Shown here: positions 1 through 50,837 of the stretch, one piece after another
How positions within the stretch are numbered: the stretch's first letter is position 1
Layout of the letters: every line of letters begins with the position of its first letter
Assembly: GCA_018649625.1 (NCBI GenBank)
Contig: JABIHN010000050.1
Span: 1-50,837 of the forward strand
From: Fidelibacterota bacterium
Lineage (GTDB): Bacteria; Fidelibacterota; Marinisomatia; Marinisomatales; UBA1611
Direction: 5' to 3'
Length of the DNA stretch: 50,837 nucleotides
Notes under the pieces: model-generated
Told to the model about the DNA's origin: nothing
The model's database searches: none
What the model saw: only the letters and a program-made list of their open reading frames with translations
Program-made: the position numbers and the translations under genes

Positions 1-417
1 AGGCATAATTAATTGAGCTACCCATCTTGGAATATTTGGTGCAATATCAATCGGATATTTCATTTCCACCTTGAGTAAATCCCAACTGCCCCATGTTAAA
101 GCAACCAATACTAAAAATGTCGTCACTTTTGCTATCCATTTTCCAAAATGTGGTTTTTCAGCAGTATCAAATAATGGATCTTTTGTTAATGCCAAAAGTT
201 TGTTTTGACGTGTGGCCAGTATAGCACCTAAAAAACCAATCCATAAAGTGAAATGTTGAACCAAAACCTGTGATGCTGGAATACTATTCGTATTAAAGAC
301 TCTAGCTATTGTTTCAAAAACAGGTAATAATGTCATTGCGGCAAAGATCACAAATGCCAATGTATCTTCGCCCCATTTTAATCGATTAATTACATGGTTT
401 ATTTTTAAATTGGCCAT
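1..417 (-). CDS. dctQ: TRAP transporter small permease (DctQ-type), cut by window edge
   Basis: The first 139 codons of a membrane protein are visible. It starts with ATG at 417 and is still open at base 1. The translation begins MANLKINHVINRLKWGEDTL and has three hydrophobic segments in view (around residues 20-40, 55-70 and 100-120), as expected for the four-helix DctQ subunit of about 160-180 residues. DctQ pairs with the large DctM permease to move solutes with sodium. It follows dctP by 9 bases in the same direction, so it is probably co-transcribed with tatT and dctP. DctM would be expected just outside the window. The assignment rests on hydrophobic pattern plus context, since DctQ proteins are poorly conserved. 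Confidence 0.8.
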   Translation of the reverse strand, partial: MANLKINHVINRLKWGEDTLAFVIFAAMTLLPVFETIARVFNTNSIPASQVLVQHFTLWIGFLGAILATRQNKLLALTKDPLFDTAEKPHFGKWIAKVTTFLVLVALTWGSWDLLKVEMKYPIDIAPNIPRWVAQLIMP

Positions 418-426
418 AAAATAAAA

Positions 427-1398
427 TTAATTGCCTGTTAGCTCAAGAACTCGATCATAAATATCTTCAGAAATCACATTACCTCGTAAATAGGGCTCCA
501 TTTTTTTTACTTCATTTTCCCACTCCAAAGTTTCCTCTTTAGTAGGAGTATGTATAATTAAGCCAAATTGCTTCATCGCTTCTATAGCTTGTGATTCGGC
601 ATTTCGATTTGTAGCTTGATGCTTCTTCTGAATTGACTGAGCAATTTCTATCATATCGTTATGATATATTTTTGGAATTCTATTCCAAGTTTTATTATCT
701 ATAATAATTCCAGCCATCAATGCACCCCATTTTAAGTCTAACATATGATTTGCCACACCAAATGATTGTTGAGCCAGCGCATAAAGTGGCATTGTTGAAA
801 TTGCTTCTATAAGACCTGTTTGAAGACCTGATAATATATCTGTTGATGCCAAAGGCACAGGAGTATATCCCGCTTTTTTATATATCTCCGCCCATTTAAA
901 ATCTCCTGCCCAAGTGAAAATCTTTTTATTTTTTAAATCATTAGGTGATGTCACTTTTGATTTTGAAAACCAATATGCCCATCCAAGATCAGCTAGATAA
1001 ATTAGCTTGAATCCGTTTTCTTCAAGCTTTTTTTCTAATGTTGGCTGCATATCGTCTAAAACCTTATATATATCAGCTTCATTTTGAAATGCCAATGGAA
1101 CATAGAAAGCTGAAAAATCGGGTACAATTTCAGTTAGTCCTTCAGTTGTAATTCCAGCAGCATGAATTTGTCCAATTCTCATTTTGCGAACCATATCCCG
1201 TTCGTCTCCCAATACTCCTCCAGGATAAATAATTAAATCTACTTTTCCATTAGTAACTTTTTTCCACTTCTGCCCCATTTCCAACAGCATTCCATGCCAT
1301 TCAGTTCCTTCTGGCGCCAAAGTTGCCATTTTAACTCTAATTTTTCGTCCATATACAAGTGTTGATACTATTAAAATAGTAATTAATATTTTTTTCAT
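427..1398 (-). CDS. dctP: TRAP transporter substrate-binding protein (DctP family)
   Basis: This is a 323-residue periplasmic solute receptor for a tripartite (TRAP) uptake system. An N-terminal signal peptide (MKKILITILIVSTLVYG) is followed by a DctP/SBP family 7 fold, with recognisable stretches KMATLAPEGTEWHG near residue 23, PGGVLGDERDMVRKM near 59 and a helix rich in substrate-contacting residues around 165-200. Length is normal for the family. Its ATG overlaps the tatT stop by four bases (ATGA), so the two are translationally coupled, and dctQ follows. The ligand cannot be told from sequence; C4-dicarboxylates, sugar acids and other organic acids are all known for this family. Confidence 0.92.
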   Translation of the reverse strand: MKKILITILIVSTLVYGRKIRVKMATLAPEGTEWHGMLLEMGQKWKKVTNGKVDLIIYPGGVLGDERDMVRKMRIGQIHAAGITTEGLTEIVPDFSAFYVPLAFQNEADIYKVLDDMQPTLEKKLEENGFKLIYLADLGWAYWFSKSKVTSPNDLKNKKIFTWAGDFKWAEIYKKAGYTPVPLASTDILSGLQTGLIEAISTMPLYALAQQSFGVANHMLDLKWGALMAGIIIDNKTWNRIPKIYHNDMIEIAQSIQKKHQATNRNAESQAIEAMKQFGLIIHTPTKEETLEWENEVKKMEPYLRGNVISEDIYDRVLELTGN

Positions 1399-2231
1399 TC
1401 TAAAAACATCTCATTTGTTTTAGTTAAAAGCCATTTTGCACGTTTTTTTGTAATGATATTACCCAATTCAAACTCTGCACTTCGATCCGTATCCATGTTT
1501 AAAATAAAATTGAGTTTTTCTTCATATGCTCCTTTATTTTGAAATGGTTTATCAATCGACTCTGCATATATCATAAAGGGATCAGCATAAAGACTATCTG
1601 AAATTAAGACTGCTTTATCAAAATAATAGGAAACAGAATCAATTAATGATTTCCCCGATAAATCAGGGCGAGATGAAGTATAACTCATCATTGCAGTATG
1701 TAATACACCATTTCCCCAATCTGGATCTAATGAAATTGCAGTTTTTAACATTTTTCCAACAGATGGCAAATGAACCAGTTCAAATGGATTTCCTCGGCTT
1801 GATTTTATTGCTCCACCATATGCTGCGGCTAACCAATATAAATCAAAAATATCTGAATGAGAAAATGTGATTTTGGAATTTCCTTTTAACCACAATTCGA
1901 AATTTGGAAAGGAAGTAATCAAAATTTCAGATCCAATAATTTTCGCTTCATTAAAAATTATATTTGCTTTATGATACCCTTCCAGTCCTTTTGAATAATC
2001 TTGACCTATCAAACGATCATTTTTTTCCATAAGAATACCAAAAGCATATTCATTTTTTAATTTAAGAATCTTTCGTTTCTCAATTTTAGTGGGTGATGCC
2101 TTTTTTTCTAATTTTTGTATTTTATTTTCAAAGTAGATTGAAACGAGATTCGGATGATTCAATAGGATCGACTTTGATGCACATCCTGTTGTATAAAGCA
2201 AAGAAATAAAAAGAAGTAAATGTCGCCCCAT
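1395..2231 (-). CDS. TRAP-associated TatT-family lipoprotein
   Basis: This 278-residue protein has a lipoprotein signal (MGRHLLLFISLLYTTGC, lipobox TTGC with Cys17). The rest is helical, matching TatT (T component of TPAT-TRAP systems), a TPR-like protein reported to form trimers that work with the substrate-binding protein. Visible family-like segments are the FDLYWLAAAYGGAIKSSRG region near residues 128-146 and the FELVHLPSVGKML region just after it. The position directly before dctP, with a 4-base overlap, strongly supports the call. It suggests the ligand is handed over by a periplasmic partner before reaching the permease. Confidence 0.85.
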   Translation of the reverse strand: MGRHLLLFISLLYTTGCASKSILLNHPNLVSIYFENKIQKLEKKASPTKIEKRKILKLKNEYAFGILMEKNDRLIGQDYSKGLEGYHKANIIFNEAKIIGSEILITSFPNFELWLKGNSKITFSHSDIFDLYWLAAAYGGAIKSSRGNPFELVHLPSVGKMLKTAISLDPDWGNGVLHTAMMSYTSSRPDLSGKSLIDSVSYYFDKAVLISDSLYADPFMIYAESIDKPFQNKGAYEEKLNFILNMDTDRSAEFELGNIITKKRAKWLLTKTNEMFLE

Positions 2232-2241
2232 TGGCCAATAT

Positions 2242-3534
2242 TTATATATTTTTATAAATTGGAAATGATGAACACATTGTTTTTATATCTAACCGTATTC
2301 TAGAAAAATTTTCTTCATTTTCGGAATCAGAAATAACTTGATCAATCCATTTTACAATTTGTTGAATCTCTAGTTTTCCCATACCACGTGTTGTAACAGC
2401 AGGAGTTCCAACTCTAATGCCACTCGTTACAAAAGGAGATCTCTCATCAAATGGAACCATATTTTTATTTACGGTTATTCCAGCCTTCCCTAAAGAAAGT
2501 TCAGCTAATTTACCTGTAATATTTTTATTAGATAGATCGACTAATACTAAATGCGTATCAGTTCCGCCTGATACCAATTGGTAATCAAGTTTCAGAAACT
2601 CATCCGCCATAACCTTAGCATTTTCGATGATTTTTTTTGTGTAAGATTTAAATTCCGGTTTTAAAGCTTCACCGAAGGCAACACCTTTCGCGGCTATAAT
2701 ATGCATTAATGGTCCACCTTGAATTCCTGGCATTACCATAGAATCTAATAACTCCGATACCTTTTTAACTCTGCCGGACTTTGGTGCAACTTTTCCCCAA
2801 GGATTTTCAAAATCTTTACCCATCATAATAATACCACCACGGGGACCTCGAAGTGTTTTATGCGTTGTGCTGGTTACAACATCACAAAATGGCATAGGTG
2901 ATGGATGCAAACCCGACGCAACAAGTCCACTAGGATGAGCGATATCCGCCATAAGATATGCACCGACCAAATCCGCAATTTCACGAAATTGTTCAAATTC
3001 AATAAACCGTGGATACGCACTGCCACCACAAATAATAAGTTTGGGTTGAAATTCTTTTGCTAACTGGGCTACTTCATCAAAATCAACTCGACCAGTTTCT
3101 TTTGAAACATGATAGGAAATAAAATTATATAATTGACCAGAAAAGTTAACAGGACTTCCATGTGTTAAATGGCCACCATGAGATAAATCAAGTCCTAAAA
3201 CTGTATCTCCAGGATTTAAAAAAGTCATTAGAGCCGCCATATTCGCCTGAGACCCAGAATGAGGCTGGACATTGGTGTATTCAGCATTAAATAATTCACC
3301 TAAACGAGTCCGGGCAAGATTTTCAGCTTCATCTACAAATTCGCAACCACCATAATACCGTTTTCCTGGATAGCCTTCAGCATATTTGTTAGTCATAACA
3401 CCACCTGCCATTTCCATTACAGCTTGGCTAGTGAAGTTTTCAGAAGCAATAAGCTCTAGCGTTGATTCTTCTCTGTTTATCTCTTTTTCAAGAATTGTAA
3501 AAAGTTCTGAATCATGCTGAGCAAGATGAGACAT
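2242..3534 (-). CDS. glyA: Serine hydroxymethyltransferase
   Basis: This 430-residue PLP enzyme interconverts serine and glycine with tetrahydrofolate, the main source of one-carbon units. Conserved segments are clear: [18 protein letters not shown] at the N-terminus, [17 protein letters not shown], the aromatic/His region [12 protein letters not shown], and the PLP-lysine motif [16 protein letters not shown] around residue 226. C-terminal [14 protein letters not shown] binds the carboxylate. Full length. Its ATG sits one base after the stop of the TPR gene upstream, so it is read from the same message as the envelope genes before it, although its job is metabolic. Identity is secure. Confidence 0.98.
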
Positions 3535-3535
3535 T

Positions 3536-4813
3536 TTATTTCCAGCCAGTTTCTGCTTTCAAAGGTTCTGTAACCCAATCATAATTTGAAGAAGATGTTG
3601 AAATGCTCCTAGTTCGCCTTACTTTATCTTCAGCCATAAACCATTGCGCTTTTCCATATAAGATGTCTTTTGAGTTCTCATTAAGCCAAGCGCTTTTAGA
3701 ATATCCGCTAAACCCTTTATTTTCTGCTTTTATAAAATAATCATAGGCAAGTTTTGCAACAACACGATCATCTGTACTAAATGGGTTAGATCGAAAACTT
3801 TCCCAACCATAATAATATACTTTACCTTTTTGTCCAAAACCTTCGCCTGTACCCCCGTCTAAAGTAGATGCTTTATCTGCCCATCGAAGGGCTTTTACGT
3901 AATCACCGTTTTCAAGATACGAGTCCGAAATATTAATTGCTATTCTGCTATCTCTTGGATCTATTTTAAAAAGATCTTCATATGCCTTTGCCGCTTTTGA
4001 ATAGTTTCCAGTTTCTTTATGTGCTTCTGCTAATTTCCTATAAGCTAATTTGCTACTAGGGTCTTGTAGAATCACACTATTAAGAACAGGAATCGCATCT
4101 TCAAAACGATCAACTTGTGTTAATCTATCTGCATAATCAAGTCCATAACTTAAATTTTCAAGATTCCCTTCATAGCGTTTTCTATATACATCTAATGGGT
4201 CACGGCCACTACTTCCAAAAGCCATTGCTAATTCACTTTGAGCAATCTCATTATTTTGGTCATATTTTAGAATTTTTTCGAGTATATATATTTGATCATC
4301 GTATCGACCTTCATCTTTATATAATGTAGACAAATAATTCATTACAGACATATCATCAGGTGCCATATCAACTAATCTTTCATATTCAATTATTTCTCGA
4401 TCTGTTTTTCCCTGCCGCTTATATGAATATGCCAATCCTTTTCTTAAATCTACGCTACCAGGTAATTTTTGTAATCCATCTAAAAGCACAAACTCTGAAC
4501 TGTCAAATTTGCCCATTTGTTCATATGCAATTGCATAAAATTGATAAATTTCTCGGGGTGGTGCATAAACGGGGTTCCACTCATCACAATCTAAAGTCGT
4601 TATTTCTTTGTAAATTAGAACAGTTTGTTTCCAATCTCGATTTCGATAATACTCTGCTGCACTACTCATCAATCTAGGACAACGAACATTTCTCAATGAA
4701 TCTAACGAAGCTTTATCTTTTGAATTTTGATTCGCACCATTACCTTCTGGTGGAACGCACATAGAAATAAATAGGGTACTTAATAACAACCCTATAATTT
4801 TAAACTTTCTCAT
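3536..4813 (-). CDS. TPR-repeat protein, probable lipoprotein
   Basis: The ATG at 4813 overlaps the stop of the preceding gene by one base (TAATG), which I prefer to a longer in-frame start at 4843. From there the protein has 425 residues and begins [19 protein letters not shown], a signal peptide ending at a Cys with a non-canonical lipobox. The body is a chain of tetratricopeptide repeats: repeated patterns such as [40 protein letters not shown] and [20 protein letters not shown]. Such proteins scaffold complexes in the envelope. Tight coupling to an outer-membrane barrel gene suggests they act together. The exact function is unknown. Confidence 0.75.
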
Positions 4814-6087
4814 TATTTTTTCTGTCTCCTTTTTACAAACCATATATCAGCTAAGCTTACGCCAACTTGTATTTGTTGTACTATTTCTGTTTTATACGTA
4901 TCAGAATATGATCTTTTTCCAACGTAATAATTTAAATCAATTTGATTATCTACAATTTTAAATTTAAAACCAAGTCCTAGAGAAGCACCAATTTCGCTTA
5001 TTGTAGATTTTGATTCATATAGGTTATGGTTTTTAATTGAAATTCCTGAACGAAAAGCTATTTTATCTGAAAAATTTAAAGATAGATCATTAGGGGTTTT
5101 AGTATAAGAAATATTTAAATATTTTGATTCATTTATCCAGTCATTTGCTGGAAATTTCAGATAATCACTGACATTACCATTATCTTGAAGAAGTTTAAAC
5201 TCAAGAGCTAAAGAGCTTTGTTTATTAATATTTGATTCAATTCCAAATGAGTATGCACTGGGATTATGGATTCCATCAAGCCTTATATCATTATATGCTG
5301 ATACACTATCCGGTGTTGGGAAATCTGAAGGCGAACTAAAATCATGATATCCATTTCCATTACCATCATCAAATAAATATTTTTTTGAATAAACACCATC
5401 TAAAGGTTTCAATGATTTTTTCAAACTTGCATATAACACAAATTTTTCATTAAAAACTGACGACAAATAAAATGTACCTAACACACCCGAATAATTGGTT
5501 CGAGAAGTTTGAATTATCGAACTTCCTTCAAAAAATATTGATTCATTTTGTCTTGATGAACCAAATAAAAAATCGCCAGAAAAACCAATAGAAATTTTAT
5601 CATTCAATAAACGTGAAAATCCTATTTTAAAAGCCATTATACCACCCGATCTTTTAAAAGAATTGGAATAGTTAAACGTACTATCAAATGCAGTAAAACT
5701 CAATGTATCTTGACTTACTAAAGAAATACGTTGATCAGAATAAGGAGAAAGCGATAACCCTAACGATCCTTTTTTCTTTATAGGAATTATCCAAATAGCA
5801 TTAGAGAGCCCAGAGTAACCATTATTTATTGTGTTTTCATCAATAGTATTCTCATCTCCGCTGTAAGATAAAGATAAGTATGTATACTGTAAATTATGCC
5901 AAGTTGAAGGGTTCACTAAAGAAACATTTCTTTGAAATGAAGGGACAAGAAAATTAAGTCCATTTCCAGCACTAGTAATTCCTTGATTGAAGCTATAATG
6001 GCCTAATCCAAACGAATTCATGGTACCTTGTCCATTTACAATGGACAAGGAAATAAGTCCAAGTAAAATATATTTAATTAACGACAT
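4813..6087 (-). CDS. Outer-membrane beta-barrel protein (OmpP1/FadL- or PorV-like)
   Basis: This 424-residue protein has a signal peptide (MSLIKYILLGLISLSIVNGQ) and then GTMNSFGLGHYSF followed by many short alternating amphipathic strands. Typical barrel-type strands are seen, e.g. NAIWIIPIKKKGSLGLSLSP and ISIGFSGDFLFGSS, and it ends in a strand with aromatic residues (VGVSLADIWFVKRRQKK). The N-terminal region with a conserved NPSTW resembles PorV/FadL-like barrels of FCB bacteria. Start overlaps the upstream lipoprotein gene by 14 bases and its stop overlaps the TPR gene start, so three envelope genes are coupled. What passes through or docks on it is unknown. Confidence 0.7.
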   Translation of the reverse strand: MSLIKYILLGLISLSIVNGQGTMNSFGLGHYSFNQGITSAGNGLNFLVPSFQRNVSLVNPSTWHNLQYTYLSLSYSGDENTIDENTINNGYSGLSNAIWIIPIKKKGSLGLSLSPYSDQRISLVSQDTLSFTAFDSTFNYSNSFKRSGGIMAFKIGFSRLLNDKISIGFSGDFLFGSSRQNESIFFEGSSIIQTSRTNYSGVLGTFYLSSVFNEKFVLYASLKKSLKPLDGVYSKKYLFDDGNGNGYHDFSSPSDFPTPDSVSAYNDIRLDGIHNPSAYSFGIESNINKQSSLALEFKLLQDNGNVSDYLKFPANDWINESKYLNISYTKTPNDLSLNFSDKIAFRSGISIKNHNLYESKSTISEIGASLGLGFKFKIVDNQIDLNYYVGKRSYSDTYKTEIVQQIQVGVSLADIWFVKRRQKK

Positions 6088-7291
6088 ATAAAATAGTCAA
6101 GACAGCGGATGTTGAATCATTTTCCAATTCAAATATAACAGATTCAAATGGATTATTATTTTTATCAGATACAATTTTAAACCCAATGTTGATTTCATTA
6201 CCTAAAGTAATATTTTGCAAAATATTTTTCAATTCAATTTTATAAAATCCATCATTTATTTCTTTTGTTATTTTGTATGGATATCCTATTCCAGTATAGG
6301 GATCCGTTTCATTCTCTACATAATTTGTATCAGAGATTTCATTTATAGGATCTAAAGTCAGTTTAAATCCATCAGTGCTATTTGTGGTATCTACTGGAAT
6401 TAATAATGTCGCATTTCGTATTAATGCGCCATCCTTCAAAGTCGTTGAGTTAAAAGGAATTGTTATAATAGACCTCTGTCCACTTCCATTACTAATTTTT
6501 ATTATAGTTGTATCATCGAGAGCAATTACACCCGGATCAATAATTGAAACATCACCAAATGAGTAAATATTAACATTAACCGTATCTACATAAATTGAAT
6601 CTTCAGAAATATCGAACGACTCAAGTAATCGCAATTGAATTTTGGGGTCTTTTTCTCCAGTAGTAGCATCACGACTAAATAATTCAATAAATGTAGTATC
6701 GCTATTTGATAACTGAATTGCAAAAGTTCTAACAAGATTAGAATCAGATGAATCAGTCAATGTTTCAATTAAACTCATGATATTCCAAATCAATTCTGTT
6801 CCGGTAAAGATTGATGAGGAATCCCTGTTTATATGAACTGTTGGTTGGCCAAGATCAATCCAATCAGATGGAATAAATTCATAATTTAGATTATTACTAT
6901 TTAATTCATGGAATTGAGAATCTGGATTAAAATATAAATTGGGAGTTGAAGACTGATTTAATAAGCTATCATTAGAATATAATATAAATTTAACACTATC
7001 AAATGTAACAGTAGAGTCATAATAATCATTCCAGCGATAATGATCGGTAATACCTATAAAGGCAACTGGGATTTCTAATTCGTTTTTGGATCCAAGATAC
7101 AACTTATCATTAGTTCCAATATTTGGTGCAACCGAATAAGGAATTGCGCTTATTCCCTTTATCGTAAGTGTGTCAATTGATAATGCTAAATGTGACAAAT
7201 CAGAATTAATTGGTTTCTCAGTACATCGAAATGATGTAACAACAAGAAGAGCCCCACCTGCTAGGGTTAATATTAAAGATCTAAGTTTCAT
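6074..7291 (-). CDS. Secreted or lipid-anchored envelope protein, possibly DUF4270-like
   Basis: This 405-residue protein starts MKLRSLILTLAGGALLVVTS and has a Cys at 23 (SFRC), a non-canonical lipobox. The remainder is beta-rich and full of Asp, Ser, Thr and Asn, with two halves that look related: each has an 'IPVAFIG' or 'ITIPFNST'-type strand followed by a 'LILYSND' or 'ATLLIPVDT'-type strand. I do not recognise a catalytic motif. In Bacteroidetes, lipoproteins of the DUF4270 family are often encoded beside a short glycogen-synthase-like gene exactly like the next upstream gene here. The arrangement, more than sequence similarity, is my reason for suggesting that relation. Confidence 0.55.
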   Translation of the reverse strand: MKLRSLILTLAGGALLVVTSFRCTEKPINSDLSHLALSIDTLTIKGISAIPYSVAPNIGTNDKLYLGSKNELEIPVAFIGITDHYRWNDYYDSTVTFDSVKFILYSNDSLLNQSSTPNLYFNPDSQFHELNSNNLNYEFIPSDWIDLGQPTVHINRDSSSIFTGTELIWNIMSLIETLTDSSDSNLVRTFAIQLSNSDTTFIELFSRDATTGEKDPKIQLRLLESFDISEDSIYVDTVNVNIYSFGDVSIIDPGVIALDDTTIIKISNGSGQRSIITIPFNSTTLKDGALIRNATLLIPVDTTNSTDGFKLTLDPINEISDTNYVENETDPYTGIGYPYKITKEINDGFYKIELKNILQNITLGNEINIGFKIVSDKNNNPFESVIFELENDSTSAVLTILYVVN

Positions 7292-7313
7292 GTAGATTAG
7301 TTTATATGATAAA

Positions 7314-8144
7314 TCAGTCGGAAAGTTTCTTTAAAACTTTATCCATTTTATCGGCAATTGCCAAGTAGTCTGGTGTTTCATCATCAGACCATTTTATTAC
7401 ATTTACTTTTTTCTTATTTGCTTTAATTCCTGGTTTTAAAAGCAATTCTTTAGAAATATTTGAAGATGGTTTATCAAAAATAATAATCGCATCAGCTTCA
7501 AAGGCTCCAACTTCATATATATTTAGCATCTTGCCCTTCAAAGATTTATGAATTGGTACTTCAGCATTATCAAGGTCAGTTCGAGAAAACTCAGCATATT
7601 CGTCAAGATCATGAATAACCATTACAGTTTTAATCTCTTTATAAAATTCATTAATACCATCGAAATGTTTTTTAAACATTCCTGGAACCATCGCACTTTG
7701 CCAGCCATTGCAAATAAAAATATCGGGTGCCCAAAAGAGATGTGGTAACGTACTTAAAACAGCTTTTGCGAAAAACCCATATCTTTCACCATTATCAGCT
7801 AATACGCGTCCATTTTTAGATTTATAGACCAAATCAGAGAGTGGTTTAAACCAATATTCATCTTCTAAAAAATAGACTTGTACTCTTGTTTTTGGAATAA
7901 AAGCACTCTTAGCACTTGCGCTAATCTCTTCTCCTTTATAAACAAATGGAATTTCTCTTAACCTAATTACTTCTCGTAGAATATATTTTCTTTCACTTAC
8001 ATATCCATATTTAGGAATGATGGTACGTATATCATGTCCTTTTTCTTGAAGAGCTAATGGAACTTTCGCTGAGAATTCACCCAAGCCAGACACGTTGGCA
8101 AATGGAGTAATTTCCGTAGTTAAATAATAAAGTTTTTTTGACAT
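7314..8144 (-). CDS. Starch-synthase-like (GT5) N-terminal domain protein, single domain
   Basis: This 276-residue protein matches only the N-terminal Rossmann half of glycogen/starch synthase: LYYLTTEITPFANVSGLGEF, GHDIRTIIPKYG and later FAKAVLSTLPHLFWAPDIFICNGWQ (normal proteins have 'PDIIHCHDWQ' there). A full glycogen synthase has about 480 residues and a second GT-B domain, absent here. The ADP-glucose-binding Lys-Thr-Gly-Gly-Leu loop reads Asn-Val-Ser-Gly-Leu, so the key Lys is missing. Bacteroidetes carry a similar short form near panC and a DUF4270 lipoprotein. It is probably not a glycogen synthase. It lies 22 bases before the lipoprotein gene, and upstream is a CpoB-like gene. Confidence 0.75.
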   Translation of the reverse strand: MSKKLYYLTTEITPFANVSGLGEFSAKVPLALQEKGHDIRTIIPKYGYVSERKYILREVIRLREIPFVYKGEEISASAKSAFIPKTRVQVYFLEDEYWFKPLSDLVYKSKNGRVLADNGERYGFFAKAVLSTLPHLFWAPDIFICNGWQSAMVPGMFKKHFDGINEFYKEIKTVMVIHDLDEYAEFSRTDLDNAEVPIHKSLKGKMLNIYEVGAFEADAIIIFDKPSSNISKELLLKPGIKANKKKVNVIKWSDDETPDYLAIADKMDKVLKKLSD

Positions 8145-8162
8145 ATGATTTAAATTATAGTG

Positions 8163-8993
8163 TTAATTAATTGATAATTGTTTTAATGCTTCTTTTGCCT
8201 TTGGATAATATTCACTACCAGGAAAATAATCTAGCATTCGCTGAAATTCTTCACGTGCTTTTTTAATATTCCCTATACTCTGATAGGATAATCCAATTTT
8301 GAGTTGCGCATCGTCATCCTTATCTGTTGCTGGATAAGTAAATACTTTTTCAAATGCTGCTATTGCTTTTTTGAAGTTTTTTTGGGAATAATGACATTCT
8401 GCTAGCCAATATTGACTGTTGTCAGCTAAATCATTTGTTGCATCTGACAAAACTAATTCTTTAAAACCTGAAATTGCTTCATCAAATTCTTGATTTTGAA
8501 AATGTCCTAAGCTTTCCATGTAAGTTTGTTTATATTGAGCAGAATTATATTTAGGTTCTGCCGTTATAGGAGAATCCGATTTCAGTTTAGCCATTTCACT
8601 ATAACTATTTGTCAGTGTTACAATTTTATTTTCTACTAACACCAATTTATTAAATATTTCAAGAGCAGTACTGTCCATATATCTCGACTGATTTTCAAGA
8701 CTCACAATTTTATCACTAAGTGTATTAATTCTTTTTAAGATAACTAATGTCACAGAATCTTGTTGAGCTTTACTTTTAACTGCCTGTTTAAAAGCGGCCA
8801 TTAATTCAGGTAATAATATTTGATTATCAAGTTCTAAAGAATCTACTTGTACACGAATTCTATCAACCTTGGCATGAATTCGTCTATGCTCTTTGTTTGC
8901 TTCCTTGCTGCTATACCCTTGACTGAAAGCAAATGCAGTCATAAATATTAGAGCGAAAATTATGTTTTTTATGTATGTGGAATGATAGGTCAT
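8163..8993 (-). CDS. CpoB/YbgF-like periplasmic coiled-coil and TPR protein
   Basis: The ATG at 8993 is chosen over an in-frame TTG at 9017; it gives 276 residues. A signal peptide (YIKNIIFALIFMTAFAFSQG) precedes a long heptad-type coiled coil (about residues 25-130) and then three TPR units ending in a Tol-Pal-type pattern: FDEAISGFKELVLSDATND, QYWLAECHYSQKNFKKAIAA, QRMLDYFPGSEYYPKAKEAL. This is the architecture of CpoB/YbgF, which links cell-wall synthesis by PBP1B with outer-membrane constriction by Tol-Pal in E. coli. It sits just after the mre/mrd cell-shape genes, which fits a wall-related role. No tol or pal gene is seen nearby. Confidence 0.75.
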   Translation of the reverse strand: MTYHSTYIKNIIFALIFMTAFAFSQGYSSKEANKEHRRIHAKVDRIRVQVDSLELDNQILLPELMAAFKQAVKSKAQQDSVTLVILKRINTLSDKIVSLENQSRYMDSTALEIFNKLVLVENKIVTLTNSYSEMAKLKSDSPITAEPKYNSAQYKQTYMESLGHFQNQEFDEAISGFKELVLSDATNDLADNSQYWLAECHYSQKNFKKAIAAFEKVFTYPATDKDDDAQLKIGLSYQSIGNIKKAREEFQRMLDYFPGSEYYPKAKEALKQLSIN

Positions 8994-9064
8994 TCTTTTA
9001 TCCGTTTTGTTCTTCAAATCGGCGAGGAATTTACCGTTTGAATGTTCATCATCAAATACAATTA

Positions 9065-10297
9065 TCAGTCAGAATAATTAATACTTAGATTTAATATTAA
9101 ACCCAACATAAAATAACTTGATATTAAAAAGGACCCTCCCGCAGAGATGAAAGGCAATGGCAAACCTTTAACAGGAATAAGACCAACTGTCATTGCTGTA
9201 TTTACAAATACATGGCTTAATAATATCGTAGCAAATCCAACTAAAGCCAAACTCGAAAACCGATCATTTGATAAATATGATTTTTTCATAATTTGAGAAA
9301 TAAAATAACCAAATACTAATAATACAATTGAGATTGTTATGAATCCCAATTCTTCACCAATCACAGACAGTATAAAATCCGATTCTTGAACGGGTAAAAA
9401 ATTTAAATGAGTTTGAGTTCCTGCTCCCCACCCTTTACCAAAAAGGCCTCCAGATCCAATAGCAGTTTTACTTTGAATAATTTGGTATGCTGCACCTAGT
9501 GGATCTTTATCCGGGTTTATAAAAGTCAAAACTCGATTTTGTTGATATGCAGATAAAGAATTCCAGAGAATGGGTGATAATAATCCAATGAAAATATTAC
9601 CAAAAAACAATAATAAAGAAAGAAGCAACTTCGGTCTAGCTATAAAAATTGTTAACCCTAAAATAATTGCCCATATTGTAAATGCTATAGTGTGAAATGC
9701 AGTAAGCATACTAAAAAGTGGTGCTAGAAATAAAAATAAATAAAAAGGTCTTGCTCCAGCCCAGTATAGCATTGGTAAAACCGGTACAATCATAACAATA
9801 GCTGTACCAAGGTCAGGTTGTTTTAATACAATTACTGTTGGTATTAATACCATAATTATAGGGAATATGGTTGAAGTAACTAACTTCATCTTCAAATTAT
9901 GGTCAGATAAATATCTGGCTAAAGCTATCGTAGTAAAAATTTTAGCGAACTCACTTGGTTGTAGTGCAAATGGAAGTCCAATATCCAACCAGCGATATGT
10001 ACCAGCATGAGATTTCCCTAAGAATGGCAATAAAACAATTATTATTCCAAATACATAAATTAAATAAGCATATTTATGTATTATATATTTGGGAATAAAT
10101 ATTATAATTATAGTACTAATTATTGCTGGCACCATAAATAATATCTGTTTGGAAAATGGGTTCCCAAGTATAGTTCCTATATGATGTTGAGAAATGCTTT
10201 TTAAAACAAGAAGCCCTATAACTGTAAGAATACTAACAGCCCAAATTATATTTGTTGGCAAATCTTTTATTTCAAACTTTTTTAATTCAAAAATCAT
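9065..10297 (-). CDS. rodA: Rod-shape SEDS glycosyltransferase RodA
   Basis: The ATG at 10297 overlaps the mrdA stop by four bases. The longer in-frame extension to 10432 lies inside mrdA and is rejected. The 410-residue product is a polytopic SEDS protein with about ten membrane segments. Recognisable are RWLDIGLPFALQPSEFAKI (SEDS signature near residue 105), the QPDLGTA motif, GSGGLFGKGWGAGTQT and the ESDFILSVIGEELGF segment, then the C-terminal GLPLPFISAGGS. RodA polymerises lipid II into glycan strands during cell elongation, as partner of the class B PBP encoded just upstream. Confidence 0.96.
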   Translation of the reverse strand: MIFELKKFEIKDLPTNIIWAVSILTVIGLLVLKSISQHHIGTILGNPFSKQILFMVPAIISTIIIIFIPKYIIHKYAYLIYVFGIIIVLLPFLGKSHAGTYRWLDIGLPFALQPSEFAKIFTTIALARYLSDHNLKMKLVTSTIFPIIMVLIPTVIVLKQPDLGTAIVMIVPVLPMLYWAGARPFYLFLFLAPLFSMLTAFHTIAFTIWAIILGLTIFIARPKLLLSLLLFFGNIFIGLLSPILWNSLSAYQQNRVLTFINPDKDPLGAAYQIIQSKTAIGSGGLFGKGWGAGTQTHLNFLPVQESDFILSVIGEELGFITISIVLLVFGYFISQIMKKSYLSNDRFSSLALVGFATILLSHVFVNTAMTVGLIPVKGLPLPFISAGGSFLISSYFMLGLILNLSINYSD

Positions 10298-12057
10298 TTT
10301 GAAGCAAAATCTTGTTTTTTTAGTATATTGGTAAATACCTTTCCAGCTATTGGCGCTGCAACAGCCCCTCCTGAACCTGCATTTTCTAATAAAACAACTA
10401 TTGAGTAATTTTGATTTGAAAATTCTGCCCAACCTACAAACCAGGCATGATTGTTGCCATGTGGGTTTTCAGCCGTTCCAGTTTTTCCATAAACTTTTAC
10501 CATTGGAGAATTAGGTTGCGCTTTTTTACCTGTACCATTATCATGAGAAATCACTTCCCCCATTGCATTAATAATTCTATCCCAATTCTCAGAACTGATT
10601 TGTGGATGAGTGTTCTCAGGCAACGAGGTTCCCAATACAAAATGAGGAGTATTAGCTTCGCCTCTTGTAGCTAATAAATTTATATAATTTAGAACTTGAA
10701 TAGGTGTAACTAAAAGCTCGCCTTGTCCAATTGAAAAATTCAAGATTGCACCTTTAGACCACCCATATCGCCCATGTTTTTTATTCATATAAGCTTTATT
10801 AGGAACTAGTCCTTTTGCTTCACCTATAATATCAACTTTCGTAGTAGCTCCAAATCCAAATTCATTAAATGTATCAGATAATAAACCTAAATCATATAAA
10901 TTGACCGTTTTATAGAAATATACATCGCAGGAATTAATAAGAGCTGAATTAAGATTCATTTTACCATGCCCCTGACCTAACCAACATCCAAATAATCTGT
11001 CACCAAATTGATAGGCCCCAGCGCAATCTTGTAAAGTTAATGGATCAAATTTCGGATTTTTCATCAGTGTTGCAACTGTAACCATCTTGACAATAGAACC
11101 TGGAGGATATAATCCTGAATTAAATCTATTAATTAATGGTTTACCCGGATCATACAGAATGTTTTTCCAATCTTCTTCCAACATCAATCCAGTAAATAAA
11201 TCTGGTTTGTAATCTGGTGCACTAACTGCCCCAAGTATTTCACCTGAACTAGGGTTACCCACCAAAATTACACCACGCTTATTTTTCATTAACGCTTCTA
11301 TGGATTCTTGAATCTCAATATCTATGGTTGTGACAATGTTTTGACCTGGCTTAGGGTTTATTAGTGGAAGGTCGCTTACATATCCAACTTCACGACCCAA
11401 GTTATCAACTTCATAAAATTTTACACCTCTTTTCCCTTTTAAATATAATTCGTATTTTTTTTCGAGCCCATTCCATCCAATCATATCTCCTAATTCATAT
11501 TCACTTTTATTTGGGATTGATTTTCTAATTTTCTTATCTACTTCTTTTACGTATCCTAAAATATGAGATGCTCTAACTCTTGAAGGGAAATATCTTTCTG
11601 GAATTTGTTGATAATAAATTCCTTCTAAATCTAATTTATTTTCTTCCAATTTTGAAATTTGTGTAAAAGTTAAATCTTTTGCTAACCTTGTGGAAATAAA
11701 TCTTCCCCTATAGTACTTTGAATAATTTTTTGAAACTCTTATGGAATCCAATCCTATTATTTTCGATATAAAACCAAACTTTTGACCTTTCTCAGACAAT
11801 TCCCCCGGAATAGCCGTAAGAACATAGGTTGGCAAATTATCAACTAAAATATGTCCGTTTCTATCAAGAATTAATCCACGAGGAGCAGTTGTAGTAACTT
11901 TCCTTATACGGTTGGTATTTGCTTTTTTTCTATATCTATCATGGCTTAATATTTGAATATAAAAAAAACGAGCTAGAAGAATTGCTATCAATATCCATAC
12001 TATGACAATTGACACTAAATATTGACGTATAGAGACTAGGTTGTCAGCTTTTAACAT
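10294..12057 (-). CDS. mrdA: Penicillin-binding protein 2 (elongation transpeptidase)
   Basis: This 587-residue class B PBP has one N-terminal membrane anchor (residues about 13-33), a dimerisation domain beginning KVTTTAPRGLILDRNGH, and a transpeptidase domain. The catalytic Ser is in PPGSIVKM (S-x-x-K box), the second box is in NSCDVYFYK (S-x-D/N position) and the third is KTGTAEN. Length is normal. It crosslinks new peptidoglycan with RodA in the elongasome. Its ATG overlaps the mreD stop by one base and its stop overlaps the rodA start, so the genes are coupled. Beta-lactams would be expected to target it. Confidence 0.97.
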   Translation of the reverse strand: MLKADNLVSIRQYLVSIVIVWILIAILLARFFYIQILSHDRYRKKANTNRIRKVTTTAPRGLILDRNGHILVDNLPTYVLTAIPGELSEKGQKFGFISKIIGLDSIRVSKNYSKYYRGRFISTRLAKDLTFTQISKLEENKLDLEGIYYQQIPERYFPSRVRASHILGYVKEVDKKIRKSIPNKSEYELGDMIGWNGLEKKYELYLKGKRGVKFYEVDNLGREVGYVSDLPLINPKPGQNIVTTIDIEIQESIEALMKNKRGVILVGNPSSGEILGAVSAPDYKPDLFTGLMLEEDWKNILYDPGKPLINRFNSGLYPPGSIVKMVTVATLMKNPKFDPLTLQDCAGAYQFGDRLFGCWLGQGHGKMNLNSALINSCDVYFYKTVNLYDLGLLSDTFNEFGFGATTKVDIIGEAKGLVPNKAYMNKKHGRYGWSKGAILNFSIGQGELLVTPIQVLNYINLLATRGEANTPHFVLGTSLPENTHPQISSENWDRIINAMGEVISHDNGTGKKAQPNSPMVKVYGKTGTAENPHGNNHAWFVGWAEFSNQNYSIVVLLENAGSGGAVAAPIAGKVFTNILKKQDFASK

Positions 12058-12542
12058 TATGCTATTTTATGAATTGGATAAATAAATTGAAATATCCCAG
12101 CAAAACATAAAGTATAAAGCGTTGTGCCAACCCATTGTCCAAAAAACTGTTGTGGATTTATTGCCCAAATTTCTTGATACTGTACAACACAGAAAATAAA
12201 AAATTGTAACGAAAGAATTAATATCCATGAAATTGAAAAATAAAAAGGATTTAATTTCGAATATTGTCCCATTAAGAATCCACCAAGATATCCAGTCATT
12301 GAATAAATCATTGGAGATAATCCGAAAAAAGATACAGAGCCCGACAAGTCTATTAAAAGACCAATTAAAAAACCAGCAACTGTACCAAATGCCCCCCCAT
12401 ATCGAATTGACCAGTATAATACAAGAATTGCAATGAAATCTGGACGAATTGTTTGAATAGCAAGAAAATCAGCTAGTAAAAGCTGAATAAGCCATACAAA
12501 TATGCCCGTAATAAAAAAATTACTCCATTTCATCATTAGCAT
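12057..12542 (-). CDS. mreD: Rod-shape-determining protein MreD
   Basis: This 161-residue integral membrane protein has five or so hydrophobic helices. Typical MreD text includes LLADFLAIQTIRPDFIAILVL and GTVAGFLIGLLIDLSG near residue 60. MreD links cytoplasmic MreB to the periplasmic elongasome. It overlaps the end of mreC by 23 bases if the ATG at 12542 is used; in-frame ATGs at 12536 and 12533 are possible. Its stop overlaps the mrdA start (TAATG). The family is poorly conserved, but the order mreB-mreC-mreD-mrdA-rodA makes the call firm. Confidence 0.93.
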   Translation of the reverse strand: MLMMKWSNFFITGIFVWLIQLLLADFLAIQTIRPDFIAILVLYWSIRYGGAFGTVAGFLIGLLIDLSGSVSFFGLSPMIYSMTGYLGGFLMGQYSKLNPFYFSISWILILSLQFFIFCVVQYQEIWAINPQQFFGQWVGTTLYTLCFAGIFQFIYPIHKIA

Positions 12543-13320
12543 CTACAATTACAAATACATATTGAAAAGAACTCATATCGTTAGGGAGATTAACATTTAA
12601 AATCTTTTGAAAACTCCCACGTTCATCTAATACTCCAGCAACTTCTCCAACGGGGAGCCCTGATGGGTAAATATCACTAAACCCTGAAGTAATAATTTTA
12701 TCTCCAATATTAATATTTACATTTTTCTGTACTTCCCGCACTTGCCCTTTACCAACGCCAAGCCATCTCAATATTCCGGTGGCACCACTAGGAATAATCC
12801 GAACACTTAACCGATAATTAATATCTGTTATTAATTGTACAACTGTTGCCGTTTCTCCGGCTGAAATGGTTTTACCAATAACTCCTTTTGGTGTCAAAAC
12901 GGTTTGATTTGCTTTTACACCATCGTTTGTACCTACATCTATAACTATTGATAATAGATTTGGTTGAAGGCCTTTGTTTACAACACGAGCGGGTTTAAGA
13001 TATATTTTAGTCTGCCGTTTAAAGTCTAGCATTTCTAATAATTGTTCATTTTCTTTTTGTAGGTTGAGCATGGATTCAACCTGAAGAGATAAAGATAGAG
13101 TGCTTTCTCTAAGAAGACTATTCTCATCTTCCAGAAACATGAGGGATTTAATCCAAGTTACGGGTGATGAGATAAATGCAACTATTTCAGTCGATTTTCC
13201 TCGGATGACATACATCCGTTGATTATCATTATTTAAAAGTAAAATGGATGAAAAAAACAGAGAGAGGAGAAAAAGGAAATGATTTTTGTTACGGACAATC
13301 GCAAGGTAAAGACCGCGCAT
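12520..13320 (-). CDS. mreC: Rod-shape-determining protein MreC
   Basis: The product has 266 residues: a short cytoplasmic start, one membrane helix (FLFLLSLFFSSILLL), a coiled coil (ENSLLRESTLSLSLQVESML, about residues 62-95) and the periplasmic beta domain with the conserved VVIDVGTNDGVKANQTVLTPKGVIGK-type core (seen near 127-150) and a later GDKIITSGFSDIYPSGLPVG segment. MreC forms filaments that activate PBP2-RodA. It starts six bases after mreB. Normal length and complete. Confidence 0.96.
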   Translation of the reverse strand: MRGLYLAIVRNKNHFLFLLSLFFSSILLLNNDNQRMYVIRGKSTEIVAFISSPVTWIKSLMFLEDENSLLRESTLSLSLQVESMLNLQKENEQLLEMLDFKRQTKIYLKPARVVNKGLQPNLLSIVIDVGTNDGVKANQTVLTPKGVIGKTISAGETATVVQLITDINYRLSVRIIPSGATGILRWLGVGKGQVREVQKNVNINIGDKIITSGFSDIYPSGLPVGEVAGVLDERGSFQKILNVNLPNDMSSFQYVFVIVDANDEME

Positions 13321-13326
13321 AAAGAT

Positions 13327-14352
13327 CTACAACAATACTGCTTCGTATTTTTTTAAATTTTCTAATACCATTCCAGTTCCCTTGACTACGGCTAATAATG
13401 GATCTTCAGATACATTAACGGGTACATTTGTCCGTTCACGTATAATTTGGTCAATTCCATTTAGTAAACTTCCACCACCAGCAAGGATTATTCCTCTTTC
13501 AAGAATATCTGCAGCAAGTTCTGGTGGGGTTTGTTCAAGACAACGTTTTACAGCTTCCACAATTTGATTAACTGGTTCTTTTAGAGCTTGACGAATTTCA
13601 TCCGATGAAACTTGAATTGTTTTTGGTATTCCGGATACTAAGTCTCTTCCCTTTACAGCAATTTCAGTAGAATCCATTTTCATTGCAGATCCTACCGATT
13701 TCTTAATTCTTTCGCTCATGCCTAACCCAATCTCAAGCTTATGTTCATTTCGAAACCATTGTAAAACAGCTTCATCCATTTCATCACCTGCAATTCGAAT
13801 TGTTTCTTTTGTCACGACACCATTCAATGAGATTACTGCAATTTCAGTTGTACCTCCACCGATATCAACAATAATATTTCCTACGGGTTTACTAATATCG
13901 AGCCCAATCCCAATTGCGGCAGCAACAGGTTCTTCAATTAAGTAAACTTCACGAGCATTAGCACGTTCTCCTGATTCTTTAACTGCTTTTCGTTCGACTT
14001 CTGTTACACCTGAAGGGACACATATAACCATTCTTGGCCTAGCGAGTCGATTTAAATTTATTTTCCGAATAAATCCTTGAAGCATACCATCTGTCATTTT
14101 AGAATCAGCAATGACACCATCTTGTAATGGACGAATTGTTTCTAACTCGCGATGAGTTTTCCCAACCATCGCCTTTGCTTCGTCGCCAACGGCGACAATA
14201 GACCCGTCAAGAATATTTCTCGTCACGATTGATGGTTCATTAACGATAATTCCATGACCTTTTAACCATATAAGTGTATTGGCTGTGCCGAGATCAATTG
14301 CTACATCACCGGAAATCCAGTTGAATAATTGTGGGAGTTTAAAGAGGTTCAC
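13327..14352 (-). CDS. mreB: Actin-like cell-shape protein MreB
   Basis: This 341-residue actin homologue starts with GTG (plus-strand CAC at 14350-14352) and begins MNLFKLPQLFNWISGDVAID. It shows the phosphate-1 loop DLGTANTLIW, the phosphate-2 loop IVDIGGGTTEIAVISL, IIEEPVAAAIG-like LIEEPVAAAIGIG, and the adenosine motif GIILAGGGSLLNG. MreB filaments under the inner membrane direct lateral wall growth. It is the first gene of the mre/mrd operon; 81 bases separate it from the RNase HI gene, so a promoter may lie there, but I cannot pick one convincingly. The cells are probably rod-shaped or curved. Confidence 0.98.
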   Translation of the reverse strand: MNLFKLPQLFNWISGDVAIDLGTANTLIWLKGHGIIVNEPSIVTRNILDGSIVAVGDEAKAMVGKTHRELETIRPLQDGVIADSKMTDGMLQGFIRKINLNRLARPRMVICVPSGVTEVERKAVKESGERANAREVYLIEEPVAAAIGIGLDISKPVGNIIVDIGGGTTEIAVISLNGVVTKETIRIAGDEMDEAVLQWFRNEHKLEIGLGMSERIKKSVGSAMKMDSTEIAVKGRDLVSGIPKTIQVSSDEIRQALKEPVNQIVEAVKRCLEQTPPELAADILERGIILAGGGSLLNGIDQIIRERTNVPVNVSEDPLLAVVKGTGMVLENLKKYEAVLL

Positions 14353-14433
14353 TATGTATAATATTTATTATTTATTTGAATTTGAATATATAAGTTACAC
14401 AGAAAATCTGACTGATATAAATGGACATTTTCA

Positions 14434-14961
14434 TTATTTGTTTTTTCGTGCTTCCATCATACCAATTTTACTCAATTCATCAGCGCGAGTATTTTTTTCA
14501 CGCCTGACATGTGTTACTACCCATTTCCCCATATTCTGCAACTCTGAAAAAACTAACGTATGGAGCTTTTTCATTCGATCATTTTTTACTTTATATTCAC
14601 CATTAATTTGTTTGACCACTAACTCACTGTCTGAAAAAATTCTTAAATCCTGAATATTAAGTGTTAAAGCATCTTGGATACCTTTTATCATAGCCATGTA
14701 TTCAGCTTCATTATTTGTTTTATCTATTAATGGAATAGCGAATGAAAATATTTCAATTCCATTCGAATATATTACTCCACCAATTCCAGCAGTTTTTGAA
14801 TGAAGATCCGAAGCCCCATCTACATATAAATCAGCAGTGCCATGGTCTTCATTCGGTTTCTTTATCATTGCTAATAAAACAGTTTTATGGGCTTCATTTA
14901 ATCCCGATAAACTTATTGCAGCTTGAATTGCATTAATTTCTGTATTAGATAAATTTTTCAT
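14434..14961 (-). CDS. Ribonuclease HI family protein with N-terminal helical extension
   Basis: The ATG at 14961 lies one base after the upstream stop; a longer open frame to 15066 is an extension inside that gene. The 175-residue product has about 45 residues of predicted helix, then an RNase H fold: DLYVDGAS (first catalytic Asp), NNEAEYMAMIKGI (Glu), IFSDSELVVKQINGEY (Asp) and VRREKNTRADELSK (the fourth acidic position). All four catalytic residues are in place. It should cleave RNA in RNA-DNA hybrids. This RnhA-like group is common in bacteria alongside classical RNase HI. It is the last gene of the hldE operon. Confidence 0.88.
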   Translation of the reverse strand: MKNLSNTEINAIQAAISLSGLNEAHKTVLLAMIKKPNEDHGTADLYVDGASDLHSKTAGIGGVIYSNGIEIFSFAIPLIDKTNNEAEYMAMIKGIQDALTLNIQDLRIFSDSELVVKQINGEYKVKNDRMKKLHTLVFSELQNMGKWVVTHVRREKNTRADELSKIGMMEARKNK

Positions 14962-14962
14962 G

Positions 14963-15760
14963 TTAAGAGTTAAAGTAAGGGTTCGTTCCCGATTGCGAAG
15001 AACACTCTTCCCAGTAATAACACCAATTGCAAAGAATCGTTTTCTTTGGTGGAAATATTCCCCCATTTATTATTTTAGTTCTAATCGTATCAATAGCATT
15101 TTTTGTTTCAATAATAACATTGTTTAATTCATCATTATTTCTAATTGATTCAACTTTAATACCATGTTGGATAAAATGCCATACTAATTTTACCGATTTT
15201 ATATTTTCAATTTCTGACATCAGTCCAATTTGATACAATGCTAATTGATGATCTTTGTCAGCTGCATTTTGGGACAAGGCTCTTTTTCCAGTTTTATAGT
15301 CATGAATTTCCCAATTTCCATTTCCGTCATGATCAATTCGGTCAACAATTCCTTTAATTTTATAATTTTCATCATTATCCAATAAAAAAACCATTTCATG
15401 CTCATTCGCAATTACTTTTTCTTCAAATGGATAGTTAAGTCTATAAAATCGAGCAATGCACTCTTCCCCTAAATTAAAATAGTCTCGAGCTTGTTTATTT
15501 TGATATACTATAGCAACGCGATTATGCCATTTCTCTTTCCAAAGAGACCGATGTACTTTCAATATTTCATCTACTAAAGGGACCACTCCCGTTTTAACTA
15601 AATTATACAAATACTCAATAGATTCATGGACTCTCTTTCCGAGGAATGCTTCGACTCCTTCATCCTTTTTATAATTTTGATCAATATATCGAAATTTAAA
15701 TTGAGCTGGACATTTTTTAAATGATTGGATTCCGCTATGAGAGAATCTTTTTAAAATCAT
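14963..15760 (-). CDS. RecB/Cas4-like PD-(D/E)XK nuclease with Fe-S cysteines
   Basis: This 265-residue protein begins with the typical PDDEXK_1 N-terminus FSHSGIQSFKKCPAQFKFRY, followed by GIVDRIDHDGNGNWEIHDYK (Asp and Glu/Lys of the active site, D-x(n)-EIHDYK) and a QLALYQIGL helix (QxxxY motif). One Cys near residue 18 plus three at the C-terminus (CNWCYYWEEC, spacing C-x2-C-x5-C) is the arrangement that binds a 4Fe-4S cluster in Cas4 and AddB. No cas or helicase genes are near, so it is not a CRISPR component. It is more likely a stand-alone exonuclease in repair. Overlaps the GWxTD gene by four bases. Confidence 0.87.
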   Translation of the reverse strand: MILKRFSHSGIQSFKKCPAQFKFRYIDQNYKKDEGVEAFLGKRVHESIEYLYNLVKTGVVPLVDEILKVHRSLWKEKWHNRVAIVYQNKQARDYFNLGEECIARFYRLNYPFEEKVIANEHEMVFLLDNDENYKIKGIVDRIDHDGNGNWEIHDYKTGKRALSQNAADKDHQLALYQIGLMSEIENIKSVKLVWHFIQHGIKVESIRNNDELNNVIIETKNAIDTIRTKIINGGIFPPKKTILCNWCYYWEECSSQSGTNPYFNS

Positions 15761-17016
15761 AAACCAACTCCCAAAAATGGTGTTTCAAGACGAAAATCAC
15801 CAAAGCCATTTTGATCTTTAAAAACAAATTGTTTACTGACTTTATAATAACTCCATACTTGGTAAAGAGATGACGAAGATGTGGACGGATTAGTACGTTG
15901 AACTTCGTCCGGTGCCCCAAATAGGATATAAATCATTCCTCGGTCAGTTTCCCAGCCAGGTTGCCATGCATCAAAATGCTCATTTGCATACCAGACACGA
16001 CCATAATATTCTTCCATGAGTTCATTGTATTCAGTTTTTGGAGTTGGATCTCGATCTTTCCACAGCGTATAAAATATCTGTTCCTTATCCTTGGATGATT
16101 GGCCCTTGAGTTTTAAACGTTCATCATTGGAAATAATATATTTCATCTGTTTTAATGCCATATCAATATTATTAACAAAATTTGAAATACCCGATTTATA
16201 GGTTGAGAATACAATTTGCTTTTTATCTTTTTTCCTATTTTGAGTAATAATTATTTCAAAATCATTTTTAATGGATTCAAGGTTCAACGCCGGAATGAAA
16301 ATTATTTCTTTAAAATATCCCAAATCGCCATAACCATTAAATTGATTAATAAGTGAATCTGTTATATTCCCATTCGATAAATAAACTTCAACGTTAAAAT
16401 CGCCGGGACCAACAAATCCAGAAATCTGTAATTGTATTCCATCCCCGATTTCTCTTACTCTATATCCTTTTGTAGGAATCATTCCGTCTTTAAATCCCCA
16501 TTTCCCATCTAAGTTTAAAAAGAACAAAGGTGTCATTAAGGATGGAGTTGACAAATAGGCTTCTAAATTTATTTTTTTCTTTTGAATACCTTTCTTTCTT
16601 GTATCTGCATCTTGTAACTCACCAATCAATTCATACTTTTCTCCAGTTGGAATGATAAATGTAAAAAAATGTTTACGATTTTTTATTTTGGATTTTGTAT
16701 GTGTATAATCCGTTACCCTAATTGAATCAGTCCAAATATGATGCCCTAAGCTCTTTCCTTTTTTCCCTTTAATTCCAATCGAAGCTTTGTATACCGCCAC
16801 AAACTCATTTCCATCTTTTACAAATTGTAATGAATAAAAAGGAATTTCAATAAATGTAACAATTTTAATGGAATCTGAATCTGCAGGTTCAGCAAAAGGA
16901 ATGAGAGAAAATTTCTCAACATTAGTTTTTATTTTTTTAGACCGTCCCATTCCTTGAGAAAAAAGAAAGCCAACAATGAAAAATGCTGTAAGAAGAATAA
17001 TTATATTTCGTTTCAT
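15757..17016 (-). CDS. GWxTD domain-containing secreted protein
   Basis: The ATG at 17016 makes a 4-base overlap with the upstream stop; another ATG at 17031 is possible. A signal peptide (MKRNIIILLTAFFIVGFLFS) precedes beta-rich domains and a C-terminal GWxTD domain with GWETDRGMIYILFGAPDEV around residue 354. GWxTD proteins are restricted mainly to Bacteroidetes-like and related phyla; their function is unsettled. The gene sits between a beta-propeller gene and a nuclease gene in a coupled operon. About 419 residues, complete. Confidence 0.85.
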   Translation of the reverse strand: MKRNIIILLTAFFIVGFLFSQGMGRSKKIKTNVEKFSLIPFAEPADSDSIKIVTFIEIPFYSLQFVKDGNEFVAVYKASIGIKGKKGKSLGHHIWTDSIRVTDYTHTKSKIKNRKHFFTFIIPTGEKYELIGELQDADTRKKGIQKKKINLEAYLSTPSLMTPLFFLNLDGKWGFKDGMIPTKGYRVREIGDGIQLQISGFVGPGDFNVEVYLSNGNITDSLINQFNGYGDLGYFKEIIFIPALNLESIKNDFEIIITQNRKKDKKQIVFSTYKSGISNFVNNIDMALKQMKYIISNDERLKLKGQSSKDKEQIFYTLWKDRDPTPKTEYNELMEEYYGRVWYANEHFDAWQPGWETDRGMIYILFGAPDEVQRTNPSTSSSSLYQVWSYYKVSKQFVFKDQNGFGDFRLETPFLGVGL

Positions 17017-18638
17017 GAATCTCTTTTCCATTTAAATTTTATGAGACCTCTTGATGTCCCTAGCCAAACTACATTTCCATCCAGTTTAATATCATTTACT
17101 TGTCCAATAAAATCATATGAGTAATCCCGATAAAATCCTGTTTTTTTATTAATTCTGACTAACCCGTCTTTAGTTCCAAGAAAAAGGAATTTACGATTCA
17201 CGGCCATTGAATAAACTGTGTTTCCATGGTAAAGCGTTGATGGATAAACTAAGTTCCACTCCTGAGTATCAAGTCTGAATTTAGCAATTCCCATCTCTCC
17301 TGCCACAAAAATTACACCATCATATTCTTTAATTGCTGTAATTCGAACCATCATTTCAGGAAAGTCTTTCCGGCCAATATCTTTTGCCTGTCTTATTTGG
17401 GGATTTATTTTATTAAATACAAATAATCCAGACCTAGATCCAATCCAAATATCATTATCAATTCCTTCAATATCATATACAGGAATATTATTAAATAAGG
17501 GTTCAATTCCAATAGGTGCTTCTCTACGAATTGATTTATCAATTCGACTTAACCCAGCGGAAGACCCCACCCAAACATAGTTTGAATCTCCATAAATATC
17601 CCATATAGCACCTGAAGGAATTCCTCTGGTTTCATCCAAAGTACGCCAATAGTTTTTTTTCATATCAAATACCAACATCATTTCATTTCCACCTGCCCAT
17701 AATTCATTATCAGAAACATGAATAGAATATATTGAAGTCGGCTGCATATTTATTGTTCCATCAAATTGGTAAATGTCGGATTCAATAGTTTGTGGATTTA
17801 GTCTAGAAATACCTTTAGATGAAATATAATCAGAACTTCCAATCCAAAAGTCTTCGCCATCATCAAATATCGCCAAAACATCCGTATTTGATATATCAGG
17901 ATATAAGGGATAAAAAGTTTCCATGGTGGTCGTACCTTGAAAGAAAGTACCATCTTCTGCTCCAGCATAAACATTACCATTTCGACCAATTAATCCTGTT
18001 GATATATCGATTCGTCTCCCTAAGTCATCAATTAATTCGTCACCATTTAATATCCAACCCGCCATAACAGAATATGTCATAAATAATTCATGAAGATCCG
18101 ATTGCCCAATATACCGTCCACTGCTCCATTCAATATTTAATTCATCAGGGACCGGATAAATTCCAATCAAAGTTCCAGATGAATGATCTAATTTCACATA
18201 AGAAGATCTAGCCTGAAGCCAAAGAAAATTTTCAGACGACCCTATTCGATTAATTAAATCATTTCTTGACAACCCTAGGTTTTGGAGATTTTGTGCATAC
18301 CAATCTCCTTCTCTCGAAAATGAATATTGAATATGATTAGATGATGCGGCCCAAATTAGCCCAGTTTTCATATCAAAATGAGTTGCGGTAATATTATTAT
18401 CTTTCAATCCTTGTGCAATTGTAATTGGCTCATCAAAATTTTGGCTAAATATATTAAATCTTTTTAACCCGCCCATTTCTGTACCAATATATGCAAAAGT
18501 AAATCCTTCAGTAATAGATGTAATGGATCCGCTTCCTCTATACAATGTCCAGTCGAAGGGACGAAATCGTGAATCTGGCTGTGCGGTAAGTTGGCTAGGT
18601 TGAGTAAATAGTAAAAGAAATAAGAGGATACGAATCAT
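17013..18638 (-). CDS. Secreted beta-propeller protein (two-component regulator propeller type)
   Basis: ATG at 18638 is preferred to the adjacent TTG at 18641. The 541-residue protein has a signal peptide (MIRILLFLLLFTQPSQLTAQ) and then a string of propeller blades. Repeats such as DIYGDSNYVWVGSSAGLSRI, DIEGIDNDIWIGSRSGLFVF and DIKLDGNVVWLGTSRGLIKF give the W-x-G-T/S-x-x-G-L pattern of 'Reg_prop' repeats. No kinase or DNA-binding domain follows, so it is a sensor-like propeller only; PorZ of the type IX secretion system has a comparable build. Coupled by four bases to the GWxTD gene, which suggests a shared envelope role. Confidence 0.8.
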   Translation of the reverse strand: MIRILLFLLLFTQPSQLTAQPDSRFRPFDWTLYRGSGSITSITEGFTFAYIGTEMGGLKRFNIFSQNFDEPITIAQGLKDNNITATHFDMKTGLIWAASSNHIQYSFSREGDWYAQNLQNLGLSRNDLINRIGSSENFLWLQARSSYVKLDHSSGTLIGIYPVPDELNIEWSSGRYIGQSDLHELFMTYSVMAGWILNGDELIDDLGRRIDISTGLIGRNGNVYAGAEDGTFFQGTTTMETFYPLYPDISNTDVLAIFDDGEDFWIGSSDYISSKGISRLNPQTIESDIYQFDGTINMQPTSIYSIHVSDNELWAGGNEMMLVFDMKKNYWRTLDETRGIPSGAIWDIYGDSNYVWVGSSAGLSRIDKSIRREAPIGIEPLFNNIPVYDIEGIDNDIWIGSRSGLFVFNKINPQIRQAKDIGRKDFPEMMVRITAIKEYDGVIFVAGEMGIAKFRLDTQEWNLVYPSTLYHGNTVYSMAVNRKFLFLGTKDGLVRINKKTGFYRDYSYDFIGQVNDIKLDGNVVWLGTSRGLIKFKWKRDS

Positions 18639-18652
18639 CAATCTATTGGAAT

Positions 18653-19621
18653 CTAATTTGAATGATGGTTAACAATGTCCAATAATGAAGCAGTATTAAT
18701 TGGAACGACGCCTAACTCTTCACAAACCCTACCTGCTGCCAAATTAGAAAGCCAAGCAGATTGAGCTGGAGACAGGCCACATAAGTCACTCAATACAAAT
18801 GTGGCGATAACTGTATCGCCTGCTCCTGAAACATCATGTACAGCTCTAGCTTTAGTCGGAATTTGTAAAATTTCATTTTTCATAAAAAGGGTCATCCCTT
18901 TTTCTCCTTGAGTGATCATAAGCATGTTAAAATTATGTTCTTTTCTAAATAATTCACCAGCTTTTTTAAAATCATTTACATCATTATTTCTAGAATAAAA
19001 CTCCGATAAATTAGGTTTAAATAAGCGAGCATCTGAAAAACATGAAAAATGATTTTTTTTTGGATCAACATAAACAGGAATGGATTTCTTTTGACAAAGA
19101 TTCATTATCCATTCTATCAACTCTTGGGTAAAAACACCTTTATTATAATCTTGAAGAATGACAGCATCAATTTCCGTAAGAGAATTAATAATAGTTTGTT
19201 TTAGGGTTGCAGCTATTTCAGCTGATGGTATTGAAATGGATTCCCTGTCTAATCGTACTACCTGTTGTCCCTGTGCAATAATCCGTGTTTTCACAATAGT
19301 TTCTCTTGCATTATCAGAAACTAATTGACAACGAATTCCTTCATCTTCGGACAGAATTGTTTTCAAAATGCGCCCACTATCATCTTTCCCAATTAATCCT
19401 ATGAGAGTGACATTTCCTCCTAACCCATGAATATTGCGCGCCACATTTGCTGCACCGCCAGAATGATAATCTGTCCTTTCAATATGAACTATTGGAACTG
19501 GCGCCTCCGGTGAAATTCGATCAACACTACCCCAAATATATTTATCTAACATTACATCCCCAATTACAAGAATGCGTTTTTCTGTAATCTTATTAAATAA
19601 CGATTTAAGATCTATTTTCAT
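18653..19621 (-). CDS. D-glycero-beta-D-manno-heptose-7-phosphate kinase
   Basis: The ATG at 19621 is preferred to TTG at 19630, giving 322 residues. It is a PfkB-family sugar kinase of the RfaE1/HldE N-terminal type: RILVIGDVMLDKYIWGSVDRIS near residue 15 (shown in part, GDVMLDKYIWG), PEAPVPI, YHSGGAANVARNIHGLGG, and the catalytic DVSGAGDTVIATF near 262. It phosphorylates heptose-7-phosphate at C1 for ADP-heptose, an LPS core precursor. The nucleotidyltransferase half found in E. coli HldE is absent, so that step must be encoded elsewhere. First gene of a five-gene operon. Confidence 0.92.
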   Translation of the reverse strand: MKIDLKSLFNKITEKRILVIGDVMLDKYIWGSVDRISPEAPVPIVHIERTDYHSGGAANVARNIHGLGGNVTLIGLIGKDDSGRILKTILSEDEGIRCQLVSDNARETIVKTRIIAQGQQVVRLDRESISIPSAEIAATLKQTIINSLTEIDAVILQDYNKGVFTQELIEWIMNLCQKKSIPVYVDPKKNHFSCFSDARLFKPNLSEFYSRNNDVNDFKKAGELFRKEHNFNMLMITQGEKGMTLFMKNEILQIPTKARAVHDVSGAGDTVIATFVLSDLCGLSPAQSAWLSNLAAGRVCEELGVVPINTASLLDIVNHHSN

Positions 19622-19666
19622 TTTAGACAATTCGAAATTGAATTTTGAATAATTATGAAATGAGTT

Positions 19667-20428
19667 TTACTTTTTCACCTGATTTTTTCGAGTCTTTGTT
19701 TTACTTTGATTTCGACTATCTCTTTTATTCCGATTATCATGACCTCGTTGTGGTTTTCTTGACAATCCTGAACGAATTTTTGAAATATGTCCATTATCTA
19801 GATAAATTAGGACAGATGCAAATTTTTTCAAGAGAATATCTGTAGGAGAAGATAAAACTAACGTTGTCCCTAATGTACGATTCATTTTGGTGAGTTGATT
19901 TCGAAAATCCTGTTCCATGGTTGAATTGAAAAATACAGCGTAATCATCTACTAGCAATACTCTTGGGTCTACTTCGCAAGCAAAAATCATCCCAAGCCAA
20001 TGTCGTTCCCCTTGTGAAATATTATTCAATTTTCTAGACCAGAGGTTTTTAAAACTCCCTGAATTAAAATATCTCGTTTTTATTATATTTTTTTTCTTTC
20101 CAAAATGAGAAGAAACATAACTTGAAACAGTAACATTTGAATTAGATAATTCGGGATTATTCGAGTAGAACACTTCTTCGTGAGGAAGTATTTTACCACG
20201 CCAATTTGTTTTATAAGGATTTTCGTCGTACAAGACAGTACCACTTGTCTCTTTTTCTACACCAGCTAATATATTTAATAAAGCAGATTTCCCACTGCCA
20301 ACCGTTCCTATTATTCCATATATAGTTCCCGGATGGATTTCAAGACTACTTATATTTAAAGCTTGATGAGATCCAAAGGATTTCTCTAATTTTTTTACCT
20401 TAAATATTAATCTTTTTGATTGTGCCAT
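19667..20428 (-). CDS. Stand-alone ABC-type ATPase with degenerate catalytic motifs
   Basis: The ATG at 20428 has a good upstream AAAGGA; TTG at 20449 is rejected. The 253-residue protein has Walker A (GTVGSGKS, residues 41-48) and a signature-like ISQGERHW in place of LSGGQ. Walker B reads VLLVDDYAVFF, with Asp where the catalytic Glu normally sits, and the switch region TLVLSSPTDIL has Ser where the H-loop His is expected. The last 33 residues are very basic (RGHDNRNKRDSRNQSKTK). No permease is encoded nearby. It may bind ATP with little or no hydrolysis, or act on nucleic acid through the tail; both are inference. Confidence 0.82.
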   Translation of the reverse strand: MAQSKRLIFKVKKLEKSFGSHQALNISSLEIHPGTIYGIIGTVGSGKSALLNILAGVEKETSGTVLYDENPYKTNWRGKILPHEEVFYSNNPELSNSNVTVSSYVSSHFGKKKNIIKTRYFNSGSFKNLWSRKLNNISQGERHWLGMIFACEVDPRVLLVDDYAVFFNSTMEQDFRNQLTKMNRTLGTTLVLSSPTDILLKKFASVLIYLDNGHISKIRSGLSRKPQRGHDNRNKRDSRNQSKTKTRKNQVKK

Positions 20429-20484
20429 TTTCTTTTCCTTTTGGGTCAAAGCCCATTAGAAAAAGGGATCAAATAAAATGCGAT

Positions 20485-21414
20485 TTAATGAGTTTGTTTT
20501 TCTAACCAGCGTTCCGAATCAATGGCTGCCATGCACCCAGACCCTGCTGCTGTAACAGCTTGTCTATAGGTATGATCTTGAACATCACCACAAGCAAAAA
20601 CACCTTCAATATTTGTATAGGTAGAATCTGGTTTTGTAACAATGTATCCAGCTTCATCTAATGTAATAGAATCATTGAAAAGTTTTGTATTTGGGTCGTG
20701 GCCTATAGCCATAAAAACACCATCACATTCGATTTCTCGTTTTTCACCATTACGGGTGTCAACAAGACGAACAGATGTAACTCCTGTTTCTTTTGTGCCA
20801 ATGATATCATCTACGTTGGAGTTATACTCCACTGATATTTTAGGATTTGCCAAAGCACGTTCGACCATTATTTTAGATGCTCGAAACTCTTCTCTTCTAT
20901 GAATTATAATAACTTCAGATGCAAATTTGGTTAAAAATGTAGCTTCTTCCATTGCGGAATCACCGCCACCTACAATGAGAACTTTTTTATCTCTATAAAA
21001 AAAGCCATCACAGGTCGCACAAGCAGATACGCCATTCCCCATTAATTCAGTTTCAGATTTTAATCCAAGAAGACGTGCTGTTGCACCGGTTGAAATAATT
21101 ATCGCGTCTGCGGAATACTCATTGCCACTGGTCCATACCTTATATGGACGCTCAGAAAAATCAACTTTATCAATAGTTTTGAATACACATTCTGCACCAA
21201 AGCGCTGTGCTTGTTTCCTGAGTTCATCCATTAAATCTGGTCCCATAATTCCATTGGGGAATCCTGGGTAATTTTCTACATCTGTTGTTATTGTGAGTTG
21301 GCCACCCGGTTGGGCACCTTCAAAAACTAAAGGACTTAAATTTGCCCTTGCTGCATAAATCGCAGCTGTCAACCCAGCAGGTCCAGAACCAATGATAATG
21401 ACTTTCCGCTTCAT
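20485..21414 (-). CDS. trxB: Thioredoxin reductase (NADPH)
   Basis: This 309-residue low-molecular-weight flavoenzyme reduces thioredoxin. It shows the FAD-binding GSGPAGLTAAIYAAR at the start, the redox-active CATC motif (SACATCDGFFY near residue 135), the NADPH-binding GGGDSAMEEA and the second FAD motif GVFACGDVQD. All normal positions are present. It lies 19 bases after trxA, a classical pair. Confidence 0.98.
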   Translation of the reverse strand: MKRKVIIIGSGPAGLTAAIYAARANLSPLVFEGAQPGGQLTITTDVENYPGFPNGIMGPDLMDELRKQAQRFGAECVFKTIDKVDFSERPYKVWTSGNEYSADAIIISTGATARLLGLKSETELMGNGVSACATCDGFFYRDKKVLIVGGGDSAMEEATFLTKFASEVIIIHRREEFRASKIMVERALANPKISVEYNSNVDDIIGTKETGVTSVRLVDTRNGEKREIECDGVFMAIGHDPNTKLFNDSITLDEAGYIVTKPDSTYTNIEGVFACGDVQDHTYRQAVTAAGSGCMAAIDSERWLEKQTH

Positions 21415-21433
21415 TTCCCTTTTTCCTTATTAA

Positions 21434-21760
21434 TTAAATAATTTCGTCTAACATTTTAGTGATATTCTCTTTTGGAACAGCACCAACAATTTGATTTACT
21501 ACTTTCCCATCTTTCATGATTAATAATGTGGGAATACTTCTTACACCATACTTCATAGCAGTGTTTTGATTTTGATCAACATCAACTTTTCCAACAGTTA
21601 CCTTACCATCATATTCTCCTGCTATTTCTTCAATGATGGGTGAAATTGCCTTACAAGGGCCACACCACGTTGCCCAAAAGTCAATTAAGACAGGTACAGT
21701 TGATTGAGTAACATCTGATTCAAAGTTTTGGTCGGTAAACTCTTGTACTTTTCCAGACAT
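21434..21760 (-). CDS. trxA: Thioredoxin
   Basis: This is a 108-residue thioredoxin with active site WATWCGPCKAISP and the cis-Pro loop GVRSIPTLLIM. It reduces protein disulfides in the cytoplasm using TrxB. The start has a strong ribosome-binding site (GGAGG four bases before the ATG), one of the few clear ones in the window. An upstream terminator at 21937-21966 isolates it from the preceding genes, so it must have its own promoter in 21761-21936; I see no convincing -35/-10 pair. Confidence 0.98.
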   Translation of the reverse strand: MSGKVQEFTDQNFESDVTQSTVPVLIDFWATWCGPCKAISPIIEEIAGEYDGKVTVGKVDVDQNQNTAMKYGVRSIPTLLIMKDGKVVNQIVGAVPKENITKMLDEII

Positions 21761-21936
21761 AAGTCCTCCAATTATTAATAAAATAAAGCCTAGTAAATTA
21801 GGGACTCAAATTCGATTTTTTTAAATGTATTTTCCTATTGTTCTAATAATTTTATGAAGAAAACATTGAAAAAATCATAACGGAGTGAATTTATAAATCA
21901 AACAGTTTATTAACTATGTTACATATTATATACAAA

Positions 21937-21966
21937 CAAAAAAGGGACTGATATTTCAGTCCCTTT
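21937..21966 (-). terminator. Rho-independent terminator after the 21992-22510 gene
   Basis: There is a perfect 11-bp stem (AAAGGGACTGA at 21941-21951 pairing with TCAGTCCCTTT at 21956-21966) with a four-base loop. Reading leftward on the minus strand the stem runs into a T-rich tract (TTTTTTGTTTG). It should end the transcript of the small coiled-coil genes before trxA. Confidence 0.88.
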
Positions 21967-21991
21967 GAATTAAAAAAAGTATTCTTAAAAA

Positions 21992-22510
21992 TTAATTTTT
22001 ATCTTCAGCGGCTTTTGCTTTCTCTTTTTGAATTAAAGCCAAATCTTCGATTTCTTTTAATTGTTTCTCTAACCTAGACGTTGTTTGTTCTAAGTCCGAA
22101 ATACCTTGCTTTAGCTTACGAATAATTCCTTTTACTTCAATAGCTAAATCATCAAGATCATTATTTACATCCTTGAATTTTTTATTGGTATTTCGTTTGA
22201 AATTGTCAAGAGCAAAACTCACATCATCAATCATAGAAGCCAATGAATCTGTGTTCTTTTCAATGAGATCTGAATTAGCGACAATATCCTTTTGAGCTTT
22301 CCTTAAATGTTTACCTCGGCCAACAAATCTTAAGTTATAAACACGTAAACTATCCGAAAACTCATTCAGAACGATATCCACATGCTCTGTATCAGCTAGG
22401 TTTAGCTCATCCATTCGGATATTTAGTTCATCGGTTAAAAATTGGAAATAAAATGCACTAACAAAAAGTGCGCCTAATATTACAAATACAAATTTATCTT
22501 TAGCGTTCAT
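21992..22510 (-). CDS. Unknown membrane-anchored coiled-coil protein
   Basis: This 172-residue protein has one N-terminal membrane helix (KFVFVILGALFVSAFYFQFL) and then an almost continuous charged coiled coil, ending in an E/K-rich tail (QKEKAKAAEDKN). It has no catalytic motif. A good ribosome-binding site (GAGGA, four bases from ATG) supports the start. It is 13 bases after the gene at 22524 and followed by a strong terminator. It may be a spacer or tether in the envelope, but I do not recognise a family. Confidence 0.7.
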   Translation of the reverse strand: MNAKDKFVFVILGALFVSAFYFQFLTDELNIRMDELNLADTEHVDIVLNEFSDSLRVYNLRFVGRGKHLRKAQKDIVANSDLIEKNTDSLASMIDDVSFALDNFKRNTNKKFKDVNNDLDDLAIEVKGIIRKLKQGISDLEQTTSRLEKQLKEIEDLALIQKEKAKAAEDKN

Positions 22511-22523
22511 TCAATCCTCTATG

Positions 22524-22856
22524 TTATTTACGTTCTAAGCGCTTTTCCCAAGCACTCATTTCAGGAGTATCTTCTAATTCTTTATCCGCTTCATTTGCTA
22601 CACTATCTTCAGAAGACGCTTCATTGCCTTCCATCAAATCATGCATGATTTGATTTCGCCTGTCTGAACTTAATTTCAGTGCACCCATGATTTCTTTTAC
22701 TTCTTCATTAAAATCAATTATAGTACGTTGAAGTCGCGTAACAAGCTCATCAAACAACACACGTCCGTAGCTTTCGTTAATTTCGGATAATAAATTATCC
22801 AGCTTATCGTTTAGATATTTAGTTCTACTATCTTTGTTTTCAAAATCAATATTCAT
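22524..22856 (-). CDS. Unknown small acidic helical protein
   Basis: This 110-residue, soluble, helical protein begins MNIDFENKDSRTKYLNDKLD and is rich in Glu and Asp toward the C-terminus (EADKELEDTPEMSAWEKR). It has no signal peptide or membrane helix. It precedes a membrane-anchored coiled-coil gene by 13 bases, so the two are likely co-expressed. I do not recognise it. Confidence 0.65.
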   Translation of the reverse strand: MNIDFENKDSRTKYLNDKLDNLLSEINESYGRVLFDELVTRLQRTIIDFNEEVKEIMGALKLSSDRRNQIMHDLMEGNEASSEDSVANEADKELEDTPEMSAWEKRLERK

Positions 22857-22939
22857 TTTTTCTTTAACAAGTTATTTCTGAATTGGTAAAAATGAGTCTA
22901 GAAATTTCATACAAGATTTGCAACATCGCAACCCAAAGT

Positions 22940-23383
22940 TCATGGCCAGTGATTCATTTTTTTATACCCCAATTTTTCAAGGGGTTTAATAAGAGTCAAA
23001 ACAGTTTTTTTTTGAATTTTATATGGCAGATTATCAAATGTTTTAATTTTTAACAGCTCATCATTATTTCCAATACCTGAGACGGGAATATCCATTTTCC
23101 CTTGTCCTGTTATAGTCATCTTATCTTGAATATTTACTATCACCGAAATAAATCTTTGTCCTTCACCCCAATCATATAATTTGTAATCTGTGAATAAAAA
23201 TCCATCGTTTGGGGCGTACTCTAAAATTACAAATCCATCTTCAATTAAGAAATTTCTCATTTCTAAAATCACATCTTCTCGTGGTTTATCATATGAAAAA
23301 TGCATAACCATTCTTGGATAGGTTGGGCAAAATGAAAATTGTACAGATGAAAATGAAAGAAATACAAAAAGGATGCTACGCAA
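22940..23383 (-). CDS. Unknown secreted protein
   Basis: This 147-residue protein probably starts at TTG 23383 because only that start gives the signal peptide (MRSILFVFLSFSSVQFSF). The mature part contains alternating strands and helices (DVILEMRNFLIEDGFVILEY, KMTITGQGKMDIPV) and no catalytic motif. It begins six bases after the lepB stop, so it is in the lepB transcript. A Cys at 19 is not in a normal lipobox. No family recognised. Confidence 0.6.
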   Translation of the reverse strand: MRSILFVFLSFSSVQFSFCPTYPRMVMHFSYDKPREDVILEMRNFLIEDGFVILEYAPNDGFLFTDYKLYDWGEGQRFISVIVNIQDKMTITGQGKMDIPVSGIGNNDELLKIKTFDNLPYKIQKKTVLTLIKPLEKLGYKKMNHWP

Positions 23384-23389
23384 GAATAA

Positions 23390-24364
23390 TTACCTAATCA
23401 CAGTTCCTATTCGATTCCAACGTGGAATCCAAGAATCTAAATCAATTGAAAAATAAGTGAAAAGTGCTTCGCCAAGAATATTGTTTTCAGGAACGTAGCC
23501 CCAATACCTTGAATCTAGGCTGTCATCACGATTATCACCCATAGCCCAATAATAATTTTGAGAGATTACATATTCATCTAATTCAGAAATCGGCTTCCCG
23601 TCAATTAATAAATACTGAAAATGTTCATCTTTAATTGCTTTGCTCCACGGTGTTAGCAACCTTCCTTTTGGGAAATAATTTTCATATACAACGGGGTCCC
23701 CTTTTCTTCGAAACAACTCGTTAGGATCTTGAAGTGTAAATTCATAATTAACATTATCATTCACCAGGCTTGCTTTGTGAGACTCCATTAATATAATTGG
23801 TAACAAGAATCGCCAATCAGTTTGCTCATTTATTTGGAAAACATCACCAGTTTTCGGTATATATATGGGACCAATATTATCTCTGTTTAAATTTGTTTCA
23901 GATGATAAAAAAATATCTGGTTGTCGATATTGTTTTTTCATAGAAGCAGTAAGATATTTACCATGTTCCCACATTGGAATTTCCAATCCATTTATAAATA
24001 GTTTTTTTGCAATAACACTCAATGTATCTCCAGGTCCAGCAACACATCGCTTCACATATTTTACATATTTGTCATGTGGATATTTAAAAATTAGAACATC
24101 ACCTTTTTGTGGAATTTTAAATTCAGGAAATTTAATATAAGGAATAAAAAAACCGATATCAGTATAAGGAATTCCTATCCAATCTGGTGTACGTAAACCG
24201 TAAACAAATCGACTTCCAATTAGGAAGTCTCCCGTCATTATTGTGTTTTCCATACTACCCGTGGGAACAATATATGCTTCCAGCACTGTAACTTTCACTA
24301 ATAGAACAGTGAGTACAATATAGACGATTGCTTTTGTTTCAGATATTATCTTTTTAGTATTCAT
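23390..24364 (-). CDS. lepB: Signal peptidase I
   Basis: The ATG at 24364 is preferred to TTG 24370, giving 324 residues. It has one N-terminal membrane helix (AIVYIVLTVLLVKVTVLEAY), the catalytic Ser in PTGSMENTI and the catalytic Lys in KYVKRCVAGPGD. Box E is seen in AMGDNRDDSLDSRYWGYVP. An insertion of about 110 residues between the Lys and box E is larger than in short Gram-positive enzymes but usual for Gram-negatives. It cleaves signal peptides of secreted proteins such as those encoded around it. It follows the rnhB-yraN fusion by 31 bases. Confidence 0.95.
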   Translation of the reverse strand: MNTKKIISETKAIVYIVLTVLLVKVTVLEAYIVPTGSMENTIMTGDFLIGSRFVYGLRTPDWIGIPYTDIGFFIPYIKFPEFKIPQKGDVLIFKYPHDKYVKYVKRCVAGPGDTLSVIAKKLFINGLEIPMWEHGKYLTASMKKQYRQPDIFLSSETNLNRDNIGPIYIPKTGDVFQINEQTDWRFLLPIILMESHKASLVNDNVNYEFTLQDPNELFRRKGDPVVYENYFPKGRLLTPWSKAIKDEHFQYLLIDGKPISELDEYVISQNYYWAMGDNRDDSLDSRYWGYVPENNILGEALFTYFSIDLDSWIPRWNRIGTVIR

Positions 24365-24395
24365 AGGCAATTAATTTAGCACAGAAATTAATGCA

Positions 24396-25322
24396 TCAAT
24401 CTAAGAGAATCCCTTCAAAATGTTTAATAATCGGTTTTTTATTTTGTAACAAAACGGATACACAATCAATTCGAAAATCATCAATTTGTTCTGTGTCTTC
24501 TTGATATTTAAAAATAGCATGACTAATTTTTTTGAGTTTATTTGAATCTACTTTTTCATCCAACGAATTAGGATGCGTTTTGTAGGCAGTTTTTACTTCA
24601 ATAAAAACAAATTCATTCCCATTCTTTGCAATTATATCAATTTCTCCATGTGGTGGGCAATTCCTATTCATAACAATAATTTTTAATCCTTTATTTCTCA
24701 AATAAAGAGCTGCCAGTTTTTCACCCATCCATCCAATACGTTTTTGCTCTGAAAGCCATGTTAAGGTTGGCATTTTTTTACTAACAGGATTAAACGTACG
24801 TCTATGAATAGGTGTTGCTCGATATTCATTTAAAACACTCATGTGGAATGATGTACCATACCCTTTATGTTTTTCAAATCCATATTCGGGGAATATTATA
24901 CCATAGTCTGTCATTATTCTATCTCGTGTAACTTTAGCAATAATTGACGCTGCTTTTATTGAGTCTATTAAATCGTCTCCACCAATTACACCTTCATTCG
25001 GAATGATTTGATTTTTTAATGGATGACCATCTATAAGTGCTCTATCAGGTTTAAACGGTAAATTTCCCAAAGCAATTTGCATCGCTTTTAAAGTAGCTTC
25101 TAGAATATTAATTTTGTCAATTGTTTTTACATCTACTGAACCTATTCCGATACCTAATGCCTGTTCATAGATTAATGGAAATAATTTTTCTCGTTTTGAT
25201 TTTGAAAGTTTTTTGGAATCACGTAATCCTATTATTGTATGATTTTCGGGCAAAACAACTGCCGCTGCCACCACAGGACCAGCCAAAGGTCCTCGTCCTA
25301 CTTCATCAACGCCTGCAATCAT
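24396..25322 (-). CDS. rnhB: Ribonuclease HII fused to YraN-type (UPF0102) nuclease domain
   Basis: One continuous frame encodes two proteins that are usually separate. From ATG 25322 (ATGA overlap with comEC; other starts at 25328 and 25367) residues 1-185 are RNase HII: GVDEVGRGPLAGPVV, RDSKKLSKSKRE, the ALIDGHPL Asp and GGDDLIDSIKAASIIAKV, then KHKGYGT. After a linker of about 20 residues, 198-308 are YraN: GWMGEKLAALYLRNKG, HGEIDIIAKNG and FVFIEVKTAY, the PD-(D/E)XK core. Both active sites look intact. RNase HII removes ribonucleotides from DNA; the role of YraN is unsettled. rnhB and yraN are often neighbours, so the fusion supports a shared task. Confidence 0.93.
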   Translation of the reverse strand: MIAGVDEVGRGPLAGPVVAAAVVLPENHTIIGLRDSKKLSKSKREKLFPLIYEQALGIGIGSVDVKTIDKINILEATLKAMQIALGNLPFKPDRALIDGHPLKNQIIPNEGVIGGDDLIDSIKAASIIAKVTRDRIMTDYGIIFPEYGFEKHKGYGTSFHMSVLNEYRATPIHRRTFNPVSKKMPTLTWLSEQKRIGWMGEKLAALYLRNKGLKIIVMNRNCPPHGEIDIIAKNGNEFVFIEVKTAYKTHPNSLDEKVDSNKLKKISHAIFKYQEDTEQIDDFRIDCVSVLLQNKKPIIKHFEGILLD

Positions 25323-27676
25323 TTCCATTCTTTTTTCCAATATGAGTTTCCATCGGTTTGAAGCCAAAGTGCTCCTGAATAATCTGTGCGATGAATTTTA
25401 ATTTGATGTGTTCTTAATCTATCCATAACTACGGGAGATGGATGTGAAAATTTATTGCCGTCACCAACAGAAACCACAGCCAATTCCGGATTCATTTTTG
25501 CCAATACATTTTCTGTGGTGCTGGTAATAGATCCATGGTGGCCTACTTTTAACACATCTACTTTCAAATATGAATTATACTGAATTAACGCTCTATCACC
25601 TTCGTGTTCCAAATCACCCGTGAATAAGAACGATTTTTTTCCAACAATAAGTTTAAACACGATGCTTGCATTATTTACATTGTGCTGACTAACAGAAAAC
25701 AAAGAATCAGGCGCTAGAAAATAAATTGATTCCATGGGTGTGATTTGTAATACTTCACCAGCTTTTGGTATTTTAATAATAGTTCCAAGTTCATTATAAG
25801 TTTCTATCAAATGATTATATGTCCAGGAACCATATCCTGAATATGTATCCATAAGTGTATCAGCTGGAATTTGTTCGACTATAGATACAAGACCACCTAT
25901 ATGGTCAGCGTGAGGATGACTCATAACTACCCACTCAAGTTTTTTAATTCCTAAATAATTTAATACCGGAATAACAACTCTTTCCCCCCAATCTTCTCTT
26001 CTATTTCGGTTTCCGGCATCCACAAGCATTGTTTTTCCATTTGAGAATTGAATTAATGCAGCATCTCCTTGCCCAACATCCATATATATAATATTTGTCA
26101 TCGGATTTGAAATATTTCCCCAAATCATCAAGTTGGACATAAGTAGGAGAGCAATGATTCCCTTACCACGATATTTTAATTGAAATAAATAAAATAATGC
26201 AATAATCAATAAACTATAGAGAATTATATCAACAAAGGTAACTTGAGAAATCGAAATTAAAGAAAACGAAAAAGACGAAAAAAATTGAGCAAACCAAGAA
26301 ATGATAATTTGTAATGTTTCGGCTACATTCCCTGCCAATTCTGATAAAATTGGGGAAAATGAAAAACCGAGTATTATAAATCCAACGACTACAATTAATC
26401 CTATGATTGGAACTATGATTACATTTGCCAAGAGAGAAATAATTGGAATCTTATGAAAGTACGATGCCGTAATAGGTAATGTACCGATTTGCGCCGATAG
26501 AGAGACGAGAAATAATGATACAGTATTTTTGATGAATGAGTTTTTGATATATTTGGGATTGATTGATTCTGGCAATAGTTTTTCAAAAAGTCCATAAAAA
26601 TAAATAATTGAAACCACAGCTGAAAAACTCAAAATAAAACCTAATCCCATTATGTATAACGGGTCATAGGCTAGTAATAAGCAAGCTGCAAATCCAATTA
26701 TATTCCAAATATTTCCAGGGCGATTAACAATAGGTGTTAAAACATATAGTCCCGCCATGATAGATGCACGTATTACACTAGGTTTACCACCCGTTAGAGC
26801 ACAAAAAGCTATTAGTCCTAAAATAATTAATACACGATTCCAGCCCCAGGGAATTCGAATAATTGATGTAAATATTGTTAAAATTATAAGGATATAACCA
26901 ACGTGTAAACCCGAAACCGCTAATACATGAATAACACCAGTATTTGCAAAATCATTTTTCATTTCTTCATCAATCGTAGTTTTATCTCCTAATAATAATG
27001 CTGTCAGTAAACCTGCAGTTTTAGAATCGGTGGCTTGGTTAACCGAATTTCGAACAAACGCTTGGGAGTTGTGAATCCATCTTTTATATAGTGACAATTT
27101 GCCTTGATGAATTATAACACTATGTTTTTTATCTATAAATAATCGCCCATAGTTGCCCAAACCACTAAAGTGAGATCGGAAATCAAAATCTCCAGGATTT
27201 CTTAATTGTGATAACTTTTTTATTTCCCCTTTTGAAAGAATAGAATCACCATCGCTAGGAATCATCCCCTTTCCATAAACAGATAAAATAAAACTACGAT
27301 TTAATATGTGATCTGATAATGATAATATTTCACAATTAGCTCTCCACCCGTGTTCTGTCTCTTTTGTATCTAAAATAACAGCTGAAAATTCTACTGATTT
27401 CCCATGCAGCGAATCTATATAACCTAATTTTTGGTTAATTTCAAAAATTCTCACTGATGAGATAAACCAGCCACTTATAAAGATAATTCCGGCTAGCAGG
27501 AAAATATAAATCGTATCTGTTTTGATGAAATAGAGAAAAATAAAAAAAATAAATAATATGATTATTGGAATTAATAAACTTTGAATAACAATACCAATAA
27601 ATATTCCAAACGAAAGAATAATGGCACAATAAAAATAGAAATGGGTACGCAAAATCGTATTGAACTTAAATTCCAT
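25319..27676 (-). CDS. comEC: DNA-uptake channel protein ComEC/Rec2
   Basis: This 785-residue protein has an N-terminal DUF4131 region with two or three membrane helices and an OB-like part (GEIKKLSQLRNPGDFDFRSH). The Competence domain follows, with about eight helices (signature VIHVLAVSGLHVGYILII near residue 248, and GGKPSVIRASIMAGLYVL). The C-terminal metallo-beta-lactamase-like domain has MDVGQGDAALIQF, MSHPHADHIGG and VGHHGSITSTTE, so its metal-binding residues are intact. It carries single-stranded DNA through the inner membrane. No other competence gene is in view. It is the first minus-strand gene left of the divergent promoter region. Confidence 0.95.
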   Translation of the reverse strand: MEFKFNTILRTHFYFYCAIILSFGIFIGIVIQSLLIPIIILFIFFIFLYFIKTDTIYIFLLAGIIFISGWFISSVRIFEINQKLGYIDSLHGKSVEFSAVILDTKETEHGWRANCEILSLSDHILNRSFILSVYGKGMIPSDGDSILSKGEIKKLSQLRNPGDFDFRSHFSGLGNYGRLFIDKKHSVIIHQGKLSLYKRWIHNSQAFVRNSVNQATDSKTAGLLTALLLGDKTTIDEEMKNDFANTGVIHVLAVSGLHVGYILIILTIFTSIIRIPWGWNRVLIILGLIAFCALTGGKPSVIRASIMAGLYVLTPIVNRPGNIWNIIGFAACLLLAYDPLYIMGLGFILSFSAVVSIIYFYGLFEKLLPESINPKYIKNSFIKNTVSLFLVSLSAQIGTLPITASYFHKIPIISLLANVIIVPIIGLIVVVGFIILGFSFSPILSELAGNVAETLQIIISWFAQFFSSFSFSLISISQVTFVDIILYSLLIIALFYLFQLKYRGKGIIALLLMSNLMIWGNISNPMTNIIYMDVGQGDAALIQFSNGKTMLVDAGNRNRREDWGERVVIPVLNYLGIKKLEWVVMSHPHADHIGGLVSIVEQIPADTLMDTYSGYGSWTYNHLIETYNELGTIIKIPKAGEVLQITPMESIYFLAPDSLFSVSQHNVNNASIVFKLIVGKKSFLFTGDLEHEGDRALIQYNSYLKVDVLKVGHHGSITSTTENVLAKMNPELAVVSVGDGNKFSHPSPVVMDRLRTHQIKIHRTDYSGALWLQTDGNSYWKKEWK

Positions 27677-27717
27677 ACTTGAAATGTAACTATGTCAAGA
27701 TAGGAAGAATAACGATT

Positions 27718-27745
27718 TGTCCTTTTTCTATGTTATCTCTAAACT
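27718..27745 (+). promoter_or_regulatory. Possible promoter for the AGCS symporter gene
   Basis: TTGTCC (27718-27723) and TAAACT (27740-27745) are 16 bases apart in the 102-base gap between divergent genes. They would give a leader of roughly 27 bases that contains a GGAG ribosome-binding site before the ATG at 27779. This is a match by eye only. Confidence 0.35.
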
Positions 27746-27778
27746 CCCTTTCACTTTATCGAATTCAACGGAGATTTC

Positions 27779-29356
27779 ATGGACAGACAGAAAGCAGGAT
27801 TAATTGCCTTTGCAATAATAGTTTTTATTATTTATGTATTTGGGCTACATACATTTGATGCAGTATGGTCATTCCCAAGCCAAAGAGCAATCCCGCTTAT
27901 GGTATTGGCTCTAGTAGGGACAGGGATATATGCTACTATTCGTCTTGGTTTTCCACAATTAAGATATTTAAAACATGGAATTAATGTCACACGAGGCATT
28001 TATGACAATCCCGATGACGAAGGTGATTTAAATCATTTCAGAGCACTCACAACTGCTCTTTCTGCTACCGTTGGAATTGGAAATATTGCAGGAGTTGCTA
28101 CAGCAATTTATTATGGAGGTCCAGGTGCAATTTTCTGGATGTGGATTACAGCCTTTTTTGGCACTACACTCAAATTTGCTGAATGTACATTATCTTTAAA
28201 ATATCGTGAAATGGATGCTTTGGGTAAAACGGCTGGTGGTCCCATGTACACAATAGATAATGCATTAGGAAAAAATTGGAGATGGATGGCGGTTGCATTC
28301 GCTGCTTTTGCAGTAATTTGTTCTTTCGCTACAGGGAATGCAATTCAATCGTTTACAGTTTCAGATCAAATCTATTCAGAATTTTCTAATATCGTTGGAA
28401 CGACCCATTATTTAACGTTCAAGCATGAACTTTGGACTGGTTTTAATGTTTCTATTTTACAATTTATTAATGGTATTGTCATGGCTGGTGTTGTTGGAAT
28501 GGTAATTATTGGCGGTATTAATAGAATTGGTAATGTTACGGGAACGCTCGCTCCTGTAATGGCTTTGGTTTATGTTACTGCTGCATCACTAATTATAATT
28601 GCAAACATGGATAAAATCGCAGGAAGTTTTTCATTGATATTTACAATGGCTTTTAATCCACCTGCAGCTGTTGCTGGAACGGGAGGTGGTATTTTAATGA
28701 CAATGCTTTGGGGAATTAAACGAGGTCTTTATTCCAATGAAGCTGGTCAAGGATCTGCTGCTATTGCACATTCAACAGCTAAGACAAAACATCCTGTACG
28801 TGAAGGTGCTGTTGCCATGCTAGGCCCATTCATTGATACACTTATTATTTGTACTATGACCGGGTTAGTCATTATTTCTACAGGAGCTTGGAAACATACT
28901 GAATTTTTTGTAAATATAACTGCTACCACTGCAGAGAGTGCAAAACATGCAATTGAACTTGGAATTTTTCAAGGTCGCGAATTATTTAATAGTAGTGTTC
29001 TTACATCATTCGCATTTAAAGAAGGATTAAGTTTCATATTCGATTATGGTGATAAGATTGTAACAATTTCTGTACTTCTCTTCGCAGTTTCTACTGCCAT
29101 TGCATGGTCATTTTATGGTAATCGATCTGCTGTTTACCTTTTCGGTGAAAAGGCCATTATGCCCTACCTTTGGGTTTATGTACTGTTTGTTTTTATTGGT
29201 GGAATTGCGGAATTAGAAGCTATATGGGCTTTTGGAGATGCAGCTTTAGGAATTATGACATTTCCAAATCTAATTTCTATTATTCTGTTAACAGGCGCAT
29301 TAAAAGGTATGACAAAAGAATATTTTTCACAGGAGCATGTTCCGTATCAAAAATGA
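27779..29356 (+). CDS. Alanine/glycine:cation symporter (AGCS family)
   Basis: This 525-residue carrier has about eleven membrane helices. Family signatures are LSATVGIGNIAGVATAIYYGG (partly shown here: VGIGNIAGVATAI), GPGAIFWMWITAFFGTTLKF, the GGPMYTI motif and RGLYSNEAGQGSAAIAHS. It imports alanine or glycine with sodium or protons across the inner membrane. Normal family members have 450-540 residues. Its end overlaps the next gene by 20 bases. It is transcribed divergently from comEC. Confidence 0.95.
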   Translation: MDRQKAGLIAFAIIVFIIYVFGLHTFDAVWSFPSQRAIPLMVLALVGTGIYATIRLGFPQLRYLKHGINVTRGIYDNPDDEGDLNHFRALTTALSATVGIGNIAGVATAIYYGGPGAIFWMWITAFFGTTLKFAECTLSLKYREMDALGKTAGGPMYTIDNALGKNWRWMAVAFAAFAVICSFATGNAIQSFTVSDQIYSEFSNIVGTTHYLTFKHELWTGFNVSILQFINGIVMAGVVGMVIIGGINRIGNVTGTLAPVMALVYVTAASLIIIANMDKIAGSFSLIFTMAFNPPAAVAGTGGGILMTMLWGIKRGLYSNEAGQGSAAIAHSTAKTKHPVREGAVAMLGPFIDTLIICTMTGLVIISTGAWKHTEFFVNITATTAESAKHAIELGIFQGRELFNSSVLTSFAFKEGLSFIFDYGDKIVTISVLLFAVSTAIAWSFYGNRSAVYLFGEKAIMPYLWVYVLFVFIGGIAELEAIWAFGDAALGIMTFPNLISIILLTGALKGMTKEYFSQEHVPYQK

Positions 29357-30134
29357 TCAATATCTGGCTGTTGCTGTTGAATCAGCAATCGCTGCTTCTC
29401 AAATTATTATGGCTGCTTTAGACAAACCGAGAGTTGCTACTTATAAGGGAAAAACTAATCTCGTAACAGTTACGGATCAAAAAGCGGAAAAAATAATTAA
29501 ATCTATTATTCGCTCTTCATATCCTAAACATGATATACTTGCTGAAGAATCAAAAAAGGAATTTACAAATTCAGATTTTCTTTGGATTATTGATCCATTA
29601 GATGGAACAACAAATTTTGTTCATGGATACCCTTCATTTGCCGTATCCATCGCTTTATATATTAATAAAATTCCACAAGTTGCTGTGGTTTTAGAATTAC
29701 CTAATACGAAACTTTATTCTGCTATTAAAGATGAAGGTGCCTGGTGCGAAGGCATCCCAATCTCTTGTTCTACTAACAGTTCTATAGAACAAAGCCTTCT
29801 TGTAACAGGTTTTGGATATGAGCATGGCGAATTATGGAAAAAAAATATGGAATTGTTTAAATATTTCACAGATCAATCACAAGGTGTTAGACGCTTAGGA
29901 GCTGCTGCAATAGATATTTGTCATGTTGCATCAGGAAAAGTAGATGCTTATTGGGAAATGGATCTCCAACCTTGGGATACTGCTGCAGGCATTTTAATTG
30001 CTTTGGAAGCCGGATGTAAAGTCACCCAAATGAATGGATCTGAATACAGTATTTATCAACCTAATATTTTAGTTGCAAATCCAAACATCCACAAAAGCAT
30101 GTTGAATGGAATCAAAAACCATTGGAATTCCTAA
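29337..30134 (+). CDS. Inositol-monophosphatase family phosphatase (SuhB-like)
   Basis: This 265-residue magnesium-dependent phosphatase has all metal-binding motifs: DILAEESKKE (Glu of motif A), WIIDPLDGTTNFVHGYPSFA (motif 1) and MDLQPWDTAAGILIALEAG (motif 2). Substrates in this family include inositol-1-phosphate, other sugar phosphates and, for some members, bis-phosphate nucleotides; I cannot tell which. Its ATG at 29337 lies inside the last 20 bases of the symporter gene, with AGGAG immediately before, so the two are coupled. There is no clear reason in sequence for that coupling. Confidence 0.92.
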   Translation: MFRIKNDQYLAVAVESAIAASQIIMAALDKPRVATYKGKTNLVTVTDQKAEKIIKSIIRSSYPKHDILAEESKKEFTNSDFLWIIDPLDGTTNFVHGYPSFAVSIALYINKIPQVAVVLELPNTKLYSAIKDEGAWCEGIPISCSTNSSIEQSLLVTGFGYEHGELWKKNMELFKYFTDQSQGVRRLGAAAIDICHVASGKVDAYWEMDLQPWDTAAGILIALEAGCKVTQMNGSEYSIYQPNILVANPNIHKSMLNGIKNHWNS

Positions 30135-30216
30135 TAGATATGAAAAGACTGGGTACTTCAGCCACTAATAAACCGAATAAGATTTTTATTAAATTTATCA
30201 AAATATAAAATATATA

Positions 30217-30885
30217 TTATTTGAACTGGTCTCTAAATTGTTTCTCCGACCACAAACTTTCTATTTTATTAACTAAATCAGTTTTTTTATCGACATATAA
30301 TATTTCCATTGCATTAAAATTATAAATTGATCCGCCTTCTACTCTAGAACCTTCCCAATGATAATAAACAAAAATACGATCTTTTTTACGAATCAATTCT
30401 AATATTTTGATATCATAATCAAACCAAGTTTGCTCATATCTTACAATCGATTCTAAAAACTGGTCATGGTTTTCACTCGATTGAACAAGAATTAAAGGAA
30501 TGGACAATTCGATGAAAGTTTTTTTCCCAACTTTTGTTACAATGATTTTTTGAATTTCGCCAACTGGACCTGCTGGATTTAATCCATCTTTTGAAACGGG
30601 GATTCCGTTAAACTCATGAATGGTATCATTAATTGCCAGGTTAGATTGCAAAGAATCATTAACGATACTAGTCACCAGTAAATAGCCATCTTGATAAGAA
30701 GTTGTAAATCCAAGACCAACATATGGTGTATTCTTGAGTATAAAATCTTCGGAAATCATGCCAAATACGATAGTATCATCCCCAGCATATCTTGCATCAA
30801 TAAATTCAATTATTTCTTTTTCTTTCATGGGATTTGCCATTAGAAATACTGAAACTATACTAAAAATAAAAAAACGGAAGGTCAT
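30217..30885 (-). CDS. Unknown secreted protein, PDZ-like segment in an NTF2-like frame
   Basis: This 222-residue protein starts with a signal peptide (MTFRFFIFSIVSVFLMANP). Residues 45-125 look like a PDZ domain (YVGLGFTTSYQDGYLLVTSI, then LAINDTIHEFNGIPVSKDGL). The segments before (KEIIEFIDARYAGDDTIVFG) and after (NFNAMEILYVDKKTDLVNKI) look like the two halves of a SnoaL/NTF2-like fold. This split layout is my reading of the pattern. No catalytic residues are evident. It overlaps the S51 peptidase gene by four bases and is read after it. Confidence 0.6.
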   Translation of the reverse strand: MTFRFFIFSIVSVFLMANPMKEKEIIEFIDARYAGDDTIVFGMISEDFILKNTPYVGLGFTTSYQDGYLLVTSIVNDSLQSNLAINDTIHEFNGIPVSKDGLNPAGPVGEIQKIIVTKVGKKTFIELSIPLILVQSSENHDQFLESIVRYEQTWFDYDIKILELIRKKDRIFVYYHWEGSRVEGGSIYNFNAMEILYVDKKTDLVNKIESLWSEKQFRDQFK

Positions 30886-32564
30886 TTGATATATACCATT
30901 TTATTTGTTGTTGAAAATTGTTTTGTTTTTAATCGATAAAAATATATTCCAGTGGACACTTTTGCTCCCTTATTATTTTCCCCATTCCAAATAATAGATT
31001 TCTTACCCGCAGTTTGATCTTTAGTTAACAACGTATTTATAAGAGCACCACGACTATCAACGATGATAATGGAAACTTTTGTTGATATTGGAAGATTATA
31101 TTGGATAATTGTCATCGGATTAAACGGATTGGGAAAATTTTGAAATAATTCAAATCCACTGGGGGTTTGATTGAAATCAAAATTTATATTCACAAAATCA
31201 TAATGAGATGAAAGACTAAATAAATCACCTTCTGTGAGCAGATGAAAACGGGCATCCACCATTCCTGGCATATTTTCATTATTTTTTCCAGTGTGAGATG
31301 ATTCGAATATATCTAACACATACATTAAATTATTAACTGTAATAATCCCTTCGTTAGATATAGTGGATTCTGAATTGTCATCTATAAATATAGTTCTGAA
31401 AGGTCTATCTTGAAATGATGAAAACCCTGAATGTTCTCCAACAATTCCATATTCGCCTCCAATGATTCGGTTAGGGAAATAATCATAATTATTCCATACT
31501 TTCGGAATAATAACGGAGTGAGGAACCAATCCTTCTCCATCTTGTATTCCTAAATCTCCGTACCACCAGTTATTTTCATTTTCAGTGAGTCCGCTTATAG
31601 AATAATGCCCAAAAGAAGACGTGTTATCGTCTGAACCAATCAAAGTTAATTCACTAAATACTGGTTCTGTAATAACCTCGGGCTCAAATGGTTCAAGCCA
31701 ATCACCTGGCGAAATTAATTCTCTCGTTGAAAGATTATATTGAGCGCCATTCAATAACTGATTAAATACTATGTTGGTAAATTGTGGTGGTTCATTTGCA
31801 ATGCAATGAATCTCAGATGAATCACTCTCATGAATAAGAGTTACAATTTTCCCATAAACTTTTCCAACCATATTTTCATCAATACAAAACGCAGTTTTAT
31901 ATTCTACGCCAATCCCTAGAAGATTTTCATTATTATCTTGGTTTCGCCTTGCAAGCATTGTTGTTAATCGGATCAATCTTCCTCGATCATTAAAATGAGA
32001 ATCCGTGAATATACCGGGCAATATATTTAAGAAATCATCTGTTATTGAAACACGATTATGATATGGGTTATATGCTGCTTGATCAGATGTAAGTGAGCCA
32101 AACTGAGCATCAAAAACAATTTCACCTAAAACGGCCAAACCAGCACTTGTACCTCCAATAGCTCCACCATTATCGTAAACATATTGAATCGCTGTTTGTA
32201 CATAGGTATTTTTCCAAGTTGATATATAATCCCATTGATCGCCACCTTCGATAAAAATACCATCTGCACTTAATAGTTCTTGATAGATTGCAAAACTATT
32301 TGCTTCATCAATTGAACTGATTTGAAGGTTGTGACTCGAAATGTTAGCTCCTAATGATATAAAATAATTAGGATACCAATCGCTGGCTTCATCTACGTCA
32401 ATATTAATGATTTTTCCATTTTCTGATTTTTCCACAAACCAAGAATAAGGTTCATCTGACCAAGAACCATAATTTTCGCCACCGCCCCCCACCATCATGA
32501 CAGACCCTTGGGCATTGATGAATTGAATCCATAATAATATTATGATTGATAATTGTTTCAACAA
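30882..32564 (-). CDS. Secreted S51 (cyanophycinase-like) peptidase with C-terminal sorting domain
   Basis: This 560-residue protein has a signal peptide (MLKQLSIIILLWIQFINAQG). A peptidase S51 domain follows: GSVMMVGGGGENYG, the nucleophile elbow GGTSAGLAVLGE near residue 138, and FTDSHFNDRGRLIRL near 185, all typical of cyanophycinases, which cut beta-Asp-Arg bonds. An Ig-like or unknown middle region leads to a C-terminal domain with FELFQNFPNPFNPMT and GIYFYRLKTKQFSTTNKMVY, the FlgD-like/type IX sorting signal of FCB bacteria. So it is exported and possibly cell-surface attached. Substrate is unproven. First gene of a two-gene operon. Confidence 0.88.
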   Translation of the reverse strand: MLKQLSIIILLWIQFINAQGSVMMVGGGGENYGSWSDEPYSWFVEKSENGKIINIDVDEASDWYPNYFISLGANISSHNLQISSIDEANSFAIYQELLSADGIFIEGGDQWDYISTWKNTYVQTAIQYVYDNGGAIGGTSAGLAVLGEIVFDAQFGSLTSDQAAYNPYHNRVSITDDFLNILPGIFTDSHFNDRGRLIRLTTMLARRNQDNNENLLGIGVEYKTAFCIDENMVGKVYGKIVTLIHESDSSEIHCIANEPPQFTNIVFNQLLNGAQYNLSTRELISPGDWLEPFEPEVITEPVFSELTLIGSDDNTSSFGHYSISGLTENENNWWYGDLGIQDGEGLVPHSVIIPKVWNNYDYFPNRIIGGEYGIVGEHSGFSSFQDRPFRTIFIDDNSESTISNEGIITVNNLMYVLDIFESSHTGKNNENMPGMVDARFHLLTEGDLFSLSSHYDFVNINFDFNQTPSGFELFQNFPNPFNPMTIIQYNLPISTKVSIIIVDSRGALINTLLTKDQTAGKKSIIWNGENNKGAKVSTGIYFYRLKTKQFSTTNKMVYIK

Positions 32565-32698
32565 AAATTTTCCTAATAAGTGATTACTCGAATCGAATTG
32601 AATAAATGTACCAGAATTTAATAAAAAATTAAAAATTGTTGAATTCCTTTTTCATCTTCTCATTTTAATTTTAGTATGAAAACCTTTTATCAAACAGA

Positions 32699-32727
32699 TT
32701 GAAGACGCTTTAATTCATTCGTAATTT
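32699..32727 (+). promoter_or_regulatory. Probable sigma-70-type promoter of the tRNA-Ala gene
   Basis: TTGAAG (32699-32704) and TAATTT (32722-32727) are separated by 17 bases. Transcription would start about 32734, eight bases before the mature tRNA. Good position and spacing, found by eye. Confidence 0.5.
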
Positions 32728-32741
32728 TCGAGTAGAATTTT

Positions 32742-32816
<75 letters not shown>

Positions 32817-32820
32817 TATT

Positions 32821-33066
32821 TTGATTTATTCTATTTATATAATATACAGCAATTCTAAAGATCAATTTTATATTGGTCACACTCAAGATGTCTCAAATCG
32901 ATTAAAACAACATAACAACGGATATTCAAAATCAACAAAATTCGGAATTCCTTGGAAACTTTTACATGTTGAACATTTTGACTCAAGAAGTGCTGCAATA
33001 AAACGAGAATATGAAATTAAATCAAAAAAAAGTCGAAAGTATTTAGATTGGATAATAAATCAATAA
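32821..33066 (+). CDS. Small GIY-YIG endonuclease
   Basis: The open frame runs back into the tRNA gene to ATG 32773, but translation of tRNA sequence (ending in SVRSRPAP) is an artefact, so I choose TTG 32821, giving 81 residues. The GIY-YIG nuclease core is complete: YSIYIIYSNSKDQFYIGHT, the catalytic Arg in SNRLKQHNNG and the catalytic Glu in AIKREYEIKSK, then a C-terminal YLDWIINQ helix. It resembles the UvrC-N/YhbQ-type single-domain proteins. It has no partner domain for sequence recognition. It is bracketed by direct repeats of the tRNA 3' end, as in a minimal mobile element, and may be expressed by read-through from the tRNA promoter. Confidence 0.82.
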   Translation: MIYSIYIIYSNSKDQFYIGHTQDVSNRLKQHNNGYSKSTKFGIPWKLLHVEHFDSRSAAIKREYEIKSKKSRKYLDWIINQ

Positions 33067-33072
33067 TGAATT

Positions 33073-33127
33073 GAGCGTCCCGATAACTTTCGGGAAGGTC
33101 GTCGGTTTGATCCCGTACGGTTCCACA
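33073..33127 (+). repeat. Degenerate tRNA-Ala 3' half with replaced anticodon hairpin (direct repeat copy 2)
   Basis: GAGCG at 33073-33077 matches the end of the D arm of the true tRNA at 32763-32767. Bases 33078-33095 are the palindrome TCCCGATAACTTTCGGGA, standing where the 17-base anticodon arm should be. Then 33096-33127 repeat the T arm and acceptor strand (three mismatches). The 5' half is missing, so it cannot be a working tRNA. Confidence 0.85.
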
Positions 33128-33201
33128 GGATTAATTAATTTTATTTTAAAATAAAAACAGCTAATCTCTCTTTTTAGAAAGAATGCTATTATTCGTTTTA
33201 T

Positions 33202-35358
33202 TTAAAGATTCTCTTTAAAAAACTCAATCATTTTTTTATATAGGTGCACACGTGCTCCACCTCCATAAATTCCATGATTACGATTTGGATACTGAAACCA
33301 TTCAACATCCTTTCCTGCACTTAGAGCTGATTGTACAAACTGAGTTGTGTTTTGCGAATGTACATTATCGTCTCCAGTTCCATGCATTAACATAATACGT
33401 CCCTTCATTCTATTCATCCACGTCATGACATTCGTGGAATCATATCCTGCTTTATTCTCCTGAGGAAGCCCCATAGATCTTTCCGTATATGCGGTGTCAT
33501 ATAATCGATAATCAGTAACAGGTGCTACAGAAACACCCGCTTTAAAATATTTTCCATTTTTGGTCAACATTAAACATGTGAAATATCCTCCTCCACTCCA
33601 TCCCCACGCGCCAATCCGTTTTGAATCTGCATATCCATTATCTATCAAGTAATTTAATCCAGCCAAATGGTCTTTTGCTAAATAATGCGCCATATCACCA
33701 TAACTCATATTTTTAAATGCTTCACCTCTACCACTCATTCCGCGAGCGTCCATTGAAAAGACAATATATCCCTGTTGTGCTAAAAACTGATTCCAGGTAC
33801 TCCCCCAGCGATTCCAAATAATTTGTGTCCCTGGCATTCCATATCCATGCATGATAACTGGATATTTTTTTGATGCAGAATAATTTGGTGGAAATGTTAT
33901 TAATCCATCTAGCATTTCTTCTCCATCTGTAGATAAAAAATTTACCATCTTGGGTATAGTCCATTCATATTTTTCAAATTGAGTATAATCCGTTGTTCTT
34001 AATATTTTTACAACATGCCCTGTTTCCATTGACTTATATACTATCTTTTTAGGATCTTTTAAACTAGAATATGAATCGATAAAAAAATTATTTAATCCCG
34101 AAATTTTAATTTGGTGAGACCCAGATTCTGGCGTGAGATGTTTGATGTCTGTCCCATCAAATTTGATAGAATAAAAATGTGATTCAAACACAGATTTTTT
34201 ATTCGCTGTAAAATATATTCGTTCTGATTCTTCATCAATATATTTTATAGATGAGACTTCCCATTCACCTTCCGTCACTGGCCATGTTTTTGAACCAGAA
34301 TGTTTTGCCATCCAAATATGCTTATAGCCTGATTTTTCAGATATCCATAATATTTTACCATCTTTCAAAAATCGAATTTGACCATGATTATCTAACCAGC
34401 CATTTGGATCAGATTCAGATAATACTTTGATTGATTTTCCCGATGACCTATCCGAAACAAATAAATCCCACTTTTGTTGATTTCTTTCCATTTTCAAAAA
34501 ACCTATTTTATCTTGATCAACCCATTCCATCCATGGGAGATAATCATTATCAACTTGAGCATATTCAATCCATTTCCGACCACTACTTTTAATTCGTACT
34601 ATACCAATTCTTAATGTTGGGTTTGTTTCTCCTGCTTTTGGATATCGAATTTTGTTAATTGTTGGATATTGTCCAGTTTCGTCAAATAAAGCAAACTCGG
34701 GAACCATTGACTCATCTTCTTCCCAAAATGCAATAGATTTGCTATCAGGAGACCACCTATATCCATCGTACCCAGTTAATTCTTCTTCATAGAGCCAACC
34801 GAAATGACCATTAGAAACCGTTTCTGAACCGGTTTTAGTCAGTCGTCGTTCACGCTTTCTTTTTATGTCATAAAAATAAAGGTCATTATTTTCTCTCACA
34901 TAAGCAACAAGATTCCCATTGGGTGAAAATTTGACATTTCTCAGATTTTTATTATTTTGACTAACTGGTATTAGTATTCGGGTATGTAAATCAAATATAT
35001 AGTATGTCCCTGAATTAGAATGTCTCCAGATTTTTCTAGAGTCAGTTTTGACAAGAACTTTATCACCTGTTTTTGCAAATTCAAGATTGCTTATATAAAG
35101 GTCAATGCCATTCAAATTGAAAGCATTGCTATCTAAAAAGAGCGTTGTATCCAATTGTGGTAATGAAACTTTAAACCATGATTTCCAATTATCACCTTCC
35201 CCACGAACTATATATGCATTTTCATTGGGAACCGGAATTGTTCTGCCTAGAGATGCAATTTCAAAAGGAGAATTCAGAATTGCTTCTTCAATACTTAACC
35301 AAACGCCATAAATGGGATTTGTCAATAAAATAAAAAGTCCAATAATCAAAACCTTCAT
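33202..35358 (-). CDS. Secreted S9 prolyl-oligopeptidase/DPP-IV-like peptidase
   Basis: This 718-residue protein has a signal peptide (MKVLIIGLFILLTNPIYG), an N-terminal eight-bladed DPPIV-type propeller (blades such as WSPDSKSIAFWEEDESMVPE) and an alpha/beta-hydrolase domain. The catalytic Ser is in GWGWSGGGYFTCLML near residue 591, Asp in MHGTGDDNVHSQNT near 668, and His in NRNHGIYGGG near 700, so the triad is complete. It likely trims proline-containing peptides in the periplasm or outside. Typical of Bacteroidetes-like peptide users. It is 2 bases downstream of the UdgB gene in the same direction. Confidence 0.93.
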   Translation of the reverse strand: MKVLIIGLFILLTNPIYGVWLSIEEAILNSPFEIASLGRTIPVPNENAYIVRGEGDNWKSWFKVSLPQLDTTLFLDSNAFNLNGIDLYISNLEFAKTGDKVLVKTDSRKIWRHSNSGTYYIFDLHTRILIPVSQNNKNLRNVKFSPNGNLVAYVRENNDLYFYDIKRKRERRLTKTGSETVSNGHFGWLYEEELTGYDGYRWSPDSKSIAFWEEDESMVPEFALFDETGQYPTINKIRYPKAGETNPTLRIGIVRIKSSGRKWIEYAQVDNDYLPWMEWVDQDKIGFLKMERNQQKWDLFVSDRSSGKSIKVLSESDPNGWLDNHGQIRFLKDGKILWISEKSGYKHIWMAKHSGSKTWPVTEGEWEVSSIKYIDEESERIYFTANKKSVFESHFYSIKFDGTDIKHLTPESGSHQIKISGLNNFFIDSYSSLKDPKKIVYKSMETGHVVKILRTTDYTQFEKYEWTIPKMVNFLSTDGEEMLDGLITFPPNYSASKKYPVIMHGYGMPGTQIIWNRWGSTWNQFLAQQGYIVFSMDARGMSGRGEAFKNMSYGDMAHYLAKDHLAGLNYLIDNGYADSKRIGAWGWSGGGYFTCLMLTKNGKYFKAGVSVAPVTDYRLYDTAYTERSMGLPQENKAGYDSTNVMTWMNRMKGRIMLMHGTGDDNVHSQNTTQFVQSALSAGKDVEWFQYPNRNHGIYGGGARVHLYKKMIEFFKENL

Positions 35359-35360
35359 AT

Positions 35361-36029
35361 TTATAATTCCTTTTTAACAGTTTCAAGAAATTCAACCATC
35401 ATTTCAAATGTTAATTTTTTGGTATTTACATTTCTGGGACTTGGGTGAAATGATCCAAACAAAATAAGTCCATTTGGTAATTGATATCGTACACCATGAG
35501 CGAATTTAAAATCTTTCATTTTTAAAGGGTGAGTTTTTCGAACAAATTTCAGACAAGAATCAAATCCGATTTTCCCTAATCCTATGACAATTTGTAATTT
35601 TTTTAATAATTGAAATTCGTGATTTAAATAATATTCACACGTTTCTTTTTCTTCAGCCGTAGGTTTATCACCTGGAGGTACACATTTAACTGCAGCTGTA
35701 ATATATCCATCTAGTTTTAAGCCATCATTTCGATGATCAGAATTTGCTTGATTGGCTAACCCAACGTGATGAAGTGATTTAAATAAAAAATCTGCAGATT
35801 TATCACCCGTGAACACTCTGCCTGTTCGATTTCCGCCATGGGCAGCAGGCGCCAATCCTAATATCATGAGTTTTGCTTTTGGGCTACCATAGCCAGGAAC
35901 CGCCTTTCCCCAATATTCCCAATCCATATACGATTTTCGTTTTTCCTGGGCTATTTTGTTTCTAAACTCAACAAGTCTAGAACATTTTTCACATGAAATA
36001 ATATTGTTTTCTAACGAATCTAGATTCAT
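35361..36029 (-). CDS. Uracil-DNA glycosylase, family 5 (UdgB-like)
   Basis: This 222-residue enzyme matches family 5 UDG. It has ILGLAPAAHGGNRTGRVFTG near residue 76 (family 5 has 'GLAPA'; no Asp or Asn in the classical position) and the HPSPRNVNTK motif near 194. Four cysteines (C13 and C16 in SCEKCS, one in AVKCVPPG, one in KETCEYY) fit the 4Fe-4S cluster of families 4 and 5. It removes uracil and other deaminated bases from DNA. It overlaps the MDR gene upstream by four bases (ATGA). Confidence 0.92.
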   Translation of the reverse strand: MNLDSLENNIISCEKCSRLVEFRNKIAQEKRKSYMDWEYWGKAVPGYGSPKAKLMILGLAPAAHGGNRTGRVFTGDKSADFLFKSLHHVGLANQANSDHRNDGLKLDGYITAAVKCVPPGDKPTAEEKETCEYYLNHEFQLLKKLQIVIGLGKIGFDSCLKFVRKTHPLKMKDFKFAHGVRYQLPNGLILFGSFHPSPRNVNTKKLTFEMMVEFLETVKKEL

Positions 36030-37054
36030 TCTTCAGGTGCTAATAAAACTTTTCCAAAATTTTTTCTATCAGATATATATTGATGAGCTTCATCTGCTTT
36101 AGATAGCGGAAAAACAGAATCAATTTCAGGTGAAATTAATCCTTCATCTAGCCAATTGAATAAAAGTGACCCATACTTTTTAACAAGATCTTGTCGTTTT
36201 CGAATAAGTCCAAGATGAAATCCAAATACTCCTTTATTATTTGCCATTAAATTCATTGGATTAAATTTAGGCATACCAAAATACTCGGGGAGTATCTTGA
36301 AGATATTCTTTTTTGTTCCTGGAGCTGCTTTACTAAACCCATAAGATATAAGTCTCCCGAATTCAGCCAAACAATTATAACTATCTAATAAGGCTGTCCC
36401 ACCTAGAGAATCAATAATTACATCAACTCCTCTGCCTTCAGTAATATCGAGCACTCTATCCTTAAAATTTTCAGTTCTATAATCAATTAAATGCTCTACA
36501 CCCATCTCACGGATTCTGTCGTGCTTCCATCCAGATGAAGTGCCAATGATTTTCAAATTTAAATTTTTCGCAATTTGTAAGGCCGCAATACCAACGCCTC
36601 CTCCTATTCCATGGATAAGAAACCATTCTCCTTCCCGAATTGCAGCTTGATGGACCATCATTAAATAAGCAGTTAAATAATTCACAGGTAATGCTGCTGC
36701 TTTTTTTAACATTTTTATATCTACAAAAAATAATTGGTCTAGTGGAACATTCGCGTGAGTTGAATAGCCATGAAAACGAGATAACCCAACCACTGCTTTA
36801 CCAATATTATCAGTAGATATGTTCTCTCCAACTTTTTCTACGATTCCAGCTATTTCAAACCCGGGCACATAAGGCGGTTTTGGCGCTGTTGGATATAATC
36901 CCATTCGACCCATTATATCAGCGAAGTTAATGCCCGAATATTTTATTTTCACACAAACTTCACCATCTTTTGGATCTTGTAGAGTATCATCATTCAGTTT
37001 TAAAACGGTAGGAACACCGTGTTTAGTTACAAATATGGATTGGCATTGAGTCAT
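36026..37054 (-). CDS. Zinc-independent MDR-family quinone oxidoreductase (VAT1-like)
   Basis: This 342-residue medium-chain dehydrogenase has the N-terminal catalytic domain (KIKYSGINFADIMGRMGLYP, where zinc ligands are absent) and the Rossmann NADP-binding motif HGIGGGVGIAALQIAKN near residue 145. The mid-protein GRGVDVIIDSLGG motif is characteristic of quinone oxidoreductases. Length is usual. It lies at the right end of a minus-strand run, divergent from the ppiD-like gene, and overlaps the UdgB gene. Physiological substrate is unknown. Confidence 0.9.
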   Translation of the reverse strand: MTQCQSIFVTKHGVPTVLKLNDDTLQDPKDGEVCVKIKYSGINFADIMGRMGLYPTAPKPPYVPGFEIAGIVEKVGENISTDNIGKAVVGLSRFHGYSTHANVPLDQLFFVDIKMLKKAAALPVNYLTAYLMMVHQAAIREGEWFLIHGIGGGVGIAALQIAKNLNLKIIGTSSGWKHDRIREMGVEHLIDYRTENFKDRVLDITEGRGVDVIIDSLGGTALLDSYNCLAEFGRLISYGFSKAAPGTKKNIFKILPEYFGMPKFNPMNLMANNKGVFGFHLGLIRKRQDLVKKYGSLLFNWLDEGLISPEIDSVFPLSKADEAHQYISDRKNFGKVLLAPEE

Positions 37055-37189
37055 AATTAAGTATTGAAGTTATATCAATTATAGATGTCTTGCTCATTGT
37101 TTCATCAATTACCCTACTATAAATTTGCCCGCTGTTTTTCACGGTTAATCTTCAAATTATTATGATTAAAATTATATAAAGGATATTTT

Positions 37190-39019
37190 ATGGGTTTAAT
37201 GACATCTATGCGGAATAGAATGCATATCGTTTTATGGGCATTGCTTGCAATGTTCATTCTAAGTATGACTATTGGTGGACTTGTAGGTGGTGCAAATGTT
37301 ATAGACATAATTGCAGGGAAAGTCGATCCAAGAACAACAATCGCAAGAATCAACGATCAAGATATTTCACCTGATTATTTCAACCAACTTGTAAATCAAC
37401 AAATAGAGCAAGCCAGAGCCAGTGGACAAAAAATCAATGATTCTCAAATTCAACGTGCAAGAACAACTGCATGGGATAATATGCTTCAAGATGTTTTGGT
37501 CTCTCAAGAAGTAAACCGCTTGAACATTACAGCTTCTGATGATGAAGTTATTTTTCACTTAGAAAATAACCCTCCTCCATTTTTACAACAAAATCCCAGT
37601 TTCCAAACAAATGGTGCTTTTGACAGAGATAAATATTTATCAGCAATTGCTAATCCACAAGGCGATGAATGGTTACCGATTGAATCATTTATGAAAACAA
37701 CATTTATCCCCAATTTTAAATTGCAGAAAATTTTAGACGAAAGTATCATTGTAACAAAACGTGATGTAAAAAATGAATTTATTAAAAGAAATATCAATTA
37801 TACTATTTCAGGAATTCATATAACATCTGCAAAGATACCATCTGAAGAAACAAATCCTACTGACGAAGATCTTCAAGCTGAATATGAAAAAACTAAAAAT
37901 GATTTCACTCACGATGAATTAAGATCTCTTACTTATGTTTCTTGGAAAAAAGAACCATCAAAGAATGATTCAATCTCAGTGGAAAAACTTGCAACTGCAA
38001 TTTACGAACGTGCTATTGATGGAGAAGATTTTGCCACATTAGCCAATGAATATTCCGCTGATCCTGGAAATCAAGGCACTAAAGGTGGAGATCTAGGATG
38101 GTTTGGAAGAGACCAAATGGTTAAAGAATTTGATGTTGCTGCATTTTCAGCAAAAAAAGGCGACATAACAAAACCCATTAAATCAAATTTCGGATATCAT
38201 ATTATTTCGATTAGAGATAAAAAAACTGAAAATGGTAATGAACAAGTTTTAGCATCTCATATATTATTAAAAATTGAAATTACGCCAACAACACTTTCGA
38301 ATATGAAACGTGAAGCAACCTTATTTTCATATGATGCACAAGATAATGGTTTTTCTCAAGCAGTGACAGATCATGGACTAGCTACAGCAAATCATGAAAA
38401 ATTAAATAATGATAGTTTTTCAATCCGTGGTCTCGGTGGTCTCCGTGCTGGTGTTCGATTTGCATTTGATGCTAAAGTAGGAAATATCTCAGAAATCATG
38501 GAGAATGATCAGTTCTTTGCTATATTTAATCTTGATGAAATCATTCAACCTGGTATCAAATCATTCGAAGAAGTCGAATCGCAATTGAAAGGATCTTTAA
38601 AGAAAAAGAAAGTAATGGCTGCAACATTAGATAAAGCCAATAAGCTCTTAATAAATATATCCAGCAACAATCTCAAGCTAAATGATATTATCAACGATGA
38701 TGACGACTTGATAGGCATTCAAGATGAATCTAAAACACTTATACAGGGTTTTACATCTATTGGAAGAAGTAATTTTGTGACGGGCTCACTATTAGCGGCT
38801 TTACCTGGCGAGATCATTGGACCTATTGAAACTGGTCAAGGACATGCTATTTTAGAATTAAAAGAAGTTTCGACTTTAGATTCTACTGAATTCGAAGTTC
38901 AAAGAGAATCGCTGAGAAGTAATATTTTCGCACGAAAACAAAACCAATATTTCAAATCTTGGTTGGAGAATTTAAAAGAAAATGCAGAAATCGTTGATAA
39001 CCGAAATTTCTATTTCTAA
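37190..39019 (+). CDS. PpiD/SurA-like parvulin-type peptidyl-prolyl isomerase
   Basis: This 609-residue protein starts with a short cytoplasmic tail and one membrane helix (MHIVLWALLAMFILSMTIGG), as in PpiD. It has a SurA_N-like chaperone region (residues 45-210) and a parvulin domain (about 230-345) with SADPGNQGTKGGDLGWFG and FGYHIISIRDKK. A second, degenerate parvulin-like part (about 350-480) and a C-terminal part follow. It assists folding of periplasmic and outer-membrane proteins. A good AAAGGA site stands eight bases before the ATG. The strong terminator at 39038-39076 ends its message. Confidence 0.9.
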   Translation: MGLMTSMRNRMHIVLWALLAMFILSMTIGGLVGGANVIDIIAGKVDPRTTIARINDQDISPDYFNQLVNQQIEQARASGQKINDSQIQRARTTAWDNMLQDVLVSQEVNRLNITASDDEVIFHLENNPPPFLQQNPSFQTNGAFDRDKYLSAIANPQGDEWLPIESFMKTTFIPNFKLQKILDESIIVTKRDVKNEFIKRNINYTISGIHITSAKIPSEETNPTDEDLQAEYEKTKNDFTHDELRSLTYVSWKKEPSKNDSISVEKLATAIYERAIDGEDFATLANEYSADPGNQGTKGGDLGWFGRDQMVKEFDVAAFSAKKGDITKPIKSNFGYHIISIRDKKTENGNEQVLASHILLKIEITPTTLSNMKREATLFSYDAQDNGFSQAVTDHGLATANHEKLNNDSFSIRGLGGLRAGVRFAFDAKVGNISEIMENDQFFAIFNLDEIIQPGIKSFEEVESQLKGSLKKKKVMAATLDKANKLLINISSNNLKLNDIINDDDDLIGIQDESKTLIQGFTSIGRSNFVTGSLLAALPGEIIGPIETGQGHAILELKEVSTLDSTEFEVQRESLRSNIFARKQNQYFKSWLENLKENAEIVDNRNFYF

Positions 39020-39037
39020 TTAATATTATATCATGAT

Positions 39038-39076
39038 AAAAAAAAAACCCCGCTCCTTGCGGGGTTTTTTGTTTTT
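39038..39076. terminator. Bidirectional-looking Rho-independent terminator
   Basis: CCCCGC (39048-39053), five-base loop TCCTT, GCGGGG (39059-39064), flanked on the left by ten A's and on the right by six T's then GTTTTT. It ends the plus-strand ppiD-like transcript; the A tract would also serve the other strand, but no minus-strand gene reads into it here. Confidence 0.93.
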
Positions 39077-39121
39077 AGGAACATTCTATCCTTAAATTTC
39101 CACCCAAATAACTATCGACTT

Positions 39122-39886
39122 ATGACATACAAAACAATCAATCTAAAATTAGATTCAACCTTAGCCACGCTCTCTTTGAATCGCCCTGAAGTACATAATG
39201 CAATGAATGCCACCATGATGCAGGAAATAATTTCTGCAATTGAATTAGCAGGGAAAAACCCTGATATACGAATTGTTATTATAAATGGAGAAGGTCCTTC
39301 ATTTTGTGCTGGAGCAGATCTCAACATGATGAAAAATTCTGCTAATCAAACCACGGATGAAAATAAAACAGAAGCACGATTGCTAAATAGAATGTATAAA
39401 ACAATTAATGAATGTTCTAAACCTGTGCTTGGTGTAATTCATGGCTATGCCATTGGTGGAGGATTTGGTTTATGTACAGTTTGTGATATTGTAATTGCCG
39501 ATGAGAAAACTATTTTTTCACTCAGCGAAGTATTAATTGGAATTATCCCTGCAGTGATTGGTCCTTATACTGAAAGAAAAATTGGAAATTCTTGGTGGCG
39601 TGCCTTGGGAATTTCAGGTGAACGATTTGATGCTCCATTCGCAGAAAAAATTGGGCTCGTTCATTATTCTGTACCTAAAATAGAAATGGATAATATGATT
39701 AAACACGTCATTCAACAACTCATGAAAGGTGGTCCAATTTCACAATCTATATTTAAAGAATATATAAGAAACATGGATCAATTAAATTCAACAGATGTAA
39801 TAGCCAATGTTCGGTCTAGCCCCGAAGGCCAAGAAGGATTAGCTGCTTTTCTAGAAAAGAGAAAACCAAACTGGAATCAAAAATAA
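39122..39886 (+). CDS. Enoyl-CoA hydratase family protein, probable methylglutaconyl-CoA hydratase
   Basis: This 254-residue crotonase-fold enzyme shows NRPEVHNAMNATMM, the oxyanion-hole loop GPSFCAGADLNMM near residue 60, and GVIHGYAIGGGFGLCTVCD near 100-118. The helix with the catalytic Glu is FSLSEVLIGIIPAVIGPY. In the leucine pathway this enzyme hydrates 3-methylglutaconyl-CoA to HMG-CoA. The name comes from its place before HMG-CoA lyase and the carboxylase gene; sequence alone fixes only the crotonase family. No clear ribosome-binding site before the ATG. Confidence 0.88.
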   Translation: MTYKTINLKLDSTLATLSLNRPEVHNAMNATMMQEIISAIELAGKNPDIRIVIINGEGPSFCAGADLNMMKNSANQTTDENKTEARLLNRMYKTINECSKPVLGVIHGYAIGGGFGLCTVCDIVIADEKTIFSLSEVLIGIIPAVIGPYTERKIGNSWWRALGISGERFDAPFAEKIGLVHYSVPKIEMDNMIKHVIQQLMKGGPISQSIFKEYIRNMDQLNSTDVIANVRSSPEGQEGLAAFLEKRKPNWNQK

Positions 39887-39887
39887 G

Positions 39888-40775
39888 TTGTCTTCTTACC
39901 CTTCTTCAGTAAAACTTGTAGAAGTTGGACCACGGGATGGTCTCCAAAGCATTGTAAATATTATTTCTACAGAGGAAAAAGTTAATTACATTAATCTTTT
40001 ATCAGATGCTGGAATGCAAGAAATTGAAGTGACCAGCTTTGTTTCACCTAAATGGATTCCACAACTTGCAGATGCAACCGATGTTTCAATATTAATTAAT
40101 CAAATACCTGATACGTGTTATACGGCTCTTGTACCGAACTTACACGGGCTTAAAAATGCAGTTGATTCTAAATATAAATCTGTTGCAGTATTTACCACAG
40201 TTAGTGAAACGTTCTCTCAGAAAAACACAAATTGTTCAATACAAGAAAGTTTTAAACGCTTGAATTTTATGCAACCAATTTGGGAAGAAAGCAATCTTCG
40301 AGTTCGTGGTTATATTTCCACAGTTTGGCATTGCCCTTATGAAGGTATTATTCAATATGATTCTATTTTAGATTCTATATCTAAATATTTGGACCTTGGC
40401 ATCACAGAAATATCATTAGGAGATACAATTGGAAAAGCAACTCCGGATGAGGTTAGGTGGCTTTTGGATAAAATATTAGCAAAATGGCCGCCGAATATAT
40501 TCGCACTTCATTTTCACGATACTTTTGGTTCTGCAGAAGAAAATATTCAAGCGGGATTAGAATTTGAAATTTCCATTTTTGATGGTTCAACCGGTGGTAT
40601 TGGTGGATGTCCCTATGCAGAAGGTTCGTCTGGAAATATCGCAACAGAAGCCATCAATTCATTATGCAATTCGCTGGGAATTGAGACTGGTATTCAACCT
40701 GAAAAATTAAATATAGCAGCCAATTTTATTCAAAATCTTGTTAATAAGGAATCACGTAATTATGCCAAAGATTGA
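39888..40775 (+). CDS. Hydroxymethylglutaryl-CoA lyase
   Basis: This 295-residue TIM-barrel enzyme starts with TTG one base after the upstream stop. The N-terminus is [14 protein letters not shown] (metal-binding Asp), followed by [19 protein letters not shown]. Later come [34 protein letters not shown] (metal His) and [19 protein letters not shown], which carries the catalytic Cys loop of HMG-CoA lyases. It splits HMG-CoA into acetoacetate and acetyl-CoA, the last step of leucine breakdown. The proteins of this cluster are plausibly one pathway. Confidence 0.92.
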
Positions 40776-42360
40776 AACACGAATCGATCCAAGCTCTGAA
40801 AAATATATGTCCAATTATGACTTTCATAAATCATTATCAGATGAATTAATATCCGAAATAAAAAAAGTTTTAGAAATGGGGCCACCTCATCGAATTGAAA
40901 AGCATCATAAACGAGGAAAGCTAACTGCGAGGGAACGTATTGAAAAATTAAAAGACCCAAATACCAATTTTTTAGAATTTTCTGAATTGGCAGCTTATGA
41001 TATTTATGACGATTCTATTCCAGCAGCTGGTATTATTACAGGAATTATTACAATACATGGTCATTCTTGTATTGTTGTTGCAAACGATGCAACTGTTAAG
41101 GGTGGCACCTATTATCCGCTTACGGTAAAAAAACATCTTAGAGCCCAAGAAATTGCATTTGAAAATAAACTTCCATGCATCTATCTTGTGGATAGCGGTG
41201 GCGCCTATCTTCCTAAACAAGATGAAGTTTTCCCTGATAGAGATCATTTTGGAAGAATCTTTTATAATCAAGCTAGAATGAGCGCAAATGGAATTCAGCA
41301 AATTGCATCAGTAATGGGTTCCTGTACAGCCGGAGGAGCTTATGTTCCTGCCATGAGCGATGAAGCAATTATTGTTAATGGTACTGGGACTATATTTTTA
41401 GGAGGGCCACCATTGGTAAAGGCTGCAATTGGTGAAACCGCGACACCAGAAGAATTAGGCGGCGCGAAACTTCATACTCGATTTAGTGGTGTAGCAGATC
41501 ATTTTGCAGAAAATGATGATGATGCACTTAATAAAATACGCGGTATCGTTAATCATTTTCCACAAAACAATCAGGTTGATTTAGAATACGACGAACCAAT
41601 TTATGATCAAGATGAATTATTCGGAATTTTATCAAAGAGTCATAGAATACCATTTGATGTTCATGAAGTAATTGCAAGAATAGTAGATGGATCCAATTTT
41701 GAAGAATTCAAAGCTGATTATGGAAAAACTCTAGTTACAGGTTTTTGCAAAATCGGAGGTGAATCTGTAGGGATTGTTGCAAATAATGGTGTGCTTTTTA
41801 GTCAAACAGCTTTAAAAGGTGCTCACTTTGTTGAAATTTGTTGCCAACGTAAAATCCCTCTACTTTTTCTTCAAAATATAACTGGTTTTATGGTGGGTAA
41901 AAAAGCCGAAGCAGGTGGAATTGCAAAAGACGGTGCAAAAATGGTTCAGGCAGTCTCTACTGCAAACGTTCCAAAATTAACTATTATTATAGGCGGTAGC
42001 TTTGGCGCTGGGAATTATGCAATGAGTGGCCGTGCTTATCAACCACGATTTCTCTGGATGTGGCCAAATGCACGTATTTCAGTTATGGGTGGCGATCAAG
42101 CTTCAAATGTTTTAGCAACAATAAAAAGTGATCAATTAAACGCTCAGGGAAAACAGATTTCCCCAGAAGAGTTAGATGCAGTTAAAAAACCCATTTTAAA
42201 AAAATACGAGAAAGAAGGTCATCCATATTATTCTAGTGCTCGACTATGGGATGATGGTGTTATTCGACCAATTGATACAAGAAAAATATTAATTCAAGCT
42301 CTAAAAGCTATAAAAAACAATCCTATTTCCGACACTAAATTTCCGGTTTTTCGAATGTAA
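40762..42360 (+). CDS. Acyl-CoA carboxylase beta subunit, probably methylcrotonyl-CoA carboxylase
   Basis: The ATG at 40762 is preferred to TTG 40738, giving 532 residues; it overlaps the lyase gene by 14 bases. It is a carboxyltransferase of the crotonase-like fold with two halves: [40 protein letters not shown], and in the second half [19 protein letters not shown] and [20 protein letters not shown]. The [20 protein letters not shown] segment is closest to the methylcrotonyl-CoA type. It carboxylates the acyl-CoA bound by its partner. The biotin-carrying alpha subunit is not in this window. Confidence 0.9.
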
Positions 42361-42374
42361 ATCTAGTCGAAAAT

Positions 42375-42734
42375 TTATATTCGTTTTAATAATACTTTTT
42401 TCTTTATTTGATATTCTTCTGCTGTAATGAGACCGTCATCTTTCAGTTTAGCCAACTTTTCAATTTGTTCAATAATTTTTAAAACTGACTCTTGATTGGA
42501 ATCATGTTTTTTATCGTCAATGATGATTAATTGTTCATGATGGGAACAGTCTTGCCACCAATGATTTCGACGATTCCAATGCCAATTTACGCCTAAATAA
42601 GCTTGATGAGTGCGATGTCTTACACTTGAATGTTTTCTATGCTTTTTATAGTGATGGGTTTTATGATTCCGGTTTTCTGATAATCCTATCGAAATCAAGA
42701 ATAGGACTGTGAAAATTAATTTTATGATATTCAT
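42375..42734 (-). CDS. Small secreted His/Trp-rich protein with SHOCT-like tail
   Basis: This 119-residue protein has a signal peptide (MNIIKLIFTVLFLISIGLS) and then a region rich in His, Lys, Arg and Trp (NHKTHHYKKHRKHSSVRH, WHWNRRNHWWQDC). The C-terminal 35 residues, IEKLAKLKDDGLITAEEYQI and after, match the short SHOCT motif (LxKLxxLKDxGxITxxEF/Y). It is convergent with the carboxylase gene, 14 bases away. It might bind metal through the His cluster, but that is inference. Confidence 0.7.
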   Translation of the reverse strand: MNIIKLIFTVLFLISIGLSENRNHKTHHYKKHRKHSSVRHRTHQAYLGVNWHWNRRNHWWQDCSHHEQLIIIDDKKHDSNQESVLKIIEQIEKLAKLKDDGLITAEEYQIKKKVLLKRI

Positions 42735-42799
42735 GGGAATTACCGTTCTATTATTAATTCAATTGACCCACTAAACCCTGATAAGTTAAAAAATACTAC

Positions 42800-43228
42800 T
42801 TATTTATTATATTTATACTGGGATCTTAATAATCTAAGATTGGCGGTTTTTTGCTCTCCATCTTGTACCAAAGAAACAACTCTTAAGGCTTCAAAGAGTG
42901 GAATATTTAAATTATCTGAATTTGTATAAAATGCATCCATATGAAGGGCAATAATTTTCAAATTATACCCCACTTCTTCTGATCGATATTCATCTGTAAT
43001 TTCATAAAATCGTTCAATATAATAAGGCTCAACCCAGTTATTTTCATGTAGGAATTGTTTTTTTACTTCTGCCCTATGATGAGATTTTAATTTTGAAATA
43101 GCTCCGTATGCCCCATTGATAAAAGCTATTTTCTCTTCTTGAGAATATTCACCCCAAAAGTCAGCAGGTGTAAAATTCTGCGCCCAAATGGGTGTGATGA
43201 ATAAAATAAATAATAGTTTTATTATCAT
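42800..43228 (-). CDS. Unknown secreted protein
   Basis: This 142-residue protein begins MIIKLLFILFITPIWAQNFT, a signal peptide, and continues as a mainly helical domain (WGEYSQEEKIAFINGAYGAI, NLKIIALHMDAFYTNSDNLN). It has no catalytic motif I recognise. Its ATG overlaps the nadE stop by four bases, so it is expressed with nadE although the functions have no evident link. Confidence 0.6.
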   Translation of the reverse strand: MIIKLLFILFITPIWAQNFTPADFWGEYSQEEKIAFINGAYGAISKLKSHHRAEVKKQFLHENNWVEPYYIERFYEITDEYRSEEVGYNLKIIALHMDAFYTNSDNLNIPLFEALRVVSLVQDGEQKTANLRLLRSQYKYNK

Positions 43229-44838
43229 TTTCTTTTACCTTTGTAATGATTTATGATTGGAATTCTGCGACCTAAACCAAATGCTTTAGATGAAACTCGA
43301 AGACCTGGAGCTGCTTGACGACGTTTATATTCATTGATTCGAATTTTTTGATATAACGAATTTACTAAATCGGGATCAGCGCCATTTTTTATCAAATCAG
43401 CTTGAGATTTTCGTTCTTCAACTATGGAATCAACCAACGGACTTACCAAATCATAGTCAAATGGATCAACTTGATTAGGTGCTAATTCTGCAGAAGGCGG
43501 TTTGGTTATACTTCCAATTGGGATTCGCCCTGGCATAACCTTATTTACCCATTTAGATAGCGCGTAAACATCTGATTTGCTTAAATCTGAAATAACTGCC
43601 AATCCACCACTCATGTCACCGTATAAGGTACAATATCCTAAGGCTAATTCAGTTTTATTTCCGGTTGATAAAACCATCCATCCAAATTTATTTGATAATG
43701 CCATTAAAAGATTTCCTCTTGCTCTGGCTTGGATGTTCTCTTCGGCAACATTTGGGTCTAATCCAAGAAAATGTGGATAAAGGACTTTTTCTAATCCTTC
43801 AACTGCTTCTTGAATAGGAATCATTCTATAATCGATTCCTAAATTTTCGGCTAATTCCTGTGCATCGGAAAGACTATGATCACTAGAATACTTGGACGGT
43901 AAAGAAATACCATGGATGTTATTTTCTCCCAAAGCGTCCGTAGCGATAGCAGCAACCAAAGCACTATCAATTCCTCCGGATAAACCAATAACAGCTTCCT
44001 TATGTCCGGATTTTTTAAAATAATCTGAAACACCAAGACATAATGCTCGATACATTTTTTCTTCTCTTGCTGTTTCGGTTAATTCGACTTTAACATCTGA
44101 ATCAAGCGTAACAAAAATGATTTCTTCTTCAAATACTTTACCTTGGCCAATACAATCACCTGAAGCCGAAAATGCTAATGATTCACCATCAAATATTAAT
44201 TCATCTTGCGCACCGACCATATTACAATATAAATAAGGAAGTCCAGTTTTAGATATTTTTTCAAGAATAACATCCTTTCTATTATTTAATCTTCCTTCAT
44301 GATAAGGAGAGGCAGAAATATTTATTAAAATATCAGCACCTAATTTTTTTTGAACTTCACTGACTTTACAATCGTAATTATGATCCCAAAGATCTTCACA
44401 AATCTGAATGCCAATATTTACTCTTTTACCTGAAATATTTACGGAGACGACTTTCGGTTCACGTCCTTTTGTGAAATATCGATCTTCATCGAAGACATCA
44501 TAAGTTGGGAGTAATATTTTGTCTGTAATAGATTGAATTTTACCATCATAACAAACAGCAGCAGAATTATATAAATTCCCATTTTCTTTTTTGACAAATC
44601 CAAGAATAATTGGAATAGTTGATTGAGCAGCAATTGTATCTAAAATATGTAAGTTCTGATGAATAAACCCATCTTCCCATAATAAATCTTGAGGAGGATA
44701 TCCAGTTATAACTAATTCTGGAAATACAACAATATCTGCATTGCGATTAATACTTTCTACGTAATTCTTTAAAATTAAATCACGATTATAATCAAAAGAA
44801 CCTACCGTTGGATTAATTTGGCAAAGTGCAATTTTCAT
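43225..44838 (-). CDS. nadE: Glutamine-dependent NAD+ synthase
   Basis: From ATG 44838 (one-base overlap with the acylphosphatase stop; 44847 is a worse start) the protein has 537 residues. The nitrilase-like glutaminase domain shows VFPELVITGYPP (Glu), KILLPTYDVFDE (Lys) and GIQICEDLWDH (Cys). The synthetase domain has AVIGLSGGIDSALVAAIATD and GNKTELALGYCTLYGDMSGG. It amidates nicotinic acid adenine dinucleotide to NAD using ATP and glutamine. Complete and normal in length. Confidence 0.97.
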   Translation of the reverse strand: MKIALCQINPTVGSFDYNRDLILKNYVESINRNADIVVFPELVITGYPPQDLLWEDGFIHQNLHILDTIAAQSTIPIILGFVKKENGNLYNSAAVCYDGKIQSITDKILLPTYDVFDEDRYFTKGREPKVVSVNISGKRVNIGIQICEDLWDHNYDCKVSEVQKKLGADILINISASPYHEGRLNNRKDVILEKISKTGLPYLYCNMVGAQDELIFDGESLAFSASGDCIGQGKVFEEEIIFVTLDSDVKVELTETAREEKMYRALCLGVSDYFKKSGHKEAVIGLSGGIDSALVAAIATDALGENNIHGISLPSKYSSDHSLSDAQELAENLGIDYRMIPIQEAVEGLEKVLYPHFLGLDPNVAEENIQARARGNLLMALSNKFGWMVLSTGNKTELALGYCTLYGDMSGGLAVISDLSKSDVYALSKWVNKVMPGRIPIGSITKPPSAELAPNQVDPFDYDLVSPLVDSIVEERKSQADLIKNGADPDLVNSLYQKIRINEYKRRQAAPGLRVSSKAFGLGRRIPIINHYKGKRK

Positions 44839-45107
44839 TAGATACATTTGAAGGTTAAAAACTCAGATGTTGAATTCAGCCATTCTACTTTTAAATCTTT
44901 TACTTTTGAGTTTGGAGATCCATGATTCAACCAATCTGATAACTTCAAAAGAGAATTTTCTTTTCCTTCAGCAATTAATTCGACTTCTCCAGTCGAAAGG
45001 TTTTTAACCCAACCTTTCAATTCTAGTTCAAGTGCTTTAATCCGTGTGTATTTACGGAACCACACACCTTGTACACGACCAGAAATAATTGCATGTATTC
45101 TATCCAT
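44838..45107 (-). CDS. acyP: Acylphosphatase
   Basis: From ATG 45107 (TTG 45119 is the alternative) the product is 89 residues. GRVQGVWFRKYTRIKAL contains the conserved catalytic Arg in VWFR, and LKGWVKNLSTGEVELIAEG holds the catalytic Asn. It hydrolyses acylphosphates such as acetyl phosphate and carbamoyl phosphate. It is coupled to nadE by TAATG. Confidence 0.94.
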   Translation of the reverse strand: MDRIHAIISGRVQGVWFRKYTRIKALELELKGWVKNLSTGEVELIAEGKENSLLKLSDWLNHGSPNSKVKDLKVEWLNSTSEFLTFKCI

Positions 45108-45143
45108 GATTGAGTTCAAATTTTAATGAGAAGCTTCCTCGCA

Positions 45144-46439
45144 TTATGGTTCAAGCCTTGACATGGTTCTTGGAAAAGGAATCGTTTCTCGAATATGTTT
45201 TGTACCACAAATCCAAGCAACAGTTCGTTCTAAACCGAGTCCAAAACCTGAATGTGGAACTGAACCAAATTTTCGAAGATCCAAATACCATTTGAAAGGT
45301 TCTAATGGTAAATCATGATGTCGAATTGTATTAATTAAAATATCAATATCATCTTCACGTTGTCCGCCTCCAATCATTTCGCCATATCCTTCTGGAGCAA
45401 TCATATCTACGCCTAATGCAAGATCATTATTGTGTTCATCTCGTTTCATATAAAAAGCTTTTATACCTGCAGGCCATCGATGAACCATAATCGGTTTATC
45501 GAACTGTTCAGATAATAAAGTTTCATGAGCAGCACCAAAATCATGACCATATTCGAAATCACTTCCTTTTTCTTTTAATATTTTAGCAGCTTCATCATAT
45601 GTAATTCTTGGGAATGGTGGAATTATTCCTTCAAGTTTTGACACATCACGCTCTAGAGTTTTCAATTCAGGTTGACATTGTTCCAGTACCCTATGAATAA
45701 TTGCTCCCACTAAATTTTCTGCCCAAGTCATGTTTTCATCTAAATCCACATAAGCCATTTCTGGCTCTACCATCCAAAATTCTGTAAGATGACGTCGAGT
45801 TTTTGATTTTTCAGCACGAAATGTTGGACCAAAACAATAAGTTTTTCCAAATGCGGTTGCTCCAGCTTCTTGATAAAGTTGACCACTTTGAGTTAAGTAT
45901 GCCGAACGTTCAAAATAATCGACTTCAAATAAAGTGGTAGTTCCTTCAACTGCATTTCCAGTAAAAATTGGAGAATCAATTAATGTAAATCCATGATCAT
46001 CAAAGAAATCACGTATTGCTTTAACAATTTGATGACGAACACGCATGATAGCATTTTGTCTTTTTGATCTTAACCATAAATGTCGATTCGACATTAAAAA
46101 ATCTGCACCGTGTTCCTTTGGTGATATTGGGAATTCTTCCGTTACATGATTCACAACATGAATCTCTTTGATTCCCAATTCATACCCGCCAACAGATCGA
46201 GGCTCTTTTCGAACTGTGCCAGTCAAAATAACGGAATCTTCTTGATTCAAATCCTGCTCAAGATTGAATGATTCATCGGTTGCTTCACCTTTGACAACAA
46301 CTCCTTGGACTAAACCAGTTCCATCTCTAAAAATTAGAAACCAAATTTTCCCAATATTTCTTGTATTATATACCCATCCTTTCAGCTGGACTTCTTGACC
46401 TTCAAATTTATCAAGTTGATTAATTGTTACAGTTTTCAT
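45144..46439 (-). CDS. asnS: Asparaginyl-tRNA synthetase
   Basis: This 431-residue class IIb enzyme has an N-terminal OB anticodon-binding domain ([20 protein letters not shown]), motif 2 ([20 protein letters not shown]) and motif 3 ([19 protein letters not shown]). [12 protein letters not shown]-type text ([13 protein letters not shown]) is usual for AsnRS. It charges tRNA-Asn. A clear GAGGAG site stands just before the ATG. Present, complete; the gene may start a short operon with acyP, nadE and the small secreted gene. Confidence 0.97.
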
Positions 46440-46475
46440 TTTCTCCTCATTAATTTATAATAATTTTAAATAATT

Positions 46476-47138
46476 TTACCAAGTTGTCATAATATCGTTC
46501 AAAATATCTTCCGCAATTTTACGAACAGCTACCGTGGTTGCGAAAGCCCTGGGTTCACCAAATTCATCATCATCATCTTGATCAATTTTCCCATCATTAT
46601 CGTTATCAATACCGTCTGATCCTATATCGCCACTTAATCCATATGCACCAAAACCTGAATACGTTCCTTCTAAAAGAATTCTATCTTGAGAAACATCAAA
46701 CCATTCTAACTTAATGTCAATTTTATATCTGAATTCTGAAACAGATTCCTTTTTACTATAGGTATAAGGACCTTCACTCACTTTTTTTACCGTTCCACGA
46801 AGAATAGAATGTGCCATAGATTCATCCGTAATACTTAAAATCCCGGCTTCATTAAATTTTTCTAAAATTCCATCAGTTATTTCTTCAGCTAATCCAAATT
46901 CAGCTGTTTCATTATCCATAAGTGGTATAGCTATCGACTTAATATGCGGAGGAATCGATCCCGCAAGAGAGTAGAATCCACACCCTGTTACTATGAATGT
47001 AAAAAGAAAAAACAATAAAGTTAGACTCTTTAATTGCTGGTGAGTTTGATAAAATTGTTTTGGGTTCAACTTTATATTCTTCATTCTTTGATTAGAAAAA
47101 TTAGATGATACACTCATAGACCTATTTTTATTTTTCAT
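46476..47138 (-). CDS. lptE: LPS-assembly lipoprotein LptE with acidic insertion
   Basis: Starts are possible at 47138 and 47084; I use 47138, just after the regulator stop, leaving a long N-terminal extension. A lipoprotein signal ends in TFIVTGCGFYSL. The mature part matches LptE: IPPHIKSIAIPLMDNETAEF and the VSEFRYKIDIKLEWFD strand. It then carries an insertion with GSDGIDNDNDGKIDQDDDDE, a calcium-binding-type Asp/Asn loop not in the E. coli protein, before FATTVAVRKIAEDILNDI. LptE plugs the LptD barrel that inserts LPS in the outer membrane. lptD is not in the window. Confidence 0.85.
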   Translation of the reverse strand: MKNKNRSMSVSSNFSNQRMKNIKLNPKQFYQTHQQLKSLTLLFFLFTFIVTGCGFYSLAGSIPPHIKSIAIPLMDNETAEFGLAEEITDGILEKFNEAGILSITDESMAHSILRGTVKKVSEGPYTYSKKESVSEFRYKIDIKLEWFDVSQDRILLEGTYSGFGAYGLSGDIGSDGIDNDNDGKIDQDDDDEFGEPRAFATTVAVRKIAEDILNDIMTTW

Positions 47139-47139
47139 T

Positions 47140-48357
47140 TTAATTACGTTTTTTAATTTTAGGTTCAAGCCCAAACTCTTCTATTTTTCTATATAATGTT
47201 CGTTCACTCATTCCGAGAGATCGAGCTGTTTTACGACGATTATTATTAAAATATCTAAGAGACCTTGTAATAGCTTCTTCTTCTAAACTCTTGATTGCCA
47301 TGTCTCCAATGGCATCATCACGAATTAAATTATGTCCTTCTTCTGTAATTTCCATTGATTTTTTAGGAATAGGAATTCCCATTTCTTCAGATGAAATTAA
47401 AGGAAATTGTGATCCACTCGTTTGAACTTGCCCGCTTATTAGCATTTTTTGAATTATTTCCGTATCCTGTTTTAGCATGAAAAGTTGGCGCAATATAAGA
47501 TCAATCTCAGCCTTATCCGATGATTGATTTACCACCACAGGTAATGCCGGGTTATGGACTGGTTCAAGTGGCATAACATCCAATAACTCATGCTGTACCA
47601 TTTCTGCTGTAACGCGTTCTCCTCGCTGTAAAACCAAAACTTTTTCAACAAAGTGTTTTAATTCACGAACATTTCCTGGCCATTCCCATTGTTTCATAAC
47701 ACGGATAGCTTCGGGCATAAAACCACGATACAAAATATCATTTGACCGCGTGAATTCTAAAGCAAATCTTTCTACGAGTGGACCAATGTCTTCTACACGT
47801 TTTCTAAGTGCTGGCACATCTACAGTTACTGTTTTTAATCGATAATATAGATCTTGTCGGAAGTCTCCTCTTTGAACCAATTCACCTAAATTTTTATTGG
47901 TAGCAGCTATGACGCGAACATCAGTATATCTTGTCTTCGCTTCTCCAACCCTCATGAATTCTCCTGTATCCAATACGCGAAGCAATTTAACTTGAGTTTC
48001 AAGAGGTGTTTCACCAATTTCGTCTAAAAATATTGTGCCCTTATTTGCTTCTTCAAAGTACCCTTTTCTATCGTCACTCGCTCCAGTGAAAGACCCTTTT
48101 TTATGGCCAAATAATTCAGATTCAATTATACCTTCTGGAATAGCACCACAATTCACAACGACAAGTGTTTCGTTATTCCGTTTACTGGCTTTATGAATTG
48201 CTTTTGCAACCACTTCTTTCCCAACGCCCGATTCACCTGTGATAAGTGCTGAAATATCTACGGGAGCTACCTGAGAAATCATTTCTAAAACTTGCTGAAT
48301 ACCACTAGACGTTCCGATAATTCCCGATTGTTTTTGAAGTCTATCAATATCAATCAT
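47140..48357 (-). CDS. Sigma-54-dependent transcriptional activator without receiver domain
   Basis: This 405-residue AAA+ activator has Walker A (ITGESGVGKEVVAKAIH), the sigma-54 contact loop as GSFTGA, Walker B (GTIFLDEIGE) and the sensor/arginine-finger region RVEDIGPLVERFALEF. A linker follows, then a Fis-type helix-turn-helix (RRKTARSLGMSERTLYRKIE). There is no N-terminal receiver or sensor domain, so its activity must be set by concentration, binding partner or the linker. lptE follows at once. Regulated genes are unknown, though the position before lptE suggests envelope control. Confidence 0.9.
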   Translation of the reverse strand: MIDIDRLQKQSGIIGTSSGIQQVLEMISQVAPVDISALITGESGVGKEVVAKAIHKASKRNNETLVVVNCGAIPEGIIESELFGHKKGSFTGASDDRKGYFEEANKGTIFLDEIGETPLETQVKLLRVLDTGEFMRVGEAKTRYTDVRVIAATNKNLGELVQRGDFRQDLYYRLKTVTVDVPALRKRVEDIGPLVERFALEFTRSNDILYRGFMPEAIRVMKQWEWPGNVRELKHFVEKVLVLQRGERVTAEMVQHELLDVMPLEPVHNPALPVVVNQSSDKAEIDLILRQLFMLKQDTEIIQKMLISGQVQTSGSQFPLISSEEMGIPIPKKSMEITEEGHNLIRDDAIGDMAIKSLEEEAITRSLRYFNNNRRKTARSLGMSERTLYRKIEEFGLEPKIKKRN

Positions 48358-48393
48358 AATAATGTTCCTATTTATTAATTATAATTATTTTTT

Positions 48394-50397
48394 TCATGGG
48401 ACTGCAATTCCCAATTCTTTTTCAAATTCTACTATCTCGTCTCTTATTTTCCCTGCTTTTTCAAATTCTAATTTTTCGGCGGCTTCTAACATAGCTTTTC
48501 TCAATTCAATCAAAATCAATTGTTTTTCAGCATCAGGTAAATGATCTTTATTATATCCCGGTACATAAACTTCACCTTCATTTTGCAGCGAATCTGCTAC
48601 GGATGTAGATATCAAAATTTCATCTACGGATTTATAAATAGTTTTGGGTGAAATACCATGACCTTTATTATAGTCAGATTGTAATTTTCTACGACTTTTT
48701 GTGGTGTCCAATAAATGTTGCATTGCAGCCGTGATTTTATCACCATAGAGAATAACGAGTCCGCCACTATTTCTTGCAGCCCTTCCTGCAACTTGTAATA
48801 GTGAACTTTTAGAACGTAAAAAACCTTCTTTATCCGCATCCAATACAGCAACGAGACTTACTTCTGGTAAGTCCAAGCCTTCACGTAATAAATTGATTCC
48901 AACTAAAACATCAAATTCACCCATCCGTAATTCTCGTAATATTTTAACACGTTCCATAGTTACAATATCTGAATGTAAATATCGAACACGGATATTTAAC
49001 CCTTGCATATATTCAGTGAGATCTTCGGCCATTCGTTTGGTGAGCGTAGTTACAAGTACACGTTCATTCTTTTTTGCTCTAAAACGAATTTCACCAACAA
49101 GATCATCAATTTGCCCACGCGATTCTCGTACATCCACTTCAGGATCTAACAATCCAGTGGGACGAATAATTTGTTCTATCACAACACCTTTTGTCAACTC
49201 CAATTCTCGATGGGATGGTGTGGCAGATGTAAAAATAATTTGCTTCTGAGCTTTAAAAAATTCATCATATTTCAGAGGTCTATTATCTAATGCGCTTGGA
49301 AGACGAAAGCCATGTTCAACTAAAGTCATTTTTCGCGCTCGATCTCCATTATACATCCCTTGAATTTGTGGAAGTGACACATGAGATTCATCTAAAATTG
49401 TAAGAGAGTTTTTCGGGAAAAAATCCTGCAATGTATTAGGTGTATCACCAGATAATCGGTTTGCAAATATCCGTGAATAATTTTCGATTCCTGAACAATA
49501 TCCTAATTCAATCATCATTTCAATATCAAAATTTGTTCTTTGTTCCAATCGTTGTGCTTCTAAAAACTTATTATGTTTATTGAAAAAATCTAATCGTTCA
49601 TTTAATTCTTTACGAATTTCACCAATCGCCCTGAGTGTTGTCTCTTTATCCGTTACAAAATGCTTTGCAGGAAAAATCACAGCCGTATGGATCGTTTCCT
49701 TGATTTCGCCAGTAATTGGATCAAATTTTGAAATGGATTCTACATCGGCTCCAAATAATTCAACGCGGATACATGCATCTTCATAAGCTGGAAACACTTC
49801 AATAACATCTCCTCGAACCCGAACATTTCCTCTTTCCAAAACTTTATCGTTTCTAGAATAATGAATATTAATCAATTTGGATAAAAAAGCTCGACGATCT
49901 AGGATATCTCCCGTAGAAATTGTTACAGACCCTTTATTGTATTCTTCGGGCGAGCCTATTCCATAAATACAAGATACAGAACTAATTACAATCACATCTT
50001 CTCGTGCCATGAGAGAACTTGTTGTTTTAAGACGTAATTTATCTATCTCTTCGTTTACAGACATATCTTTTTCTATAAACGTATCCGAAACAGGTAAATA
50101 AGCTTCTGGTTGATAATAATCATAATAAGAGATAAAAAACTCAACAGCATTATTTGGGAATAGCTGTTTGAATTCACCATATAATTGAGCAGCCAAAGTC
50201 TTATTATGACTCATAATTAAAGTCGGTTTTTGTACAGCTTGAATTACATTCGCCATGGTAAACGTTTTACCCGAGCCGGTAACACCCATTAAGGTTTGAT
50301 ATTCATCACCACGGTTTACACCCCTAACCAATTCTTCAATTGCTTGTGGTTGGTCCCCTTGGGGAGTGAAATCTGAATGAATTTTAAACTCTGCCAT
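48394..50397 (-). CDS. uvrB: Excinuclease ABC subunit B
   Basis: This 667-residue nucleotide-excision-repair helicase has Walker A GVTGSGKTFTMANVIQ near residue 39, the beta-hairpin region YYDYYQPEAYLPVSDTFIEK near 90, the later helicase motifs (TSATPSHRELELT, LVGINLLREGLDLPEVSLVA, QVAGRAARN) and a C-terminal UVR domain (LRKAMLEAAEKLEFEKAGKI). It verifies damage brought by UvrA and recruits UvrC. A promoter-like pair just before the start would make the mRNA leaderless. Complete. Confidence 0.98.
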   Translation of the reverse strand: MAEFKIHSDFTPQGDQPQAIEELVRGVNRGDEYQTLMGVTGSGKTFTMANVIQAVQKPTLIMSHNKTLAAQLYGEFKQLFPNNAVEFFISYYDYYQPEAYLPVSDTFIEKDMSVNEEIDKLRLKTTSSLMAREDVIVISSVSCIYGIGSPEEYNKGSVTISTGDILDRRAFLSKLINIHYSRNDKVLERGNVRVRGDVIEVFPAYEDACIRVELFGADVESISKFDPITGEIKETIHTAVIFPAKHFVTDKETTLRAIGEIRKELNERLDFFNKHNKFLEAQRLEQRTNFDIEMMIELGYCSGIENYSRIFANRLSGDTPNTLQDFFPKNSLTILDESHVSLPQIQGMYNGDRARKMTLVEHGFRLPSALDNRPLKYDEFFKAQKQIIFTSATPSHRELELTKGVVIEQIIRPTGLLDPEVDVRESRGQIDDLVGEIRFRAKKNERVLVTTLTKRMAEDLTEYMQGLNIRVRYLHSDIVTMERVKILRELRMGEFDVLVGINLLREGLDLPEVSLVAVLDADKEGFLRSKSSLLQVAGRAARNSGGLVILYGDKITAAMQHLLDTTKSRRKLQSDYNKGHGISPKTIYKSVDEILISTSVADSLQNEGEVYVPGYNKDHLPDAEKQLILIELRKAMLEAAEKLEFEKAGKIRDEIVEFEKELGIAVP

Positions 50398-50404
50398 AAT
50401 GTCT

Positions 50405-50434
50405 AATTTACGAATTATTACTGACGGGGGTCAA
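50405..50434 (-). promoter_or_regulatory. Possible promoter giving a leaderless uvrB transcript
   Basis: On the minus strand TTGACC (plus 50429-50434) and TAAATT (plus 50405-50410) are 18 bases apart. Transcription would start near 50398, next to the A of the uvrB ATG at 50397, and no ribosome-binding site is visible. Found by eye; not tested. Confidence 0.35.
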
Positions 50435-50747
50435 TGGCAGACATGAAACTATTTAATATATTAGTTTGGAAACACAATCTAACACTATAATATTTCATCC
50501 AATTAATATTTGATTTTTCTGCACGACTATAATATTGCTCAAATTGTAATTAGGATTTAATCTGAAATATCGTGTTGCTTCGCCTATATTTTCATAACTA
50601 TATTTTTTAAGTGAATATCATATATTACTTACGGAGAATTTCAAAAAAAAATATAATTGAATTTAAAAACCAATTACGCCGTATAACAACGTGTGTTTAT
50701 GAGAAGCCTGAGAGTAATATGACGACTTTTACGCCGGATATTTACTG

Positions 50748-50837
50748 TTGGAGCGGACGATGCTCGTCCACTCCAATGGGCGAAACTCTACAGAGTTCTG
50801 TGTTGGACTCCGCTTCGCTCGTCCAACACCCACTCCA
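50748..50837. repeat. Hairpin-rich repeat cluster of higher GC
   Basis: Three inverted repeats follow each other: TTGGAG-c-GGACGA with TCGTCC-a-CTCCAA (50748-50776), AACTCT with AGAGTT (50784-50797), and GTGTTGGAC with GTCCAACAC (50800-50829). A direct repeat is also seen: GCTCGTCCACTCCA (50762-50775) recurs as GCTCGTCCA...CACTCCA at 50817-50837. The pattern continues beyond the window. No family recognised. Confidence 0.75.

Follow-up and report, generated by a model that had tools for sequence, protein, structure and literature searches.

The window analysed here, the whole stretch of 50,837 nucleotides, contains a locus at which a small GIY-YIG nuclease gene is seated between an intact tRNA-Ala gene and a displaced half of the same tRNA, in which a palindrome takes the place of the anticodon arm. 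We favour the interpretation that this is a minimal, integrase-less element of about 310 bp which docks at tRNA genes and comprises a small GIY-YIG nuclease together with its cognate palindrome, carried within a partial tRNA; we assign this interpretation a probability of roughly 0.5. The anatomy of the locus, its recurrence across tRNA isotypes and phyla, the tandem arrays, the left- and right-hand forms, the association of nuclease with palindrome and the lineage-specificity of the palindromes are shown by the data below.

All features lie on the forward strand. The tRNA-Ala(GGC) at 32742..32815, the proposed docking gene, was found intact by ARAGORN and Rfam (RF00005, 61.8 bits; the sole Rfam match) and is the only full-identity copy in the window's genome. 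Its D-stem motif GAGCG (32763-32767) is followed by a 17-nt anticodon arm (CTTGAATGGCATTCAAG, 32768-32784) and, from 32785, by the 3' half, which begins AGGTCG. The GIY-YIG frame (32821..33066) has 81 codons counted from a putative TTG start at 32821, with the domain at 32827-33063 and the stop codon at 33064-33066, and is uninterrupted here and in most relatives. Its listed ATG, 32773, falls within the tRNA-Ala; between 32773 and 32820 the frame stays open through the tRNA (MAFKRSSVRSRPAP...), as it does in relatives, and automatic gene calls therefore begin within the tRNA. Beginning 6 bases past the stop codon, GAGCG reappears (33073..33077) and is followed by the palindrome TCCCGATAACTTTCGGGA (33078..33095), with a perfect 6-bp stem and a 6-nt loop, and by the displaced 3' half (tRNA positions 44-74; 33096..33126), which matches 32785-32815 of the intact gene at 28 of 31 bases, with three point changes. 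Joined, 33073-33126 reads GAGCG-TCCCGATAACTTTCGGGA-AGGTCGTCGGTTTGATCCCGTACGGTTCCAC, with 18 bases where the intact tRNA has 17. An earlier note, made from the sequence alone, had described this copy as more than a 3'-end repeat, had remarked on the near-equal spacing, and had identified a six-bp-stem palindrome in place of the anticodon arm; all three claims held, that on spacing exactly.

A five-base match such as GAGCG is weak evidence on its own; in relatives the same junction is backed by much longer stretches of tRNA, among them a longer form of this very piece. The palindrome rests on its recurrence and on genome-wide repeats of its kind, and its class (CCCGA-N2-10-TCGGG) is expected only 0.06 times per shuffled window. 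Comparison of empty and occupied tRNA-Ala loci among relatives delimits the proposed unit, nuclease gene plus palindrome-bearing tRNA half, to 32816..33126 (~310 bp), in which the GIY-YIG frame is the only gene; the presence of an integrase, as would be required of a conventional island, is not met.

The encoded protein matches PF01541 with 63 bits (cut-off 22.6; E 3e-17) over positions 2-77 of the 78-position profile. It is a member of the GIY-YIG superfamily by a sequence match above the curated cut-off, its nuclease activity being inferred. NCBIfam, PHROGs and PADLOC offered no specific family. Among structures in the PDB, UPF0213 and SLX1 are sequence relatives of the domain, and since SLX1 is a structure-specific nuclease, this relatedness fits a hairpin substrate. 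As a separate observation, on L045, L034 and L281, the nuclease ATG lies one or two bases past the tRNA end in some Pro-type units, which might yield a leaderless message after tRNA processing; at L034, every Asp unit has its own TTGACA-TATAAT-like promoter ahead of the pseudo-tRNA.

Recurrence was assessed by searching 245 genomes of the window's phylum with the nuclease protein as sole query and without selection on the palindrome. A same-strand tRNA ends within 100 bp upstream of the domain at 64 of 88 related GIY-YIG loci, an adjacency expected by chance at roughly one locus in a thousand. The best hits mostly adjoin Ala-GGC, Gly-GCC, Asp-GTC, Pro-CGG or Asn-GTT; the addition of 60 weaker relatives brought in Ser, Leu, Val, Met, Lys, Glu and Arg tRNAs. 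Downstream of the nuclease gene, the 3' part of the same tRNA was found with one arm substituted, namely the anticodon arm in Ala and Pro and the T arm in Gly and Asp. Both of these arms are swapped at L029 and L040, and all three arms in an upstream copy at L026. In a search with a single DNA pattern, more than 118 stretches of GTDB species genomes carry the swapped anticodon arm in the form GCG-TCCCGA..TCGGGA-AGGYCG, where about 2 were estimated by chance. They are drawn from Bacteroidota, Neomarinimicrobiota, Ignavibacteriota, Acidobacteriota, Armatimonadota, Chloroflexota, Nitrospirota, Kiritimatiellota, Verrucomicrobia and Patescibacteria.

Of 153 palindromes whose flanks were mapped, 120 stand in for the anticodon arm, 27 for the T arm and 6 for the D arm, with the caveats that tandem copies are included and that the GTDB share was pre-selected by the anticodon-arm pattern. 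The commonest gap is exactly the 17 nt of the anticodon arm. Upstream copies retain the 5' half of the intact tRNA and end soon past the palindrome; downstream copies retain a short left piece and the entire 3' half. The nuclease gene sits between the intact tRNA and the half with the palindrome. Most loci have it downstream of the tRNA; at L086, L089 and L114 it is found upstream, between a left-hand half and the intact tRNA. Units also occur in tandem: the array L281 comprises four near-identical nuclease units and 18 palindromes, with one intact tRNA-Asp at its end. In genome G094, a terminator-like hairpin follows the displaced half and not the tRNA abutting the nuclease, as would be seen had the insertion moved the original 3' half away in the downstream direction. 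The unit is absent at the tRNA in G127, of the window's genus, and in G129, of the genus of G130 and G128. These empty sites are diverged relatives, no base-exact empty site between near-identical strains being available, and tandem duplication followed by loss could therefore give much the same picture. Full or near-full tRNA copies with a palindrome for an anticodon arm also form an annotation trap: ARAGORN reports them as tRNA-SeC(tca), tRNA-Stop(tta), tRNA-???, Leu(cag), Ile(gat) or Ala(ggc) (L243, L239, L149, L116, L115, L161, L148).

The palindrome is not confined to tRNA genes. TCCCGA-N2-8-TCGGGA exceeded its reversed control in all 18 genomes counted, from several phyla, mostly by 10-fold or more and in a few by little; G070 holds 175 palindromes vs 1. 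Marinifilum has 66, and most of those read are intergenic and distant from tRNAs. Within the phylum, the median is 9 palindromes in 107 nuclease-positive genomes and 0 in 138 negative ones, a difference which holds when labels are shuffled within families (p 2e-4). Flavobacteriaceae with close nuclease relatives have a median of 14.5 palindromes vs 3 (p 4e-6). The association is imperfect: some nuclease-carrying genomes are palindrome-poor, and some without the nuclease have several. Of 26 genomes chosen mostly for an array locus at which no nuclease was seen, 22 encode a relative at some position. The base pair just inside the fixed stem co-varies (TA, CG, AT), being paired in 97 of 103 cases vs 48 in shuffles. 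The window's own genome holds few of these repeats, with three exact TCCCGA palindromes, one being the locus itself; the exact palindrome of the window occurs only there, among 10 of the looser class. No such palindrome was found on the contigs of its three other GIY-YIG hits (C75, C3, C29), and its other palindromes showed no GIY-YIG link, one reading as coding sequence and another being a 17-nt form present three times (one context read). The hit on C3 (L003, G000:C3:23348-23551) lies ~320 bp from a tmRNA gene, on the opposite strand.

Evidence for insertion of the dispersed copies is slight. Some are bounded by direct repeats of 9-10 nt (TATTCATTGA, CTTAGCCTT; L188, L273), possibly insertion footprints. 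The overall signal of target-site duplication is weak (8 of 70 vs 3.0), and we therefore make no claim of such duplication. A second short repeat (TTCC..GGAA / CTCC..GGAG) was seen in the T loop of tRNA-Ser copies near GIY-YIG genes (L302, L304), and similar segments adjoin dispersed TCCCGA palindromes in G070 (flanks in L272, L273, L280). Three hits to a 13-base palindrome core in viral contigs had no tRNA or GIY-YIG gene found beside them and were set aside as chance or unrelated.

Palindromes of other sequence replace tRNA arms elsewhere. At tRNA-Val the replacement is CTCCGA..TCGGAG (Ignavibacteria), at tRNA-Met it is TCCGCC..GGCGGA (Niastella), and at Asn, Arg and Leu it is TCCGGC..GCCGGA, TCCCGC..GCGGGA and TCCCTGCC..GGCAGGGA, respectively. 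Palindrome class follows the tree built from 68 nuclease domains, which requires 14 changes of class (minimum possible 10) vs 20.8 when shuffled. Nuclease lineages also track tRNA isotype (17-18 changes vs 34-36 in shuffles), and the TCCCGA class clusters beyond what isotype accounts for, only 14 of 500 within-isotype shuffles being as low (486 of 500 higher). The tree rests on ~80 columns, with many weak forks, and rare palindrome classes were assigned by hand. As a cross-test, TCCGCC..GGCGGA is enriched in four genomes of its class (30, 6, 20 and 9 copies), others being lower (p 0.018); the test is only partly clean, with many copies also in several genomes of unknown class. A tendency of the palindrome to keep the old anticodon was considered and rejected as not significant (11 of 78 vs 8.2).

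These results bear on the remaining proposals of the earlier note. A cassette-like swap is borne out by its recurrence at identical arm boundaries across phyla and isotypes, and tRNA halves with the same swap are numerous across phyla; its reference to the anticodon hairpin was too narrow, with T and D arms swapped too, at times two or three per copy. We can rule out that the swap arose through simple point decay of a tandem tRNA, because the flanks are near-perfect tRNA and the arm alone differs, in the same manner, in unrelated genomes. The suggestion of a REP-like palindrome held, given its dispersal through the genomes of relatives, as did the link to small GIY-YIG genes that the note had mentioned for Bacteroidetes: counts of the palindrome are associated with those genes, its copy number tracks the nuclease in the phylum and in Flavobacteriaceae, and a random, unlinked spread was not seen. 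That the palindrome is the recognition site of the nuclease is supported by co-variation, in the absence of binding data; that it is the cleavage site is only inferred.

Comparison with described systems yields partial likenesses. In tRNA-integrated islands, the target tRNA is split and then restored by the insert's own sequence (Islander, PMC4383910), and the crossover is commonly in the anticodon or T loop. Our locus meets their criterion of a restored tRNA with a displaced 3' fragment at the far end. Unlike islands, however, the docking unit has no tyrosine integrase and consists of ~310 bp with one GIY-YIG gene, its displaced fragment bears a palindrome for an arm, and left-hand forms and tandem arrays are common. 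With REP/RAYT systems (PMC2817692, PMC3733652) it shares short, mostly intergenic palindromes in tens to hundreds of copies, a single cognate nuclease gene flanked by palindromes, and lineage-specific pairing of palindrome and enzyme; the criterion of a dispersed intergenic palindrome is met in relatives and only weakly in the window's genome (3 exact copies). In contrast to REP/RAYT, the enzyme is a GIY-YIG protein rather than a Y1 HUH (IS200/IS605-type) transposase, the docking palindrome is embedded in tRNA halves, an intact tRNA stands on one side of the gene, and no GTAG tag was seen, inspection of the window and of the printed dispersed contexts having revealed no GTAG/GTGG head. As the tests for an integrase, a Y1 transposase and GTAG all failed, we file the unit under neither islands nor REP/RAYT. 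CGTC-type REPs, neisserial dRS3 included, lack a dedicated transposase (PMC3733652); such a gap is one that a GIY-YIG partner would close.

The closest precedent for the pairing of enzyme and repeat is Ssn (2025), site-specific single-strand GIY-YIG nucleases with NTS repeats in Neisseria. That system likewise joins a small GIY-YIG nuclease to a genome-wide repeat; the pairing here rests on co-occurrence and co-variation only. Neither tRNA docking nor arm replacement is known from Ssn systems. The tyrT / rtT repeats of E. coli follow a tRNA gene in tandem and include its 3' end. They resemble our arrays in this respect and are not known to have a nuclease or an arm-replacing palindrome. A search of open-access full text returned nothing relevant on palindromes in place of tRNA arms next to GIY-YIG genes, or on GIY-YIG genes with REP or tRNA copies.

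The mechanism that we envisage is as follows. The nuclease would recognise the palindrome in its hairpin form, most likely where the DNA is single-stranded, and cut at that place. The unit flanked by two palindromes, made up of a tRNA 3' half, the nuclease and a short piece of tRNA, would thereby be freed, or would enter a cell, bearing a tRNA half at its end, and this half would recombine with the homologous half of a resident tRNA gene. Recombination would rebuild an intact tRNA, leave the nuclease directly beside it and displace the old half behind the palindrome. Docking at the tRNA is suggested by the anatomy; binding, cutting, excision, the intermediate and transfer are all inferred, and none was observed. 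We favour the docking element because enzyme and palindrome co-vary in both type and number, as would be expected of a nuclease and the site it recognises, and because tRNA pieces flanking the palindrome are what homologous landing needs and leaves behind. Most dispersed palindromes, however, are far from tRNAs, and tRNA docking therefore leaves them unexplained.

The main rival is an Ssn-like, non-mobile system, which remains possible. In it, the nuclease would cut single-stranded DNA at scattered palindromes and so shape DNA uptake, repair or recombination; the side of a tRNA gene would merely offer a convenient promoter and be prone to recombination, so that halves of tRNA with palindromes accumulate there by tandem duplication. 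The predominance of dispersed, intergenic palindromes that track the nuclease speaks for this account, as do tandem arrays that resemble duplication and the action of Ssn in Neisseria. It does not, however, explain the exact replacement of tRNA arms at many isotypes with tRNA kept on both sides, nor presence and absence at one tRNA among close relatives. Classical homing would have the nuclease cut the intact tRNA of an empty allele at the anticodon or T arm, whereupon repair copies the unit in and the palindrome renders the copied half immune to cutting. Swaps at both of these arms and nuclease lineages that follow tRNA isotype are in its favour, and GIY-YIG is a known homing fold. We nevertheless consider homing unlikely: an intact, apparently cuttable tRNA persists beside the nuclease, the displaced copy alone having the swapped arm, and the palindrome is conserved in sequence and found genome-wide, neither of which immunity alone would need.

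A function in RNA, in which the pseudo-tRNAs are co-transcribed with the tRNA as decoys, processing signals or small RNAs and the nuclease is a passenger, draws on the position of the copies within the tRNA transcription unit, their good folding as RNA and the preserved pairing of the hairpin. It is very improbable, however, in that dispersed palindromes outside tRNA units track the nuclease, and in that no acceptor stem is possible, since the 3' acceptor strand is missing from upstream copies and the 5' one from downstream copies. Lastly, one might suspect chance, an artefact of assembly or a tandem tRNA that has merely decayed, in a genome of 115 contigs whose pseudo half carries three point changes. 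The recurrence of this anatomy in isolates and in genomes that are complete or in a single contig (Parapedobacter, Marinifilum, Flavobacterium, CP053447, G003), together with statistics far beyond chance, leaves next to no room for this; it is refuted by recurrence.

A bolder reading is also available, towards which we are rather more sceptical than convinced: a new class of minimal mobile element, in which a lone GIY-YIG nuclease moves without integrase or transposase, the lineage-specific palindrome being its cut site and the tRNA half its landing homology, and the host becoming seeded with a REP-like palindrome. Were this true, it would identify the enzyme so far lacking for a large number of palindromic repeats in bacteria, and were mobility shown, these units would be among the smallest self-sufficient mobile elements known. 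The finding links three matters: the unexplained palindromes scattered through genomes of Bacteroidota, Marinimicrobia and others, the small GIY-YIG genes that lack a known role, and the incomplete tRNA copies near tRNA genes. It also accounts for false tRNA annotations, and offers a testable pairing of enzyme and site with natural variants, one palindrome per lineage.
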